A stretch of DNA of 64,000 nucleotides from Stappia stellulata DSM 5886 (GTDB lineage Bacteria; Pseudomonadota; Alphaproteobacteria; Rhizobiales; Stappiaceae), in assembly GCF_000423705.1 (NCBI RefSeq), contig NZ_AUIM01000010.1, positions 310,001 through 374,000 on the forward strand, read 5' to 3'. Below are positions 1-64,000 of the stretch, in pieces. Every line of letters begins with the position of its first letter. Positions within the stretch are counted from its first letter, which is position 1. Position numbers and translations under genes: made by a program. Under the pieces are notes generated by a model that saw nothing but the letters and a program-made list of their open reading frames with translations, was not told the origin of the DNA and made no database searches.

Positions 1-887
1 CCGCCGACAACGACCTTGTCGATGCCTTCGTCGCCAGCTTCCTCGCTCAGCGTTTCCATCACCTTCGCCTTGACGGCGTCGATGGCGTTCTTTCGGGCCG
101 TCTTTTCGCGGATCGCATAGGCGGCGACCAGATCGTCGGAGGCCATTGCCTTGATCCGGGCAGCGAGGTCGCTGTGATCGGGCAGGTTCAGCTCGCGCGG
201 CTGGCGCGCGGCCGTTTCCGCCAGCTTGATGATCGCGTCGATCACCGTCTGCATGCTGCGGTGGCCGAACATCACGGCGCCGAGCATCAGGTCCTCGGAA
301 AGCTCCTTGGCTTCCGACTCGACCATCAGCACCGCATCGCCCGTACCGGCGACGATCAGGTCGAGTTCCGACTCCGGCATGTCGTCGATATAGGGATTGA
401 GGACGTATTCGCCGTTGATGTAGCCGATGCGCGCGCCGCCGATCGGGCCCATGAAGGGAATGCCCGAAATCGTCAGGGCAGCGGAGGCCGCAACCATGGC
501 AAGAATGTCCGGTGCGTTTTCCATGTCGTGCGACAGGACCGTCAGGACGACCTGCGTGTCGCACTTGAAGCCGTCGACGAAGAGCGGACGGATCGGACGG
601 TCGATGAGGCGCGAGGTCAGCGTCTCATGTTCCGACGGACGGCCTTCGCGCTTGAAAAAGCCACCGGGGATCTTGCCCGCGGCGAAGGTCTTTTCCTGGT
701 AGTTCACAGTGAGCGGGAAGAAATCCTGGCCCGGGCGGGGTTCCTTGGCGGCGACGACGGTCGCAAGCACCTTGGTCTCGCCGTAGGTCGCAAGCACGGC
801 CCCGTCTGCCTGGCGGGCGACCTTGCCCGTTTCCAGCGTCAGCGGGCGTCCGCCCCATTCGACTTCCACACGATGAATATCAAACAT
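1..887 (-). CDS. pnp: Polynucleotide phosphorylase, N-terminal part (runs off the left edge)
   Basis: Phosphorolytic 3'-5' exoribonuclease, the core enzyme of the RNA degradosome. The 295 codons present begin [13 protein letters not shown] and cover the first RNase PH-like core domain (for example [19 protein letters not shown] and [11 protein letters not shown], both hallmarks of the family) and the start of the all-alpha linker. The usual length is about 710 residues, so the second catalytic core, KH and S1 domains lie outside the window. It follows rpsO on the same strand, the classical rpsO-pnp arrangement, but is separated from it by a terminator and a long leader hairpin, which suggests separate or attenuated expression. 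The identification is secure. Confidence 0.97.
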
Positions 888-1014
888 GATTTATCCTAGC
901 TTTCGGTCACCCGCGTGAACCGCCCACATGGCGGCACACGGTACGTTCTGTCTTCAGTTGGAACGCGGAAGCCCAATGCCCCGCGTCTCCGTCAGGACGC
1001 GTCACGGGCAAGAC

Positions 1015-1063
1015 AGCAAGAGGTTCGAGCGAGGGCATCATCCGCACGCCCGAACCTCTTGCT
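1015..1063 (-). promoter_or_regulatory. Long stem-loop in the pnp leader
   Basis: Thirteen bases (AGCAAGAGGTTCG) are repeated inverted and perfectly at the two ends. Adding one G-T pair and three further pairs gives a 17-bp stem on the transcribed strand, about 128 nt before the pnp start. There is no T-run, so it is not an intrinsic terminator. In E. coli the pnp leader carries a double-stranded structure cleaved by RNase III that mediates PNPase autoregulation. Position and length suggest the same role here, by inference. Confidence 0.6.
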
Positions 1064-1096
1064 ATCCTGCCCCATGACCGTCGCATCTTGCGTCAA

Positions 1097-1127
1097 CGAA
1101 AACGCGGCACCCCTTGGGGCACCGCGT
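1097..1127 (-). terminator. Intrinsic terminator after rpsO
   Basis: On the minus strand a 12-bp stem (two G-U pairs, AA loop) is followed at once by TTTTCG. It begins 11 nt after the rpsO stop codon and separates rpsO from pnp. Confidence 0.75.
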
Positions 1128-1138
1128 CATCCGTATCC

Positions 1139-1408
1139 TTAGCGGCGCAGGCCGAGACGCTTGATCAGCGCCTGGTAACGCGGCTCGTCGGTCTTCTTCA
1201 GGTAATCCAGAAGCGACCGGCGGTTGCTGACCATCTTCAGGAGACCGCGGCGGGAATGATTGTCCTTGCCGTGGGTCTTGAAGTGGCCGGTCAGGTTCAC
1301 GATCCGCTCGGTCAGGACAGCGACCTGCACGTCGGCAGATCCGGTGTCCCCGTCCTTGATCGCATATTCCTTGATGAGTTCCGCCTTGCGTTCTGCGGTA
1401 ATCGACAT
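1139..1408 (-). CDS. rpsO: 30S ribosomal protein S15
   Basis: Primary 16S rRNA-binding protein of the small-subunit platform, also part of inter-subunit bridge B4. The 89 residues are the normal length for S15. The sequence [16 protein letters not shown], the central [16 protein letters not shown] helix-turn region and the RSLLDYLKK segment are characteristic. It sits 3 nt downstream of truB, so the two are almost certainly co-transcribed in the rimP-nusA-infB operon. A terminator follows immediately, before pnp. Confidence 0.97.
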
Positions 1409-1411
1409 CGG

Positions 1412-2386
1412 TCAGGTCCTTTCGAGACTGATCGCTGCGGGGTCTTCCGCAGCGAGATTGAAAACGCGCTTCGGCAGCAACTCGCCCCGTTCGACCTCGC
1501 CGATGGCCACCAGTTCTCCAAGAGAAGTGACGGACACGAGGCCCTTGAACAGCGGCGCGTCACGCCCGCGCAGCAAAACGCCCTGCCCTCGTCTGAGGCG
1601 GGCGGCATCCTGTCGGGAGACGGCCAGCGCCGGGATGTCGTCCAGCGCGGTCGCTACAGGCAGAATTACAGACGCATGGGCCTCGTCGAGGCCTTCGCCG
1701 GGCGCACACTGCCCCAACTCCTCGAGAGTTTCCAGCGGAATCATGTCGTCCTCGCCGAAGGGCCCGACGAGAAGACGGCGCAACGCGGTCACATGGCCGC
1801 AGCTGCCGAGCCGATGGCCGAGATCGCGTGCCAGCGCCCGGACATAGGTGCCCTTGCCGCATTCCGCCTCGAAGATCGCGTGATCGGCATCCGGACACTC
1901 CACCAGGTCGAGCCGGTGGACGGTGATGTCGCGCGCGGCAAGCTCCACCTCGGCGCCGTCGCGGGCAAGGTCATAGGCGCGTGCGCCATCGACCTTGATC
2001 GCGGAATAGACGGGCGGAACCTGGGAAATCGTGCCGGTAAACTCCGGCAGCACGGCAAGGATCTCGTCCGCGCTCGGGCGGGCATCGCTCGTTTCGCAAA
2101 CGGCGCCCTCGGTATCGTCGGTTTCCGTGGAAATGCCCCAGCGCACGGTAAAGCGATAGACCTTGCGCCCGTCCATGGCGAAGGAGACCGTCTTGGTCGC
2201 TTCGCCGAAGGCGACCGGAAGGCAGCCGGAGGCAAGCGGATCGAGCGTTCCCGCGTGGCCGACCTTTTGCGGATGCAGGAGCCGCTTGAGGCGCGTCAGC
2301 GCGTCGTTCGACGACAGGCCGACCGGCTTGTCGAGCACGAGCCAGCCGTCGATGCGGTTGCGGTTGGTCTTCTTGCGACGCGACAT
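1412..2386 (-). CDS. truB: tRNA pseudouridine(55) synthase TruB
   Basis: Makes pseudouridine 55 in the T-loop of tRNAs. The protein is 324 residues from the chosen ATG (MSRRKKTNRNRIDGW). The GWLVLDKPVG segment and the catalytic motif GHAGTLDPLASG, with the nucleophilic Asp, are intact; an ATKTVSFAMDGRKVYRF segment follows. An in-frame ATG 39 nt further upstream would overlap rbfA and encode a non-conserved extension, so the internal ATG, 4 nt after the rbfA stop, was preferred. The gene lies between rbfA and rpsO as in most alphaproteobacteria. Confidence 0.95.
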   Translation of the reverse strand: MSRRKKTNRNRIDGWLVLDKPVGLSSNDALTRLKRLLHPQKVGHAGTLDPLASGCLPVAFGEATKTVSFAMDGRKVYRFTVRWGISTETDDTEGAVCETSDARPSADEILAVLPEFTGTISQVPPVYSAIKVDGARAYDLARDGAEVELAARDITVHRLDLVECPDADHAIFEAECGKGTYVRALARDLGHRLGSCGHVTALRRLLVGPFGEDDMIPLETLEELGQCAPGEGLDEAHASVILPVATALDDIPALAVSRQDAARLRRGQGVLLRGRDAPLFKGLVSVTSLGELVAIGEVERGELLPKRVFNLAAEDPAAISLERT

Positions 2387-2390
2387 GCGG

Positions 2391-2813
2391 CTATCTGTCG
2401 TCCTCGGGATCGGCATCGTCCGCATCGAGGTCGCGGCGCACCTCGCTGCTGTTCAGCAGGTTTGTGATCCGGTCGTCGTCGTCGAAGCGGGTGTCGAGCA
2501 CGAACCTGAGGTCGGGCAGATATTTCATGGTCATGCGCCGGGCGAGATCGCGGCGGATCGTCTTGGCGCCCCGGTTGAGCGCCTCCACGACCTTGTCGGC
2601 ATCGCGTCCGCCAAGCGGCATGACAAGACAGCTCGCCAGACGCAGATCCGGTGTCATGCGCACCTCCGGAACGGAAATGATCGTTCCGTCGAGGGCGGGA
2701 TCGGCCATGGTGCCGCGCGTCAGGATGTCGGAAACCTCCTTGCGGACGAGTTCGCCGACGCGCAACTGGCGCTGCGACGGCATTCCGGCCGGAGTCCTGT
2801 TTGATGATGCCAT
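2391..2813 (-). CDS. rbfA: Ribosome-binding factor A
   Basis: Assists late maturation of the 30S subunit and 16S rRNA 5'-end processing. The 140-residue product begins MASSNRTPAGMPSQRQLRVGE; the KH-type fold is recognisable from QLRVGELVRKEVSDIL, VSVPEVRMTPDLR-like strands and ARRMTMKYLPDLRFVLD. The open frame extends 26 codons further upstream, but that stretch is unlike the family. Position between infB and truB is the conserved operon order. Confidence 0.95.
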   Translation of the reverse strand: MASSNRTPAGMPSQRQLRVGELVRKEVSDILTRGTMADPALDGTIISVPEVRMTPDLRLASCLVMPLGGRDADKVVEALNRGAKTIRRDLARRMTMKYLPDLRFVLDTRFDDDDRITNLLNSSEVRRDLDADDADPEDDR

Positions 2814-2907
2814 GATCTTGTCCAAACGTGGGTGCGCGTCGCCGAAGCGGAAACGCGAAGCGCCGGCGAGCGGACCCGCCGGCGATCGCATGTGTCTTCG
2901 ATCGGCC

Positions 2908-5577
2908 CTACAGCGTACGGGCGACCTCTTCGACCCGGTAACATTCGATGACGTCGCCGGCGCGCATGTCCTGATAGTTCTCGAAGTTCATGCCGCATTC
3001 CTGACCGGACTGCACCACCTTCACCTCGTCCTTGAACCGCTTCAGCGTTCCGAGCTTGCCCTCGTGAATGACGACATCGTCGCGAATGAGGCGGACTTCC
3101 GCGCCACGTTCGACGGTGCCCTCGGTCACGCGGCAACCGGCCACCTTGCCGACCTTGGTGATGTTGAAGATCTCCAGGATCTCCGCATTGCCCAGGAAGG
3201 TTTCGCGGCGTTCCGGCGACAGAAGTCCCGACATGGCCGCCTTAACGTCATCAACAAGGTTGTAGATGATGTTGTAATAGCGGATCTCGATGCCTTCGCG
3301 CTCGGCCGCGTCGCGGGCCTGCTTGTTGGCACGCACGTTGAAGCCGATGATCGGGGCGCCCGACGCAGCTGCAAGGGTGACGTCGCTTTCGGTGATGCCG
3401 CCGACGCCGGCATGCAGGATGCGGGCCTTGACCTCGTCCGTGCCGAGCTTGTCCAGCGCACCGGCGATTGCCTCGACCGAGCCCTGCACGTCGCCCTTGA
3501 CCAGAAGCGGAAACTCCTGGTGGCCGGATTCCTGCAGGCGGTTCATCATCTGCTCGAGCGAGCCGCGCGTTCCGGTCGCAACGACGGAAGCCTTCTCGCG
3601 CTTCTGGCGCTGACGATATTCGACGATCTCGCGGGCGCGGGCCTCGTTCTCGACGACCGCGACCATGTCGCCGGCCTCCGGCGTGCCCTGGAAGCCCAGG
3701 ACCTCGACCGGCTTGGACGGCCCGGCTTCCTTCACCTGCTGGCTGTCCTCGTCGAGCATGGCGCGCACGCGGCCCCACTCGGCGCCGGCAACGAGAATGT
3801 CGCCGACCTTGAGCGTACCCTTCTGGACGAGAACGGTCGCGACCGGACCGCGGCCCTTGTCGAGCTGCGCCTCGACGACAATGCCTTCCGCCGTACGGTC
3901 GGGATTGGCCTTGAGTTCCAGGACCTCCGACTGCAGCAGGATCATCTCCAGCAGCTTGTCGAGATTCATTTCCTTAAGCGCGGACACCTCGACCTCGATG
4001 ACGTCGCCGCCCATGGATTCCACGACGATCTCGTCCTGGAGCAGTTCGGTACGCACCCGCTGCGGGTCCGCCGACGGCTTGTCCATCTTGTTGATCGCAA
4101 CGATGATCGGCACGTTGGCCGCCCGTGCGTGGGCAATGGCTTCCTTGGTCTGCGGCATGACGCCGTCGTCCGCCGCCACCACCAGGATGACGATGTCGGT
4201 CGCCTTGGCGCCACGGGCACGCATCTGCGTGAAGGCGGCGTGGCCCGGCGTGTCGATGAAGGTGATCTTGTTGCCTTCGAGTTCGACCTGATAGGCGCCG
4301 ATATGCTGGGTGATGCCACCGGCCTCGCCCTGCACGACCTTGGAGCGACGCAGCGCGTCGAGCAGCGAGGTCTTGCCGTGGTCGACGTGGCCCATGATGG
4401 TCACGACCGGCGGACGCGACACCAGCGTGTCGTCGGCATCCGCCTCGGAGAACAGTCCCTCCTCGACGTCGGATTCCGACACGCGCTTGACCGTGTGGCC
4501 CATCTCCTCGGCGATCAGTTCCGCCGTATCGGCGTCGATCACGTCGTTGATCTTGAGCATCTGCCCCTGCTTCATCAGCAGCTTGATCACATCCACCGCG
4601 CGTTCCGCCATGCGGTTGGCGAGGTCCTGGATGGTGATCGCCTCGGGCAGGATCACTTCACGCAAAACCTTCTCGCGCACGACCTGCTGGCCGGCCCGCT
4701 TCTCTTTCTCGCGGCGACGCCGCAGCGAGGCGAGCGAGCGGTTGCGGCCTTCGCCGTCTCCGGTCGCGGAGGTGATCGTCAGCTTGGACTTGCGACGGTC
4801 GTCGCCGGCCCGGCTCGGCGTGCGCACCGGTGCGGGCTTGGCACGCTTGACCGGCTTTACCGTCTTGCGGGCCTCGGTATCGTCCTCGCTGCGCGCGGCG
4901 GCGGGCGCCTTGCGGGCGGCGCGTGCCGGTTCCTCGGCGGGAGCGGACAGGTCCGCGGACGGCGCCACGGCACCGATGGCGGCGGCGGCATCTGCCGCGC
5001 TGACCTTTTCCTTGCCTTCCTCGGCGGCGCGCTTTGCCGCCTCTTCGGCACGCAGCTTTTCCTCTTCCGCCTCGCGCTTGGCGCGTTCGGCGGCCTCGGC
5101 CTTGCGGCGGGCGTCTTCCTCGGCGCGGCGCTTTTCTTCCTCTTCGCGGCGCTTGCGGTCCTCGACCTCACGCACCTGCGCCTCGCGCAGGGCAGCCTGG
5201 CGGGCCGCAGCCTCGTCGCTGGTCAGCGTGCGCAGAATGTTCGCGCCGCGCGGACGCTGTCCGGATGCGGAACGGCGTGCAGCCGCGACATCCGCCTTGT
5301 CGGAACCGCGCTCGATGTCGGGACGACGCTCGACCTCGGCACGCGGGGCAGCCGGTGCCGCAGCAGCCGTGTCCTGCACCTCCTGCTCCGCCTCGGGCTT
5401 GCCTTCCTGCCCCGGCAGGACGACACGACGCTTCTTCTTCTCGACCACGACCGCTTTCGTACGGCCATGGGAAAAGCTTTGACGCACGGTCCCCTGTTCC
5501 ACGCCGGAGCGCTTCAGGCCCAGGGTCTTGCGTTCCACGCTAATCGTCTTGTCGCCGGGATTCTTCGTTTCGCTCAT
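2908..5577 (-). CDS. infB: Translation initiation factor IF-2
   Basis: GTPase that delivers initiator fMet-tRNA to the 30S subunit and promotes subunit joining. In the 889 residues, the first ~300 are a long low-complexity arm with a charged [15 protein letters not shown]-type helix around 145-195. A small IF2_N-like domain follows near 305-360. The G domain has its P-loop GHVDHGKT at about 396-403, DTPGH at 442-446 and NKMD near 496. The tRNA-binding C-terminal domains complete the protein. The long N-terminal arm is typical of alphaproteobacterial IF-2. Only 7 nt separate it from the upstream rnpM gene. Confidence 0.98.
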
Positions 5578-5584
5578 ATCGCCT

Positions 5585-6259
5585 TCAGTCCTGGATCACC
5601 GCATCGCTTACACCGCCATGTGAAGCCTCATTTAGGCCGGCCCGAAAACGCTCCAGATCCTCGATCCGATCCAGGGCGTTCTTGGCTGCGCGGCCTGCAA
5701 GCAGTGCAGCATGTATCACATTTGACCGACCCAATGCCAAATCCAATTGAGTCGACTCGAAAGTCCGAACAATCCGGCATCCGCCGGCGTCGGCAAATCG
5801 CGCCCGCGCGATCGCCGCGAGCTTTCCTGTTCCGTCGTCTCCGCCGTCGCTGGCCTGTATCAGCCCGATGACGGCATCTCCGCCGCGCAGCGCCGCTTCG
5901 ACCTTGGAAAAGCCCGAAACGACCTCGCCGGCCTTGCGCGCCAGCGACACGGCATTCAGTGCCGCGCGTTCCAGCAGCGCATCGACCTCGGCGGCCAGAT
6001 CCCCCTCCACGCGCACGGATGCATCCTTGAACCCGCGCGCGAAAGCCTTTTTCTTCTGCGCCTCGGCAACGCATGCCCGCGTCGCCGTGATCCAGACGCC
6101 CCGGCCGGGAAGCCTGCGCCGGAGGTCGGCGACGACAGTGCCGTCCGGCCCCGCAACAAAACGGATCAGCTGCGAGACGGGACGAACCTCACGGGTCAAC
6201 GCACAGCATCGCTCCAAAGGTTCGTTTTGCCTCGGCACTCCCGTCTCCCGCTCGCGCAC
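5585..6259 (-). CDS. rnpM: YlxR/RnpM-family RNA-binding protein with L7Ae-like C-terminal domain
   Basis: The 224-residue protein has an N-terminal YlxR (DUF448) domain of about 95 residues, recognisable by [18 protein letters not shown] and [10 protein letters not shown] second domain, about 105-190 ([22 protein letters not shown]), resembles ribosomal L7Ae-type RNA-binding proteins; this two-domain form is usual in alphaproteobacteria. YlxR proteins were recently linked to modulation of RNase P in Firmicutes; the role here is inferred only from family. The start is GTG (V-RERETG), 21 nt after nusA. It lies between nusA and infB, the conserved position. Confidence 0.85.
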
Positions 6260-6280
6260 CGCATAAGGATGCGCTCGTTA

Positions 6281-7936
6281 TCAAGCCTCGTGAACGACCC
6301 CGGTCGCGACCACACTGGCCACCGCCTCGTCGTCCGTCTCGCCTTCGTCCTCGGCGTCCGCGGACACCTCGTCTTCGACACGCAGGTCGTCTTCGGTGAT
6401 CCAGCCGGCAGCCAGACGGGCGGCCATAACCATTTCCTCGGCCTCGGCACGCGATACCTCGAAGCCGCTCAGGGCGCCGTCGTGGCGGACCGTCTCGCCG
6501 TCGGCGCGCTCGGTCCAGCCCACCAGGTCATCGGTCGCACAGCCGGCAAGGTCCTCGACGTTGCGAACCTCGTCCTTGCCGAGCGCGACCATCATCGCGG
6601 TGGTCAGTCCGTTGATCGCGCGCAGATCGTCGGAAACGCCCAGCGTCTTGCGCTCTTCGTCGAGCTTGGCCTCGACCTCTTCCAGATACTCGCGGGCACG
6701 CGCCTGGATCTCGTCGGCGGTCTCCTCGTCGAAACCCTCGATTGTCGCGACCTCGTCGCGCTCGACATACGCCACTTCCTCGACCGAGGCAAACCCTTCC
6801 GATGCCAGCAACTGCCCGACGACCTCGTCGACGTTGAGTGCATCCATGAAGAGCTGGGTGCGATCGGCGAACTCCTTCTGGCGCCGCTCCGACTCGTCAT
6901 GCTCGGTCATGATGTCGATGGCCCAGCCCGTGAGCTGCGACGCGAGACGCACGTTCTGGCCGCGCCGGCCGATGGCAAGCGAAAGCTGCTCATCCGGAAC
7001 GACGACCTCGATGCGCTGCGCGTCCTCGTCGAGCACGACCTTGGACACTTCCGCCGGCTGGAGCGCGTTGACGATGAAGGTCGCCTCATCCGGGTTCCAC
7101 GGAATGATGTCGATCTTCTCGCCCTGCAACTCGCCGACGACGGCCTGAACGCGGCTGCCGCGCATGCCCACGCAGGCGCCGACCGGATCGATGGAGCTGT
7201 CCTTGGAAATCACCGAGATCTTGGCGCGCGATCCCGGGTCGCGGGCGACCGACTTGATCTCGATGACGCCGTCGTAGATCTCCGGCACTTCCTGGGCGAA
7301 GAGCTTCGCCATGAATTGCGGATGGGTGCGCGACAGGAACACCTGCGGGCCGCGCTGCTCGCGGCGCACGTCGTAGATGTAGGCGCGGATCCGGTCACCG
7401 GTGCGGAACAACTCGCGCGGGATCAATTCGTCGCGACGCACGACGGCCTCGCCGCGGCCGAGATCGACAACCACATTGCCGTATTCGACCCGCTTGACCA
7501 CGCCGTTGATGACTTCGCCGATGCGGTCCTTGAATTCGTCATACTGATGATCGCGCTCGGCTTCGCGAACCTTCTGAACGATCACCTGCTTGGCCGACTG
7601 CGCCGCGATGCGGCCAAAGTCGAGCGGCGGCAGCGGCTCGGCGATATAGTCGCCGACCTGGGCCGCCGGGTTGCGGCGAAGCGCATCTTCAAGGGCGATC
7701 TCCGTAGCCGGATTGTCGAGTTCCTCGACCACCAGCAGCAGGCGCTGAAGCTTGATCTCGCCGGTGCGGCCGTTGATCTCGGCGCGCACTTCCGTTTCGG
7801 AGCCATAGCGGGAGCGCGCCGCCTTCTGGATCGCATCTTCCATCGCGGCGATAACGATGCCGCGGTCGATCGACTTTTCGCGCGCGACCGCATCCGCGAT
7901 CTGCAACAGCTCAAGCCGGTTCGCACTGATTGCCAT
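6281..7936 (-). CDS. nusA: Transcription termination/antitermination protein NusA
   Basis: RNA polymerase-associated factor controlling pausing, intrinsic termination and antitermination. From the chosen ATG ([15 protein letters not shown]) it is 551 residues: N-terminal RNAP-binding domain about 1-130, S1 domain about 135-200, two KH domains to about 345 ([30 protein letters not shown]), then acidic helix-hairpin-helix repeats typical of proteobacterial NusA. An AGGAG lies before this ATG. A longer reading from an upstream ATG adds 24 non-conserved residues. It is downstream of rimP. Confidence 0.97.
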
Positions 7937-8052
7937 CTCAGTCCACTCCTCTCGCGCCGGTTCACTCCGGCGTTGTCTCCATTCACCATGCCTGCCGTTC
8001 GCAGACACGTCGGATATGACGAACCCCCCGGCTTACCGGGGCCGCCCGTCGC

Positions 8053-8688
8053 TCAATCGGATTTCGCAGCCGCCTTTGCCGCCTTGCGGCGCGCGGCCTT
8101 TTCGGCCCTCAGCGCCGCCTCGACCAGCGCGTCGGTCATGACCAGCCGCGCCTCGCCCATGCTGGCGAGCGGAAGACGGATGTCGGGAACGCCGTCGTCG
8201 GGAAGATCTTCCAGCCGCAGGATCAGGTCCCCGCCATCGACGCCGCGAATTTCGCCGCGGAACCGGCGCCGCCCGTCGAGCGGGTCGGCCAGTTCGAGCT
8301 TCACCAGATGACCGACCCAATTGGCAAAATCTCCCGCCCGCACCAGCGGACGGTCCACACCCGGCGAGGAGATCTCCAGATTGTATTCCTGGTTGATCGG
8401 ATCCTCGACATCGAGCACCGGCGCGATCGCCCGGCTGACCTGCTCGCAGTCCTCGACCGACATGGTGCCGTCGGGACGCTCGGCCATGACCTGAAGGGTC
8501 AACCCGTTGAGACCGGACAGCTTGACGCGCACCAGGCGGAAGCCGAGATCAAGGATCGCGGGTTCGACCATTGCGGAAATCCGCGCTTCCAGCCCGTTCT
8601 CGCGGACGAACCGGGGCGCGTGTAAATCCTGCGCCGTGTCCTGGCTGTGTACCGTGTCCTGGGTTTGCACAGTAACCTCGTCCTGCAC
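8053..8688 (-). CDS. rimP: Ribosome maturation factor RimP
   Basis: Needed for 30S subunit assembly. The core ([30 protein letters not shown], and a C-terminal Sm-like barrel) is standard. The 211-residue product has two oddities: an N-terminal extension of about 24 residues with repeated Q-D-T units, encoded by a short tandem repeat in the DNA, and a basic Ala/Lys C-terminal tail. The start is GTG, preceded by ACGAGG. It is the first gene of the rimP-nusA-infB operon and follows the trmB terminator. Confidence 0.93.
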
Positions 8689-8811
8689 CGGGGCCTCGTT
8701 CCGTTTCCGTCGCGTCTGGGCGAGGGTGTTGCATCAGCGGCAATCGGCATCGTCGGCCGCTGGCGCCGTTTCATCCGCGCGCGGCGGACACCGATGCGCC
8801 ATGGCCAAAAC

Positions 8812-8842
8812 AAAAAGAGCGGGTCCCTGTCGGGGCCCACTC
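8812..8842 (-). terminator. Intrinsic terminator after trmB
   Basis: On the minus strand an 11-bp stem (one G-U pair and one mismatch, GACA loop) is followed by TTTTTGTTTTGG. It lies about 75 nt after the trmB stop and upstream of rimP, so it closes the metK-trmB unit. Confidence 0.75.
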
Positions 8843-8917
8843 TCAGACTGCTCATGCGAGCCGCTAGAGAATTTAGTATCCTTATAATACGCCTGACGGC
8901 GGCGAAAGCAAGCGAAT

Positions 8918-9604
8918 TCACATGCGGCGGAATTCCAGATAGCACCCGTGGCGACCTTCGCGGAACGCCTTTTGCTCATAGCGCGTGCCGGACCAGGGCT
9001 GCCAGGGCTTGCGCCAGTCGTCCGCCGTTTCCGCCGTCCAGGTGAACGCCGGATGGTCGCGCAGATGCGCCAGCGTCCACTCGACATAGGTCTCGATATC
9101 GCTGGCAAAGCGCAGCACCGCGCCCGGTTTCAACACGCGGGCGTAGCGGTCGAGGTTCACCGGGTTGATGAACCGGCGCTTCCAGTGCCGCCGCTTCGGC
9201 CAGGGATCGGGGTAGAGCTGGTAGGCACCGTCGAGCGACGCCTCGGGCAGCCAGTCGAGCAGCTTGATCGCGTCGTCGCCATAGACGCGGAGATTTTCCA
9301 GCCCCTCTTCCTCGATCTCCGCCACGGCCTTTGCAAGACTGCTGACGAAGGGCTCGACGCCAATGAAGCCGGTGTCCGGCAGACGCCGCGCCTCATGCAG
9401 GAGATGCTCGCCACCGCCGAAACCGACTTCGAGCCAGATCTCCGACAGGCCGGCGGGAAACAGCGTCCGCAAGTCGCTCGGGGCGGGCCGGGAGAGATCG
9501 GGTTGCAGGCGGGCGAGCCCGGCCTCGAAGATCTCGCGCCGCGCCTTGCGCAGCGGCTTGCCGACGCGGCGTCCGAAGAAGGAACCCTTGGTATGATCTA
9601 TCAT
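8918..9604 (-). CDS. trmB: tRNA (guanine-N7-)-methyltransferase
   Basis: SAM-dependent enzyme that forms m7G46 in the tRNA variable loop. The 228 residues from MIDHTKGSFFGRRVGK contain the SAM-binding LEVGFGGGEHL motif, the YQLYPDPWPKRRHWKRRF signature of the family, and a C-terminal TRYEQKAFREG motif. The start is the ATG that aligns with the family; the open frame continues over 100 codons upstream into the metK 3' end in a different frame and is not coding. It is 77 nt after metK, fitting a shared transcript. Confidence 0.95.
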   Translation of the reverse strand: MIDHTKGSFFGRRVGKPLRKARREIFEAGLARLQPDLSRPAPSDLRTLFPAGLSEIWLEVGFGGGEHLLHEARRLPDTGFIGVEPFVSSLAKAVAEIEEEGLENLRVYGDDAIKLLDWLPEASLDGAYQLYPDPWPKRRHWKRRFINPVNLDRYARVLKPGAVLRFASDIETYVEWTLAHLRDHPAFTWTAETADDWRKPWQPWSGTRYEQKAFREGRHGCYLEFRRM

Positions 9605-9681
9605 GTGTATCCGCAATGCGCGCGCCGCGGTCGGAACCGGGCGCGCGCCTCGTCTTTCATCGATGAAATGATCCCGACGGA

Positions 9682-10854
9682 TCAGCCGGCCGCGTCGCGC
9701 AGCGCATGGACCAGGTCGATCTTCTCCCAGGAAAAGCCGCCGTCCTCTTCCGGATCGCGTCCGAAGTGCCCGTAGGCCGCCGTGCGCGCATAGATCGGAC
9801 GATTCAGCTCGAGGTGCTGGCGAATGCCGCGCGGGGTCAGGTTCATGACCTCGCGGATCGCCTTTTCCAGCTTCGCTTCCTCGACCTTGCCGGTGCCGTA
9901 GAGGTCGACATAGACCGAGAGCGGCTCGGCGACGCCGATGGCGTAGGAGAGCTGGATCGAACAACGGTCGGCGAGGTTCGCAGCCACCACGTTCTTGGCC
10001 AGATAGCGCGCGGCATAGGCGGCCGAACGGTCGACCTTGGTCGGGTCCTTGCCGGAGAAGGCGCCGCCGCCGTGAGGGGCCGCGCCGCCATAGGTGTCGA
10101 CGATGATCTTGCGCCCGGTCAGGCCGCAGTCGCCGTCGGGACCGCCGACCACGAAGGCGCCGGTCGGGTTGACGTGCCAGACGGTGTCCTTGGAGATCCA
10201 GCCGCCGGGAACCGCCGTGACGATATAGGGCTCCACGATGGAGCGGATGTCGTGCGAGCTGAGCTTCGGGTCGAGATGCTGCGTCGACAGGACGACGGAG
10301 GTGATGCCGACCGGAACGCCGTTCTCGTAACGCACGGTAACCTGGCTCTTGGCGTCGGGCCCGAGCGCCGGCTCCTTGCCGGACTTGCGGGCATCCGCCA
10401 GCAATTCGAGAATCTTGTGCGAATAGAAGATCGGCGCCGGCATCAGGGCCGGCGTCTCGCGGCAGGCATACCCGAACATGATGCCCTGGTCGCCCGCGCC
10501 CTCGTCCTTGTTTTCAGCAGCGTCCACGCCTTGCGCGATATGGGGGGACTGGGCGTGCAGATGAACGTCGACGTCGCAGGTCTCCCAATGAAAGCCGTCC
10601 TGCTCGTAGCCGATGTCCTTGATCGCCATGCGAGCAAGATGGGCAATATATTCGTTGGTGATTGTCGCCGGACCACGGGTCTCGCCCGCGATCACGACCT
10701 TGTTCGTCGTTGCCAGCGTTTCGCAGGCAACGCGAGCTTCCGGCATCTCGCCGAGAAATGCATCGACGACCGTATCGGAAATGCGGTCACACACCTTGTC
10801 GGGGTGACCTTCGGAAACGGATTCGGAGGTAAAGAGATATTCTTGACGCGCCAC
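9682..10854 (-). CDS. metK: S-adenosylmethionine synthetase
   Basis: Forms SAM from methionine and ATP. The 390 residues include [28 protein letters not shown] (family signature 1), [16 protein letters not shown] (the active-site P-loop-like signature 2) and the C-terminal YGHFGRD. The start is GTG (V-ARQEYLF), with AGAAGGA just upstream; the ATG further upstream is not conserved. It is preceded by a leader with a perfect hairpin and followed by trmB. No SAM riboswitch fold was recognised in the leader. Confidence 0.97.
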
Positions 10855-10886
10855 GATCAACCGTCCTTCTGGGAAGAGTACAACAA

Positions 10887-10912
10887 GCGGTGGCGAGGAA
10901 CCTCGCCACCGC
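10887..10912 (-). promoter_or_regulatory. Perfect 12-bp hairpin in the metK leader
   Basis: GCGGTGGCGAGG and its exact complement are separated by two bases. It lies 33 nt before the metK GTG and only about 8 nt after a candidate -10. It may terminate read-through from the regulator gene or act as a leader structure; the flanking T content (TTGTTG) is weak. Confidence 0.5.
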
Positions 10913-10919
10913 CGAAGAC

Positions 10920-10948
10920 ACATGCCAGCGGACGCAAGCGTTCGTCAA
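10920..10948 (-). promoter_or_regulatory. Candidate metK promoter
   Basis: TTGACG is followed after exactly 17 bp by GCATGT. The -35 is good and the -10 weak, as is common in alphaproteobacteria. It lies between the XRE regulator stop and metK. Confidence 0.4.
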
Positions 10949-10967
10949 GCCGAACGCGGCAGCTCCG

Positions 10968-11375
10968 TCACACTTCATCGCCCGCGAGCGCGCGGACAAG
11001 ATCCACCACGCGGCGGCGCACCTTGGGATCCTCGATGCGAACGAAGGCCTTGTTCAACGACAGGCCTTCCGATGACGAAAGGAAGTCGACGACATAGGAT
11101 GCGGGCTTTGCCTCGCCGAAGCCGTTGGCTTCGTCCGGCGTGCCCGGCGCATCCTCGAAGAAAAAGGCAACCGGCACCTTGAGAACGGTCGCAATATGCT
11201 GCAGACGGCTGGCCCCGATGCGGTTCGTGCCCTTTTCGTATTTCTGGATCTGCTGGAACGTGATCCCGAGGGCCTCGCCCAGCTTTTCCTGACTCATTCC
11301 AAGCATCATGCGGCGAAGCCGGACCCGGCTGCCAACATGCACGTCGATGGGATTCGGTGCTTTCTTGCTGTTCAT
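10968..11375 (-). CDS. XRE-family transcriptional regulator upstream of metK
   Basis: A 135-residue DNA-binding protein with one Cro/CI-type helix-turn-helix at about residues 13-65 (GSRVRLRRMMLGMSQEKLG, then FQQIQKYEKGTNRIG). The C-terminal half (FFFEDAPG and an EDPKVRRRVVDLVRAL helix) is of the kind widely conserved in Rhizobiales next to metK. The ATG at MNSKKAPNPIDVHVG matches the usual start; AAAGAAGA lies before it. Its targets are not evident. It could regulate metK downstream, but no operator was identified. Confidence 0.85.
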   Translation of the reverse strand: MNSKKAPNPIDVHVGSRVRLRRMMLGMSQEKLGEALGITFQQIQKYEKGTNRIGASRLQHIATVLKVPVAFFFEDAPGTPDEANGFGEAKPASYVVDFLSSSEGLSLNKAFVRIEDPKVRRRVVDLVRALAGDEV

Positions 11376-11579
11376 TTTTGATCTTCTTTCTGGCTCGTTC
11401 GGTTGCTGTGACCGCTTTTCTTTGTTTTTCACTTGTTATCCGGCGGTGCCAACGCCTTCGCACTTCGCTTCAGGCACCTCCGGCGCCGGAGCCGCCACCT
11501 CGTCATTTTTACGTATTACAACCCGTTTGGCGAGGGAAACGGGAATGGTTGTTATGATGCAGCGCGAAGGTGCCCGCCG

Positions 11580-13187
11580 TCAATCATTACGCGCATTCCG
11601 TAAGTAGGCCGTTACGAAAAGGACGCCAAGGCTTACCAGAAATAGCAGGAACGGCGCGTAATAACCCAGACGGGTATAAAGCGGCGGGCCGATGGCGACG
11701 GGAAGACGCGTATCGAGCACGGCGGCCGTGTCCAGACCGCTGCGGACGATTGCCCGGCCATAGGCGTCCACGACGCCTGAAATCCCGGTGTTGGCCGCCC
11801 GCACCAGCGGCAGCCCCTGTTCGATCGCCCGCATGCGTGCCTGGGCGACATGCTGCCAGGGGCCGGGGGTGTCCCCGAACCATGCATCATTGGTCACATT
11901 GAGGAGCCAGCCCGGGCGGGCATCGCGGGTGGTGGCGGCATCGGGGAAGATCGCCTCGTAGCAGATGAGCGGTAAAAACGCAGGTCCGGCAAACGGTTCG
12001 AGCGTGCGGTGGCGAAAACCCGCTTGAAAAACGCCGGGCAGGGTCACCAGTTTGGTCAGACCGATCCGCTCGAGCAGCGACTTGAACGGCAGGTATTCTC
12101 CGAAGGGCACCAGACGGACCTTGTCGTAGGCATCGCGGACCGCGCCGTCGCCGTCGATGACATAGACGGAATTGTAGAAGACCCGCTCGGCGCCCTCCGC
12201 GTCGGCGCGCACCGCGCCTGTGACCAGCGTGTCGCGCGGCCCGAGGAGGGCGGCGATTGCGGCCAGGGCCTCCGGCGCATCCGTGAGCAGGAACGGCACG
12301 GCAGACTCCGGCCAGATCACGACCCGCGGCAGATTGCCGCTGTCCGCATCGCCACCGGCGGTGCCGCCCGTCCAGGGGCGGCGGCTCATCTCCAGATAGG
12401 AGGCGAAGATGCGCGCACGGTTCTCAGGCATCCACTTGTCCTCCTGCGCGACGGCAGGCTGGACGATCCGGAGCGCGACGGGCTCGAAGGCCACATCGCC
12501 GGCAAGCGACACGCGCGCGATGCCGAACCCCGCGAGGCCGGCGAACAGCAGAACGGAGCCGAGCGCCAGCCGGCGTCCGCCAGCGGTCTGGTCGGCCACG
12601 CCCGCCAGACCGCAAAAGACAAGCGCCACCAGCAGGCCGAGTCCGTAGACGCCGACCAGCGAGGCGGCCTGCGCCAGTTCGGGGATGCCCGAGACCGCAT
12701 AGCCCCAGCTGTTCCAGGGAAAGCCGGTCAGCACATGGCCGCGCACCACATCGGCGCCGCCGAGCCCGAGCGCCAGATAACCGGCGCGCTGCCAGCCGTC
12801 GTTCCAAACCAGACCGGCAAGCCCCACCCCCAGCGCCGTGAAGAGCGCCAGACCTGCCGGCAGCAGCAGCACCGCAAAGGGGATCATCCAGGCGTAGACA
12901 TCGGCCTCCACCAGGAAGGCACGCCCGATCCACCACAGGCCGGCGAGGAAGAACCCGAAGCCGAAGCTCCAGCCGAGCACGAACGCGGAGCGGAAGCGCG
13001 CAAGCGCGGTCCGGTCCTCGCCGATCGCACCGTCCAGCAGCCATAGAAGACCGGGAAAGCAGATCGCGAGGACGGGAAAGACGCCGAACGGTGGCATGGC
13101 CAGCGCCGCCAGCGCACCGCAGCCGCCGGCCAAGGCCAGACGTCGCCAGCCGAATGCGAGAAGAAAAACTTGCGCCAAGCGCAGCAC
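11580..13187 (-). CDS. lnt: Apolipoprotein N-acyltransferase
   Basis: Inner-membrane enzyme adding the third acyl chain to lipoproteins. The 535 residues begin with several hydrophobic segments (about 1-230), followed by a periplasmic nitrilase-like domain. The catalytic triad is visible: Glu in IWPESAVPF (about 294), Lys in YDKVRLVPFGEY (about 356) and Cys in ICYEAIFP (about 409). A final membrane helix precedes the C-terminus. The start chosen is the GTG with AGGAG upstream, which matches the length of relatives; a GTG 13 codons further upstream is also possible. Confidence 0.95.
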   Translation of the reverse strand: MLRLAQVFLLAFGWRRLALAGGCGALAALAMPPFGVFPVLAICFPGLLWLLDGAIGEDRTALARFRSAFVLGWSFGFGFFLAGLWWIGRAFLVEADVYAWMIPFAVLLLPAGLALFTALGVGLAGLVWNDGWQRAGYLALGLGGADVVRGHVLTGFPWNSWGYAVSGIPELAQAASLVGVYGLGLLVALVFCGLAGVADQTAGGRRLALGSVLLFAGLAGFGIARVSLAGDVAFEPVALRIVQPAVAQEDKWMPENRARIFASYLEMSRRPWTGGTAGGDADSGNLPRVVIWPESAVPFLLTDAPEALAAIAALLGPRDTLVTGAVRADAEGAERVFYNSVYVIDGDGAVRDAYDKVRLVPFGEYLPFKSLLERIGLTKLVTLPGVFQAGFRHRTLEPFAGPAFLPLICYEAIFPDAATTRDARPGWLLNVTNDAWFGDTPGPWQHVAQARMRAIEQGLPLVRAANTGISGVVDAYGRAIVRSGLDTAAVLDTRLPVAIGPPLYTRLGYYAPFLLFLVSLGVLFVTAYLRNARND

Positions 13188-13353
13188 CGCAACCGCTCCT
13201 GCCTGTCCGGAGGGCGCAGGACGCACCCCGGCACCGGGACCCCCGGCGAATCACACGGATTTCGTTCGACGATCCGCGCAGCCGGGCGCGCGGTCAAGGG
13301 GGACCTGCGCGGCTGGCGGCCGCGCCGTCAGGGACGGAAAAATCGTTCGCGGA

Positions 13354-14643
13354 TCAAGCCGCCGTGTCGGGACGGCGCAAGCGTCGACGGGCTTCGACCA
13401 GACGGGGGTCGGGCCGCTTGGTGCGAATGCGCAGGCGCTTGATCCGGCGCGGATCGGCATCCAGCACCTCGAACTCCAGCCGCGGCAGTTCCCGCGAGGT
13501 GATCAGCTCGCCACGTACCGGCACCCGACCGACGAGCGTGAACACAAGCCCGCCCAACGTGTCGATTTCCTCGCCGAGATCCCCCAGTTCGAAGTCGGCG
13601 CCGATCGCCTCTTCCATTTCCTCGACCGGCACGCGCGGGTCCGCGACCCAGACGCCCTCGGCGACCTTCTCGATCATCGCGTCCTCGTCCTCGTCGTGCT
13701 CGTCCTCGATGTCGCCGACGACGGTCTCGACGACGTCCTCCAGCGAGACGAGCCCGTCGGTGCCGCCGTATTCGTCGATCACCAGCGCCATCTGCACGCG
13801 ATCCGCCTGCATCTTGGCCATCAGGTCGGTCGCCGGCATAGACGGCGGCACGAAGAGAACCGGGCGAATGAGGCCGGTGTCGCTCAACGGCAGGGAGAGG
13901 TCGACGGAGGACAGATCGAACCCGACGGAGCGGTTCGACCGGGCGTCGCCCTGGTCCGCCGCTTCCGCAAGCACCGTCCCCGCGGCGTCTCCGTCGTCCA
14001 CTGCGTCATGCGATGAGGACAAGGTCGCGGGGGCAGACCCGGCGTCCTCGCCCAGCGCGGCTGCGCCATCGCGTTCCCCGGCGGTCGGTCCCTCGTCCGC
14101 GTCTGCGTCCCCCGCTTCGGCAGGGTCGGGTCGAGCCGTGTCATCGGCGGCCAAGGACGCCCTGTTGTCCGCCGCCTCGGTGGCGCGGGCGGCGAAATAG
14201 GCCATCAGGTCCTTGATGTGCACCATGCCGCGCGGGTCATCCAGGCCGTCGTGATAGACGGGCATGCGCGAATGGCCGGATTCGCGAAAAATCTCCATCA
14301 GCCGCGCAAGCGGCACACTGTCCTCCACGGAATCGATGTCGGCGCGCGGGATCATCACGTCGTCGACCCTGACCTCGCGCAGCCGCAGGATGTTGGACAG
14401 AAGGATGCGTTCCTCGGGGGTGAAATTGGTTCCAGAATCCGCATCGCGGGCGAGCTCGTCCTGGAGATTCTGCCGCAACGAGACGGCTCCGGCATTCCTG
14501 AGCGCGGCAAGCCGCTTCAGCTGCTCGGCCCCCCAGGCAAACAGCGACCAGCGTTGTTCGGCGGCATCGTCGCTCCGGCTGGAGTCGGGTTCGGTTCCGG
14601 ACGTCGCCGGCTTGTCGGTACTTCGGGCCTCTGCATCATTCAT
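13354..14643 (-). CDS. corC: CorC/HlyC-family CBS-domain protein with a long acidic insert
   Basis: The 429-residue protein has the family core: TPEERILLSNILRLREVRVDDVMIPR, a CBS domain pair, and a C-terminal CorC_HlyC domain (VFTLVGRVPVRGE) near 355-405. Members act with magnesium/cobalt transporters or as haemolysin-like proteins, and the exact function is uncertain. Unusually, the CBS pair is split: after HIKDLMAYF (about 150), roughly 95 residues rich in Ala, Asp and Glu precede the second CBS at about 255. This insert explains the length excess over typical ~300-residue homologues. It lies between ybeY and lnt, the conserved order. Confidence 0.88.
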   Translation of the reverse strand: MNDAEARSTDKPATSGTEPDSSRSDDAAEQRWSLFAWGAEQLKRLAALRNAGAVSLRQNLQDELARDADSGTNFTPEERILLSNILRLREVRVDDVMIPRADIDSVEDSVPLARLMEIFRESGHSRMPVYHDGLDDPRGMVHIKDLMAYFAARATEAADNRASLAADDTARPDPAEAGDADADEGPTAGERDGAAALGEDAGSAPATLSSSHDAVDDGDAAGTVLAEAADQGDARSNRSVGFDLSSVDLSLPLSDTGLIRPVLFVPPSMPATDLMAKMQADRVQMALVIDEYGGTDGLVSLEDVVETVVGDIEDEHDEDEDAMIEKVAEGVWVADPRVPVEEMEEAIGADFELGDLGEEIDTLGGLVFTLVGRVPVRGELITSRELPRLEFEVLDADPRRIKRLRIRTKRPDPRLVEARRRLRRPDTAA

Positions 14644-14661
14644 GTGATCTATGCGCCCCGC

Positions 14662-15189
14662 TCAACGGGACGTCTCGCTCTCCATATTGGCGGGTGTCGC
14701 CGGGACATCTCCATAAGGATCGGCCATTCCCAGCTCTGCCAGGATCCGCCGTTCCAGGCTTTCCATTTCCTCGGCGTCGCGATCATCGATGTGATCATAG
14801 CCGAAAAGATGAAGAAATCCGTGCGCCACTAGATGGGTAAGGTGATCGGAAAATGAAATACCCATCTCGTCGGCTTCCCGCGCGACCGTCTCGCGCGCAA
14901 GCGCCAGATCGCCCAGCAGCGGCCCGTAAGGCGGCTCGTCCTCGTCGCCGCCCGGAAACGACAGGACATTGGTCGGCGTGTCCTTTCCACGCCACTCCCG
15001 GTTCAGCACCCGCACACGGGCATCGTCGCTCAGGAGAACCGACAATTCCGCGCCAGGCACCAGCTCGAGGCGGGCCTGCGCGCAACACATGGCGACGACC
15101 CGGGCGACGAGCGCCTCGAGCTCGGGTTCCTTTCCCCAGCCGTCCGCCTCGACGGCGAGATCGACCGACGGCAGACCAGACGCGGTCAT
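14662..15189 (-). CDS. ybeY: Endoribonuclease YbeY (rRNA maturation factor)
   Basis: Metal-dependent endoribonuclease involved in 16S rRNA 3'-end maturation and ribosome quality control. The 175 residues contain the zinc-binding motif HLVAHGFLHLFGYDH (three His) and the conserved NREWRGKDTPTNVLSFP segment. Its ATG overlaps the phoH stop in an ATGA arrangement, so the two are translationally coupled. Confidence 0.95.
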   Translation of the reverse strand: MTASGLPSVDLAVEADGWGKEPELEALVARVVAMCCAQARLELVPGAELSVLLSDDARVRVLNREWRGKDTPTNVLSFPGGDEDEPPYGPLLGDLALARETVAREADEMGISFSDHLTHLVAHGFLHLFGYDHIDDRDAEEMESLERRILAELGMADPYGDVPATPANMESETSR

Positions 15190-16343
15190 GACCGCAGCCT
15201 CGGAGCGGTCTTCGCAGCCTCCTCGGCGGCAAGCGAGGCCTCCCGGCCGGCCTCGTCATAGGCGCGCACGATGCGCGCGACCAGCTCGTGGCGCACCACG
15301 TCGACCTCGGTGAAATCGACGCGGGCGACGCCTTCGACATCCGTCAGCAGCGCCAGCGCGTCGCGCAGGCCCGATTTCTGGCCTGGCGGCAGATCGACCT
15401 GACTCGGATCGCCGGTGACGATCATCCGCGAGTTCTCGCCAAGCCGGGTGAGGAACATCTTCATCTGCATGGCCGTCGTATTCTGCGATTCATCCAGAAT
15501 GACAATCGCATTCGACAGCGTGCGCCCGCGCATGAAGGCCAGCGGCGCGACCTCGATCATGCCGGACTGAAGCCCGCGCTCGACCTTTTCCGCCGGCATC
15601 ATCTCGTAAAGCGCGTCGTAGAGCGGACGCAGATAGGGGTCGACCTTCTCCTTCATGTCGCCGGGCAGGAAGCCGAGCCGCTCGCCGGCCTCCACCGCCG
15701 GACGGGACAGGATCAGCCGGGCCACGTCGCCGCGCTCAAGGAGCGCCGCCGCATAGGCGACCGCGAGGAAAGTCTTGCCGGTGCCGGCGGGGCCGACGCC
15801 GAAGATCAGGTCCGCACGGTCCATCGCCCGGATATAGGCGTCCTGCGCCGGCGTGCGCGCCAGCACCGTCTTGCGACGGGTGGAAATCTGCGCGAACGAC
15901 AAATGCGACCGCGGCTCGATGGTGGGAAGGTCCAGTTGCGCCTCCTCGGCGATGGCCATGCGCAGCGCGCCCTCGACGTCGCCCGGATGCAGCTCCTGCC
16001 CCTGCTGAAGCCGGGCATAGAGCGCCTCGAGCGCGCGCCGCGCCTGCTCGCAGGCCGCATGGCGTCCCTTGATGATCACCTGATTGCCGCGCGCGACGGC
16101 ATCGACGCCCAGACGCTGTTCGATGAGGGCAAGATTCTGGTCGAACTGGCCGAACAGATCGCCAACCAGGCGATTGTCGTCGAAGGCGAGAACGACATGC
16201 GTCATGTCCGAGGCGGAGACCGCTGCGCGGCTGCTGCCCCGGTTCTGGGTCCGGCTCTCGCCGGTCAAACGGCTACTCCTGGCATTCTGCCTCCTGGTGG
16301 CCTGGCGCGGAACCTGTCCTGCCGGCTCATGCGACGCGAACAT
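15186..16343 (-). CDS. PhoH-family ATPase
   Basis: PhoH-like P-loop protein of the helicase SF1-like type, almost always next to ybeY and miaB and thought to act in RNA metabolism. The 385 residues contain a KH-like N-terminal region (about 50-120), Walker [16 protein letters not shown] and Walker B-like ILDESQNTT. The start is uncertain: this ATG overlaps the miaB stop by 17 bp, while an ATG 46 codons downstream ([15 protein letters not shown]) begins where homology becomes clear. The biochemical function is not proved for the family. Confidence 0.9.
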
Positions 16344-17766
16344 CCTGCCCGTTCAACGGGCGCGCGAACAGGGAATTTGTGCCCGTGTCCGTGATTTCCA
16401 CCGCAACGATCTCGCCGATGCGCGTTTCCGGCAAGTCGATCTGCACCGGCTGAAGCCAGGGCGAGCGGCCCGTGAGCTGTCCGGGATTGCGACCGCGCTT
16501 TTCCAGAAGCACGTCGCAGCTGCGACCCACCATCGCGACGTTGAACGCACGCTGCTGGTCCGCGATCAGCGCCTGAAGCTCGGCAAGCCTTTCGCCCATC
16601 ACGGCATCGGGCACCTGCTCGTCCAGCGACGCCCCCGGCGTGCCGGGCCTCGGGCTGTACTTGAAGGAGAAGGCCGACGCATAGCCGACCCGTTCGACCA
16701 GATCCATCGTGTCGCGGAAATCCGCGTCGCTCTCGCCGGGAAAGCCGACGATGAAATCGCCCGACAGCGCCAGATCGGGGCGTGCCTCGCGGATCCGGTC
16801 GATCAGCCGGAAATAGTCGTCGCGCGTGTGGCGGCGGTTCATGGCCTTGAGGATGCGGTCGGAGCCGGACTGCACCGGCAGGTGCAGATAGGGCATCAGC
16901 TGCGGCAGGTCGCGGTGGGCTGCGATCAGCGCGTCGTCCATGTCGCGCGGATGGCTCGTGGTGTAGCGCAGCCGGTCGAGACCGGGGATCTCCGCCAGGC
17001 GGAAGAGCAACTCGCCCAGCCCCCAGCTGCGGCCGTCGGCGCCGGCGCCATGCCAGGCGTTGACGTTCTGGCCCAGAAGCGTGACCTCGCGCACGCCGCG
17101 CGCGGCCAGGCGCTCGGCCTCGCCGACGATCTGTTCGACCGGACGCGACACCTCCGCGCCGCGGGTGTAGGGCACGACGCAGAAGGTGCAGAACTTGTCG
17201 CAGCCCTCCTGCACCGTCAGGAAGGCCGACACGGTGCGTTTGGCGGCCTGCGCCGCCGAAGGTGCCGCCAGGTGACGGAACTTGTCGTCGGTCTCGAACT
17301 CCGTTTCGACCACGCTCTCGCCGCCCGCGGCCCGCTTCACCAGGTCCGGCAGGCGGTGATAGGTCTGCGGCCCGAAGACGAGATCGACCACGGGCGCGCG
17401 CCGGGCGATCTCCTCGCCCTCCGCCTGCGCCACGCAGCCGGCAACACCGATCATCGTGTCGACGCCGCGCTCGGCGCGCGCCTGCTTCAGCTTGCGCAGC
17501 CGGCCGAGCTCGGAATAGACCTTTTCCGCCGCCTTTTCGCGGATGTGGCAGGTGTTGAGGATGATCAGGTCCGCCTCGTCGAGCGTCTCGGTCGGCGTAT
17601 AGCCGTCCGGCACGAGCGCATCGGTCATCCGCTCGCTGTCATAGACGTTCATCTGGCAGCCATAGGTCTTGACGAAGACGCGGCGACCGTCCGGCGCGCC
17701 GGGCGCGGCGGCGTCGATGGATGTCTCGGTGGGCTGGGTGACGCTGTTTTGTTCGTCGCTCATCAT
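16327..17766 (-). CDS. miaB: tRNA-2-methylthio-N6-dimethylallyladenosine synthase MiaB
   Basis: Radical-SAM methylthiotransferase that modifies i6A37 in tRNAs. The 479 residues have the two cluster sites: Cys37, Cys73 and Cys111 in the N-terminal UPF0004 domain, and Cys189-x3-Cys193-x2-Cys196 ([10 protein letters not shown]) in the radical SAM domain. A C-terminal TRAM domain follows ([13 protein letters not shown]). The first ~25 residues are a variable extension. It begins with two consecutive ATGs and follows plsC by about 70 nt. Confidence 0.97.
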
Positions 17767-17838
17767 GTCCCCGGGCAGGCCTTGCGGCCGGTGCCGTCTG
17801 GTGTGGCTTGTCGTGGCACGCGTGAAATCGCGCCTGCT

Positions 17839-18693
17839 TTACCCGTTTTTTGACGGTTTGAGAATAGCAGCATCCGTGCCGGAAGCCGATTCCCGCATGT
17901 CGGGCGGCAGCGGGTGTCCCGCGCGCGCCTGGGCCGCCATCTGCCGCACGCTTCCCTCGAGCCTGCGCGTGAGCACCTTGCGGTCGTCGCGCGGAGAGAC
18001 GCGCAGCGGCGCGCCCCAGACAACGCGCACGTCGACGGCCCCCTTGCGCACCACATTCATGAAATGCGGGATCATCTCCATGTCGCCGTACCAGGCGACA
18101 TGGGCCCGAAACTGCCGGCCCATCGGAACGCCGTGCAGGCCGGTGTAGGCCAGCGCCAGCGGCTGGATCCACACCTCACCGCCCTCTCCGGCCACCGCAT
18201 GGCGCGCCGCCCCGATCAGGGCGGAGCGAAACGGCAGCACCTCGTTGCCGCTGTTCGAGGTGCCTTCGGCGAAAAGCACCATGGCATCGCCATCGGACAG
18301 ACGCGCGCCCAGCTCGCTGGCCGTGCGCGCCGTGGCGCTGCGCCTTTCGCGGTCGACGAAGACGGACCGCTGCAACTTGGCGAAAAGTCCGAACACCGGC
18401 CAGGAGGCCACTTCCGACTTGGCGACGAAACTGAGCGGCATGCGGCTGCCGAGCACGGTGATATCGAGCCAGGAAACATGATTGGCCGCGATCAGCAGCG
18501 GCCGGTCGCTGGCTGCCCGGCCGATCTCCTCGACGCGAATGCCGACGAGCGCGCAGGCCATGCGATGCCACACGACCGGCAGCCGGCGTTTCAGCTCGCC
18601 GGGCATGCGCATGGCCACCCATTGCACCGGGATCATCGGCAGCGTGATCACCGTGAGAGCCGTCAGGACGGCAGCGGCGCGCAGCCTCGACAT
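17839..18693 (-). CDS. plsC: 1-acyl-sn-glycerol-3-phosphate acyltransferase
   Basis: Acylates lysophosphatidic acid to phosphatidic acid at the inner membrane. The 284 residues from MSRLRAAAVLTALTV start with a membrane helix. The acyltransferase motifs are NHVSWLD (His72 and Asp77 of HX4D) and FAEGTSNSG (the glycerol-phosphate binding EGT). The ATG lies 4 nt after the fur stop, with an AGGAG inside the fur 3' end. The open frame continues upstream in the wrong frame through fur. Confidence 0.93.
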   Translation of the reverse strand: MSRLRAAAVLTALTVITLPMIPVQWVAMRMPGELKRRLPVVWHRMACALVGIRVEEIGRAASDRPLLIAANHVSWLDITVLGSRMPLSFVAKSEVASWPVFGLFAKLQRSVFVDRERRSATARTASELGARLSDGDAMVLFAEGTSNSGNEVLPFRSALIGAARHAVAGEGGEVWIQPLALAYTGLHGVPMGRQFRAHVAWYGDMEMIPHFMNVVRKGAVDVRVVWGAPLRVSPRDDRKVLTRRLEGSVRQMAAQARAGHPLPPDMRESASGTDAAILKPSKNG

Positions 18694-18697
18694 CTCC

Positions 18698-19147
18698 TCA
18701 GTCCCGTTCGCCGGACCCGGGCGAAGAGCCGAGCGGAATGCCGTAGAGCTCGAGCCGGTGATCGACGAGCCGGTACCCCAGACGCACGGCAATCGCCTCC
18801 TGCAGGCGCTCGATTTCTTCGTTGCGGAACTCGATGACCCGACCGCTCTTCAGGTCGATCAGGTGGTCGTGGTGCTCGTCGGGAACGGTCTCGTAGCGGG
18901 CGCGCCCGTCGCGGAAGTCATGACGTTCGATGATGCCGGCGTCCTCGAAGAGCTTCACCGTGCGATAAACGGTGGAAATCGAGATGCGCGGATCGTTGCG
19001 CACGGCGCGACGGTAGAGCTCCTCGACATCGGGATGGTCGCTGGCATCCTCGATCACGCGGGCAATGATCCGGCGCTGTTCGGTCATGCGCATGCCCTTG
19101 GCGACGCACACGTCCTCCAATGACTGCGAACTACCGAGATCGGACAT
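18698..19147 (-). CDS. fur: Fur-family metalloregulator
   Basis: Dimeric metal-responsive repressor of 149 residues. A winged-helix domain (about 20-85, RISISTVYRTVKLFEDAGI is the recognition region) is followed by the dimerisation domain with the metal-binding EHHDH (His92, His93, His95). The C-terminal CxxC structural zinc pairs of gamma-proteobacterial Fur are absent, as is normal in Rhizobiales. In that order, proteins at this locus may sense iron or manganese (Fur or Mur); sequence alone does not decide. It lies between rimI and plsC. Confidence 0.88.
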   Translation of the reverse strand: MSDLGSSQSLEDVCVAKGMRMTEQRRIIARVIEDASDHPDVEELYRRAVRNDPRISISTVYRTVKLFEDAGIIERHDFRDGRARYETVPDEHHDHLIDLKSGRVIEFRNEEIERLQEAIAVRLGYRLVDHRLELYGIPLGSSPGSGERD

Positions 19148-19254
19148 CTCGCCTGCCTCTTCCTGGTCGCCGGTCCCGGCCGAAGGGCCTGCGAAGCCGG
19201 CCGTGCTCCGGTCGACGCGACCCGCCGCAAGCGGAGGTCGCCATGCCCAGCCGA

Positions 19255-19743
19255 TTACGCCAGATCGACGCGCATGACAAGCGCACCGCCGTCGCCATCG
19301 CTTTCCTGATAATAGCCCTTTCGAGTGCCGACGGTGCGAAAGCCCAGCGACCGGTAGAGCGTGACCGCGGCCGCATTGGCGGCATCGACCTCCAGGAACA
19401 GCGCCTTGACCCTGTCCGCGTAGAGCCTGGACATCGCGGCGCGCATCAATTGCGCGCCGGCACCGCGTCGCCGCTGGCGCGGATCGACGGCAATCGTCAG
19501 GATCTCCGCCTCGTCCGCCGCCTCGCGCACGATAACGAAGCCAAGCGCGGCGCGGCTGCCCATCGCGTTCGCCCGGCGCGCCTGCAGGATGAAGACGCCC
19601 GGCTGACGCGCCAACGCAACAATCTCGTCGGCGCCCCATCCGACGGGAAACGACCGCTCGTGCAGCTCGGCCAACGCGGCGAGATCCTCCGCGCGCGCGT
19701 CCTCGATCACCGGCGGCGGCGCCCAGAACCACCAAAACGTCAT
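19255..19743 (-). CDS. rimI: Ribosomal protein S18 alanine N-acetyltransferase-like GNAT
   Basis: GNAT acetyltransferase of 162 residues. The acetyl-CoA binding motif A is ILTIAVDPRQRRRGAGAQLM, and LFLEVDAANAAAVTLYRSLGF is motif B of the RimI group. RimI acetylates the N-terminal Ala of S18; the name is supported mainly by the coupling to tsaB, since its ATG overlaps the tsaB stop (ATGA). Other GNAT specificities cannot be excluded. Confidence 0.85.
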   Translation of the reverse strand: MTFWWFWAPPPVIEDARAEDLAALAELHERSFPVGWGADEIVALARQPGVFILQARRANAMGSRAALGFVIVREAADEAEILTIAVDPRQRRRGAGAQLMRAAMSRLYADRVKALFLEVDAANAAAVTLYRSLGFRTVGTRKGYYQESDGDGGALVMRVDLA

Positions 19744-20429
19744 GCCAACAGCCTCGCATCGCGGCGCGCGGGCGCGGCATCCGGCGGCCGCAGGTAAAGC
19801 GGCTCAGGCGGTGCGGAGGACGGCACCGCGTCCCTGCCGAGACGGGCGACATCGCCGATATCCGGCCAGCCATGGGTGTGCGCGATTTCAAAATCCGTCC
19901 GCCCCGTCGCGGCGACGATCTTCTCCGCCCCGCTCCCGGCGAGGCAGGCTCCCTGCGGAAGCTCGTCGCCAGGCGCCGCGGCTGCAACGGCGCGCGCGGC
20001 TTCACACGGCGTGCCGTCGGCGGAAAATCCCTGGATGTAGACATCGGCCCCACGCCCGGCGATGGTGGCCCAGATCGCCGATCCGGCCTGTTCCGCACCC
20101 GCCTCGCGCCGGGCCTGTGCGGCAAGTGCCGCGAGCGTGGAAACGCCGACGGCCGGCACATGCACCACCAGTGCGATCCCGCGGGCGGCGGACAGTCCGA
20201 CGCGCAAGCCGGTGAAACTTCCCGGTCCGACGGTGACGACGACGCGCTCGAGTTCGCTGAAGGCGATGCTCGCTTCCGCGGTCACCTCGCCGATCATGCC
20301 CATGAGGCGTTCGGCATGTCCACGCTGGAGGATTTCGGTTGCCCGGGTCAGGCGCGCGGTCTCGCGGTCCCCGTCAAGGACCGCGACGGAACAGGCGTCG
20401 AGCGCGGTATCGATCGCAAGAAGGCGCAT
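19740..20429 (-). CDS. tsaB: tRNA threonylcarbamoyladenosine biosynthesis protein TsaB
   Basis: Partner of TsaD in forming t6A37 of tRNAs decoding ANN codons. The 229 residues show the ASKHA-fold motifs MRLLAIDTALDACSVAV, GHAERLMGM and VTVGPGSFTGLRVGLSAARG, the last strongly diagnostic. The ATG chosen is the family start; upstream in-frame codons run into the leader. It is separated from nifU by a strong terminator, so it probably heads the tsaB-rimI-fur-plsC group. Confidence 0.94.
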   Translation of the reverse strand: MRLLAIDTALDACSVAVLDGDRETARLTRATEILQRGHAERLMGMIGEVTAEASIAFSELERVVVTVGPGSFTGLRVGLSAARGIALVVHVPAVGVSTLAALAAQARREAGAEQAGSAIWATIAGRGADVYIQGFSADGTPCEAARAVAAAAPGDELPQGACLAGSGAEKIVAATGRTDFEIAHTHGWPDIGDVARLGRDAVPSSAPPEPLYLRPPDAAPARRDARLLA

Positions 20430-20554
20430 GAAACGAGTAAACCCATTGAGGCAGGATCCGTCGACCCGACCATTTGCTAGCTGGTCTTTGCCGAAACCGC
20501 GAGTGCCAGGGAACCTGCACACCGGGGCGTCAACGAAAAACCGTGTCCCAACGC

Positions 20555-20582
20555 AAAACGGCCCGGCACGAAGGCCGGGCCG
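20555..20582 (-). terminator. Intrinsic terminator after the NifU-like gene
   Basis: A 9-bp perfect GC stem (CGGCCCGGC with its complement, six-base loop) is followed on the minus strand by TTTTGCG. It begins 24 nt after the stop codon. Confidence 0.8.
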
Positions 20583-20606
20583 CCGAAACGCTTTCCAGCG
20601 GCGCTC

Positions 20607-21161
20607 TTACATCGCGCGCACTTCCTCGACTTCGGGAACGAAATGACGCAGCAGGTTCTGGATGCCATGCTTGAGCGTCGCCGTGGAAGACGGACAGCCC
20701 GAACAGGCACCGCGCATCGACAGATAGACCACCCCGTCGCGGAAGCCGCGGAAGGTGATGTCGCCGCCATCCTGGGCCACCGCCGGACGCACGCGCGTCT
20801 CGATCAGTTCCTTGATGGTGCCGACCGTCGTCTCGTCGCCTTCCTCGAAGAACTCCTCGTCGCTCTCCTCGCCCATCTCGTCGCGGGTCACGGGCGCGCC
20901 TGACATGAAGTGCTCCATGATCGCGCCCAGCACCGCCGGCTTGATGTGCTGCCATTCGGCATCGCCCTTGGTCACCGAGATGAAGTCATGGCCGAAGAAG
21001 ATCCCCTCCACGCCCTCGACCTCGAAGAGCTTCTCCGCCAGCGGAGACGCACCCGTGTCCTCGGACTTGCGGAAATCCATCGTGCCCTGGGACAGCACGA
21101 TACGGCCCGGCAGGAACTTGAGTGTTGCCGGATTCGGCGTCGCCTCGGTCTGAATGAACAT
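20607..21161 (-). CDS. NifU/Nfu-type iron-sulfur scaffold protein
   Basis: The 184-residue protein has an N-terminal Nfu_N domain (MFIQTEATPNPATLKFLPG) and a C-terminal NifU-like domain with the Fe-S binding GACSGCPSST (Cys153 and Cys156). Such proteins carry [4Fe-4S] clusters to client enzymes; MiaB nearby is a plausible but unproven client. It is followed by a terminator and stands as its own unit. The identification as an Nfu-type carrier is firm; the client is inference. Confidence 0.93.
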   Translation of the reverse strand: MFIQTEATPNPATLKFLPGRIVLSQGTMDFRKSEDTGASPLAEKLFEVEGVEGIFFGHDFISVTKGDAEWQHIKPAVLGAIMEHFMSGAPVTRDEMGEESDEEFFEEGDETTVGTIKELIETRVRPAVAQDGGDITFRGFRDGVVYLSMRGACSGCPSSTATLKHGIQNLLRHFVPEVEEVRAM

Positions 21162-21291
21162 GATGCTCTTTCCTTTATCGCTGGTGGCGCCCGCCGCGCG
21201 CGACCGTGTCGCGGGTCCCGGCTGACGCTGCGCGCCTGTCGTCGTTCAGCCCATCTCCTGCGGCGGGACGATCCTGCGCACTGTCCGCGAC

Positions 21292-21337
21292 AGTATACAG
21301 GGCCATGGCCGCAAGTTCCAGATTGGAATTGTTCCAG
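21292..21337 (-). promoter_or_regulatory. Candidate promoter/operator of the NifU-like gene
   Basis: On the minus strand a TATACT -10 is preceded, about 18-40 bp upstream, by two direct copies of CTGGAAC 16 bp apart flanking GGAACAATTCC. There is no good -35, which would fit an activator-dependent promoter. This is pattern recognition only. Confidence 0.3.
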
Positions 21338-21426
21338 AGTGGCGTTTTTATCGTCGGCTCCCTGCGCGGCCGATGCCCGGCATCCGCAAATTGCACGAGG
21401 CCGGGTCGGCGATGTCGCGCCGGGTC

Positions 21427-21921
21427 TCAGGCAAGGGCGGCAATCGATTCGTCGTCGAGGGTCGCCGGAACGATGGTAACGGGGATCGGGAAACTGGCAG
21501 CCCCCTTTCCCGCAATCGCCGAAACCAGCGGTCCGGGGCCTTCCGACCCGCTGCCGGCGGCGAGCACCAGGATCGCGATATCGGCGTCTTCCTCGATCAG
21601 CGCCAGGATCTCGTCGGAGCGGTTGCCCTCGCGCACGACAAGTTCCGGGTCCGTCCGGGCCACGGAGCGCACCCGGTCGGCCGCCTTTGCCAGGCAGTTT
21701 TCCGCATTCTCGCGCGCCTCGGCGCGCATGATGTCCTCAACACCCAGCCAATGCTGAAAATCTCCGGGCGCAATGACGTACAACAGCGTGGCAATGCCGC
21801 TGGTGCGCTCCGCGCGCTTTGCGGCATAGACAATCGCCCGGTCGGCCTCCGCGGTCTCGTCGACGACGACGAGAAACTTGCGGCGGTGACCTTCCTCGAA
21901 ACTTTTCCGGATCGCTACCAT
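21427..21921 (-). CDS. Universal stress protein (single UspA domain)
   Basis: The 164 residues form one USP domain: the N-terminal KFLVVVDETAEADRAIVYAAKRA and a C-terminal LVLAAGSGSEGPGPLVSAIAGKGAA-like segment. The nucleotide-binding GxxGxxGS motif is only partly kept, so ATP binding is unsure. It lies between the NifU-like gene and hslU on the same strand. The role is unknown beyond the family association with stress survival. Confidence 0.88.
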   Translation of the reverse strand: MVAIRKSFEEGHRRKFLVVVDETAEADRAIVYAAKRAERTSGIATLLYVIAPGDFQHWLGVEDIMRAEARENAENCLAKAADRVRSVARTDPELVVREGNRSDEILALIEEDADIAILVLAAGSGSEGPGPLVSAIAGKGAASFPIPVTIVPATLDDESIAALA

Positions 21922-21972
21922 GGGCGCATGCTGCCATCGGCCACGCCACGCGGCAAGCGGCGCTTTTGCCGA

Positions 21973-23277
21973 CTAGAGAATGAAACGCGACAGATCGACA
22001 TTCTTGGCCAGCTCCCCGATGTTTTCACGCACGTAATCCGCATCGATCACCACCGTCGTGTCGCCGGCGTCGGGCGCGGTGTAGGAGACTTCGTCCAGCA
22101 CGCGCTCCATCACGGTCTGAAGCCGGCGCGCGCCGATGTTCTCGATGGTGGAATTGAGGTCGACCGCGATGGAGGCGATCTCCTCGATCGCATCGTCGGT
22201 GAACTCCAGCGTCAGCCCTTCCGTGCCCAGAAGCGCCACATACTGCTTGATCAGGCTTGCCTCCGTGTCGGTCAGGATGGCGCGGAAATCGTCCTTGGTC
22301 AGCGCCTTCAGCTCCACCCGAATCGGCAGGCGACCCTGCAGTTCCGGCAGGAGGTCGGAGGGCTTCGACACATGGAAGGCGCCGGACGCGATGAAGAGTA
22401 CATGGTCGGTCTTGACCGGGCCATGCTTCGTGGAAACCACCGTGCCCTCGATCAGCGGCAGCAGGTCGCGCTGCACACCCTCGCGCGACACATCGCCGCC
22501 GGTGCGCTCGCTGCGGGCGCAGATCTTGTCGACCTCGTCCAGGAACACGATGCCGGCGTTTTCCACCAGATCGATCGCCTCCTCGACCACCTTCTCCTCG
22601 TCGAGCAGATTGTCGGCTTCCTGTTCGAGCAGAATATCGTAGCTCTCGCTCACCTTGACCCGGCGCGTCTTTGTGGCACCGCCCAGCGCCTTGCCGAGCA
22701 TGTCGGAAAGGTTCATCACGCCGATGCTGCCGCCGGGCATGCCGGGCATGTCCAGCCCCGGCACCTGCGGCTGGGCGCGCACCTCGATATCGATTTCCTT
22801 GTCGTCCAGTTCGCCGGCCCTGAGCTTCTTGCGGAAGCTCTCCTTGGTGGTTGGGCTGGCATTCTTGCCGACCAGCGCCTCGACCACACGCTCCTCGGCC
22901 TGAAGATGCGCCTTGGCCTCCACCGACTTGCGCTTGGCGGTGCGCACCAGCGCGATACCGGCCTCGACAAGATCGCGGACGATCTGCTCGACGTCGCGAC
23001 CGACGTAGCCGACCTCGGTGAACTTGGTCGCCTCGACCTTGACGAAGGGCGCATTGGCGAGGCGCGCAAGCCGCCTGGAAATCTCGGTCTTGCCGACGCC
23101 GGTCGGGCCGATCATCAAGATGTTCTTCGGCATCACCTCCTCGCGCAGCCCTTCCTCGAGCTGCTGGCGGCGCCAGCGGTTCCTGAGTGCGATGGCGACG
23201 GCGCGTTTGGCATCCTTCTGGCCGATGATGTGCCGGTCCAGTTCGGAAACGATCTCGCGGGGAGAAAGCGTGGTCAT
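21973..23277 (-). CDS. hslU: HslU, ATPase subunit of the HslUV protease
   Basis: AAA+ unfoldase that feeds substrates to HslV. The 434 residues include Walker [16 protein letters not shown], the pore motif GYVGRD, Walker [11 protein letters not shown], an I-domain (about 110-230) and the C-terminal LSRFIL tail that inserts into HslV to activate it. The ATG after the first, slightly longer reading ([10 protein letters not shown]) matches the family. It is separated from hslV by a gene for a membrane protein. Confidence 0.97.
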
Positions 23278-23302
23278 GGCGGGGTCTCTCACGTCAGGAA
23301 TG

Positions 23303-24412
23303 TCAATCGACGGCGGGCACGAAACGCATCGCCGGGGTCGAACGGAAGGGGCGCGCCACCGCGCGGCGCACGCTGCGCCAGGCGGAACCGAGCAGCAGGA
23401 TGAAACAGCCGAGGACGCCCAGGGTCAGCGCCAGGGTGGCCTCCTGCGAAACATCGGCCTCGACCATCAATCGTGCAATGGCCAGACCGAAATATCCAAG
23501 TCCGGACACCAGCAACGCCCGCCGGTCGACAAGGATGGCAACCAGGGCCAGCGCCGCGAAAAGCGCGATGACCGCTGCCGCATCGCTGCCGCTTTGCACA
23601 TCCGCCGAATTTGTCACCAGCGCGAGGACGGAATGCACCAGCAGCGGCGCGGCGAGCAGATGCAGCCAGAAGGCCTTGTCGCTCGCGGCCGTCACCCGGG
23701 CGACATCGCGGGAGTCGAACCGCATGGCCGCAATGAAGGTCGCGGCGCCGGCGGCAAGCGTAAACCAGGCAAGATGCGCCTCCAGAACGCCCGGAAGCGC
23801 CGTTTCAAGCAGGATCGCGGCAAGAAAGAGCAGGGTTCCCGCAACGCCGGCCGCGCCCACGGGCACGCTGAACCGCCAATAATGCAAGAGCGCACCGGTC
23901 ACGCCGATCAGCGCGGGAACGATGGCCGTGGCGGTCCTGCCGTGCCACAGACCGCCGCGGTCGAACACCGGTCCGGAGGCAAGCGCCTCAAGGCCTGCAA
24001 AGAGAAACACCGGAGCGAAGGCAAGCGACAAGAGGAACGATGGCAGCGCAAGCCGCATGCGGCGGGCGAAAATCTCGGAAAACACCCAGACCGTGGCCGC
24101 CAGGACACCTGAAACCACGGACACCGGCCAGACCGCCCCCAGCCCGTAGGCCAGTCCGAACAGCACCATCACGATACCGATTGACAAGAAGACATCGTGA
24201 AACCCGCGGGCGAAGCGAACCTCTTCCGCGTCGGCGCGCGAGACAAAAAAGCCCGCATTCGGCCGGGCATCCGTTTCGCCGTCCGCGTCGGCATTCCAGA
24301 GGTCGCGCATGCGGCGGACCTGATCGGCGGAGACGATGCCCGCCGCTTCGGCCGCGCGAAGCCGTGCCTCGATCGCGTCGTCCGCCGCCATGGCGTGCTG
24401 CGGCAGGCTCAC
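23303..24412 (-). CDS. Multi-spanning membrane protein between hslV and hslU (DUF2157-like)
   Basis: A 369-residue protein. An N-terminal soluble stretch (about 1-75) includes [25 protein letters not shown], typical of the DUF2157 start. It is followed by around ten hydrophobic helices, many rich in Ala, Leu and Val. The GTG start overlaps the hslV stop as GTGA, indicating translational coupling. No catalytic motif is visible. Function is unknown; the coupling suggests a membrane partner or regulator of HslUV, but this is inference. Confidence 0.75.
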
Positions 24413-24969
24413 GCGGTGCTCTCCAGTGTCTCGATCGTCACATTGTCGTTGGTGTAGACGCAAATCTCGGCGGCAACCTTCATCGCCTTGCGGGCAATCT
24501 CTTCCGCGTCGAGATCGCTGTCGGCGAGCGCGCGTGCCGCCGCGAGCGCATAGTTGCCGCCCGACCCGATACCCATGATCCCGCCTTCCGGCTCCAGCAC
24601 GTCGCCCGTTCCGGTCAGCACCAGGGAAATGGACGAATCGGCGACAAGCATCATCGCCTCCAGCCGGCGCAGATAGCGGTCGGTGCGCCAGTCCTTGGCC
24701 AGTTCGACGCAGGCACGCATCAACTGCCCCGGATATTGTTCGAGCTTGGCCTCGAGGCGCTCGAACAGGGTGAAGGCATCCGCCGTCGCCCCGGCAAACC
24801 CGGCGATCACGTCACCCTTTGCCAGGGGGCGCACCTTGCGCGCGGTCCCCTTGATCACCGTGGGGCCGAGCGAGACCTGGCCGTCACCTGCGATCACAAC
24901 GCGCCCGCCCTTGCGCACGCTCACGATTGTCGTTCCATGCCAGCCCGTGGGGTCGTCCTGCGCGTGCAT
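24409..24969 (-). CDS. hslV: HslV, peptidase subunit of the HslUV protease
   Basis: Threonine protease forming the double hexameric core. The 186-residue product carries a 12-residue propeptide ([12 protein letters not shown]) ahead of the catalytic Thr in [10 protein letters not shown], so autocleavage is expected. The substrate-channel motifs [19 protein letters not shown] and [17 protein letters not shown] are intact. The reading frame continues upstream, but the ATG chosen fits the alphaproteobacterial pattern. Confidence 0.96.
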
Positions 24970-25046
24970 TCTTTGCCTCTTCAGCTTGGTCCTTGCCTCC
25001 CGGGCCTGTCCGGGGCCGTATCCGCCTATGTAAGCCCAGCGCGCGC

Positions 25047-25085
25047 GTTTGCAAACCGGTCCGGCGCCGGGTCCGGCTTGCAAAC
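25047..25085. repeat. Inverted repeat between the DMT transporter and hslV
   Basis: Arms of 13 bases (GTTTGCAAACCGG and CCGGCTTGCAAAC, one mismatch) enclose a further small palindrome CCGGCGCCGG. It lies 18 nt after the transporter stop. There is no T-run. It could be a factor-assisted terminator or a protein-binding site in the hslV promoter region. Confidence 0.5.
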
Positions 25086-25102
25086 GTCCCCGATGAGATC
25101 TT

Positions 25103-25957
25103 TCATCGTTTTCGAGAGTAAAGGGAAATCACAAGCCCCGACGCAAGAATGCAGAAGATCCCGATTACATCCAAGCTCCCTGGAATTTCGGAAAAGGCGA
25201 AGTATCCGATAAAGAACGCGCTGATCAGTTCCAGATAGGCGAGCGGGGAGATCACCGAGGCCTCCGCATGGCGGAAGGCTGCGATCACCATGAAGTGACA
25301 GACGGTGGAGACCAGGCCCATCACCGCGATCAACAGCAGATCGGCGCCGGAGAACCAGGACCATGTGGCGAGCGCGAAAGGGGTGAGCAGCAAGGTTCCG
25401 ACGCAGACCTGGAAACAGAGCGCGACAAGCGGCGGAGCGGTCGTCGCCGCCGCCCGCGTCGCGATCAGATAGCCCCCGAAAAGCAGGCCGCTGATCACCG
25501 CCAGCAAGGAGCCGAATTCCACCTCGATCCCCGGCTTGATGATGAACAATGCCCCCAGAACGCCGAGCCCGCCGCCGATCATGCGGTTTGGCGTCAGGTG
25601 CTCGCGGAGAAAGACCACCGAAAGCACCGACGCGACGATCGGCCCGACGAAGTAGCCGCCAAGACCGGTGGCGAGCGGAATCTCAACGATTGCAAAGAGA
25701 AAGGTCGTCATCGCACCGACGATGAACACAGTGCGGATCGTGTTGGCGAGCGCGCCCGCCGACAGCTCGCGCAAATCGCGGCCCGCGCCGAAAAACAGCA
25801 CGGACACGATCAGTGCGGACCCGAAATAGCGCGACCAGGCAACCAGAAACGGCGAATGCTCCGCGCTCAGATGTTTGGCAATCCCGTCGACAAAGGGGAC
25901 GGCGAGCGAAGCGGCGGCCATCAGGCCAATGCCGATGAGGGGAGTTGCTGGCCTCAT
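25103..25957 (-). CDS. DMT/EamA-family transporter
   Basis: The 284-residue protein has ten predicted membrane helices in two EamA repeats (about 10-130 and 145-280), each ending in family-typical segments ([47 protein letters not shown]). Members export metabolites or amino acids; the substrate cannot be read. GGAGACCCC precedes the ATG. It is upstream of hslV on the same strand, separated by an inverted repeat, and is probably a separate unit. Confidence 0.9.
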
Positions 25958-26121
25958 GGGGTCTCCGGAAACAATTGATCGAAAGGCGAAAATTATTCGC
26001 AACACACGCTGTGATAGGTATCGGCGGACCCTAGCGGCCATCGGAAGAGCCGTCCAGATCGACAGAGCCGATTGAGCGGATGCGCATCCGGGCAAGAGCC
26101 GTCGCGCCATCGAAACTGATG

Positions 26122-26336
26122 GGCGTCAATGTCGACGCGCTCGGCTCAGACATGCTTGCAGCGACGACCCGCAAGTTCCTGCGCGGTCCGCGCGGGGTCG
26201 GCATTGTCTACGTCCGCCGTGCCAAGCCCGCCTCGGCATGGATCCGCGCAACCTCGAGGCCGTCGCCCGCTGCTTCGTCCGCTATTGCAACACGGTGGAG
26301 GATCTTGAGCGGGCCATCGCGCCGGCCGGACATTGC
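26122..26336 (+). pseudogene. Remnant of a class V (PLP) aminotransferase / cysteine desulfurase-like gene
   Basis: Two pieces are recognisable. In one frame, VDALGSDMLAATTRKFLRG followed by PRGVGIVYVRR matches the PLP-lysine region of class V aminotransferases (the Lys of TTRKFLRGPRG). About 20 bases later, in another frame, LEAVARCFVRYCNTVEDLERAI resembles the C-terminal end of the same family. The roughly 120 residues normally between them are missing and the frame has shifted. There is no start region. It is taken as a decayed gene on family resemblance only. Confidence 0.6.
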
Positions 26337-26437
26337 GTAGGGCCGCGCGCCAGCGCCGACGGCGTTTCAGGCCGCCGGCGGCGAGGACCGGTTGCTCGAC
26401 CTGCCTGGCCTTTGCCGGCGGCAGCCGGAAGCGAACC

Positions 26438-26572
26438 TTCTTGGAGCTTGGCGACACGTCGCTGCTGCCGGCCAAGGCGCAACAGGTGCTGGAGCGTGAG
26501 TTGGGGACCGGAATCGCGGTCACCGCGCTCTTCGATCACACGCGTCTGATCGGTCTTTCCGCCCGCCAGCAG
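26438..26572 (+). pseudogene. Remnant of an acyl/peptidyl carrier protein domain
   Basis: FLELGDTSLLPAKAQQVLER and the continuing ELGTGIAVTALFDHTRLIGL match the carrier-domain pattern of PKS/NRPS proteins (FFELGGDSLLAA... then a LERELG helix and LFDHPT). The phosphopantetheine Ser is retained, but the preceding Gly-Asp is changed. No adenylation, ketosynthase or other partner domain is present. It lies just after the aminotransferase remnant, suggesting both came from one lost biosynthetic cluster. A short functional carrier starting at a TTG cannot be strictly excluded. Confidence 0.55.
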
Positions 26573-26684
26573 CGCACGGGCATTTCGGATCCCACCGCCG
26601 ATGCCTTCAAGGTTCTGACGGTGGCCGACATGACCCGGCTCTGCGAGGCACAGCCCGGCAAGAAACAGACTTAGCCGGCTATCT

Positions 26685-27884
26685 TCACGTGGAAACCGGT
26701 CGCCGCATGAAAACCATTGCCGCGACGAGCGCAACCGCACCGAGCACCCCGGCGACCGGCGCCAGCGGCGCAATGCCGGCGCGGTCCAGAACTTCTCCGC
26801 CGAGCCAGGCACCGGCCGAGATACCGATGTAGATCAGCGCGCTGTTCAGCGACAGGATGAGGGTGCCGCCCGCCCCGGCATGGCTGAGCAGGCGGTGCTG
26901 GATCGGCACCAGATACATGTAGCTGGCGATGCCCCAGAGGAAGCCGACGGCCACCGTCGAAAGGGCCGCGTCGCGCCAGACGACGAGCGCGACGAGGAGC
27001 GCGGTCTGGACTGCGACCGCGCCAATGAGGACCTGCAGCGGGCCGAGACGGTCGGTCAGGATCCCGGTTGCGAAATTGCCGGCCAGCGCACCGATGCCAT
27101 AGGCCAGGAGTACCGCCGGGAGGATCGGCGCGCCGGCGTAGAATGTGCCGGCGAGGATCACGCTCACATAGGTGTAGACGACGAATTCCGACAAGACGAT
27201 CAGGAAGGTCAGCAGCAGCAGCCCCGCGGTCGCCGGCGTCAGCGCGCGGAGGCCGGCATCCCCGCCAGCCGCGGCGTCGGGGGGCGCCGTGACGACGGGC
27301 AGGCGTCCCAGCAACGGAGCCAGGATTGCCAGCGCGACGAGGCCCAGCACGACGACGAAGTAAAACGCATAGCGCCAGTCGAGCATCTGGCCGATCAGGG
27401 TCGCAAGCGGAATGCCGGCGGCCTGGGCGACCGTCATGCCGCCGAAGATCACGGCAAGTGCTGCGCCCTTGCGCTGCGGCGGCACAAGATCGGAGGCGAG
27501 CGCGGTCGCGACCGGCGTGAAGATCGCGGCCCCCAGCGCCGACACGATGCGTCCCGCCACGATCTGATAAAACCCGGTGGCCATTCCGCAGACCAGATTG
27601 CCGACGAGAAAAAGACCGATGGCCAGAAGGATCACCCGGCGCCGGTCGAGCCCGCGCAGCAGCCAGGCGCTGAGCGGCGCGAAAACCGCGTAGGAGAACG
27701 CATAGACGGACACGAGCTGCCCGGCCCGCGTCGCCGGAATGCCAAGGCTTGCGGCAATCTCGTTGAGCACGCCGATCACCACGAAGGTGTCCATTCCAAT
27801 GGCGACCGCGCCCACGCCCAACGCCGCCAGAAGCACCGTCTGGCGCGAGGTTGCGTCCGGCGTCTTCGATCCGCTACCGCTCAT
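26685..27884 (-). CDS. MFS transporter (DHA1-like)
   Basis: A 399-residue major facilitator with 12 hydrophobic segments. The loop 2-3 motif is LLRGLDRRRVILLAIGLFLVGN, and the GRIVSALGAAIFTPVATALASD helix resembles the proton-antiport motif C region of drug/arabinose-type exporters (AraJ/PbuE group). The substrate is unknown. It has no obvious operon partner: a short open frame of unknown nature lies 53 nt upstream, and the decayed fragments lie downstream. Confidence 0.9.
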   Translation of the reverse strand: MSGSGSKTPDATSRQTVLLAALGVGAVAIGMDTFVVIGVLNEIAASLGIPATRAGQLVSVYAFSYAVFAPLSAWLLRGLDRRRVILLAIGLFLVGNLVCGMATGFYQIVAGRIVSALGAAIFTPVATALASDLVPPQRKGAALAVIFGGMTVAQAAGIPLATLIGQMLDWRYAFYFVVVLGLVALAILAPLLGRLPVVTAPPDAAAGGDAGLRALTPATAGLLLLTFLIVLSEFVVYTYVSVILAGTFYAGAPILPAVLLAYGIGALAGNFATGILTDRLGPLQVLIGAVAVQTALLVALVVWRDAALSTVAVGFLWGIASYMYLVPIQHRLLSHAGAGGTLILSLNSALIYIGISAGAWLGGEVLDRAGIAPLAPVAGVLGAVALVAAMVFMRRPVST

Positions 27885-27937
27885 GTCGGTCCGTCTTTTC
27901 AGGTGTCGCGGCTACCGTCGGCCAGACGATCACAGCC

Positions 27938-28144
27938 TCACCCGGCCCGCAACTCCGGACAAAAGCTTCCAATGAAGTTCCCGCGATAGCGCACCTTCGG
28001 TCCGTAGGCGATCCAGGAGGTCACCACCTCGCCGATCACCCGCATCATCTCGAGCGTGTCGAACTGGTCGCGCGCGGAGCGGGTGCAGACGACGCCGGCA
28101 TCGTACCGGCCGGCGAGCAGGCCTTCTTCAACACCGCAATTCAT
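27938..28144 (-). CDS. Short hypothetical protein or gene fragment
   Basis: A 68-residue open frame beginning MNCGVEEGLLAGRYDAGVV. It has a hydrophobic/aromatic middle (VVTSWIAYGPKVRYRGNFIG) unlike random high-GC shadow translation, with balanced composition. It was not matched to any family from memory. It lies directly upstream of the MFS gene on the same strand, with no clear ribosome-binding site. It could be a small gene or the C-terminal remnant of a longer one. Confidence 0.3.
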   Translation of the reverse strand: MNCGVEEGLLAGRYDAGVVCTRSARDQFDTLEMMRVIGEVVTSWIAYGPKVRYRGNFIGSFCPELRAG

Positions 28145-28154
28145 GACGTCAAAA

Positions 28155-28178
28155 TTGCTTTTTGCATTTATGCAAGCA
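28155..28178 (-). terminator. Candidate terminator after the FMN reductase gene
   Basis: On the minus strand TTGC-TTGCAT-AA-ATGCAA-(AAA)-GCAA folds into an inner 6-bp and outer 4-bp stem and is followed by TTTTG. It lies about 80 nt after the reductase stop. The inner TTGCATTTATGCAA could instead be a regulator site. Confidence 0.4.
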
Positions 28179-28256
28179 ACAAGCGCATGCTTTCGGTTGG
28201 ATTGCCGGATCGCGTCCCACCTGAACGGGCATCGCGATCCGGCAAAATGGCCGCAC

Positions 28257-28838
28257 TCAGGCCCTCAATGCCGCTTCCGCGATCAGACGCTGCACCATGG
28301 CGTCGAGCAGGCCGGCCGTGCGCTCGTTCGTCATCCCGCCCTGATCGTCGAAGGCGGAGGCGGCCCCGGGCACCGTTGCCATGTCGGGAATCACAAGCGC
28401 GCCGTAACCGATTTCCATGATCGTGCGCAGCCCCATCAGTCCCCGAATGCCCCCCAGCGCGCCGGGAGAGGCAGCACCAAGCGCGAAGACCCGGTTCTTG
28501 AAGGCCGCCGCCGCCGGCTCGCCATCGGCAGACAAACGCGAAACCCAATCGAGCGTGTTCTTCAGGAGCGGGGAGACCGAGGTATTGTACTCCGGGCTTG
28601 CGATGAACACGCCGTGGTGTTCCTGCATCACCGCCTTCAGCGCCTTTGCAGCCTCGGGCACACCCTCGTTCGCCTCCATGTCGCCGTTGTAGATCGGCAT
28701 CGGATAGTCGGCGAGCGAGAGGTGCGTCGCCTGCGCGCCTGCGGCGTCTACGCGTCTGGCGACCACGTCGGCGAGTTTCGTGTTGAAGGATCCGGACCGG
28801 GTCGACCCGGAAAACACGAGAATGCGAACGTCTTTCAT
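28257..28838 (-). CDS. NADPH-dependent FMN reductase
   Basis: Flavodoxin-like oxidoreductase of 193 residues. The FMN phosphate loop is FSGSTRSGSFNTKLA at the N-terminus, and the isoalloxazine contact motif is SPEYNTSVSPLLKNTLDWVSR, both diagnostic of the NAD(P)H-dependent FMN reductase (ChrR/ArsH/SsuE-like) family. It may reduce quinones, azo compounds, chromate or supply FMNH2; the actual substrate is unknown. It stands alone, divergent from the MmcQ gene. Confidence 0.92.
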   Translation of the reverse strand: MKDVRILVFSGSTRSGSFNTKLADVVARRVDAAGAQATHLSLADYPMPIYNGDMEANEGVPEAAKALKAVMQEHHGVFIASPEYNTSVSPLLKNTLDWVSRLSADGEPAAAAFKNRVFALGAASPGALGGIRGLMGLRTIMEIGYGALVIPDMATVPGAASAFDDQGGMTNERTAGLLDAMVQRLIAEAALRA

Positions 28839-28955
28839 CAAATACCTCACAGTGGATCCAAAGAGCGTCCGGCCGAAGCCGGACGGAAGCTAGTCTCCTG
28901 ATATAAACAACATACGGATCTTGACCAGTGCGGGTGCGACAGCGGGGCGGCAGAC

Positions 28956-29336
28956 ATGATGACACGGGCACAGTTCAACGCGTATTGCAGCGCACTTACA
29001 GGCACCACCCATGTGGTCCAATGGGGTGGAGCCTCCGTCTGGAAGGTCGGCGGCAAGATCTTTGCCCTGTGCTCGAACTGGGGTCCCGGGAGCGAGGGCG
29101 CCATTTCCTTCAAGTGCTCCGATCTGGCGTTCCAGATGCTGTGCGAGCGCGAGGGCGTGGTGCCGGCCCCCTATCTGGCGCGCGTGAAATGGGTACAGGT
29201 TCGCAGCGACGAGGCCCTGAGCGACGAGGATATCCGCGCCTATATCACCGAGGCGCACAGGCTGGTCGCGGCGAAACTCACCCGCAAGCAGCGCGCCGAA
29301 CTGGGCCTGCCCGATCCCAAGAGCACCGACGCCTAG
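28956..29336 (+). CDS. MmcQ/YjbR family protein
   Basis: A 126-residue small protein with the DUF419/MmcQ-YjbR fold: MTRAQFNAYCSALTGTTHVVQW at the start, VWKVGGKIFALCS and WVQVRSDEALSDEDIRAYI later. Members resemble a DNA-binding fold (double-wing) but have no established function. It is convergent with mdeR, and the two stop codons share CTAG. It lies between a divergent reductase and the methionine cluster and is probably monocistronic. Confidence 0.85.
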   Translation: MMTRAQFNAYCSALTGTTHVVQWGGASVWKVGGKIFALCSNWGPGSEGAISFKCSDLAFQMLCEREGVVPAPYLARVKWVQVRSDEALSDEDIRAYITEAHRLVAAKLTRKQRAELGLPDPKSTDA

Positions 29337-29785
29337 CCCGGAAGCACCTGGCTTCGCTTGACGACCCCGAAGGCGAAGCTGGAGTCCAGCGAGGCGATGC
29401 CGGGGATCTTGTGGATCCGCCTGCGGATGAAATCCTCATAGTCGGCGAGCGAGGCAACGACGACGCGCAGGAGATAATCCCTGTCCCCCGCCATCAGGTA
29501 ACATTCCATGATCTCGTCAATGCGCGCGACGGCCGCCTCGAAAGTGTCGACGCTGTCTTGTCCATGACGCTCCAGACGCACCTGCAGGAACACGGTGACC
29601 GGAAGGCCGTAAGCCTCCTGATCGACGATTGCCGCATAACCGTCGATCACGCCGGCCTTTTCCAGATTGCGCACCCGGCGCAGGCAGGGCGACGGCGACA
29701 GGTTCACCTTCTCCGACAGGTCCTGATTGCTCAACCGCCCGTTCCGCTGCAGGGCGCGAATGATCTTTTTGTCGGTTTCATCCAT
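29333..29785 (-). CDS. mdeR: Lrp/AsnC-family regulator of the methionine gamma-lyase cluster
   Basis: A 150-residue regulator. The N-terminal winged HTH (DETDKKIIRALQRNGRLSNQ, then LSPSPCLRRVRNLEKAGVI) is followed by the RAM ligand-binding domain (FLQVRLERHGQDSVDTFE; YLMAGDRDYLLRVVV). It is divergent from a methionine gamma-lyase gene. In Pseudomonas putida the Lrp-like MdeR activates mdeAB in response to methionine; orthology is inferred from this identical layout. The ATG second codon was taken as the start, as the preceding codon is TTG. Confidence 0.85.
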   Translation of the reverse strand: MDETDKKIIRALQRNGRLSNQDLSEKVNLSPSPCLRRVRNLEKAGVIDGYAAIVDQEAYGLPVTVFLQVRLERHGQDSVDTFEAAVARIDEIMECYLMAGDRDYLLRVVVASLADYEDFIRRRIHKIPGIASLDSSFAFGVVKRSQVLPG

Positions 29786-29799
29786 CAACTCGCCCCTTA

Positions 29800-29816
29800 T
29801 TGGCAGGACCTGCCAA
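29800..29816. promoter_or_regulatory. Palindrome between mdeR and mdeA, candidate operator
   Basis: TTGGCAG-GAC-CTGCCAA is a perfect 7-bp inverted repeat, 15 bp upstream of the mdeR start and about 115 bp upstream of mdeA. It is the obvious candidate binding site for the divergent Lrp-type regulator. Confidence 0.55.
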
Positions 29817-29932
29817 AATTAGCCCATAGAGAAGCATAATTCGCCAGAACCGCGCAGCCGGCAAGCCCTAGCGTCACGAAAGACCCCGCCCGCCATCCGG
29901 CGCGGCCATCTCTTGCGGTGAGGACCTGCCCC

Positions 29933-31138
29933 ATGCTGAAGAACGCTCCCCTCGGTTTCGCCACGCGTGCCATTCACCACGGCTACGATCCGCTTGACCA
30001 CGAAGGCGCGCTGACGCCGCCGGTGCATTTCACCTCGACCTTCGCCTTCGACACGGCGGAACAAGGCGGCGAGATCTTTGCCGGCGAGCGGGCGGGGCAT
30101 GTCTACAGCCGGATCTCCAACCCGACGCTGGCGCTCTTGGAAGAGCGCATTGCCGATCTGGAAGGCGGCGCGGCCGGGGTTGCCTTCGCCTCCGGCATGG
30201 GCGCGATCACCGCCGTGATGTGGAGCTTCGTCGCGCCGGGCGACGAGATCATCGTCGACAAGACGCTTTACGGCTGCACCTTCGCCTTCTTCCGGCACGG
30301 ACTGGCGAAATTCGGCATCACCGTCACCCATGTCGACCTGCGCGACCCGCAAAACCTCGAGGCCGCGATTTCGGATCGCACCCGGATCGTCTATTTCGAA
30401 ACCCCGGCCAACCCGAACATGCGGCTCGTCGACATCGAGGCCGTCTCCGGGATCGCCCATGCCGCCGGCGCCCGCGTCGTCGTCGACAACACCTATGCGA
30501 CGCCGGTGCTGACCCGGCCGCTGGAGCTTGGCGCCGATATCGTGGTGCATTCCGCAACCAAGTATCTGGGCGGACACGGCGATCTGGTCGCGGGGCTTGC
30601 CGCCGGATCGGCGGAAGACATGCAGGAAGTGCGGCTCGTCGGGCTGAAGGACATGACCGGCGCGGTGATGGCGCCGCTCACAGCCCACCTCGTGTTGCGC
30701 GGCCTGAAGACGCTGGAACTCAGGATGGAACGCCACTGCGCCAATGCACAGGCCATCGCCGAGCTTCTGGTGGATCACCCGGCGGTGGCCATCGTGCACT
30801 ATCCGGGCCTTGCCGGCTTTCCCCAGCATGATCTCGCCGCACGGCAAATGCCGGGCTTCGGCGGCATGGTCGCCTTCGAGCTGACCGGCGGAACGACGGC
30901 CGGCATTCGCTTCATGAACGCACTGTCGCTGGCGCGCCGCGCCGTCAGCCTGGGCGATGCGGAAACGCTGGTTCAGCATCCGGCCAGCATGACGCATTCG
31001 ACCTATACGGCGGAAGAACGCACCGCCCACGATATCCCCGACGGGCTGATCCGCCTGTCCGCCGGTCTGGAAACGCAGGCCGACCTCCTTGCCGATATTT
31101 CGACAGCGCTTGACCGGGCCTGCGCACAGGCCGCCTGA
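29933..31138 (+). CDS. mdeA: L-methionine gamma-lyase
   Basis: PLP enzyme that splits methionine into methanethiol, ammonia and 2-oxobutyrate. The 401 residues follow the Cys/Met-metabolism PLP family: YSRISNPT (Tyr58/Arg60 of the phosphate-binding loop), the PLP-lysine Lys210 in HSATKYLGGHGD, and YGCTFAFF, whose Cys115 aligns with Cys116 of the P. putida enzyme, a residue that separates gamma-lyase from cystathionine enzymes. An AceE-like gene follows and an Lrp-type gene precedes it, the mdeRAB arrangement. The start is the ATG after GAGGACCTGCCCC. Confidence 0.92.
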   Translation: MLKNAPLGFATRAIHHGYDPLDHEGALTPPVHFTSTFAFDTAEQGGEIFAGERAGHVYSRISNPTLALLEERIADLEGGAAGVAFASGMGAITAVMWSFVAPGDEIIVDKTLYGCTFAFFRHGLAKFGITVTHVDLRDPQNLEAAISDRTRIVYFETPANPNMRLVDIEAVSGIAHAAGARVVVDNTYATPVLTRPLELGADIVVHSATKYLGGHGDLVAGLAAGSAEDMQEVRLVGLKDMTGAVMAPLTAHLVLRGLKTLELRMERHCANAQAIAELLVDHPAVAIVHYPGLAGFPQHDLAARQMPGFGGMVAFELTGGTTAGIRFMNALSLARRAVSLGDAETLVQHPASMTHSTYTAEERTAHDIPDGLIRLSAGLETQADLLADISTALDRACAQAA

Positions 31139-31330
31139 TCCGCCGAACACGGCCAAATTCGGGAAAATGTTTTGCAATATTGCCAATTTCTGGAACAGAA
31201 TTTGACGATATTGATCGAAAACTTGTCGAGATTGGCCTGAAATTGCGCAGATCCCGCCCTATCGTCAGGACCAACGAAACGCGGCGCGAGACCGCCGGCC
31301 ACCGGTCACGACGCACGAGAGGACCTTTTC
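31139..31330 (+). promoter_or_regulatory. AT-rich intergenic region before mdeB
   Basis: The stretch is clearly more AT-rich than its neighbours and contains the perfect palindrome GCAATATTGC (31174-31183). The length (192 bp) suggests a second promoter or regulator site for mdeB rather than simple co-transcription. No strong -35/-10 pair was found. Confidence 0.35.
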
Positions 31331-33724
31331 ATGACGACGCCCGCCAAGACCCGGCTGAAGCAGATTGAACGCAAGCTGCTGTGGCTCGCCTGCTGGACCA
31401 TCCACAACGCCAACCACCTGCGCGAGAAAAGCCCGGACGGGCTGAAGGTGGGCGGGCATCAGGCGTCCTGCGCCTCGATGGCCTCGATCATGACCGCGCT
31501 CTATTTCACCAGCCTCCGGCCGCAGGACCGGGTGGCGGTGAAACCGCACGCCTCGCCGCTGTTTCACGCCATGCAGTATCTCGCCGGCAGCCAGACCCGC
31601 GAGAAGCTCGAGGCCTTTCGCGCCTATGGCGGCGCGCAATCCTATCCGAGCCGGACGAAGGACGTCGACGACGTGGATTTCTCCACCGGCTCCGTCGGCC
31701 TCGGCGTCGCGATCACGGCCTTCGCCTCGATGGTGCAGGATTATCTCGGCGCCAAGGACTGGGCAACGCCCGGCCCCGAGGGGCGCATGGTGGCGCTGGT
31801 CGGCGACGCGGAGCTTGACGAGGGCAATGTCTACGAGGCGTTGCAGGAGGGCTGGAAGCACGGGCTGCGCAACACCTGGTGGATCATCGATTACAACCGC
31901 CAGAGCCTCGACGGCGTGGTGCGGGAGGGGCTCGCCGGCCGTATCCAGGCGATCTTCGGCGCCTTCGGCTGGGACGTGGTCCTGATGAAATACGGCGCAT
32001 TGCAGCAGGCAGCCTTCGCCGAAAAGGGCGGTGACGCGTTGCGCGAGTGGATCGACAATTGCCCCAACCAGCTCTACTCCGCGCTGGCCTTCCAGGGCGG
32101 CGCGGCCTGGCGCAAGCGGCTTCTCGACGACATCGGCGACCAGGGGCCAGTCACCGCGCTGATCGAACGCCGCTCCGACGCCGAGCTTCTGGAGCTCATG
32201 ACCAACCTCGGCGGCCATTGCGTCGAAACCCTTTCGCAGACCTTCGCCGAACAGGCAAAGCACGACCGGCCGGTCGCCTTCCTCGCCTATACGATCAAGG
32301 GCTGGAACACGCCGCTCGCCGGGCACAAGGACAATCACGCAGGCCTGATGACGCCGGCGCAGATGGAGAGCTTCCGGCAGACGATGGGTGTGCGCGAGGG
32401 GCATGAATGGGCCCCGGCGGAAGGGATCGAGATGACGCCGTCGGAGCTCGACGCCTTCGTCAAGAAGACGCCGTTTTTTGCAAAAGGCGTGCGCCGACAC
32501 GCCTCGCCGCATGTCGCGACACCGGGGCCGCATTTCCTCGACGACAAGGCGCTCTCCACCCAGGCCGGCTTCGGCAAGATCCTGGACGCGCTGGCGAAAT
32601 CGGACGATCCGCTGGCCGAGCGGGTGGTCACCACCTCTCCGGATGTGACCGTTTCCACCAACCTCGGCCCCTGGGTCAACCGGCGCGGGCTGTTCTCGCG
32701 CGAGGACATGGCCGACACCTTTCGCGACGAGCGCATTCCCTCAACCCAGAAATGGGGCTTCTCGCCCAAGGGCCAGCACATCGAGCTCGGCATCGCGGAA
32801 ATGAACCTGTTCCTGCTGCTGGGGGCGGCCGGCCTGTCGCATTCGCTCTTCGGCGAGCGGCTGCTGCCGGTGGGAACCCTCTACGATCCCTTCATCTCGC
32901 GCGGGCTCGATGCGCTCAACTACGCCTGTTATCAGGACGCCCGCTTCCTGGTTGTGGGCACGCCGTCGGGCGTCACGCTGGCGCCGGAGGGCGGCGCACA
33001 CCAGTCGGTCGCCACCCCGCTGATCGGCATGAGCCAGGACGGGCTGGCCTCCTTCGAGCCGGCGTGGCTCGACGAGCTGTCGATCCTGATGGACTGGAGC
33101 TTCGACTACATGCAGCGCGACGGCGAGGGCGATCCCAACGAGCGCACCTGGCTGCGCGACGAGACCGGCGGCTCGGTCTATCTCAGGCTGTCCACCCAGG
33201 CGCTGGAGCAGCCGGCACGGCGCACGGACGACGCCTTCCGCCAGGGCGTGATCGACGGCGCCTACTGGCTGCGTGAGCCCGGACCCAATTGCGAGGTGGT
33301 GATCGCCTACCAAGGCGTCGTTGCGCCCGAGGCCATCGAGGCGGCGGGGCGCATCGGCACCGACCGGCGCGACATCGGCGTGCTGGCGGTGACCTCCGCC
33401 GACCGGCTCAACGCCGGCTGGCATGCGGCGATGCGCATGCGCAAGCGCGGCAGCCGGGGCGCGATGAGCCACATCGAACGCCTGCTTTCGCCGCTTCCCG
33501 CCCATTGCACGATGATCACGGTGATCGACGGCCATCCGGCGACACTCGCCTGGCTCGGCGCGGTCTGCGGCCACCGCACGGCGGCGCTCGGCGTGGAGCA
33601 CTTCGGCCAGACCGGCACGATCGCCGACCTGCATCACCACTTCGGGATCGACGCGGACGCCATCGTCGCCGCCGCCTCGGAGCTCGCGCCCGGACGGCCC
33701 GTCAGGCTGGCGAACCCGATCTGA
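31331..33724 (+). CDS. mdeB: AceE-like 2-oxoacid dehydrogenase E1, probable 2-oxobutyrate dehydrogenase E1
   Basis: A 797-residue thiamine diphosphate enzyme of the homodimeric pyruvate dehydrogenase E1/transketolase type. The ThDP motif begins VGDAELDEGN and ends near WWIIDYNRQS; the pyrimidine domain is at about 470-640 (FSPKGQHIELGIAEMNLFLLLGAA holds the conserved Glu). The normal PDH E1 (AceE) is about 890 residues, so this is a shorter paralogue. Placed after methionine gamma-lyase it matches MdeB of P. putida, which decarboxylates the 2-oxobutyrate product. No E2 or E3 gene is nearby. AGAGGA precedes the ATG. Confidence 0.85.
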   Translation: MTTPAKTRLKQIERKLLWLACWTIHNANHLREKSPDGLKVGGHQASCASMASIMTALYFTSLRPQDRVAVKPHASPLFHAMQYLAGSQTREKLEAFRAYGGAQSYPSRTKDVDDVDFSTGSVGLGVAITAFASMVQDYLGAKDWATPGPEGRMVALVGDAELDEGNVYEALQEGWKHGLRNTWWIIDYNRQSLDGVVREGLAGRIQAIFGAFGWDVVLMKYGALQQAAFAEKGGDALREWIDNCPNQLYSALAFQGGAAWRKRLLDDIGDQGPVTALIERRSDAELLELMTNLGGHCVETLSQTFAEQAKHDRPVAFLAYTIKGWNTPLAGHKDNHAGLMTPAQMESFRQTMGVREGHEWAPAEGIEMTPSELDAFVKKTPFFAKGVRRHASPHVATPGPHFLDDKALSTQAGFGKILDALAKSDDPLAERVVTTSPDVTVSTNLGPWVNRRGLFSREDMADTFRDERIPSTQKWGFSPKGQHIELGIAEMNLFLLLGAAGLSHSLFGERLLPVGTLYDPFISRGLDALNYACYQDARFLVVGTPSGVTLAPEGGAHQSVATPLIGMSQDGLASFEPAWLDELSILMDWSFDYMQRDGEGDPNERTWLRDETGGSVYLRLSTQALEQPARRTDDAFRQGVIDGAYWLREPGPNCEVVIAYQGVVAPEAIEAAGRIGTDRRDIGVLAVTSADRLNAGWHAAMRMRKRGSRGAMSHIERLLSPLPAHCTMITVIDGHPATLAWLGAVCGHRTAALGVEHFGQTGTIADLHHHFGIDADAIVAAASELAPGRPVRLANPI

Positions 33725-33746
33725 GGAAAGCAGGAAGAGCAAAGAG

Positions 33747-33764
33747 CCGGGCGACGACGCCCGG
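33747..33764. terminator. Hairpin between convergent mdeB and pmtA
   Basis: CCGGGCG-ACGA-CGCCCGG is a perfect 7-bp stem located between the two stop codons. On the pmtA strand it is followed by the T-rich CTCTTTGCTCTT. Confidence 0.5.
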
Positions 33765-33769
33765 TCCGC

Positions 33770-34375
33770 TCACACCGTCTTGCGGTAGACCCAGACGCGC
33801 GCGGGGGGAAGGTTTTTCAGGATCCAGCCGCTGCGCTCGACGGAGAACAGCTCCGGCTCCGGCGCGATCGGCGGGACCAGCGCGTAGGAAAACTGGATGA
33901 AGGGCGCGCCGGGCGGCAGCAGCTCGAAGGCCTGCATCAGCAGCGAACGGCGCTCTTCCTTCGGCCGCGAGAAGAGCGGCATGGAGGAGACGATGCTGGC
34001 GAGCGTGCCTTCTGGCACATCGGCCAGCGTCTGGCGCAGCTTGTAGGCATCGCCCTGCACCACATTCATGTCGGGATAGCGGCGGCGCAGAAGCCCGCAA
34101 AAGCCATCGTTGTATTCCAGCGCGATGACCCGCGAGGGCAAGATGCCGCGCTCCAGAATGGCATGCGTGACGACCCCGGTGCCGGGGCCGATCTCGAGCA
34201 CCTGTCCGGGCCGCTCCGTCTCGATGAAGGAGGCCATGCGCCGGGTCAGGTCGGGACCGGACGGGCTGACCGCGCCGGTCGTCAGCGGGTTCTCCGCCCA
34301 GCTGCGGATGAAGCGGACTTCGTCGGCGAGCTTTGCGGAAAACCCTTTGACCTTGCGAGCGGAAACCTCGAGCAT
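33770..34375 (-). CDS. pmtA: Phospholipid N-methyltransferase (rhizobial PmtA type)
   Basis: SAM-dependent enzyme that methylates phosphatidylethanolamine toward phosphatidylcholine. The 201 residues carry the SAM motif I VLEIGPGTGVVTHAI and the PmtA-typical N-terminal part EVRFIRSWAENPLTTGAVSPSG, which is diagnostic of the rhizobial/Zymomonas-type soluble PMT. The SSMPLFSRPKEERRSLL segment also fits. The internal ATG (MLEVSARKVKGF) matches the family start better than the first ATG 14 codons upstream. It lies next to dnaJ, as in several Rhizobiales. Confidence 0.88.
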   Translation of the reverse strand: MLEVSARKVKGFSAKLADEVRFIRSWAENPLTTGAVSPSGPDLTRRMASFIETERPGQVLEIGPGTGVVTHAILERGILPSRVIALEYNDGFCGLLRRRYPDMNVVQGDAYKLRQTLADVPEGTLASIVSSMPLFSRPKEERRSLLMQAFELLPPGAPFIQFSYALVPPIAPEPELFSVERSGWILKNLPPARVWVYRKTV

Positions 34376-34469
34376 CCTGAAATCCCATGTGAAAACGAAT
34401 TTGCCATGAATGCGCAAGCCTCATGGCAAATTCAAGGCACCGGCCGTCGCGCCGGATTGCGATCCCTCG

Positions 34470-35600
34470 TCAGGTTCCCAGATTGTCCAGAAAATCCTTC
34501 ACCTTGGAGAAGAACCCGTGGGATTCGGGATGCGTCGCGTTGGAGGATTCCTCCTCGAACTCGGCAAGAAGCTCACGCTGGCGCTTGGTGAGATTGGTCG
34601 GCGTCTCGACCGTGACCTGGATGTAGGTATCGCCGAAGCTTTGCGAACGCATGACGGGCATCCCCTTGCCGCGCAGGCGGAACTGCTTTCCGGCCTGGGT
34701 GCCTTCGGGAACCTTGACGCGGGTCATCTCGCCGCCGAGCGTCGGCACCTCGAACTGCCCGCCGAGCGCCGCCGTGGTCATGGAGATCGGTACGCGGCAA
34801 TAGAGATCCGCACCGTCGCGCTGGAAGAAGGCATGCGGGCGGATCGACAGGAAGATGTAGAGATCGCCGGAGGGCCCGCCGCGCAGACCGGCCTCGCCCT
34901 CGCCGCCGAGGCGGATGCGGGTCCCGTCCTCGATGCCGGCGGGGATGCTGACCGAGAGATTGCGGTTGACCGTCTTGCGTCCGGCACCGCCGCACTCGCC
35001 GCAAGGGTCGGAGATCACCTGGCCGCGTCCCTGGCAGGCCGCGCAGGCGCGCTCCAGCGTGAAGAAGCCTTGCGAGGCGCGCACGCGTCCCGCGCCGCCG
35101 CAGGTGCGGCAGGTGGTCGGCGCGCTGCCGGGCTTGGCGCCCGAGCCGGAACAGGCCTCGCAGGACACGGATGTCGGCACCTCGATCTCCACCGACTTGC
35201 CGGTGAAAGCGTCCTCCAGCGAGATCTCGAGATTGTAGCGCAGGTCCGCGCCACGATCGCGCCCGCCGGCGCGGCGGCCGCCGCCGCCCATGCCGAAGAA
35301 CTCATCGAAAATATCGGACATGGCGGAGGCGAAGTCGCCGGGATGGCCGCCGCCCTGGGCGCCGAAGCCGCCATTCTCGAAGGCGGCATGGCCGAAACGG
35401 TCGTAGGCCGCCCGCTTCTGGCTGTCCTTCAGCGTGTCATAAGCCTCGCTCACTTCCTTGAAGCGGCCTTCGGCCTCGGCGTCTCCGGGGTTTCGGTCGG
35501 GATGGTATTGCATCGCGAGCTTGCGGTAGGCGCTCTTCAGCACCGTCCCGTCGGCATCGCGGGAAACCCCCAGGACCTCGTAATAGTCACGCTTTTCCAT
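34470..35600 (-). CDS. dnaJ: Chaperone protein DnaJ
   Basis: Type I Hsp40 co-chaperone that stimulates DnaK. The 376 residues comprise a J domain (about 1-70, with HPD in [10 protein letters not shown]), a Gly/Phe-rich linker ([14 protein letters not shown]), a zinc domain with four CxxCxGxG motifs ([32 protein letters not shown]) and the C-terminal substrate-binding beta domains. It is unusual that dnaK is not immediately upstream: an FkbM methyltransferase gene lies 12 nt upstream of dnaJ. Confidence 0.97.
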
Positions 35601-35612
35601 TCGGTTGTTCCA

Positions 35613-36476
35613 TCAGCTTGGGCGGGAGGCGCGTGTCAGCAGCGCATTCAACCGCGTGCGGCGATCGAGCCGGTATCCATTGTCGAGGCAAAGGCGCACC
35701 ACAGGTGGCAGGTCGTCGCCCTTGCCGGCTTCCACGACGACAAGCTGCGGCCAGAGCGCGTCTGGCGCACCGGCAAACAGACCGCGCAACGCGCCCTCGT
35801 CGTGGCCTTCAAGATCAATTTTCATTGCGTCGATCCGCGCAATCCCGTGCCGCGCGCAGATCTCCTGCACGGTGAGGATCTCGACGGTGTCTGCGTCGGC
35901 GGCTTCGGCCGCACGAACCATATGCTCACCCCGGTTCTGGCCGTGCGCAACGATCGTTCCCCGGCCGGCGGCCTCCCCGACCGCAACGGGCGCGACCGAA
36001 ACATCTCCCGACGCGCCGGATGCGGCAAGATTGTCCTCAAGACGGGCCCGGGTTTCCGGATCGGGTTCGACGGCCACCCCCTGGAACGGACGGTGCGCCT
36101 GACGGGCGACCGACACCATCCACAGGCTGTAGAGGCCGACATTGGCGCCGAGATCGACAAAGACGAAGGGCGCGGACGACGAGGAGAGACACGCCTCGCG
36201 CAGCGCCATGCGCTCGCCGAGATCGAAGAACTGCACGCCGGCGACGGCCCGCTTCTCGCAGCGGTTCGACGCCGGATAAAGCCGGGCATGAACGGAGGGG
36301 AACACCTCGACATCGAAAGGGCCGGAGCGACCGCGAACGACGAGACGGCGGATCGCGGACACGCACATCCGGCCGAGACGGTTCTTCGGCATCAGCGCCG
36401 CGGTCCGGCGAACGGCCTCCAGCGGCCCCGAAAAGGCAAAGGCACCAAATGGAGGATCAAGCGAACGCGGCGTCAT
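35613..36476 (-). CDS. FkbM-family SAM-dependent methyltransferase between dnaK and dnaJ
   Basis: A 287-residue methyltransferase of the FkbM type: motif I FVFVDLGANVGLYSLW, motif II VAVEPDPETRARLEDNL, and the FkbM-typical IDAMKIDLEGHDEGALRG. Family members O-methylate sugars, lipids or secondary metabolites; the substrate here is unknown. The start chosen (MTPRSLDPPFG) avoids the dnaK terminator hairpin; an ATG-like start 18 codons earlier is possible. It is only 12 nt upstream of dnaJ, so dnaJ may depend on its transcript. Confidence 0.85.
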   Translation of the reverse strand: MTPRSLDPPFGAFAFSGPLEAVRRTAALMPKNRLGRMCVSAIRRLVVRGRSGPFDVEVFPSVHARLYPASNRCEKRAVAGVQFFDLGERMALREACLSSSSAPFVFVDLGANVGLYSLWMVSVARQAHRPFQGVAVEPDPETRARLEDNLAASGASGDVSVAPVAVGEAAGRGTIVAHGQNRGEHMVRAAEAADADTVEILTVQEICARHGIARIDAMKIDLEGHDEGALRGLFAGAPDALWPQLVVVEAGKGDDLPPVVRLCLDNGYRLDRRTRLNALLTRASRPS

Positions 36477-36537
36477 GCCCCCGGGTCCCAGTTCCGTCTG
36501 AAGTGTCGCGAAAACGCGGCCGGGCCGCACACGAAGA

Positions 36538-36568
36538 CGGCGCAGCCTTCGAAAGGAAGACTGCGCCG
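36538..36568 (-). terminator. Stem-loop after dnaK
   Basis: A 13-bp stem with one G-T pair (CGGCGCAG... and its complement, five-base loop) starts 14 nt after the dnaK stop. The tail TCTTCGTGT is only moderately T-rich, so partial termination is likely. It would lower expression of fkbM-dnaJ relative to dnaK. Confidence 0.55.
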
Positions 36569-36582
36569 GTTCGTTTTACGGG

Positions 36583-38517
<1,935 letters not shown>

Positions 38518-38995
38518 TTCAATTCTCCTTGTCAGCAGACCGGTCGGACCCGTTGCGGCGTCGGGCCGGTCCCTATGTCAATGCGTAGTGATGTGTCCTG
38601 CGAACTCCCGCGTCGCGTTGCGCAAGCGCCCGAAGGCAAGACGTGCCCGCTATATAAGTGGCTGCTCGGCGCACCGCAAGGCACAGGCGAAGCCCCGCGT
38701 TTCGCCTGACCGCCACATCGCCGGCAGCGGCCATGCGCGAAACCCGCCGCGACCCTGCGCACGCGGGGGCGCGGCGCATTGTTGCAATGCAGCAGGCTTC
38801 GCCCTAAAACGCTCGCGACCGCGGGGTCGCCCGATCGACACCCGCCGCGCCGGCGACGGCTGTGCGGGTCACCGGCCGGTCCGGCGCCAAACGACGGCGC
38901 GCCCGCCCCCGGTGCACGCCCTCCGGCCCCGACGGCCCGGATCCACAGCGAGACGCACCGGCTGCCGATGCGGCGTGCACAGAATTGGATGCTTC
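38518..38995. other. 478-base gap between divergent dnaK and sulP
   Basis: It contains the dnaK promoter and leader. The leader has a GACCGG/CCGGTC-based imperfect hairpin just upstream of the dnaK ribosome-binding site AAGGAG. The remaining ~300 bases towards sulP are very GC-rich, and nothing else was recognised in them. Open frames here read antisense or out of frame with no family resemblance. Confidence 0.6.
38650..38680 (-). promoter_or_regulatory. Heat-shock (RpoH-type) promoter of dnaK
   Basis: On the minus strand CTTGCG and, 16 bp later, CTTATATAG. This fits the alphaproteobacterial RpoH pattern (CTTGAC, 16-18 bp, CYTAT-T) apart from two bases in the -35. It would give a 5' leader of about 120 nt. 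Confidence 0.6.
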
Positions 38996-40480
38996 ATGTT
39001 CTCACTCCTCGCCTACCGCGACCAGTGGACCGGCAACGTGCGTCGCGATCTGCTTTCCGGGCTCGTGGTCGCGCTGGCCCTTATCCCCGAGGCCATCGCC
39101 TTTTCCATCATCGCGGGCGTCGACCCCAAGGTCGGGCTCTATGCCTCCTTCTCCATTGCGGTGATCACCGCGATCGTCGGCGGCCGGCCGGGGATGATCT
39201 CGGCCGCCACCGCCGCAACGGCCGTCTTGATGGTCACGCTGGTCAAGGAACACGGGCTGCAGTATCTGCTTGCCGCCACCGTGCTGGCCGGATTGCTGCA
39301 GATCGTCGCCGGCCTGCTCAGGCTCGGCGACGTGATGCGCTTCGTCTCGCGCTCGGTGATGACCGGCTTCGTCAACGCGCTGGCGATCCTGATCTTCATG
39401 GCGCAGCTGCCGGAGCTGATCGGCGTCACCTGGCTGACCTATGCGATGGTCGCCGCCGGCCTGGCCATCATCTACCTGTTTCCGCGCGTGACCACGGCGG
39501 TCCCCTCGCCGCTCGTGTGCATTCTCGTCTTGACGGCGGCGGCAATCTTCTTCGGCTTCGAGGTGCGCACGGTCGGCGACATGGGCGAACTGCCCGACAC
39601 GCTGCCGATCTTTCTGCTGCCGCAGATCCCGCTGACGCTGGAAACGCTTCTGATCATCCTGCCCTATTCCGCCGGCGTCGCCGCCGTCGGCCTGCTGGAA
39701 AGCCTGATGACGGCCTCCATCGTCGACGATCTCACCGACACCAACAGCGACAAGAACCAGGAGTGCATCGGCCAGGGCGTTGCCAACACCGCCACCGGCT
39801 TCATCGGCGGCATGGCCGGCTGCGCGATGATCGGCCAGTCGATGATCAACGTGAAGTCGGGCGGCCGGGGCCGGCTGTCGACCTTCGCCGCCGGCGTGAT
39901 CCTGCTGTTCCTGATCGTCGTGCTCGGTGACTGGGTGAAACAGATCCCCATGCCCGCGCTGGTCGCGATCATGATCATGGTGTCGATCGGCACGTTCAGC
40001 TGGTCGTCGATCAAGAACCTGCGCGATCACCCGCGCTCCTCCTCCATCGTCATGGTGGCGACCGTGGCCGGCGTGGTGGTCACCCACAACCTCGCCATCG
40101 GCGTGGTGATCGGCGTGTTGCTGTCGGGCATCTTCTTTGCCTGGAAGATCGCGCAGATCTTCCGCGTCACCTCGACGCTGTCGGATGAGGGGCGGGCACG
40201 CACCTATGTCGTGGAGGGCCAGGTGTTCTTCGCCTCGGCGGATGCCTTCACCGCCGCCTTCGACTTCAAGGAGGTGCTGGAGCGGGTCACGATCGATGTC
40301 AGCCGTGCGCACATCTGGGACATCTCCGCAGTTGCCGCGCTCGACATGGTGGTGTTGAAATTCCGCCGCGAGGGCGCAGACGTGGAAATCGTCGGCATCA
40401 ACGAAGCGAGCGAGACTATCGTCGACAAGCTCGCCCTGCACGACAAGCCGGGCGCGCTCGAACGGCTGATGGGCCACTGA
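38996..40480 (+). CDS. SulP/SLC26-family anion transporter
   Basis: A 494-residue secondary transporter. About 11-12 membrane helices (1-390) include the SulP signature [23 protein letters not shown]-type N-terminal helix and [22 protein letters not shown]-terminal STAS domain (about 400-490) follows. Members carry sulfate, bicarbonate or other anions; at this length it is like the BicA/YchM group, but the substrate is not decided by sequence. A two-domain universal stress protein gene follows 31 nt downstream, a common pairing. The ATG has a weak ribosome-binding site. Confidence 0.92.
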
Positions 40481-40511
40481 GAGCGAAACCGACACCGAAA
40501 AGGACCGCAAC

Positions 40512-41366
40512 ATGTCTAAGCTGATCGCCCTGGTGGACGGCTCGCTCTATTCCCACAGCGTGTGCGACCACGCCGCCTGGATCGCCAAGCGCAACGGCTC
40601 CTCCGTCGAGGTGCTGCACGTGCTCGGCCGCCGGCAGTCGGAAGGCGGCGCCGCGAACCTTTCCGGCAACATCGCGCTGGGGGCCCGCACCACGCTTCTC
40701 AACGAACTGTCCGACCTCGACGCGCAAATGGCGAAACTCTCGCAAAAGCGCGGGCGCGCCATCCTCGACGACGCCCAGCGCGTCCTGGAGGAAGACGGCG
40801 TCGGCGAGGTCACGACACGGCTGCGCACCGGAGACATCGTCGAGACGCTGGCGGATGTGGAAGCCGACGCCGACCTCGTCGTGATCGGCAAACGCGGCGA
40901 GGCGGCCGATTTCGCCAAGCTGCATCTGGGCTCCAACCTGGAGCGTATCGTGCGCTCCTCGAAAAAGCCGGTGCTGGTCGCGGCCCGCGCCTTCAAGCCG
41001 ATCAAGCGGTTTCTGGTCGCCTATGACGGCGGGACGAGCAGCATGAAGGCCATCGATCACATTGCCCGCTCCAAGGTGTTTTCGGGACTGGAGTGCCGGC
41101 TTCTGACCGTGGGCGCGGACACCCCCGAAACCCGGCGCAAGCTGGACAATGCCACCGCGACGCTGGAAGCCGGCGGCTACGAGGTGCGCGCCGGCATCGT
41201 CCAGGGCCAGGCCGATGCCGCCATCGCCGCGACGGTGGAATCGGAAGAGATCGACCTGCTGGTCATGGGCGCCTACGGCCACTCGCGCATCCGCTCGCTG
41301 ATCATCGGCTCGACCACGACGGAAATGATCCGCTCCTGCAAGGTGCCGATCCTGCTCTTCCGCTGA
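40512..41366 (+). CDS. Universal stress protein with two UspA domains
   Basis: A 284-residue tandem USP. Domain 1 spans about 1-150 ([28 protein letters not shown]-loop-like [24 protein letters not shown]), domain 2 about 160-284 ([43 protein letters not shown]). The second domain keeps GxxxHSxxRxxxxGS well enough for ATP binding. It probably shares a transcript with the SulP gene. The role (regulatory or stress-related) is inferred from family only. A block of repeated hairpins follows. Confidence 0.9.
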
Positions 41367-41389
41367 GCGAAATCCCGGGCTTTGACTTT

Positions 41390-41470
41390 TGCGGAAGACC
41401 CGGTTCCGCATCCCCGCTTGCGGAAGGCCAGGTTCCGCATTCCCCGCTTGCGGAAGGCCAGGTTCCGCTC
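41390..41470. repeat. Three tandem copies of a ~30-bp hairpin-forming repeat
   Basis: The unit is TGCGGAAGGCCAGGTTCCGC, continuing ATTCCCCGCT. Copy 1 (41390-41418, 29 bp) has minor changes; copy 2 (41419-41448, 30 bp) is followed by copy 3 (41449-41470), which stops after GTTCCGC. Each unit is itself an inverted repeat (GCGGAA ... TTCCGC). It follows the stress protein gene and precedes pdxH. Only three copies and no spacers, so not CRISPR. Confidence 0.85.
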
Positions 41471-41581
41471 TGGCCGTTGCCGGAACACGCGCTATACATA
41501 GGCAACGAGCGGTCGCGACGTGTCGTGGCCGCTTCCCGCCAGACAGATCCGCCCGCTTTGAAGAAAAGGCCAGGACCCGCC

Positions 41582-42223
41582 ATGACGCGCGATGCCGACA
41601 CCGCCGAAAAAGACGCCAGGGAGCTTGAGAACCGCGTGGCCGAGGGCGACCCCTTCACGTTGTTCGGCGAATGGCTGGCTCTGGCGGAAAAGAAAGAGCC
41701 GAACGATGCCAACGCGATGGCGCTCGCCACCTCGGGCTCCGACGGCCTGCCGGACGTGCGCATGGTTCTCCTGAAGGGCTTCGACACCGCCGGCTTCGTC
41801 TTCTACACCAATACGGAATCGCAAAAGGGCGTGGAGCTTTCCCAGAACATGCAGGCCGCCGGCGTGTTGCACTGGAAATCGCTGCGCCGGCAGGTGCGGT
41901 TCCGCGGTCCCGTCGAGCAGGTCTTTGATGGCGAGGCCGATGCCTATTTCGCCTCGCGGGCCCGCGACAGCCGGATCGGCGCCTGGGCGAGCCAGCAATC
42001 GCGCCCGCTGGAAAGCCGCTTCGCGCTGGAAAAGGCCGTGGCCCGGCAGGCCGCCCGCTTCGGTCTCGGCGAGGTGCCCCGCCCGCCGCACTGGACCGGC
42101 TACCGGATCAAGCCGGTCTACATCGAGTTCTGGATGGACAAGCCCTTCCGCCTGCACGACCGGCACGTCTTCCGCCGCGACACGCCGGACGGCACCTGGT
42201 CGACCGAACGTCTCTATCCCTGA
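41582..42223 (+). CDS. pdxH: Pyridoxamine 5'-phosphate oxidase
   Basis: FMN enzyme that oxidises PNP/PMP to pyridoxal 5'-phosphate. The 213 residues have the family core: [53 protein letters not shown] and the C-terminal signature around [19 protein letters not shown]. The start follows AGGCCAGGACCCGCC. The encoded PLP would serve the nearby methionine gamma-lyase, though this is a general cofactor role. Confidence 0.95.
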
Positions 42224-42305
42224 TTTCCGGGCCGTGCGTTCGCTGCCCCGATTCCGCCACGGCAAGGCGGCCCGCACCTGCGGCGTCCCCTAGCCCGCAA
42301 TTTAC

Positions 42306-42318
42306 TTACGTAACGTAA
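42306..42318. promoter_or_regulatory. Palindrome upstream of the sigma-54 activator gene
   Basis: TTACGT-A-ACGTAA is a perfect 6-bp inverted repeat, about 90 bp before the activator ATG, in an otherwise GC-rich gap. It is a plausible operator for this gene; the cognate regulator is unknown. Confidence 0.4.
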
Positions 42319-42406
42319 TCCTCTCCCGCCTTTGCGCGTTGCGCTGTGGACGCGAGCCCCGCGCCCATGCTCTACTTTCGCGATAAACCGCGAAGGGAGG
42401 GCGGTC

Positions 42407-44380
42407 ATGGCGTCTGGATCCGCATCGCCGCAGGTGGCGCATATCACCGAAATCGAGCGCGTCCTCAACGGACAGATGTCGACGCGCGACGACGTGGTGG
42501 TGGAATCCTGGAAACGCTGCGTGCGAGAGCACGGGCTCGATCCAGCGCGCTCGCAACCGGCTTATATCGTGCCCGACAGCCAGTTGCGCGCCCATCGCGA
42601 ACAATCCGAACGGCTGATCTCGATTGCCCGCAGCGGCATCGAGAACCTGTTTCGCCAGGTCGCGGGACAAAACTACGTGCTGCTGCTTGCCGACCGAGCC
42701 GGGATCACGGTCGATTATTTCGGCGATCCCGCCTTCGAGGACGACTTGCGCCGGGCGGGCCTTTATCTCGGCGCCGACTGGTCGGAAGACCTCGTCGGCA
42801 CCTGCGGCGTCGGCGCCTGCATCGCCACCGGCCAACCGATGACGATCCATCAAAGCGACCATTTCGACGTCGCCCATACGCCGCTCAGCTGCACCGCCGC
42901 GCCGATCTTCGACACCGGAGGCAATCTCTCCGCCGTGCTCGACATTTCGCTGTTGCGCTCGCCGCAACCCAAGGCAAGCCAGCATCTGGCGCTGCATCTG
43001 GTCACGGCCTCCGTGCGCCGCATCGAACTGGCCAACCTGATGGCGACCATGCGCCGGGACTGGGTGTTGCGGCTGGCGCATTCGCCGGAGTTTCTCGACG
43101 TCGATCCGGAGGCGGCGGTAGCGCTCGACGCCTCCGGCCGCATCATCGGCCTTACCCATGACGCCGCCTCGATCCTGGGCCGGGCCGACGGCAAGGGATT
43201 GCGCGCGCCTTCCGCCTATATCGGCGCAGCGCTGTCCGACTTCTTCGACATCGGCATCGACGACCTGCCGGCGCTGACGCGCGGCCGCGCGGCGGAGGAC
43301 CGCGTTGCCCGTCTCAAGGACGGCTCGGCCATCTTCTGCCATGCCATTGCACCGACGACACTTCGCCAGGCAGTCCGGCCGTTTGCCAGAGCGATCCCGG
43401 CGGCGCTGAAGGGGCTCGGCGGCGATGACGCCGACATGAAATCCCTGCAACTCAAGGCAGCCCGCCTTGCCGACGAACCATTGCCGATCCTGATCACCGG
43501 CGAGACCGGCAGCGGCAAGGAACGGCTGGCCCGCGCCCTGCACCGGAGCCGGACCAGGCCCGGCCCCTTCGTCGCGGTGAATTGCGCCGCCATACCGGAA
43601 GCGCTGATCGAAGGCGAATTGTTCGGCCATGCGCCCGGCGCCTTTTCCGGCGCGCTGTCGAAGGGCCGCCCCGGCCTGATCGAGGAAGCCGACGGCGGCG
43701 TGCTGTTTCTGGACGAGATCGGCGACATGCCGCTTGCGCTGCAGGGGCGGCTGTTGCGCGTGCTTTCGGAAGGCGAGGTCACCCGGCTCGGCGAAGCGCG
43801 CGCGCGTCCGGTCAGGGTCAAGACGGTTTCGGCGACCAACCAGGATCTCGCCATGCTGCTGGAGACCGGGCGGTTCCGCCACGACCTTTACTATCGCATC
43901 GCGGCGGCGACGCTGGCACTGCCGCCGCTGCGGGCGCGCACCGACTTCGAATGGCTGCTCGACCGGCTGCTGACCGGAATCGGCACCGAGCGCGGCCAGC
44001 GCCTGCGTCTCGACCCCGCCGCGCGGCTCGCGCTGATCCGCAGGGACTGGCCGGGCAACATTCGCGAACTCGTCAACGTTCTCAATGTCGCGGCAGCAAT
44101 GTGCGAGGACGCCACGATCTCGCCTGAAGACCTGCCGCACGACGCCTCGGACCGCGGCACGCCCGACAAGGGGCCGGGAATGCCGTCCGCCCTTTCGCCT
44201 GTCCGCGCCCGCACGCCGGGGCCGCGTGCCGACAGCCGTACCGGCGCGGCGACGACGGCAGCGGGCCTCGCCGAGATCCTGGCGGCCTGCAATGGCAACA
44301 TCAGCGAAACGGCCCGGTATCTCGGTGTGGACCGCACGACGGTCTACCGCCGCATGCGCCGCCTCGGACTGATGCACTGA
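42407..44380 (+). CDS. AcoR-like sigma-54-dependent transcriptional activator
   Basis: A 657-residue enhancer-binding protein. An N-terminal GAF-like sensor region (about 60-200, GTCGVGACIATGQPM) is followed by a spacer. The AAA+ domain has Walker A GETGSGKE (365-372), the sigma-54 contact loop as GAFSGA (411-416; Ser for the usual Thr), Walker B FLDEIGD (434-440) and an arginine-finger region. A Fis-type HTH ends the protein (about 620-655). AGGGAGG precedes the ATG. A sigma-54 promoter and palindromes downstream belong to the next gene, its probable target. The ligand is unknown; AcoR relatives sense acetoin, alcohols or ketones. Confidence 0.93.
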   Translation: MASGSASPQVAHITEIERVLNGQMSTRDDVVVESWKRCVREHGLDPARSQPAYIVPDSQLRAHREQSERLISIARSGIENLFRQVAGQNYVLLLADRAGITVDYFGDPAFEDDLRRAGLYLGADWSEDLVGTCGVGACIATGQPMTIHQSDHFDVAHTPLSCTAAPIFDTGGNLSAVLDISLLRSPQPKASQHLALHLVTASVRRIELANLMATMRRDWVLRLAHSPEFLDVDPEAAVALDASGRIIGLTHDAASILGRADGKGLRAPSAYIGAALSDFFDIGIDDLPALTRGRAAEDRVARLKDGSAIFCHAIAPTTLRQAVRPFARAIPAALKGLGGDDADMKSLQLKAARLADEPLPILITGETGSGKERLARALHRSRTRPGPFVAVNCAAIPEALIEGELFGHAPGAFSGALSKGRPGLIEEADGGVLFLDEIGDMPLALQGRLLRVLSEGEVTRLGEARARPVRVKTVSATNQDLAMLLETGRFRHDLYYRIAAATLALPPLRARTDFEWLLDRLLTGIGTERGQRLRLDPAARLALIRRDWPGNIRELVNVLNVAAAMCEDATISPEDLPHDASDRGTPDKGPGMPSALSPVRARTPGPRADSRTGAATTAAGLAEILAACNGNISETARYLGVDRTTVYRRMRRLGLMH

Positions 44381-44430
44381 CGCGCGGCACCCGGCCAACG
44401 ATCCCGTCCACGCGGCTGCGCGCGTCCCGC

Positions 44431-44482
44431 TGTTGCAGCGCTGCTGTTGCGCGCAACGATGCAACAGTGTTGCACGCAACAG
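44431..44482. promoter_or_regulatory. Enhancer cluster of TGTTGC/GCAACA palindromes
   Basis: Overlapping repeats: TGTTGC at the start, GTTGCGCGCAAC (44446-44457), TGCAACA-G-TGTTGCA (44460-44474) and TGTTGC-AC-GCAACA (44468-44481). They lie about 100-150 bp upstream of the sigma-54 promoter, the normal distance for an activator site of an AcoR-type protein, which is encoded immediately upstream. Confidence 0.75.
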
Positions 44483-44578
44483 CCGTGTGACGCGCTCGCC
44501 CGGAGTGTCGCCGGCGAGCGGGCGAATTTTCCCTGATCTTTCAGTCACGGCACCCGCGTGCCGGAGAGCCGGGGCAAG

Positions 44579-44593
44579 TGGCACGGGCCTTGC
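44579..44593 (+). promoter_or_regulatory. Sigma-54 promoter of the flavin monooxygenase gene
   Basis: TGGCAC-GGGCC-TTGC: a perfect match to the -24 (GG) / -12 (GC) consensus with correct spacing. Transcription would start near 44605, leaving a leader of about 70 nt before the ATG. Confidence 0.85.
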
Positions 44594-44676
44594 GATCCAT
44601 CGCGCAGCGGACGCGGGCCGGAAGGGGCCAAGACGTCCGCGCAACACCTGTCGAAAATCCCATGGGAGGGAACCGA

Positions 44677-46476
44677 ATGCTCGATACATCGCCGAACGCC
44701 AAGGCCCAGGGGGCACTGTCCTCGCTCGACGAGGCGCTTGCTGCCCGCGACATCGACCGGGCCGTGGCGCTGTTTCAGGACGATTGCTACTGGCGCGACC
44801 TCGTCACCTTCACCTGGAACGTCAAGACGATGGAAGGAAAGGACGAGATCCGGGACATGCTCTCGTCCCAGCTCGCAACGGCAAAGCCGTCGTCCTGGCA
44901 ACTTGCCGAGGGCGAGGACGCCACCGAGGACGACGGCGTGGTCACCGCCTGGATCACGTTTGAAACATCTGTCGCACGCGGCTTCGGGCTGATGCGGCTG
45001 AAGAACGGGCTGATCTGGACGCTTTTGACCTCGATGACCGAACTGAAGGGCCACGAGGAGCCGCTCGGCTTCGAACGTCCGCTCGGCGCGCGCCACGGCG
45101 CGGCGAAGAACTCCAAATCCTGGGCGGAGGCGCGCGAGGAGGAAGCCCGCACGCTCGGCTTCGAGACACAGCCGCATACGGTGATCGTCGGCGGCGGACA
45201 GGGCGGCATCGCGCTTGGCGCACGGCTGCGCCAGCTTGGCGTGCCGACCATCATCATCGAGAAAAACCCGCGCGCCGGCGACAGCTGGCGCAACCGCTAC
45301 AAGTCGCTCTGCCTGCACGATCCGGTCTGGTACGACCACCTGCCCTATCTGCCGTTCCCGCCCAACTGGCCGGTCTTCGCGCCCAAGGACAAGATCGGCG
45401 ACTGGCTGGAGATGTACACCCGCATCATGGAGCTGAACTACTGGTCCTCCACCACGGCCAAATCCGCGCGCTACGACGAAGATGCGGGCGAGTGGATCGT
45501 GACGGTGGAACGCGACGGCAAGGAAATCGTGCTGCGGCCGAAGGAACTGGTGCTCGCCACCGGAATGTCCGGCAAGGCGAATGTCCCCGACTTCCCCGGC
45601 ATGGACCGCTTCAAGGGCGACCAGCACCATTCCTCAAAGCACCCCGGCCCGGATGCCTACAGGGGCAAGAAGGCGGTGGTGATCGGCTCCAACAATTCCG
45701 CCCACGACATCTGCGCCGCGCTATGGGAGCACGATTGCGACGTCACCATGGTGCAGCGGTCCTCCACCCATATCGTGAAATCGGACACCTTGATGGATGT
45801 GGGGCTCGGCGGGCTTTACTCGGAGCAGGCGGTGGCCAATGGCGTCACCACGCAAAAGGCGGACATGATCTTCGCCTCGCTGCCCTACCGGATCATGCAT
45901 GAGTTCCAGATCCCGCTCTACGAGGAGATGAAGAAGCGCGACGCGGATTTCTACGAAGGCCTCGAAAAGGCCGGGTTCCAGCTCGACTGGGGCGCGGACG
46001 GCTCGGGTCTCTTCATGAAGTACCTCAGGCGCGGTTCGGGCTATTACATCGACGTCGGCGCCAGCCAGCTGATCATCGACGGCGAGGTCAAGCTCAAGGC
46101 CGGACAGGTGAGCGAGATCACCGAAACAGGCGTGAAGCTCGACGACGGGACGGAGCTTCCCGCCGATCTCATCGTCTATGCCACCGGCTACGGCTCGATG
46201 AACGGCTGGGCCGCCGACCTCATCAGCCAGGAGGTCGCGGACAGGGTCGGCAAGTGCTGGGGCCTTGGCTCCGACACGCCGAAGGATCCCGGCCCCTGGG
46301 AAGGCGAGCAGCGCAACATGTGGAAGCCGACACAGGTGCAATCGCTGTGGTTCCACGGCGGCAACCTGCATCAGTCGCGGCATTACTCGCTCTATCTGGC
46401 GCTGCAGCTCAAGGCGCGGATGGAAGGGATCGACACGCCCGTCTACGGGCTGCAGGAGGTGCATCACACCGGCTGA
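44677..46476 (+). CDS. Flavin-containing monooxygenase with N-terminal SnoaL-like domain
   Basis: A 599-residue protein in two parts. Residues about 1-130 form a SnoaL/NTF2-like domain. From about 165 it is a class B-like flavoprotein monooxygenase: the FAD GxGxxG is VIVGGGQGGIALGARL (about 169-184), the FMO fingerprint-like FKGDQHHSSKHPGPD near 315, and the NADPH site is VVIGSNNSAHDICAAL. A final ATG motif (LIVYATGYGSM) is typical of FMOs. It probably oxygenates a small organic substrate (amine, sulfide or ketone) and is expressed from a sigma-54 promoter. Substrate unknown. GGGAGGGAACC precedes the ATG. Confidence 0.88.
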   Translation: MLDTSPNAKAQGALSSLDEALAARDIDRAVALFQDDCYWRDLVTFTWNVKTMEGKDEIRDMLSSQLATAKPSSWQLAEGEDATEDDGVVTAWITFETSVARGFGLMRLKNGLIWTLLTSMTELKGHEEPLGFERPLGARHGAAKNSKSWAEAREEEARTLGFETQPHTVIVGGGQGGIALGARLRQLGVPTIIIEKNPRAGDSWRNRYKSLCLHDPVWYDHLPYLPFPPNWPVFAPKDKIGDWLEMYTRIMELNYWSSTTAKSARYDEDAGEWIVTVERDGKEIVLRPKELVLATGMSGKANVPDFPGMDRFKGDQHHSSKHPGPDAYRGKKAVVIGSNNSAHDICAALWEHDCDVTMVQRSSTHIVKSDTLMDVGLGGLYSEQAVANGVTTQKADMIFASLPYRIMHEFQIPLYEEMKKRDADFYEGLEKAGFQLDWGADGSGLFMKYLRRGSGYYIDVGASQLIIDGEVKLKAGQVSEITETGVKLDDGTELPADLIVYATGYGSMNGWAADLISQEVADRVGKCWGLGSDTPKDPGPWEGEQRNMWKPTQVQSLWFHGGNLHQSRHYSLYLALQLKARMEGIDTPVYGLQEVHHTG

Positions 46477-46499
46477 TCGCTTTTCAGCCAGAGATGATG

Positions 46500-46529
46500 A
46501 CGGGCGCGGGGACATCTCCCCGCGCCCGT
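46500..46529. repeat. 13-bp perfect hairpin after the monooxygenase gene
   Basis: ACGGGCGCGGGGA and its exact complement flank CATC, 24 nt after the stop. No T-run follows on the plus strand. It is nearly the same stem as the terminator 200 bp further on. Confidence 0.7.
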
Positions 46530-46716
46530 ACGCGTGGCACCAAACTCCGAAGGAGCGTCTTCCCGGCCGAATGCAATGAGAGCCGGGATCGGAGGGGCAC
46601 GGCCTGTCGGCTTCGTTTGGCTTGAGAAACACAGGCTTTCGGCTCTCCGATACCGGGTCGCGCTGACGCCTGCCCGGTATGACGCCCGGAGCAACGCCAG
46701 CCTTGCCGGTATCCTG

Positions 46717-46750
46717 ACGGGCGCGGGACGTTATCCCGCGCCCGTTTTTT
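46717..46750 (+). terminator. Strong intrinsic terminator between the FMO gene and dabA
   Basis: ACGGGCGCGGGA and its exact complement (loop CGTTA) are followed by T6. It is the second copy of the hairpin seen just after the monooxygenase stop. It also separates the convergent dabA gene. Confidence 0.88.
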
Positions 46751-46766
46751 CCGGGATGCGTTAGGG

Positions 46767-49226
46767 TTACGCCGCCTCATCCGCGTGGAGTGCGGGCGCC
46801 GGGGCGGTGACATTCGTCCAGTCCTCGAAGGCAAGATCGCCGGCGTAGCGCGCCGAAATCCGGCCCGCGTCGTCCATCGCGAAGAGCGAGACCCAGCCGC
46901 TGTCGAGCAACTGCCTGACGCCCGCCTGGCGGGCAATCACGCCGAGGATCGCCTCCTGCGGCGCCGCGATCACCACCGACAGCCGCCGCGGGGCATGAGC
47001 CGGCATCTCGCCGTCATGCAGCGACTGGAACGGCAGGCCGACGCGCAGATCGCCGCCGCCGCCCTCCAGCACGCCGATGCCGCCGACGACATTGTGCAGC
47101 ACCTTGTTGCCCGAGCCGAAGACCTCCTGATCGACGCTCGAGCCGTAGTACTGGAGGTTGATCCAGCTCGCGACCACCATCGGCGCGGTCATCACCACCT
47201 CCAGCACGCCGAAGCCCTCGTCGGCTCTCCAGTCGTAGGTGTGCAGGAAGGCCCGGCCGCCGAGGTCGACATTCATGGTGCGCGCGCGCGGCGCCGCAAT
47301 GAAGGCGGAGCAGCCCGCCAGACCCCACTCGGGCCGCACCTGCGCCCAGTCGGCGGCGCGCGATGCGATGTCGGTTTCGCTCGCGCCGGCAATCCGCAGC
47401 GCCCGCTCCGCCCGCGTCAGCTGGCCGGCGGCCTCCAGCGCCTGGCCAAGCCGGGCGAGATCGTCGGCATGGGAGGCCGGGACCGTCTCGGCGTCGAGGA
47501 TCGCGACCCTGTCGGTCGTGGTGTCATGCAGGCCCGCGACCGCGACCGTGTCTTCGGGAAGCGCGATGCCGCGCTCGGCGAGTGCTTTGCGCACCTGCGG
47601 GTCGTTGAGGACGGCGGCTGCGACCCGGGCATTGGCCTCGCCCGACTGGCCGCCGCAGGCGCCGCAGTCGAGCCCGTGGGCATGCGGATTGTTGCGGCTG
47701 GTCGCACCGTGACCGACGAGAAAGACGATCCGGGCAAAGCCGTCGGTCAGCGACATGCCCCGCAAGGCTCCTTCCGCCGCCGCGATGCGCTGCTCCAGCG
47801 GCAGGCCGGTTGCCTGGCTGCCCGCATGCGACGGCGCGAGCGCCGGCGGCGCGTCGGTGAGCCGTGCGTCCGGCCGCGTTCTCCGACCGAAACCATCGCT
47901 CGCGAGCTTGCCGAGATAGGCAAGCCCCGCCGTCTCGACGAAGGCGAAGGAGGAGACGGCGGCAAGCTTGAACGCCGACCAGGCAGACGCCATCCGCTTT
48001 GCAAGCGCCACCCGCTCGATGGAATGCGTCGCAGCGCCCTCCGCCGCCCCCCCCTCGCAAACGAAGGCCTGCGGCGCGAGAAGCACGGGACAACGTGCGC
48101 TGCCCGTGTCGTCTCCCTTGCGCTTGTAGGAAATGGCGAAGCCGAAGAAGCCGGCAAAGCCCAGCGTCGCGATCTGCGGCGCGACGCTTTCCAGCGACCG
48201 CCGATAGACCTCGGAGCGCACATCGATGCAGAAGACCGCCTGCACGCCGGGCCGCGCCGGCGCGTCCGCCGAGACGGGTGCTGCCGTGTTGCCGGCCTCC
48301 AGATCCCGTGCCAGCCGGCGCGCGTCCGCCCGCTCCAGCGCCGTCTGCAACAGGCAATCGAGCTGCACCGCCCGCGCGGGCTGTTCGCTCGCGGCATAGG
48401 CGGCAGTCGCCACCTTCCATCCCTCGACCACGGCCGGAGTGTCAGCGGTCGCCCGTAGCAGCGCGAGTTCCCAGGCGAGCCGGATGGCGAGAAGCTGCAA
48501 GGGCGTGTCGTCGCTCCTGCCCTCAAGCCCCGCCTGCCAGGCGGCATGCCGCGCGACGGCCGCCCAGCCGCCGACGCTCATCAGGAGCCGGTGGAAATAC
48601 AGCTCAAGGGCCTCGCCCTCCAGACCGAGCGCCGCGCCCGCCTGCTCGATGAGCGCCGCCGCCGTCTCCGGCAGGGTGGCGAACTGCGCCCGAAGGCCGG
48701 TGAGACCGGCGAGATCCGGCGTCCGGTCGATCCGCGCATCCATCAGCCAGCCGGCGTAAAGACCGTCGACGGGCCGTGCCCAGGCCGCCTGTCCGGTATC
48801 GAAGGCCGTCGCCGCATAGGCGGAAATCCGCTCGACGACGAGATCGTTCCAGGTGCGCCCGCCGGCTTCGCCGGCAAGCTCAACCAGTGTCGGCAGCGGT
48901 GTCGCGTCGGTCTCGGGCAGGCTGTGAGCCAGCGCGATCAGCGACGTCGCGTCGGCGGGCAAATCCCCGCCCGGCATCTCGGCGCGCGCGGCCAGAAGAT
49001 CCTCCGGCGCGATCTCGCCGGCCTCGAGCGCGGCAAGATAGACGCCGCGCGGCTGCAGGGTCCTGGCCCCGGCGACCCGGGACAGCCGCAGTGCTGCCTG
49101 CGGCAGGGAGAGATCGGCCATCCCGAGGTAGGGATTGACGGCGACGAAGGACTGCAATGGCCACACCGGAGCGACACGGGCGCAGGCGGCTTCAGCAGCG
49201 ACAAGGGTTTTGGTCTGAGCGGTCAT
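46767..49226 (-). CDS. dabA: DabA, DUF2309 carbonic anhydrase-like subunit of an inorganic carbon pump
   Basis: A 819-residue DUF2309 protein. All four predicted zinc/active-site residues of the beta-carbonic anhydrase-like site are present: Cys333 and Asp335 (FCIDVRSE), His506 (VGHGATSRNN) and Cys521 (GLDCGACGG). The spacing (171 and 15 residues) matches the Halothiobacillus DabA. The protein hydrates CO2 vectorially when coupled to DabB. The ATG chosen (MTAQTKTLV) is 10 nt after the dabB stop on the same strand. The reading frame extends into the dabB 3' end but is not conserved there. Confidence 0.9.
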   Translation of the reverse strand: MTAQTKTLVAAEAACARVAPVWPLQSFVAVNPYLGMADLSLPQAALRLSRVAGARTLQPRGVYLAALEAGEIAPEDLLAARAEMPGGDLPADATSLIALAHSLPETDATPLPTLVELAGEAGGRTWNDLVVERISAYAATAFDTGQAAWARPVDGLYAGWLMDARIDRTPDLAGLTGLRAQFATLPETAAALIEQAGAALGLEGEALELYFHRLLMSVGGWAAVARHAAWQAGLEGRSDDTPLQLLAIRLAWELALLRATADTPAVVEGWKVATAAYAASEQPARAVQLDCLLQTALERADARRLARDLEAGNTAAPVSADAPARPGVQAVFCIDVRSEVYRRSLESVAPQIATLGFAGFFGFAISYKRKGDDTGSARCPVLLAPQAFVCEGGAAEGAATHSIERVALAKRMASAWSAFKLAAVSSFAFVETAGLAYLGKLASDGFGRRTRPDARLTDAPPALAPSHAGSQATGLPLEQRIAAAEGALRGMSLTDGFARIVFLVGHGATSRNNPHAHGLDCGACGGQSGEANARVAAAVLNDPQVRKALAERGIALPEDTVAVAGLHDTTTDRVAILDAETVPASHADDLARLGQALEAAGQLTRAERALRIAGASETDIASRAADWAQVRPEWGLAGCSAFIAAPRARTMNVDLGGRAFLHTYDWRADEGFGVLEVVMTAPMVVASWINLQYYGSSVDQEVFGSGNKVLHNVVGGIGVLEGGGGDLRVGLPFQSLHDGEMPAHAPRRLSVVIAAPQEAILGVIARQAGVRQLLDSGWVSLFAMDDAGRISARYAGDLAFEDWTNVTAPAPALHADEAA

Positions 49227-49236
49227 CGGTCGATCC

Positions 49237-50877
49237 TCATGCTTTGCTGTGGCCGGGGGCGGTGTAGGCGCCGGCGAGACGGTTGAAGAGCGTGTTGACG
49301 TAAAGGCCGTTGGCGAGATGAACACGCGCGGCGCGCCAGGACGGCGAGGCGGCGCGCGCCGGCTCAACCATCTGGAACAGCGTCACGACACCGAAGGAGA
49401 CGACCGCCAGCAGCATGACGGCGATCCCGGCGGCATCCGCAGCCGGCGGCGGCGGCAGCACCCCGGCATAGAGCGTTTGCGCCAGGGCATGCAGCGCGAG
49501 ATAGGCGAGCGTGACCGCAGCGGAGACCGCAAGCAGCCGGCCGAGCGGCAGCGGCGGCGTGGCCGCCGTGTCGCCCGTCGCAGCCTCCGCATCTTGCGGG
49601 CCGGCGTGAACCAGCATCAGGGTGAGGCCGAAGACCAGGATCGCGCCCAGCGCGATCGCCTGGGGCGAGGCGGCAGCAGTGCCGGCGGCGGTGTCGGCAA
49701 AAAGCCCCAAGAGGAGCGCCGAGAAGGCGAGCGAGAGCGCGACGGCGACGGTGAGCGCAAGCCCACCGGCAAGAGCGATCCGGCCCGGCGCGGGCGAGAG
49801 CCTGGCCAGCGCCCGGGTCTCGCCGACCGTCTCGGCGGCGCTGCCGGCGGAGAGGAAGGCATGGGCCTTGTAGAGCGAATGGGCGACCAGATGCAGGGTG
49901 GCAAGCGCGAAGAGGCCGAGGCCGCATTGCAGCAGCATGAAACCCATCTGCGCAACCGTGGACCAGGCCAGCGACACCTTGACGCTGGTCTGGGTCAGCA
50001 TCACCACGGCGCCGAAGAGCGCGGTAAAGCCACCGACAATCGCAAGCAGATGCAGCGACGGCGTGAAGAGCATCAGGACATCGGCGAAGCGGATCGCCAG
50101 GAACCCGCCGGCATTGATGATGCCGGCATGCAGCAGCGCGGAGACCGGGGTCGGCGTGTCCATCACCTCCGGCAGCCAGCCGTGGGTGGGGAAAGCCGCC
50201 GACTTGACCAGGGCGGCAAGCGCGATCAGCACCGCCGCGACCCCGACCCCGGCGGGCGCGGCCTCCATCCGTGCGGCCTCGCCAAGGATCGTCGCGATGT
50301 CGGTGGTGGCGAAGGCCAGCGTCAGCGGCACCAGCGCGCCGATCAGAAGCAGGTCGCCAAGCCGGGCGGCGATGAACTTCTTGCGCGCCGCGATCACCGC
50401 CCGCCGCCTGTCCGCGTAGAAGACGAGAAGGCCATGGAGCGCGAGGCTGGTCGCGATCCAGGCGAAGGCCAATTGCACGGTGTTGCCGCTGGTCACCAGC
50501 AGCATCACGGCGGCGAGCGTCAGGCAGAGCCTGCCCATGAAGACCCCCTGCCGGGCATCGCCGTCGAGATAGGTGGTGCTGAAGCGGATCACCACCGCCC
50601 CCACTGTCGCGACAAGCGCCAGCATGGTGACGCTGAGGGCGTCGAGCCGCACCGACAGGCCGATCCCGCCCGCGCCGACCAGCGGCGAGGTGAGCGGCCC
50701 CAAGATCACGAGCACAACGGCACAGGCAAGGGCTGCGGCAAGCGCGACAAGGGATGCGATGCCGGCGAATGCAAGCGCGCGGCGCGGGCGCATGCCCGGA
50801 TCCTTGCGTGCGACATAGGCGGCACCCAGCAGGGCGGCAGGTGCGAGAAAGGGAAGAAAAGCAACCATCGGGGTCAT
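49237..50877 (-). CDS. dabB: DabB, NuoL/MrpA-like proton-translocating subunit
   Basis: A 546-residue membrane protein of the complex I NuoL/Mrp antiporter family: about 14 helices, with the Proton_antipo_M signature ALVKSAAFPTHGWLPEVMDTPTPVSALLHAGIINAGGF (shown in part: FPTHGWLPEVMD and SALLHAG). In Dab systems it energises CO2 uptake with the cation gradient. It is shorter than NuoL and pairs with dabA directly downstream, confirming the type. Two candidate ATGs are 10 bases apart; the upstream one is used. Confidence 0.9.
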   Translation of the reverse strand: MTPMVAFLPFLAPAALLGAAYVARKDPGMRPRRALAFAGIASLVALAAALACAVVLVILGPLTSPLVGAGGIGLSVRLDALSVTMLALVATVGAVVIRFSTTYLDGDARQGVFMGRLCLTLAAVMLLVTSGNTVQLAFAWIATSLALHGLLVFYADRRRAVIAARKKFIAARLGDLLLIGALVPLTLAFATTDIATILGEAARMEAAPAGVGVAAVLIALAALVKSAAFPTHGWLPEVMDTPTPVSALLHAGIINAGGFLAIRFADVLMLFTPSLHLLAIVGGFTALFGAVVMLTQTSVKVSLAWSTVAQMGFMLLQCGLGLFALATLHLVAHSLYKAHAFLSAGSAAETVGETRALARLSPAPGRIALAGGLALTVAVALSLAFSALLLGLFADTAAGTAAASPQAIALGAILVFGLTLMLVHAGPQDAEAATGDTAATPPLPLGRLLAVSAAVTLAYLALHALAQTLYAGVLPPPPAADAAGIAVMLLAVVSFGVVTLFQMVEPARAASPSWRAARVHLANGLYVNTLFNRLAGAYTAPGHSKA

Positions 50878-50954
50878 GTGAGCCTCCAGAACGATCCGTC
50901 CGGCAGGGGATAGCAGAGGCAAAACGATCTATTAAATTCATTGTCTGGATGTTA

Positions 50955-50975
50955 TCGTTCCAAAAAAAGGAACGA
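50955..50975. promoter_or_regulatory. Palindrome over the LysR ribosome-binding region
   Basis: TCGTTCC-A7-GGAACGA is a perfect 7-bp inverted repeat ending 5 nt before the LysR ATG, overlapping its AAAGGA. AACGAT/ATCGTT copies occur nearby. It could be an autoregulatory operator or an RNA hairpin limiting translation. Confidence 0.5.
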
Positions 50976-50979
50976 CTGA

Positions 50980-51930
50980 ATGGCCGCGCTGAACTACAAT
51001 CACCTGCGCTATTTCTGGGCCGTGGCGCATGAGGGCAACCTGACCCGCACCGCCGAGCGGCTGAATGTGTCGCAATCGGCGCTGTCGACGCAGATCCAGA
51101 AGCTTGAGGCACAGGTCGGTCATGCGCTCTTCCTGCGGCGCGGCAAGCAATTGCATCTTACCGAGGCGGGGCGGATCGCGCTCGACCATGCGGATGCGAT
51201 CTTCGCAGCCGGCGCGGAGCTGGTGGCGACCCTGACCGGAAGCGGCGCGCCGGCGCGTCAGGTCATTCGCGTCGGCGCGCTGTCGACGCTCTCGCGCAAC
51301 TTTCAGGTCGCTTTTCTGAAGCCGCTTTTGTCGCGCCAGGACGTCGAGGTGGTGCTGCGCTCGGCAAGCCTCGGCGAATTGATCGCGGCACTCGAAGCCC
51401 TGCGCCTCGACGTGATCCTCGTCAACCAGCCTCCGGCACGCGACGCGGCCACGCCCTGGATTGCGCACCGGCTCGCCGAACAGCCGGTCAGCCTGGTGGG
51501 CACACCGCATCGCACCGAACCACATGCCGGCGACCTCATGCGGTTGATTTCCGACAACCCGCTGATCCTGCCGCCGCTGGAAAGCAGCGTGCGCACGGGC
51601 TTCGACGCTCTGGTCGACCGCCTCGGCCTGCGCCCGAGGATCGCGGCGGAAGTCGACGACATGGCGATGATGCGCCTTCTTGCGCGCGAGGACATGGGGC
51701 TTGCGGTCGTCCCGCCAATTGTTGTTCAGGACGAACTGGCAAGCGGCCGGCTGCGCGAGGCGGCGAGGCTTCCCGCCCTTGGCGAGACCTTTTACGCGGT
51801 AACGCAGGCACGCCGCTTCCCCAATCCCCTGGTCGCGGAGCTGCTTCGGGAGGTGGAAGGCGACACGGACGCGACCGCAGGGCGGACACGTCCGGAAGGA
51901 GACGGCGTGGCGGATACACCCCCACACTGA
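50980..51930 (+). CDS. LysR-family regulator divergent from dabB (NhaR-like)
   Basis: A 316-residue LTTR. The N-terminal winged HTH (MAALNYNHLRYFWAVAHEGNLTRTAERL and SQSALSTQIQKLE, shown in part) resembles the NhaR subgroup; the effector domain (about 90-300) follows. It is divergent from dabAB with a 102-bp gap, the usual position for the regulator of an inducible operon. In other bacteria LysR genes accompany dab loci, so control by CO2/bicarbonate status is an inference. The C-terminal tail is low in complexity. Confidence 0.9.
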   Translation: MAALNYNHLRYFWAVAHEGNLTRTAERLNVSQSALSTQIQKLEAQVGHALFLRRGKQLHLTEAGRIALDHADAIFAAGAELVATLTGSGAPARQVIRVGALSTLSRNFQVAFLKPLLSRQDVEVVLRSASLGELIAALEALRLDVILVNQPPARDAATPWIAHRLAEQPVSLVGTPHRTEPHAGDLMRLISDNPLILPPLESSVRTGFDALVDRLGLRPRIAAEVDDMAMMRLLAREDMGLAVVPPIVVQDELASGRLREAARLPALGETFYAVTQARRFPNPLVAELLREVEGDTDATAGRTRPEGDGVADTPPH

Positions 51931-51972
51931 TCGCCGTTTCCGCTTTTTCCGACCCTGCATTAGGTTCATCGC

Positions 51973-52353
51973 ATGACACAGGACACCTCCCCCGCCCGCG
52001 TCCGGTTGCGGCTTGTCTTCAGCCCGGACTTCGCGCTCGGCCCCGGCAAGGCGGACCTGCTGGAAGGCATTGCCGAGACCGGCTCGATCGCGGCGGCCGG
52101 CCGACGCATGGGCATGAGCTACAAGCGCGCCTGGTCGCTTGTGGAAAGCCTCAACACCGCCTTTGCCGCCCCGCTCGTGACGCGCAGCCGGGGCGGAGCG
52201 AAAGGCGGCGGAGCCTCGCTGACGCAAACGGGTGAGCAGGTCCTGTCCCACTATCGTTCTGCCGAACGCGTGGCGGCCGATGCCGCAAGAGACGATGTCG
52301 GGATCCTGCGCGACCTGTTCCGGACCGAGGCTCGGGATGGCAAAGCCGATTGA
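51973..52353 (+). CDS. Short ModE-like (HTH-only) molybdate regulator
   Basis: A 126-residue protein with only the ModE N-terminal HTH: LLEGIAETGSIAAAGRRMGMSYKRAWSLVESLN is the typical core (shown in part). The ~140-residue molybdate-binding Di-MOP domains of full ModE are absent, as in a common alphaproteobacterial short form (MopA/MopB-like regulators are longer). It lies just upstream of modABC and a Mo-box-like palindrome separates it from modA. It probably represses modABC, but sensing without the ligand domain is unclear. Confidence 0.82.
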   Translation: MTQDTSPARVRLRLVFSPDFALGPGKADLLEGIAETGSIAAAGRRMGMSYKRAWSLVESLNTAFAAPLVTRSRGGAKGGGASLTQTGEQVLSHYRSAERVAADAARDDVGILRDLFRTEARDGKAD

Positions 52354-52371
52354 CAGGCATTGCCGCCGGGG

Positions 52372-52397
52372 GCGATATGTTTCATCAGACATATCGC
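52372..52397. promoter_or_regulatory. Mo-box-like operator upstream of modA
   Basis: GCGATATGT and its exact complement ACATATCGC flank eight bases. This resembles the known ModE site (ATCGCTATATA, spacer, TATATAACGAT-like) in layout and core. It lies 28 bp before the modA start and 18 bp after the modE-like stop. Confidence 0.7.
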
Positions 52398-52425
52398 CTC
52401 GCTGCCGCTCCGGAGTTCGTTTCCC

Positions 52426-53211
52426 ATGCCGTCACGCCTGCCTCTCGCGGTCCGATGCCTCTGCCTCGCTCTCGCACTTGCGCTTGCATCCGCGACCGCG
52501 CGCCCGGCAAACGCGGAGGCGCTCACGGTCTTTGCCGCAGCAAGCCTGAAGACCGCGCTCGACGATGTGGCCGGGCTCTGGCGGCGCGAGACGGGTACGG
52601 AGATCGCGGTTTCCTATGCCGGGAGTTCCGCGCTGGCCCGCCAGATCGAGGCCGGCGCGCCGGCGGATCTCTTCATCTCCGCCAATCCCGGCTGGATGGA
52701 CCGGCTGGAAGCAGACGGGTTTTTGCGTGCGGAAAGCCGTCGCGATCTTCTCACCAATTCCATCGTCCTGATCGCCCACGGGCGCGACGCCACCCCGCTC
52801 GCCCTGTCGCCGGACCTCGACCTTTCCGGCCTCATCGGCGATGGCCGCCTCGCCATGGCGCTGGTCGACGCGGTTCCGGCCGGGATCTACGGCAAGGCGG
52901 CGCTGGAGACGCTGGAGCTGTGGGAGCAGGTCGCGCCGAAAGTGGCGCAGGCCGACAATGTGCGCGCCGCGCTTGCGCTCGTCGCCATCGGCGAAGCCCC
53001 CTTCGGCATCGTCTATGCGACCGATGCATTGGCCGAAACGCGCGTGAGCGTCGCCGCGCGCTTTCCAGCCGACACGCATCCGCCGATCCTTTATCCTGCG
53101 GCCGTGACGGCCGACAGCGACGCACCGGATGCCCTCCCGTTTCTGGCGTTTCTGGAGAGCGCCGGCGCGCGTGCAATCTTCGAACGGCACGGATTTTCGC
53201 CCGCGCCCTGA
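52426..53211 (+). CDS. modA: Molybdate ABC transporter, periplasmic binding protein
   Basis: Captures molybdate/tungstate in the periplasm. The 261 residues start with a cleavable signal peptide (cleavage after ANA, about residue 30). The mature protein starts EALTVFAAASLKTALDDVA, typical of ModA; the oxyanion-binding positions AGSSALARQIEAGAPADLFISA and DAVPAGIYGKAALE follow. It is the first gene of modABC, after a Mo-box palindrome. Start: the ATG following the palindrome. Confidence 0.94.
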   Translation: MPSRLPLAVRCLCLALALALASATARPANAEALTVFAAASLKTALDDVAGLWRRETGTEIAVSYAGSSALARQIEAGAPADLFISANPGWMDRLEADGFLRAESRRDLLTNSIVLIAHGRDATPLALSPDLDLSGLIGDGRLAMALVDAVPAGIYGKAALETLELWEQVAPKVAQADNVRAALALVAIGEAPFGIVYATDALAETRVSVAARFPADTHPPILYPAAVTADSDAPDALPFLAFLESAGARAIFERHGFSPAP

Positions 53212-53240
53212 CCCTGCAACCCCGGGGAGACGAGACCCGC

Positions 53241-53936
53241 ATGCCGTTCCTTTCCGCAGACGAATGGACCGCCGTCGCGCTTTCGCTCCAGGTCTCCGTC
53301 TGGGCGACGCTGGCAAGCCTGCCCGTCGGCATTCTCGTCGCGCTGGCGCTGGCACGCGGCGATTTTCCGGGAAAACAGATCCTCAACGGACTGGTTCATC
53401 TGCCGCTGATCCTGCCGCCGGTGGTGACGGGCTACATCCTGCTTGTCACCTTCGGCCGGCGCGGCCCCGTCGGCGGCTTTCTGGAAGAGCAGCTTGGCAT
53501 CGTGCTGGCGTTCCGCTGGACCGGGGCGGCGCTCGCGGCCGCGATCATGGCGTTTCCGCTGATGGTGCGCGCCATACGGCTGGCGATCGAGGCGGTCGAT
53601 CCGAAGCTCGAGCAGGCCGCCGGCACGCTCGGCGCGTCGCGCCTGCTGGTTTTTGTCACGGTCACCCTGCCGCTGATCCTGCCCGGCATCATTGCAGGGG
53701 CCGTGCTCGCCTTCGCGAAAGCCATGGGCGAATTCGGCGCAACGATCACCTTCGTCTCCAACATTCCCGGCCAGACGCAAACCCTGCCGACGGCGATCTA
53801 CGCCTTCCTGCAGGTGCCCGGCGGCGAGGCCTCGGCGCTGCGGCTGGTGCTGATTTCCGTGGCCGTTGCCATGAGCGCGCTGATCGTCTCGGAAGGCGTC
53901 GCCCGCCTCGTCGCCAGACGGATCCGCGGGTCATGA
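53241..53936 (+). CDS. modB: Molybdate ABC transporter, permease
   Basis: Inner-membrane permease, 231 residues, with about five helices and the EAA loop (LEQAAGTLGASRLLVFVTVTLPLILPG). The start LSADEWTAVALSLQVSVWATLASLPVG is the usual ModB N-terminus. GGGGAGACGAGACCCGC precedes the ATG. Its stop overlaps the modC start (ATGA), so the two are translationally coupled. Confidence 0.95.
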   Translation: MPFLSADEWTAVALSLQVSVWATLASLPVGILVALALARGDFPGKQILNGLVHLPLILPPVVTGYILLVTFGRRGPVGGFLEEQLGIVLAFRWTGAALAAAIMAFPLMVRAIRLAIEAVDPKLEQAAGTLGASRLLVFVTVTLPLILPGIIAGAVLAFAKAMGEFGATITFVSNIPGQTQTLPTAIYAFLQVPGGEASALRLVLISVAVAMSALIVSEGVARLVARRIRGS

Positions 53937-55060
53937 GCCTCTCCCTCGCCGTCACCCACGGGTTTCCGGGCTTTTCGCTCGATGTCGCCTTCGACGCGCC
54001 GCCCGGCGTCACCGCGCTCTTCGGCCGGTCGGGCTCGGGCAAGACCACGCTGGTCAATGCGGTCGCCGGCCTGATCCGGCCCGATACGGCGCGCATCGCG
54101 GTCAACGGCACCGTTCTGCACGACAGCGCCGCCGGCGTGTGGGTGCCGCCGCACAAGCGCCGCATCGGCTACGTCTTTCAGGAAGGCCGGCTGTTTCCCC
54201 ATCTCAACGTGGCGGGCAACCTCGCCTATGGCGGCTGGTTCGCGCCGCGCGGCGCGGTCAAGGGCGCGGAAACCCGGCGCGTTGTCGAAATGCTGGGGCT
54301 TGGTGCGTTGCTCGACCGCCGCCCCGCGACGCTGTCGGGCGGGGAAAAACAGCGCGTTGCAATCGGCCGGGCGCTGTTGAGCGCGCCGCGCCTGCTGTTG
54401 ATGGACGAGCCGCTCGCCGCCCTCGACGACGCCCGCAAGGCGGAGATCCTGCCCTATCTGGAACGGCTGCGCGACGAGACCGACATTCCGGTTCTCTATG
54501 TCAGCCATTCTGTCACCGAAGTGGCGAGGCTTGCGACCACCGTGGTCTCGCTCAGCGACGGGCGCACCACCCGCGTCGGCAGTCCGGCGGAGGTTCTTGC
54601 CGATCCGCGGGCGGTGCCGACGCTTGGCATTCGCGATGCCGGCGCCATGGTCTCCGCCGTCATCCTTCGCCACGCGGACGACGGCCTGAGCGAGCTGGAC
54701 GGACCCGGCGGCACGCTGCTGTTGCCGCGCATCGCCGCGCCGGAAGGCACAAGCATACGCGTGCGCATCCACGCCCATGACGTGATCCTGGCACGCGAGG
54801 CGCCGACCGGCATCTCCGCCTTGAACGTATTGAAGGTGACGGTCGCGGCGGTGCGCGCCGGCGAGGGCCCCGGCATGGTGGTGCAACTTGACGCGGGCGG
54901 AGAGCGGCTTCTGGCGCGCATCACCCGACGCTCGGCGAAGGCGCTCGACATCGCGCCGGGACTTGCGTGTTATGCCATCCTCAAGTCCGTGGCCGTGGCG
55001 CCGGAGGATATCTGGATCGCCGGGGGCGAGGACGCCCGCCCGCAGGCGGACACCCGCTAG
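53933..55060 (+). CDS. modC: Molybdate ABC transporter, ATPase
   Basis: Energises the importer. The 375 residues carry Walker A FGRSGSGKTTLVNAV (about 30-44), the Q-loop VFQEGRLFPHL, signature LSGGEKQRVAIGRALL, Walker B LLLMDEPLAALDD and a C-terminal TOBE (Mop-like) domain (about 290-360) that binds oxyanion for feedback. The gene ends in a CTAG shared with the convergent antiporter stop. Confidence 0.95.
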   Translation: MSLSLAVTHGFPGFSLDVAFDAPPGVTALFGRSGSGKTTLVNAVAGLIRPDTARIAVNGTVLHDSAAGVWVPPHKRRIGYVFQEGRLFPHLNVAGNLAYGGWFAPRGAVKGAETRRVVEMLGLGALLDRRPATLSGGEKQRVAIGRALLSAPRLLLMDEPLAALDDARKAEILPYLERLRDETDIPVLYVSHSVTEVARLATTVVSLSDGRTTRVGSPAEVLADPRAVPTLGIRDAGAMVSAVILRHADDGLSELDGPGGTLLLPRIAAPEGTSIRVRIHAHDVILAREAPTGISALNVLKVTVAAVRAGEGPGMVVQLDAGGERLLARITRRSAKALDIAPGLACYAILKSVAVAPEDIWIAGGEDARPQADTR

Positions 55061-56274
55061 CCCCGCTCCTCCGGCGGTGCCGCGCCGGCCTCGCCGAGGC
55101 GGGTGAGGACGAAGGCCGTGACCAGCGGGCCGAAGAGCTCGAAGACCACCGTTGTCGCCACCGTCACGGTGATGATCGCGTCGGCATGCGCGGGAAGGGC
55201 GCTGGCGCCGACGAGCGCCATGCCGAGCGCGACGCCGGCCTGCGGCAGCAGAGACAGGCCGAAGAGCCGCGCCTGCGCCGAGGTCAGACCGCCGAGCCGC
55301 CCGCCGAGCCAGCCGCCGGCGAAGCGGCCCGCGACACGAAACAGGATGAAGGCGAGCCCCAGCGGACCGGCGACCACCACGGCCGCGAGATCGACCGACG
55401 CACCGGCCAGCACGAAGAACAGGATCAGGAACGGCCAGCTGACATATTCGATCTCGTGAAAGGGCCGGTCGTGATGCTTGGCGAGATTGACGATGACGAC
55501 GCCGGCGGTCATGCCGGCGAGCAACGCGGAGACATCGAGCCACATCGACACGCCGGCGCAGACCAGAACAAGGCCGAGCGCCTCGGCCAGCGTCGGCTCG
55601 CCGGGCTGGATCCGCCCCGTGAGCAGCGATGCCGGGAGCCCGATGACAAGCCCGACGGCAATCGCCCCGCCGACATCCGCGATCCCCTCGCCCAGCGCGA
55701 CGAGAACGCCCTCCGACCCGATACCCACAAGGCCGAGCACGACGGAAAAGACGATCACGCCCCAGGCATCGTCGATGGCGACCACGCCGAGGAGCACACG
55801 CGTGACCGGCCCGTCGGCACGCGCGGAGCGCACGACATCGCGCGTCGCGGCCGGATCGGTGGCGAGCGCGATCCCGGCAAGCAGCAGCGAAAGGGCGATT
55901 GGAACGCCGAAGAGCGACAGTCCCAGTGTCATCACCGCGAAAGATGCGGCGATAACGGCGAGCGACACCGCCAGGATGGCGCGGCCATGCGCCTTCAACC
56001 GCGGGCGCGAGAGTTCCCCGCCAAGCAGGAAGGCGATCATTGTCAGCGTGAGGGTGGCGGTGGGGTCACGCCAGCCGTTGGCGGCCACGGGCAGCAGATC
56101 CAGGACCGACGGTCCGACCAGGATACCGAAGAGAACCAGAAGCGTGATGCGCGGCAGCCGTGTCATCCGGCCGATGGCATCCAGTCCGATGCCTGCCAGC
56201 ACGAGCAGTCCGAAGGTCAGGAAGAGGAGGCTGGTGTCCACAACTGGCGGCCGATCATTGGAGGGTCGCTGCAT
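55057..56274 (-). CDS. Cation:proton antiporter (CPA2/KefB-like, no NAD domain)
   Basis: A 405-residue monovalent cation:proton antiporter with about 12 helices. The family core LLAGIALATDPAATRDVVRSA (shown in part) resembles the ND/DD ion-binding region with Asp in GVVAIDDAWGVIVFS. There is no C-terminal TrkA_N domain, so it is not a full Kef. The cation (Na+, K+ or Li+) is unknown. The start is uncertain: ATG at MQRPSNDRPPVV or the GTG at V-DTSLLFLTF 10 codons later. Confidence 0.85.
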   Translation of the reverse strand: MQRPSNDRPPVVDTSLLFLTFGLLVLAGIGLDAIGRMTRLPRITLLVLFGILVGPSVLDLLPVAANGWRDPTATLTLTMIAFLLGGELSRPRLKAHGRAILAVSLAVIAASFAVMTLGLSLFGVPIALSLLLAGIALATDPAATRDVVRSARADGPVTRVLLGVVAIDDAWGVIVFSVVLGLVGIGSEGVLVALGEGIADVGGAIAVGLVIGLPASLLTGRIQPGEPTLAEALGLVLVCAGVSMWLDVSALLAGMTAGVVIVNLAKHHDRPFHEIEYVSWPFLILFFVLAGASVDLAAVVVAGPLGLAFILFRVAGRFAGGWLGGRLGGLTSAQARLFGLSLLPQAGVALGMALVGASALPAHADAIITVTVATTVVFELFGPLVTAFVLTRLGEAGAAPPEERG

Positions 56275-56338
56275 CCTACCGGCATGCTGGGCGCGATCAA
56301 GCCATGTCGGCCATGCGCGGGGCCCGCGCGCGGCATTT

Positions 56339-56370
56339 CTTGAAACGCGCGACCCAACCCGCCATATATA
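56339..56370 (+). promoter_or_regulatory. Heat-shock (RpoH-type) promoter of the Hsp20 gene
   Basis: CTTGAA followed after 17 bp by CCATATATA: close to the sigma-32 consensus. It gives a leader of about 120 nt before the Hsp20 start. Confidence 0.7.
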
Positions 56371-56478
56371 GGCATGAAAGGGGCATGGCGCCCCGGCCGG
56401 ATGCCACAACCGGGTCCGGTTTGCTTGAACGTCCCGACGCGTCACAACCCGGCGTGCGGGTCGGATCGCAACAGGCCG

Positions 56479-56490
56479 CTTTGAAAAAGG
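56479..56490 (+). promoter_or_regulatory. Small hairpin pairing the Hsp20 ribosome-binding site
   Basis: CUUU-GAAA-AAGG can pair the Shine-Dalgarno AAGG with a U-run across a GAAA tetraloop (four pairs, one G-U). It is reminiscent of fourU RNA thermometers but very short; speculative. Confidence 0.3.
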
Positions 56491-56495
56491 GCTTC

Positions 56496-56930
56496 ATGAA
56501 CATGACGCGCATGTCTGCGTTTTCCAGTCCGCTTCTGCTTGGCTTCGAGGACATCGAACGGGTTCTCGACAGGGTCAGCAAGGGTGCCAATGACGGCTAC
56601 CCGCCTTACAACATCGAGCGCCTGCCGAAGGACGGACAACACGGCGAGATCATCCGCATCACGCTTGCGGTGGCCGGCTTCACCCGCGACCAGCTCGACG
56701 TCAGCGTCGAGGAAAGCCAGCTGGTGATCCGGGGTCGCCAGGAAGACGACAAGACCCGCCAGTTCCTGCATCGCGGGATCGCGGCGCGTCAGTTCCAGCG
56801 TGCCTTCGTGCTCGCCGAAGGAATCGAAATCCTCGGCGCGGACCTCAAGGACGGACTGCTCTCGATCGACCTCGCCCGCCCGGAACCCGAACGTATCGTG
56901 CGCCGCATCGAAATCGACGCCCGAGACTGA
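56496..56930 (+). CDS. Small heat shock protein (Hsp20/IbpA-like)
   Basis: ATP-independent holdase of 144 residues. The alpha-crystallin domain spans about 40-130 (IIRITLAVAGFTRDQLDVSVEESQLVIRG), with an N-terminal LLLGFEDIERVLDRVSKGANDGYPPYNIER arm typical of rhizobial class A sHsps (shown in part). The C-terminal I-x-I-like end is present as IEID. A sigma-32 promoter lies upstream and a DUF1150 gene downstream, the usual arrangement in alphaproteobacteria. The first of three in-frame ATGs is used, with AAAGGG upstream. Confidence 0.93.
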   Translation: MNMTRMSAFSSPLLLGFEDIERVLDRVSKGANDGYPPYNIERLPKDGQHGEIIRITLAVAGFTRDQLDVSVEESQLVIRGRQEDDKTRQFLHRGIAARQFQRAFVLAEGIEILGADLKDGLLSIDLARPEPERIVRRIEIDARD

Positions 56931-57040
56931 CGACGCATCCGCATGTGGTCTCGCCCGTGCCCTCGCCGGTGCGGATCGCGGCCGTGCGGCCAGGGACCGG
57001 CGGCCCTCACCGGCCGGCCACTTTGGTAAGGAGCTTCGCG

Positions 57041-57289
57041 ATGAGCGATCAAACGCATATGCAGCCTGGAGAGTTCAAGGCCCTTGGCGCCGGCCAGATC
57101 GCCTACGTCAAGGCCATGACCTCCGATGACCTTTCGAACCTGTTTCCGGATGCCCCCAGCATGGAACCGGGACTGAAACTCTGGGTTTTGCTCAACGCAG
57201 ACGGAACGCCCATCATGCTGAGCGACAGCAAGGAAGTGGCGCTTGCCAATGCGGCCGAGCATGAACTTCATACGGTCGCGCTTCACTGA
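57041..57289 (+). CDS. DUF1150 family protein, partner of Hsp20
   Basis: An 82-residue protein of a family conserved in alphaproteobacteria almost always next to an Hsp20 gene: FKALGAGQIAYVKAMTSDDL, and LKLWVLLNADGTPIMLSDSKEVAL. Function unknown. TAAGGAG lies before the ATG. A bidirectional terminator follows. The context suggests a role in heat-shock physiology, possibly cooperating with the sHsp. Confidence 0.88.
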   Translation: MSDQTHMQPGEFKALGAGQIAYVKAMTSDDLSNLFPDAPSMEPGLKLWVLLNADGTPIMLSDSKEVALANAAEHELHTVALH

Positions 57290-57323
57290 ACGCCGGCGCA
57301 GCCGTTCTCGATACGCCCAAATG

Positions 57324-57358
57324 AAAAAGCGCCTGCCGGCAACGGCGGGCGCTTTTTT
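57324..57358. terminator. Bidirectional terminator between DUF1150 and ptsN
   Basis: A 10-bp stem (one G-U pair, GCAA loop) flanked by A5 and T6, so T-runs exist on both strands. It serves both convergent genes. Confidence 0.85.
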
Positions 57359-57383
57359 CATGTCCGTTGAAAAGGAAAAGCGG

Positions 57384-57848
57384 TCAGGCCGCGTTGGAGG
57401 CCACCTGCTGGGTCAGAAGCGTATAGAGCGCGGATGCATCGTCGCTTGCCCTGAGCTTTGCCACGGTACCGGGATCGCGCATGCGCCGGGCAATGCGGGC
57501 CAGGGCCTTGAGATGATCGGCACCGGCGCCCTCGGGCGCCAGAAGCACGAACACAAGATCGACCGGCTGGTCGTCGAGCGCATCGAAATCGATCGGCTTG
57601 TCGAGACGCGCGAACAGGCCGACGAGGCGATCCAGCGCGACCAGCTTGCCGTGCGGAATGGCAATGCCGTTGCCGACGCCGGTCGACCCGAGACGCTCGC
57701 GCTGAAGCAGCGTGTCGAAGATGTCGCGTTCGGGCAGCCCGGTAACGGCCGCAGCCTTGGCCGCAAGCTCCTGCAGAGCCTGTTTCTTACTGTTGGCCTT
57801 GAGACTGGGAACAACCGCTCGCGGCGAAATGAGATCGCTAAGATCCAT
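57384..57848 (-). CDS. ptsN: PTS IIA-like nitrogen regulatory protein
   Basis: Regulatory EIIA(Ntr), 154 residues, phosphorylated on His66 in GIAIPHGKL. The EIIA fold is clear from SKKQALQELAAKAAAVTG and DLVFVLLAPEGAGADHLKALARIAR. It controls potassium and nitrogen-linked functions in proteobacteria. The ATG MDLSDLISP was chosen; the frame extends upstream into the hpf region. It follows hpf by 79 nt, the conserved rpoN-hpf-ptsN order. Confidence 0.95.
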   Translation of the reverse strand: MDLSDLISPRAVVPSLKANSKKQALQELAAKAAAVTGLPERDIFDTLLQRERLGSTGVGNGIAIPHGKLVALDRLVGLFARLDKPIDFDALDDQPVDLVFVLLAPEGAGADHLKALARIARRMRDPGTVAKLRASDDASALYTLLTQQVASNAA

Positions 57849-57927
57849 GATTCGACCCGTGGGTTTGAGCATAGGGACGTGGCACGGGGTTTCGCGCGCA
57901 CCTGCGCGCGAAACCGCCTGGCGCCAC

Positions 57928-58503
57928 CTATTTCGGGGCGTTTTCCGGGTCAACCCACCCGTAATTTCCGTCCGCGCGCCGATAGACGACATTCACGGTG
58001 CCGTTGCCGGCGTTGCGAAACACCACCACAGGTGCCTCAGACAGGTCAAGCTGCATCACGGCCATGCCGACCGTCATCGTCTTCACCTTGGCAGAGGTCT
58101 CGGCGACGACCAGCGGCGTGAAATCGGCCGGAACCTCGTCTTCTTCCTCGTAGGACGCCAGCACATAGGACGTCGCCTCGAGGCTCTCGCGGCCGTTGGC
58201 CGCATGGGCGTGGTGATCCTTCAGCTTGCGCTTGTAGCGACGCAAGCGCTTCTCGATGCGCTCGGCCGCGGCATCGAAACTCTGACGCGGATCCTGGCTG
58301 TCGGCGGAGACCTGAAGGTCGATGCCGGTATCGAGATGCAGCAAACACTCCGACCGGAACCCGGGGCCTTCGCGACCGACGGTCACGTGCCCGGTATAGC
58401 CGCCATCGAAATACTTCGACACGGCCTCATCGACACGGTCCTCGATATGCGTCCTGAGCGCATCGCCGACGTCGACATTCTTTCCGGATACCCGCAGTGT
58501 CAT
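57928..58503 (-). CDS. hpf: Ribosome hibernation promoting factor (long form)
   Basis: Binds ribosomes in stationary phase and dimerises them (100S). The 191-residue protein has the N-terminal S30AE domain (about 1-100, MTLRVSGKNVDVGDALRTHIEDRVDEAV in part) and the C-terminal long-HPF dimerisation domain (about 130-185, MTVGMAVMQLDLSEAPVVVFRNAGNG in part). It is downstream of rpoN but has a good promoter of its own. The ATG agrees with the family. Confidence 0.94.
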   Translation of the reverse strand: MTLRVSGKNVDVGDALRTHIEDRVDEAVSKYFDGGYTGHVTVGREGPGFRSECLLHLDTGIDLQVSADSQDPRQSFDAAAERIEKRLRRYKRKLKDHHAHAANGRESLEATSYVLASYEEEDEVPADFTPLVVAETSAKVKTMTVGMAVMQLDLSEAPVVVFRNAGNGTVNVVYRRADGNYGWVDPENAPK

Positions 58504-58930
58504 GGGAACCTCTTCTTGTTCTGGACAATTCTGATCTGACGCCGACCTTTCCGGCATCGCGCATCCGAAACACTCGTGTTCCGGCATGGGCCCGTTCACC
58601 GCATGCGCCGGACGTGCCACGCCCGGCCTTGCGCCGGCCGCACGCCCTGAGGGCGGCTCTATAAGCGCCCGGCTTTGCGAAGTCAAATGAGGCGGAAACC
58701 GGTGCATCGACCGGCGGGACTGGATTTCTGGAAGCGCCTGTTCGCGCAGCACCTTCATGATCGCCCACCTGAGCGCGGCACTGCCACGCCGTTGTCCGGA
58801 TCCGCATTGCTTCCAGTCTAGCGGGTTCACGATCGCCGCGCCATCATGCAAAACCCGCAGGCCCGTCATCGGGTTCGGTTCGCTCCGCCGCACATCCCGT
58901 CCCTTTCGACGCTGCGCGGCCGGCCCGGCA
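58504..58930 (-). other. 427-base gap between rpoN and hpf: hpf promoter and leader
   Basis: No gene was recognised. Apart from the hpf promoter (listed) it is GC-rich, with small GC hairpins in the leader. No convincing rpoN terminator was found, so rpoN-hpf read-through is possible. Confidence 0.6.
58658..58686 (-). promoter_or_regulatory. Sigma-70 promoter of hpf
   Basis: TTGACT, exactly 17 bp, TATAGA: one of the best -35/-10 pairs in the window. It lies about 155 bp before the hpf ATG, so the leader is about 150 nt. Confidence 0.75.
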
Positions 58931-60487
58931 CTACGGCGTTCTGGCCCGCTTTTCGCGCCGACGCTGCACCGAGGACGGAATACGCAGGGATTCCCGGTAC
59001 TTTGCAACCGTTCTTCGGGCGATGTCGACACCATCTCCCTGCAGCACCTTGACGATGGTATCGTCGGACAGAACCGCATCGGGCGCCTCCGCATCGATCA
59101 GGGCCCGGATCCTGTGGCGCACCGCCTCGGCCGAATGGGCGTCGCCGCCGCCGCTGGCGGGAATCGAGGCGGAAAAGAAGTACTTCAGCTCGAAGATGCC
59201 GCGCGGCGTCGCCATGTATTTGTTCGAGGTTACCCGACTCACGGTCGATTCATGCATCGAGATCGCATCGGCGATGGTGCGCAGGTTCAGCGGCCGCAAA
59301 TGCTCCACCCCCTTCGTCAGGAACGCATCCTGCTGGCGCACGATCTCGCTGGACACCTTGAGGATCGTGCGCGCACGCTGGTCGAGGCTCTTGGCCAGCC
59401 AGTTGGCGGTCTGAAGGCAGTCGCTCAGGAAGGTCTTCTCCTCCTCGGCACGCGCCTGGCGGCTGACGGTTGCATAGTAGGTCTGGTTCACCAGAACCCG
59501 GGGCAGCGTGTCACTGTTGAGCTCCACCGACCAGCCGCCGTCGCGGGCCGGCCGCACCTGGACATCCGGCACGACAGGCTGGATCAGCGTCGCGCCAAAA
59601 GCACTGCCGGGCTTGGGATCGAGCGCACGAAGCTCGGCGATCATCTCGGCGAGATCCTCGTCGTCCACCGCACAGGCAGCGCGCAGGCCCGCATAGTCGT
59701 GGCGCGCCAGGAGGTCGATGTTCTCGATCAGCCGGGCCATCGCCGGGTCGTAGCGGTTCCTGTCGATCAGCTGCAGCTTGAGGCATTCGGCAAGCGAGGT
59801 GGCGAAGACACCCGAGGGTTCGAGTTTTTGAAGCGCCGCCAGAATCCCGTCCAGGCGGGCGCGCTCGATGCCCATCTGCGCCGCCGTGTCGTCGAGTTCG
59901 AGGCGCAGGTATCCGGCCTCGTCGAGATTGTCGATCAGCGTGCGCGCGATCAGCCGGTCGACCGTGTCGGTGAGAACGAGCACCATCTGGTCCGCCAGAT
60001 GCTGCTGCAGCGTCATCTCCGAGGCGACAAAGGCCTCCAGGTTATAGTCCTCACCGCCGCCGCCCGAGCCGCGCGAGGCTCCGAGGCCGCCCTGAAAGGG
60101 ATCGCGCTGCAAGGCCTCGCCCGCCGCGCCGCCGTTTTCCTGGGCCGTGCGCGTGCCGGGATCGTCGGGGTAGACATTGGCAAGATCGGTGTCGAGACGC
60201 CCGGCGATCTCCTGGGCGCTGTCGGAGAGTTCCGAGCGGATCCATTCGCCATCGGACTCGCCCCCTGCCTCCGTGGTGGCGGGATCACCGGCGCCCGGTT
60301 CGGCCGGATCGCCAGGCTGCCCCTCTCCCTCGACGCGTTCCAGCAGGGGATTTCGCTCCATCTCGGCCTCGACATAGCTCGTCAGGTCGAGACTCGACAT
60401 CTGCAAAAGCTTGATCGCCTGCATCAGCTGCGGCGTCATGATCAGGGACTGACCCTGACGGATTTCAAGCTTCGGCGACAGGGCCAT
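58931..60487 (-). CDS. rpoN: RNA polymerase sigma-54 factor
   Basis: Alternative sigma factor needed for -24/-12 promoters, such as the one upstream of the flavin monooxygenase gene in this window. The 518 residues contain the Gln-rich region I (LEIRQGQSLIMTPQLMQAIKLLQMS in part), an acidic region II (about 60-140), the core-binding and HTH regions, and the RpoN box ARRTVAKYRE (490-499) that contacts the -24 element. The conserved order with lptB upstream and hpf-ptsN downstream is present. Confidence 0.97.
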   Translation of the reverse strand: MALSPKLEIRQGQSLIMTPQLMQAIKLLQMSSLDLTSYVEAEMERNPLLERVEGEGQPGDPAEPGAGDPATTEAGGESDGEWIRSELSDSAQEIAGRLDTDLANVYPDDPGTRTAQENGGAAGEALQRDPFQGGLGASRGSGGGGEDYNLEAFVASEMTLQQHLADQMVLVLTDTVDRLIARTLIDNLDEAGYLRLELDDTAAQMGIERARLDGILAALQKLEPSGVFATSLAECLKLQLIDRNRYDPAMARLIENIDLLARHDYAGLRAACAVDDEDLAEMIAELRALDPKPGSAFGATLIQPVVPDVQVRPARDGGWSVELNSDTLPRVLVNQTYYATVSRQARAEEEKTFLSDCLQTANWLAKSLDQRARTILKVSSEIVRQQDAFLTKGVEHLRPLNLRTIADAISMHESTVSRVTSNKYMATPRGIFELKYFFSASIPASGGGDAHSAEAVRHRIRALIDAEAPDAVLSDDTIVKVLQGDGVDIARRTVAKYRESLRIPSSVQRRREKRARTP

Positions 60488-60519
60488 TCAGATCCCCGGT
60501 ATCCGTTACAGGAACAACA

Positions 60520-60535
60520 CCCTGCCAGGGCAGGG
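60520..60535. repeat. Palindrome upstream of rpoN
   Basis: CCCTGCC-AG-GGCAGGG is a perfect 7-bp inverted repeat 33 nt before the rpoN ATG. It may be a leader hairpin or an operator. Confidence 0.4.
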
Positions 60536-60603
60536 CCGGGACCGGAAGCGTCGGCTTCCCGGTTGGTCCGCTTCTTGCTTTGTAACTTATTGAGGGAGTC
60601 GCA

Positions 60604-61404
60604 TCAAAGCGTAAACTGCTCACCGAGGTAGAGCCGGCGCACATCGGGATTGGCGACGATCTCGTAGGGCGAGCCTTCGGTCAGCACTTCGCCGGCGGCA
60701 ATGATGTAGGCGCGGTCGATCAGGCCGAGCGTTTCGCGCACATTGTGGTCGGTGATCAGGACGCCGATGCCGCGCTGGGTCAGATGGCGGACCAGCTGCT
60801 GGATGTCGCCGACGGCAATCGGGTCGATGCCGGCGAAAGGCTCGTCGAGCAGCATGAAGGTCGGCCGGCTGGCCAGCGCCCGGGCGATTTCCACCCGGCG
60901 CCGCTCTCCCCCCGACAAGGCGATGGCTGGCGACTTGCGCAGGTGGGTCACACCGAATTCATCGAGGAGCTCTTCCAGATCCTCCGCCCGCTGCCGACGG
61001 TCGGGCTCGACCACCTCCAGCACGGCGCGAATGTTGTCCTCCACCGACAGGCCGCGGAAGATCGAGGCTTCCTGGGGAAGGTAGCCGATACCGAGCCGGG
61101 CCCGCCGATACATCGGCAATCGCGTGATGTCGAAGCCATCGAGGCGGATCGTGCCGTGATCGGGCTGGACCAGCCCCGTGATCATGTAAAAGCATGTCGT
61201 CTTGCCGGCACCATTGGGCCCGAGCAGGCCCACGGCCTCGCCGCGCTGCACGGTGAGGCCGACATGGCGCACCACCTGGCGGCGCTTGTAGCTCTTGCCG
61301 ATGCCGTCGACCACGAGCAGGCCGTCCTCGGCGCCGGGCGCATGCCCGCTGTCCGCGGAGGGGGCGGCGGCCGAAGGAGAATTGAAGAAGGAGAAGAGCT
61401 TCAC
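60604..61404 (-). CDS. lptB: LptB, ATPase of the LPS export complex
   Basis: Cytoplasmic ATPase that powers LPS transport with LptFG. The 266 residues carry Walker A GPNGAGKTTCFYMITGL, signature LSGGERRRVEIARAL, Walker B FMLLDEPFAGIDP and the D/H-loop ITDHNVRETL. The GTG start (V-KLFSFFNS) agrees with the family length; ribosome-binding site weak. A variable N-terminal extension precedes the ATPase core. It is separated from lptA by about 150 nt. Confidence 0.95.
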   Translation of the reverse strand: MKLFSFFNSPSAAAPSADSGHAPGAEDGLLVVDGIGKSYKRRQVVRHVGLTVQRGEAVGLLGPNGAGKTTCFYMITGLVQPDHGTIRLDGFDITRLPMYRRARLGIGYLPQEASIFRGLSVEDNIRAVLEVVEPDRRQRAEDLEELLDEFGVTHLRKSPAIALSGGERRRVEIARALASRPTFMLLDEPFAGIDPIAVGDIQQLVRHLTQRGIGVLITDHNVRETLGLIDRAYIIAAGEVLTEGSPYEIVANPDVRRLYLGEQFTL

Positions 61405-61552
61405 GACATACCCATTGCGCGCAGATGAAAGGCGACACGGACCGACATGCGCCACCGCGCCCCGCAATCGATGCGCCCGCAAGCGCGATTGCGCGGCCGA
61501 CAGCCCCCGCCCGTCAGAAATACGCAGCGGCAGGGTCGCTGTCGAGACTTGA

Positions 61553-62110
61553 TCAGTTCCGCGGCGCGGTGTTGTTGATGCTGTTGGGCTGGATCAGCAC
61601 CCGGACGCGGCCGTTCTTGGGCGCCTCGAGGTCTGCCTGGCCGGTCTTGAGATTGACCGTCAGCCGGTTGCCCGTGACGACATTCGGCCCCTGGGACAGC
61701 ACGACCTCCTGGCCGGTCATCACCATCATCTGCCGGTTCATGTCGAAGGACGCGTTCTGGCCGGTCGCCTTCTGGTCCTGCGAGGCGATCAGCACGCGCC
61801 CGCTCGCCTCCAGCCGGGCGATGCGCTGGTTGACGCCGCCGGCCGCCGACCCGTCGTAATAGACGACGAGGCGCTGCGTCTTGAGGACTGCCTCGCCCTG
61901 CGTGACCACGACATCCCCGCTGAAAACGGCGCTCTGGCTCTTGTCTTGAACCTGGAGTTCCTTCGCCTCGATCTGGATCGGCTCGCGGTCGTTGGAGCCG
62001 AAGCCGGCGAAGGCATCGGAAAAGGTCTGCGCCGCGGCTGGATGAACCGCGCCCAGCAAAAGGGCCACAAAGACGACCGCAAGGCGGTGCACGGGCCGAA
62101 GGTCTGTCAT
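61553..62110 (-). CDS. lptA: LptA, periplasmic LPS transport protein
   Basis: Forms the periplasmic bridge for LPS. The 185 residues begin with a signal peptide (cleavage near AAA-QTF, about residue 27) and continue with the OstA beta-jellyroll core (PIQIEAKELQVQDKSQSAVFSGDVVVTQGEAVLKTQRLVVYY in part; GQEVVLSQGPNVVTGNRLTVNLKTG). Its ATG overlaps the lptC stop by four bases, so it is translationally coupled to lptC. Confidence 0.94.
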   Translation of the reverse strand: MTDLRPVHRLAVVFVALLLGAVHPAAAQTFSDAFAGFGSNDREPIQIEAKELQVQDKSQSAVFSGDVVVTQGEAVLKTQRLVVYYDGSAAGGVNQRIARLEASGRVLIASQDQKATGQNASFDMNRQMMVMTGQEVVLSQGPNVVTGNRLTVNLKTGQADLEAPKNGRVRVLIQPNSINNTAPRN

Positions 62111-62829
62111 TGTCTCGTCTCCGGTTGAGGCGGCTGGATGGTCATCTGAATTCCCTGCGTGAAGGTCAGGGTCCCATTGTCCTGGTCGAACTGCATGCGC
62201 CCGGCACGCAGGGCGCCGAAGGAAGACGTCAGCTCGACCGGATCATCGCTGCGAATTGTGCCCGTTTTAAGCGCGATCTGCAGGGTTCCGAAGGCCGCCG
62301 TTTCCCCGTCGTTGGTGACGACATCGATCCCGTCCGCCAAGAAAAGCGTTTCTTCCGCACTGTTGTAGGTGCCGCGCGCCGCGACGATGTCGAGGCTTTG
62401 GTCGGCGGAAATCCGAAGTTCGGCCGTGATCGTCTCGAGATCGATGATGCGCGGATCGCTGATGCGCTGGATGGCGCGTTCGGCCGAGACCCGATAAGAG
62501 CGCTCGCCGTCGTTTCCCGACAGCTCCGGGCTGTCCATGACAAGTCCGTCGGCGGTAAAGCTGACCGTGCCGAGGCCCAGTCCGCTCAGGTAGTTGCTGA
62601 TACCGATCATGCCGACGATCACCAGAAGCAACAGCACGCCGCTTGCCGGCACCAGAATGCGCATGATGCGCACACGGCGCGAATGGCGCCGGGAGGAGGC
62701 GCGCGCAGCCTCGCGCACGCCGGAAAGGCGCGCGGCCTCCGTCGTCCGGTCCGCGCCGGGATCCTGACCCGTTCCATCCGGGTCCGGTCCGGCTTGCGGA
62801 TAGCGATGCGAAAAAGCCTCTTGATCCAT
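62107..62829 (-). CDS. lptC: LptC, inner-membrane LPS transport protein
   Basis: Anchors LptA at the inner membrane. The 240 residues include an N-terminal cytosolic arm (about 1-55, Arg- and Pro-rich, longer than in E. coli), one transmembrane helix (about 57-78) and a periplasmic LptC domain (about 90-235, ending IQMTIQPPQPETRQ). It follows rnd and precedes lptA with a 4-base overlap. Assignment rests on fold pattern and operon, as LptC is poorly conserved. Confidence 0.88.
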   Translation of the reverse strand: MDQEAFSHRYPQAGPDPDGTGQDPGADRTTEAARLSGVREAARASSRRHSRRVRIMRILVPASGVLLLLVIVGMIGISNYLSGLGLGTVSFTADGLVMDSPELSGNDGERSYRVSAERAIQRISDPRIIDLETITAELRISADQSLDIVAARGTYNSAEETLFLADGIDVVTNDGETAAFGTLQIALKTGTIRSDDPVELTSSFGALRAGRMQFDQDNGTLTFTQGIQMTIQPPQPETRQ

Positions 62830-62953
62830 GCAAGCCCGAATTCGGAACCGCTGCGTTCACTGAGACGCAGCTCTCTCGCACCATATAGGCAATTCAGCCC
62901 CGCTTGTCTGCCCATCGCGTCCGTCACGCCGCGCAAACGCGACCCGAGGCGTC

Positions 62954-63589
62954 CTAGCTATGGGCGAAAATGTCGGTATCGTCCCAGCCGGCAAGGTCGA
63001 GACGCGCGCGCGTTGGCAGAAACGCGAAACAGGCTTCCGCCAGTGCCGTGCGGTCCTCGCGAATGAGCCGGTCCTGGAGCTTCTCGCGAAGCGCATGAAG
63101 ATACAGGACATCGGATGCGGCATAGGCAAGCTGCGCCTCGCTCAGCGTTTCGGCCGCCCAGTCGGAGCTTTGCTGCTGCTTGGAGATCTCCACGCCAAGC
63201 ATTTCGCGCAGAAGATCCTTCAAGCCGTGACGGTCGGTATAGGTGCGCACCAGCCGCGAGGCGATCTTGGTGCACCACACCGGCGCACAGGAAATGCCCA
63301 GCGCGTTTTCCAGAACGGCCACATCGAAACGGGCGAAATGGAAGAGCTTGTGCTTCGAGGGATCGGCGAGAAGACGGGCGAGGTTCGGTGCGCTGCGCTG
63401 GCCGGCGGCGATCTGGACCACGTCGGCCGTGCCGTCGCCGGGCGAAAGCTGAACGACGCACAGCCGGTCGCGGTGCGGCTTCAGGCCGAGGGTTTCGGTG
63501 TCGATCGCAACCGCGTCCGCAGCCTGATAGGCGGCAAGCTCCGGCGAGGCGAGATCGGGAAGGTCACCGCGATGAAGGCGAATGGTCAT
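62954..63589 (-). CDS. rnd: Ribonuclease D-like 3'-5' exonuclease
   Basis: DEDDy exonuclease for tRNA 3'-end trimming. The 211 residues from MTIRLHRGDLPDL have Asp30 and Glu32 (VAIDTETLG), FHFARFDVAVLENAL (second Asp) and the YAASDVLYL motif with the Tyr/Asp pair. Only the catalytic domain is present; the HRDC domains of full-length E. coli RNase D are absent, as in many alphaproteobacteria. It starts the rnd-lptC-lptA-lptB order. Confidence 0.93.
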   Translation of the reverse strand: MTIRLHRGDLPDLASPELAAYQAADAVAIDTETLGLKPHRDRLCVVQLSPGDGTADVVQIAAGQRSAPNLARLLADPSKHKLFHFARFDVAVLENALGISCAPVWCTKIASRLVRTYTDRHGLKDLLREMLGVEISKQQQSSDWAAETLSEAQLAYAASDVLYLHALREKLQDRLIREDRTALAEACFAFLPTRARLDLAGWDDTDIFAHS

Positions 63590-63672
63590 GGGGCATCCTC
63601 GGTTTCGAACGCCGCCTTGATAAGACCGTTTTCCCTCCGCGTCCATGGCAGCGGACGCCGTGACGTCCGGGA

Positions 63673-64000
63673 TCAGGCGGGCGAAGCGCCCTCATGGGCC
63701 TTCACCGCCGCGCCAAGGTCGCCGGACGCATCCTTCAGCAACCGCGCCGCGTCTTCCGGGGTCGCGCCCTTCAGGACCAGGATCGCCTGCTTGACGTTCT
63801 GGTCGCAGGCCTCGAGCGCCCGGCGCGCGGTCGCTTCGTCGCAACCGGCGATATCGGCGACAATCGCCCGCGCGCGCTTTCGCAGCTTGGCATTGGTCGC
63901 GCGCATGTCGACCATATGCCCGCCATAGACGCGCCCGAGCCGCATCATCAGCGCGGTGGAAAAGGTGTTGAGGCAGATCTTCTGGCTCGTGCCGGCGGTG
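63673..64000 (-). CDS. murQ: N-acetylmuramic acid 6-phosphate etherase, C-terminal part (runs off the right edge)
   Basis: Cleaves the lactyl ether of MurNAc-6-phosphate in peptidoglycan recycling. About 109 residues are present, reading from TAGTSQKICLNTFSTALMMRLGRVYGGHMVDM (in part), which is the SIS-domain C-terminal end typical of MurQ. The C-terminal helix domain (RARAIVADIAGCDEATARRALEAC, ILVLKGATPEDAARLL) completes it. The N-terminal sugar-phosphate-binding part lies outside the window. Confidence 0.9.
   Translation of the reverse strand, partial: TAGTSQKICLNTFSTALMMRLGRVYGGHMVDMRATNAKLRKRARAIVADIAGCDEATARRALEACDQNVKQAILVLKGATPEDAARLLKDASGDLGAAVKAHEGASPA

Follow-up and report, generated by a model that had tools for sequence, protein, structure and literature searches.

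Here, we ask how a flavoprotein monooxygenase (FMO) gene of Stappia stellulata is controlled and which compound its enzyme may serve, drawing on the 64,000-nucleotide stretch of DNA in which it lies (64 kb; hereafter the window) and on orthologous loci from other genomes. An earlier note had described a self-contained sigma-54 circuit with a single inducible enzyme that may act on a volatile substrate. The elements on which the argument depends are as follows.

42407..44380, forward strand: gene for a sigma-54 enhancer-binding protein, AcoR/DhaR-like, 657 aa (open reading frame, Pfam domains, motifs)
44431..44481, no strand assigned: putative enhancer (UAS) array (half-site reading, pattern counts)
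44579..44593, forward strand: predicted -24/-12 promoter TGGCAC-GGGCC-TTGC (exact consensus match; conserved at orthologous loci)
44664..44670, forward strand: purine-rich ribosome-binding site GGGAGGG (direct reading)
44677..46476, forward strand: gene for a SnoaL/NTF2-like + FMO flavoprotein monooxygenase, type II(b) FMO, 599 aa (domains, JsFMO alignment)
44731..45018, forward strand: SnoaL_2 domain within that gene, aa 19-114 (profile match)
58931..60487, reverse strand: rpoN, sigma-54 factor, 518 aa (AID, CBD, DBD domains)

The activator comprises a GAF domain (residues 78-208), a Sigma54_activat domain (339-503, 4.9e-59), an AAA lid, and a Fis-type HTH_8 domain (622-652) in Pfam searches, and carries a Walker A motif (GETGSGKE), the GAFSGA loop described in the earlier note, and a Walker B motif (VLFLDEI), that is, every hallmark expected of a sigma-54 enhancer-binding protein (Walker A, GAFTGA-type loop, Walker B, HTH). 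This architecture suggests an AcoR-like regulator, the order of GAF, AAA+, and Fis HTH domains being that of AcoR/DhaR-type enhancer-binding proteins. DhaR is the best NCBIfam model, with a score of 279.7 bits that falls well below the NF008485 equivalog cutoff of 551 bits. Classical AcoR/DhaR targets are acetoin dehydrogenase or dihydroxyacetone kinase genes, whereas the apparent target here is a monooxygenase gene.

Between the two genes, TGTTGC half-sites occur at 44431-44436, 44445-44450, and 44468-44473, GCAACA half-sites at 44461-44466 and 44476-44481, and a near half-site, GCAACG, at 44453-44458, which bears out the overlapping sites reported previously. The pattern TGTTGC-N0-12-GCAACA has two matches in the 64 kb, both within the array, against 0.02 expected; in the 4.6 Mb genome, the TGTTGC/GCAACA pair with a spacing of N2-10 is found at nine places, two of them in the array, compared with one for the reversed control pattern. 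The half-sites are also enriched upstream of FMO orthologs linked to the activator. Downstream of them, TGGCACGGGCCTTGC at 44579-44593, the promoter named in the earlier note, is the sole exact TGGCAC-N5-TTGC in the 64 kb, and together with the upstream activator sites it has the make-up of a sigma-54 promoter. Since a scan of the window allowing at most one mismatch gave four -24/-12 matches against 4.4 expected, no better than chance, the case for this promoter rests on its exactness, position, and conservation. Transcription would start near 44605, about 12 bases 3' of the promoter, and GGGAGGG, the ribosome-binding site noted before, lies immediately 5' of the ATG at 44677. Scanning for sigma-70 promoters gave no match (0.5 expected), and terminator-like sites were present at chance level. 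The rpoN gene lies in the same window and is the only Sigma54_DBD gene found in the genome.

Conservation was assessed over 125 loci, consisting of the best 80 of at least 576 confirmed matches from one scan, 39 hand-picked loci drawn from two overlapping listings of 75 and 47 places, five annotated plasmid loci, and the window itself. Neighbouring genes were called by tblastn with reference proteins and by a codon-trained caller; a first gene caller, which frequently picked antisense open reading frames in GC-rich DNA, was dropped. Some locus stretches are short on one side, where the absence of a neighbour may reflect missing sequence.

A -24/-12 promoter with at most one mismatch is present at 40 of the 43 loci with a GAFTGA-type activator and at none of the 22 with a loop-less activator. 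Loci that lack a GAFTGA-type activator number 82 in all, and 5 of them have such a promoter. Over 65 loci, shared ancestry inflates the raw association between loop and promoter (Fisher 1.9e-14): the loop was lost just once on the activator tree, which offers a single independent pair. Ancestry was therefore corrected for by a pair test on the FMO tree, in which nine independent pairs gave 6.5 in the same direction, none in the opposite direction, and 2.5 with no difference (median p 0.016, range 0.008-0.125 over pairings). This coupled conservation supports, on comparative grounds, the previously proposed control of the FMO by sigma-54 through the adjacent activator. The 22 loop-less activators form the sister clade of the window's activator; their loci have no -24/-12 element and carry a GTTGC-N4-GCAAC operator, and the DE pair of Walker B is intact in only one of them. 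The half-site cores are common to both clades, but the GTTGC-N4-GCAAC arrangement, found at only one of the 43 GAFTGA-type loci, is the loop-less clade's own. A comparable loss of the L1 loop within an enhancer-binding lineage appears in the GAFTGA-less NtrC of Rhodobacter and Caulobacter, which is reported to act at sigma-70 promoters (PMC10274813); here, however, the loss lies in the sister clade of an AcoR-like activator, and the window's own protein keeps both loop and promoter. At 60 of the 125 loci (23 of them Mesorhizobium), the FMO has no adjacent activator, so the circuit is not obligatory.

The enzyme consists of a SnoaL_2 domain (residues 19-114) followed by FMO/Pyr_redox domains, with the FMO core starting at about residue 166. 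It is identical to JsFMO (PDB 8ACS), a Baeyer-Villiger monooxygenase, at 406 of 596 aligned residues (68%), and its N-terminal part, taken by itself, matches 8ACS (2.3e-47). Its His214, Asp215, Tyr456, and Arg568 correspond to JsFMO His216, Asp217, Tyr458, and Arg571 and are invariant in all 124 aligned orthologs, as are Asp41 (inside the domain) and Thr118 (just past it) of the SnoaL cavity; the alignment and the FMO tree leave out L125, whose reading frame broke off early in the extracted sequence. The motif GSNNSA (337-342) is of the GxNxxA form that replaces GxGxxG in the NAD(P)H domain. JsFMO has the same domain order, catalytic His/Asp/Tyr, structural Arg, GxNxxA motif, and cavity Asp and Thr. 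The type I Baeyer-Villiger monooxygenase fingerprint is FxGxxxHxxxW; the window enzyme reads F312-K-G-D-Q-H-H318-S-S-K-H322, with His at the expected Trp, and does not match it. An N-terminal NTF2/SnoaL-like domain of about 160 residues, the catalytic His/Asp/Tyr with the structural Arg, and GxNxxA are instead the marks of type II(b) FMOs, and the sequence supports assignment to this Baeyer-Villiger-type family, in keeping with the earlier guess of a Baeyer-Villiger-like enzyme. Type II(b) FMOs are further characterised by promiscuity for NADPH and NADH and by Baeyer-Villiger activity. The SnoaL domain is thus present as described, but it is not unusual, since it marks a published family and is seen in the 8ACS crystal structure. 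By description, Rhodococcus jostii FMO-E, -F, and -G, with an extension of about 160 residues, and Pimelobacter PsFMO A-C, with a similar one, belong to the same family (PMC10028610, PMC7570161). JsFMO was studied as a biocatalyst. The earlier view was to fall if the SnoaL domain proved standard in a well-characterised family with a known substrate; the family half of this holds, but the available portions of the family's papers yielded no natural substrate and, for JsFMO, no regulator either, and the word acetoin is absent from the main text of the JsFMO paper.

What the enzyme may act on is indicated by its neighbours in other genomes. A 2,3-butanediol dehydrogenase (BDH; >150 bits) lies near the FMO at 31 of the 125 loci, adjoining it in 30 and one gene away in one (Dinoroseobacter, L005). 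One type lies upstream (18 loci) and another downstream (13 loci, the weakest being L117 at 43% identity), which argues for more than one origin of the linkage; on the trees, BDH state requires at least 11 changes, gains or losses. Five of the 31 loci (L113, L117, L120, L121, and L125) belong to other classes of the phylum. In the PDB, 6ie0, an (R,R)-butanediol dehydrogenase, comes out as the top match for both types (3.7e-131 and 3.3e-61), and the Dinoroseobacter locus also encodes an SDR scoring above the curated cutoff for acetoin reductase (349.0 vs 304.35). Among 398 genomes of the phylum, 11 have a downstream-type BDH (E 1e-80 or better), 38 an FMO (E 1e-200 or better), and eight both (Fisher 4.5e-7); the seven in which the two are side by side are already among the 31 linked loci and are not a separate sample. 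The claims of no dehydrogenase partner and of a one-enzyme response therefore stand for the window locus; many of its relatives depart from them, and their pairing with BDH gives the acetoin guess an independent basis. This linkage suggests, as a new physiological lead, that the FMO acts on acetoin or a similar four-carbon ketone, though BDH may act on other vicinal diols.

On balance, we lean towards an inducible sigma-54 switch for a C4 ketone of the 2,3-butanediol/acetoin group, with the FMO acting as a Baeyer-Villiger monooxygenase. The GAF domain would sense a small molecule, at best guess acetoin and next diacetyl; the activator would bind some 120 bp upstream, at the TGTTGC/GCAACA array, and open E-sigma54 at the -24/-12 promoter by means of its AAA+ ring and GAFSGA loop, leading to synthesis of the enzyme. 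On acetoin, oxygen would be inserted beside the acetyl carbonyl to give 1-hydroxyethyl acetate, which should break up into acetate and acetaldehyde. The required regiochemistry is that of JsFMO, whose only identified products from two linear ketones were acetates. Such oxygenolytic cleavage of acetoin (or diacetyl) would be an O2-dependent alternative to the acetoin dehydrogenase complex. A precedent is the acetol monooxygenase of Mycobacterium Py1 (Hartmans and de Bont 1986), reported to cleave a small alpha-hydroxyketone oxygenolytically to acetate and an aldehyde; the likeness is one of reaction, the substrate there being C3 and the aldehyde formaldehyde, as against C4 and acetaldehyde here. 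We infer ligand, substrate, and products, and likewise that the window FMO shares the substrate of its BDH-linked relatives.

Several observations count against acetoin. No BDH adjoins or neighbours the FMO at 94 of the 125 loci, and BDH linkage is seen for only one, L058, of the window FMO's five closest neighbours on the tree (L015, L141, L126, L039, and L058). Neither BDH type has a close homolog in the window genome (the best matches reach 28%, and 39% over 230 residues with 113 bits), and no gene there exceeds the acetoin reductase cutoff (259.6 at most vs 304.35). JsFMO turns over its two linear ketones slowly, at 0.08-0.38 mU per mg, which is 24- to 73-fold under its best substrate and near the rates on its sulfides; it and related type II FMOs accept cyclobutanones and bicyclic ketones, which JsFMO takes far better than linear ones. 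The same sigma-54 circuit might thus serve a ketone outside the acetoin/diacetyl group, such as butanone, acetol, acetone, or a cyclobutanone-like or bicyclic ketone, with the BDH neighbours handling another diol or being co-regulated for some other reason; we regard this as unlikely, if a serious contender, since the evidence pointing to butanediol/acetoin comes from two BDH types, several gene orders, and more than one class, and one operon includes a curated acetoin reductase. An E1-alpha/E1-beta/lipoyl cluster in the window genome (G000:C1, ~901-905 kb) matches models that fit pyruvate or acetoin alike and is adjoined by the genome's two best acetoin reductase matches (259.6 and 216.9, both under 304.35), so a classical acetoin route may exist there.

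That the FMO detoxifies diacetyl or other ketones made by the cell's own acetolactate synthase, rather than serving catabolism, is improbable: an ilvB-like gene lies within the fetched stretch at 26 of the 125 loci and ilvD adjoins the FMO in Sagittula, but 24 of the 26 are Mesorhizobium sharing one synteny block, so that this linkage counts about once and was set aside, the ilvB assignment was made by eye from sequence, and the links to BDH and acetoin reductase point to external C4 compounds being used. A heteroatom oxygenase for trimethylamine, dimethyl sulfide, or an amine under sigma-54 control, compatible with the FMO fold, is very improbable. Trimethylamine, one of the substrates floated earlier, is disfavoured by a score of 39.8 against a cutoff of 675 bits for the trimethylamine monooxygenase model (NF058570), and no amine or sulfur gene link stood out among the clustered neighbours, clusters being judged by eye. 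Sulfides are only mildly disfavoured: JsFMO converts 14-24% of them after 24 h vs >99% of its best ketone, but its weak sulfoxidation rates are not far under those on linear ketones.

The C4-ketone switch can be extended, more tentatively, to the whole clade, whose FMOs would be acetoin (acyloin) oxygenases and would stand in for the thiamine-dependent acetoin dehydrogenase when 2,3-butanediol is catabolised aerobically; the labile hemiacetal ester might be handled by the invariant SnoaL cavity (Asp41, Thr118). In the same regulon, one clade's sigma-54 activator would have turned sigma-54-independent, the window circuit being the nearest branch still of the sigma-54 type.

The enzyme family itself has already been published as type II(b) FMOs, and what is new is the physiological lead from gene neighbourhood, which makes a testable prediction: acetoin or diacetyl, with NADPH and O2, should yield acetate and acetaldehyde. 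On the regulatory side, the loci form a natural series in which a single circuit occurs both under sigma-54 control and free of it, and in which the window's activator represents the nearest loop-bearing branch. If the prediction is true, rhizobia, roseobacters, and some other Pseudomonadota would possess, in these FMOs, a new branch of acetoin/2,3-butanediol catabolism.

The AcoR-like activator, half-site array, -24/-12 promoter and SnoaL-FMO enzyme that the earlier note had assembled into a self-contained sigma-54 circuit were all recovered where it had placed them. The regulatory elements are as follows.

Regulatory elements of the circuit in the window
42407-44380: AcoR-like activator, 657 aa, with GAF, sigma-54 AAA+ and Fis HTH domains
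44431-44481: half-site array, five exact copies of TGTTGC or GCAACA plus one near copy
44579-44593: -24/-12 promoter, TGGCACGGGCCTTGC, the sole exact match in the window
58931-60487, minus strand: rpoN, the single copy found in the genome, located inside the window

The activator carries a Walker A motif (GETGSGKE), the loop GAFSGA and a Walker B motif (VLFLDEI). The 64 kb contain two spaced TGTTGC/GCAACA palindromes, both at the array (0.02 expected). With an N2-10 spacer, the 4.6 Mb genome has nine such sites, including two at the array, against one for the reversed pattern. Matches to the -24/-12 element with up to one mismatch occur across the window at chance level.

Conservation of this arrangement was followed in 125 orthologous FMO loci (the best 80 of 576 confirmed matches, 39 hand-picked loci, five annotated plasmid loci and the window), in 65 of which an AcoR-like activator adjoins the FMO gene or lies at most four genes away. 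The 200 bp ahead of the first gene (FMO or butanediol dehydrogenase, BDH) contain a -24/-12 element, with no more than one mismatch allowed, at 40/43 loci with a GAFTGA-type activator and at 0/22 with an activator lacking the loop. Over all loci, 40 combine a GAFTGA-type activator with the promoter, three have only the activator, five only the promoter (L033, L041, L053, L062 and L142) and 77 neither. Among nine independent pairs on the FMO tree that differ in activator, the promoter changed the same way in an average of 6.5, the opposite way in none and showed no difference in 2.5 (median p 0.016, range 0.008-0.125). At least two half-sites within 420 bp upstream were present at 36/65 loci with an activator and 5/60 without one (about 1% in shuffles). 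Since activator loop and promoter co-occur over the loci, the sigma-54 control claimed for the window is very probable. Immediately upstream of an activator-less Mesorhizobium FMO gene, 44 aa (L030:9774-9905) are 61% identical to activator residues 12-55 and probably represent the remnant of a deleted activator.

The 22 loop-less activators (loci L004, L005, L015, L019, L021, L026, L040, L047, L048, L058, L061, L077, L081, L083, L089, L093, L129-L131 and L135-L137) form one clade explained by one change on the tree (support 94, not starred). The sister of this clade is the window activator (starred set of 23). Deletion has removed the entire GAFTGA segment from 21 members, and L015, which has an unrelated GEWLAE, is the only member with an intact Walker B acidic pair. 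FMO promoters of these loci lack -24/-12 elements, and all except L015 have a GTTGC-N4-GCAAC operator in the 200 bp upstream (21/22; shuffles 1/4400). The exact layout recurs at 1/43 GAFTGA-type loci, so that the half-site core is common and the layout clade-specific. These proteins are probably sigma-54-independent regulators; a like loop loss, with action at sigma-70 promoters, is reported for NtrC of Rhodobacterales and Caulobacter (PMC10274813), and a literature search on AcoR-like proteins listed no paper that mentions Rhodobacterales. The window has kept both the loop and the promoter, and the contrast with this clade backs sigma-54 control there. The two loop-less activators with annotated records (L004, L005) are labelled sigma-54-dependent.

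The enzyme itself (599 aa; SnoaL_2 at 19-114, followed by the FMO core) has as its best solved relative by far the Baeyer-Villiger type II(b) enzyme JsFMO (PDB 8ACS; E 1.9e-289 over almost the full length, runner-up 1.1e-20), with 406 identities over 596 aligned residues (68%). Its His214, Asp215, Tyr456 and Arg568 correspond to JsFMO His216, Asp217, Tyr458 and Arg571 and are identical in 124/124 aligned orthologs, as are Asp41 and Thr118, the counterparts of the two polar SnoaL cavity residues. Positions at least 99% identical among orthologs number 19/125 in the SnoaL domain and 183/435 in the core, and the invariance of Asp41 and Thr118 in this otherwise less conserved domain hints at some role of the cavity. 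N-terminally extended FMOs are defined as type IIb, with the extension assigned to the NTF2-like superfamily, in PMC7570161; given this definition and the likeness to 8ACS, the fusion that the earlier note called unusual is a trait of a known enzyme family. Baeyer-Villiger chemistry is therefore likely for the window FMO.

Inspection by eye showed a pair of similar, GC-rich inverted repeats past the end of the FMO gene (46501-46530 and 46715-46752, the latter followed by a T run); a terminator scan of the window returned neither. Beyond them lies a DAB-type inorganic carbon transporter with an adjoining, divergent regulator.

Genes beyond the circuit
46767-49367, minus strand: DabA (PF10070, 5.8e-254)
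49237-50922, minus strand: Proton_antipo_M partner (DabB-like)
50980-51930, plus strand: LysR-family gene

Gene neighbours bear on the substrate. BDH adjoins FMO in 30/125 loci and lies one gene off in one more, one type upstream (18 loci) and a second downstream (13, five of them from other classes within the phylum); for both, the best solved relative is 6ie0, an (R,R)-butanediol dehydrogenase. Dinoroseobacter shibae has the genes arranged as activator, FMO, acetoin reductase, BDH, and its reductase scores above the cutoff of the curated acetoin reductase model (349.0 bits, cutoff 304.35); in Shinella and Pararhizobium the arrangement is activator, BDH, FMO. On the trees, BDH state must have changed 11 times or more. 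Of 398 genomes drawn from the phylum, 38 carried FMO, 11 the downstream-type BDH and eight both (Fisher p 4.5e-7); the two genes are side by side by coordinates in seven of the eight, which are already counted among the 31 BDH-linked loci, and on separate contigs in the eighth (G582). Against the link, however, 94/125 loci have no BDH beside FMO, Sagittula and Sinorhizobium meliloti among those without an adjoining dehydrogenase of this kind, and the window genome holds neither a close homolog of either BDH type (best 28%; 39% over 230 residues, 113 bits) nor a gene above the acetoin reductase cutoff (best 259.6). Its two best acetoin reductase matches, both under the cutoff, lie in another region (L151, G000:C1:890000-909000) encoding an SDR, an M24-type protein (DddP-like by eye), E1-alpha/E1-beta, a double-lipoyl E2-like protein, an aldehyde dehydrogenase and a second SDR.

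The chemistry of the family is on ketones. JsFMO turns over its linear ketones 24- to 73-fold more slowly than its best substrate and not much faster than its sulfides, so that either related enzymes behave differently or ketones that are small and polar work better. The literature searched contains no mention of "acetoin monooxygenase" or of five similar phrases, and the titles and abstract beginnings listed by a broader search (15 of 42 papers) named no enzyme of this kind. Worth noting as a parallel, and not as evidence, is that mice lacking FMO5, another Baeyer-Villiger monooxygenase, can be recognised by 2,3-butanediol as a biomarker in their urine (PMC9393927). Acetoin itself is a tentative choice, at slightly less than an even chance. 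We infer that the FMO may act on acetoin or diacetyl, which is the most useful new and testable statement to come from this analysis.
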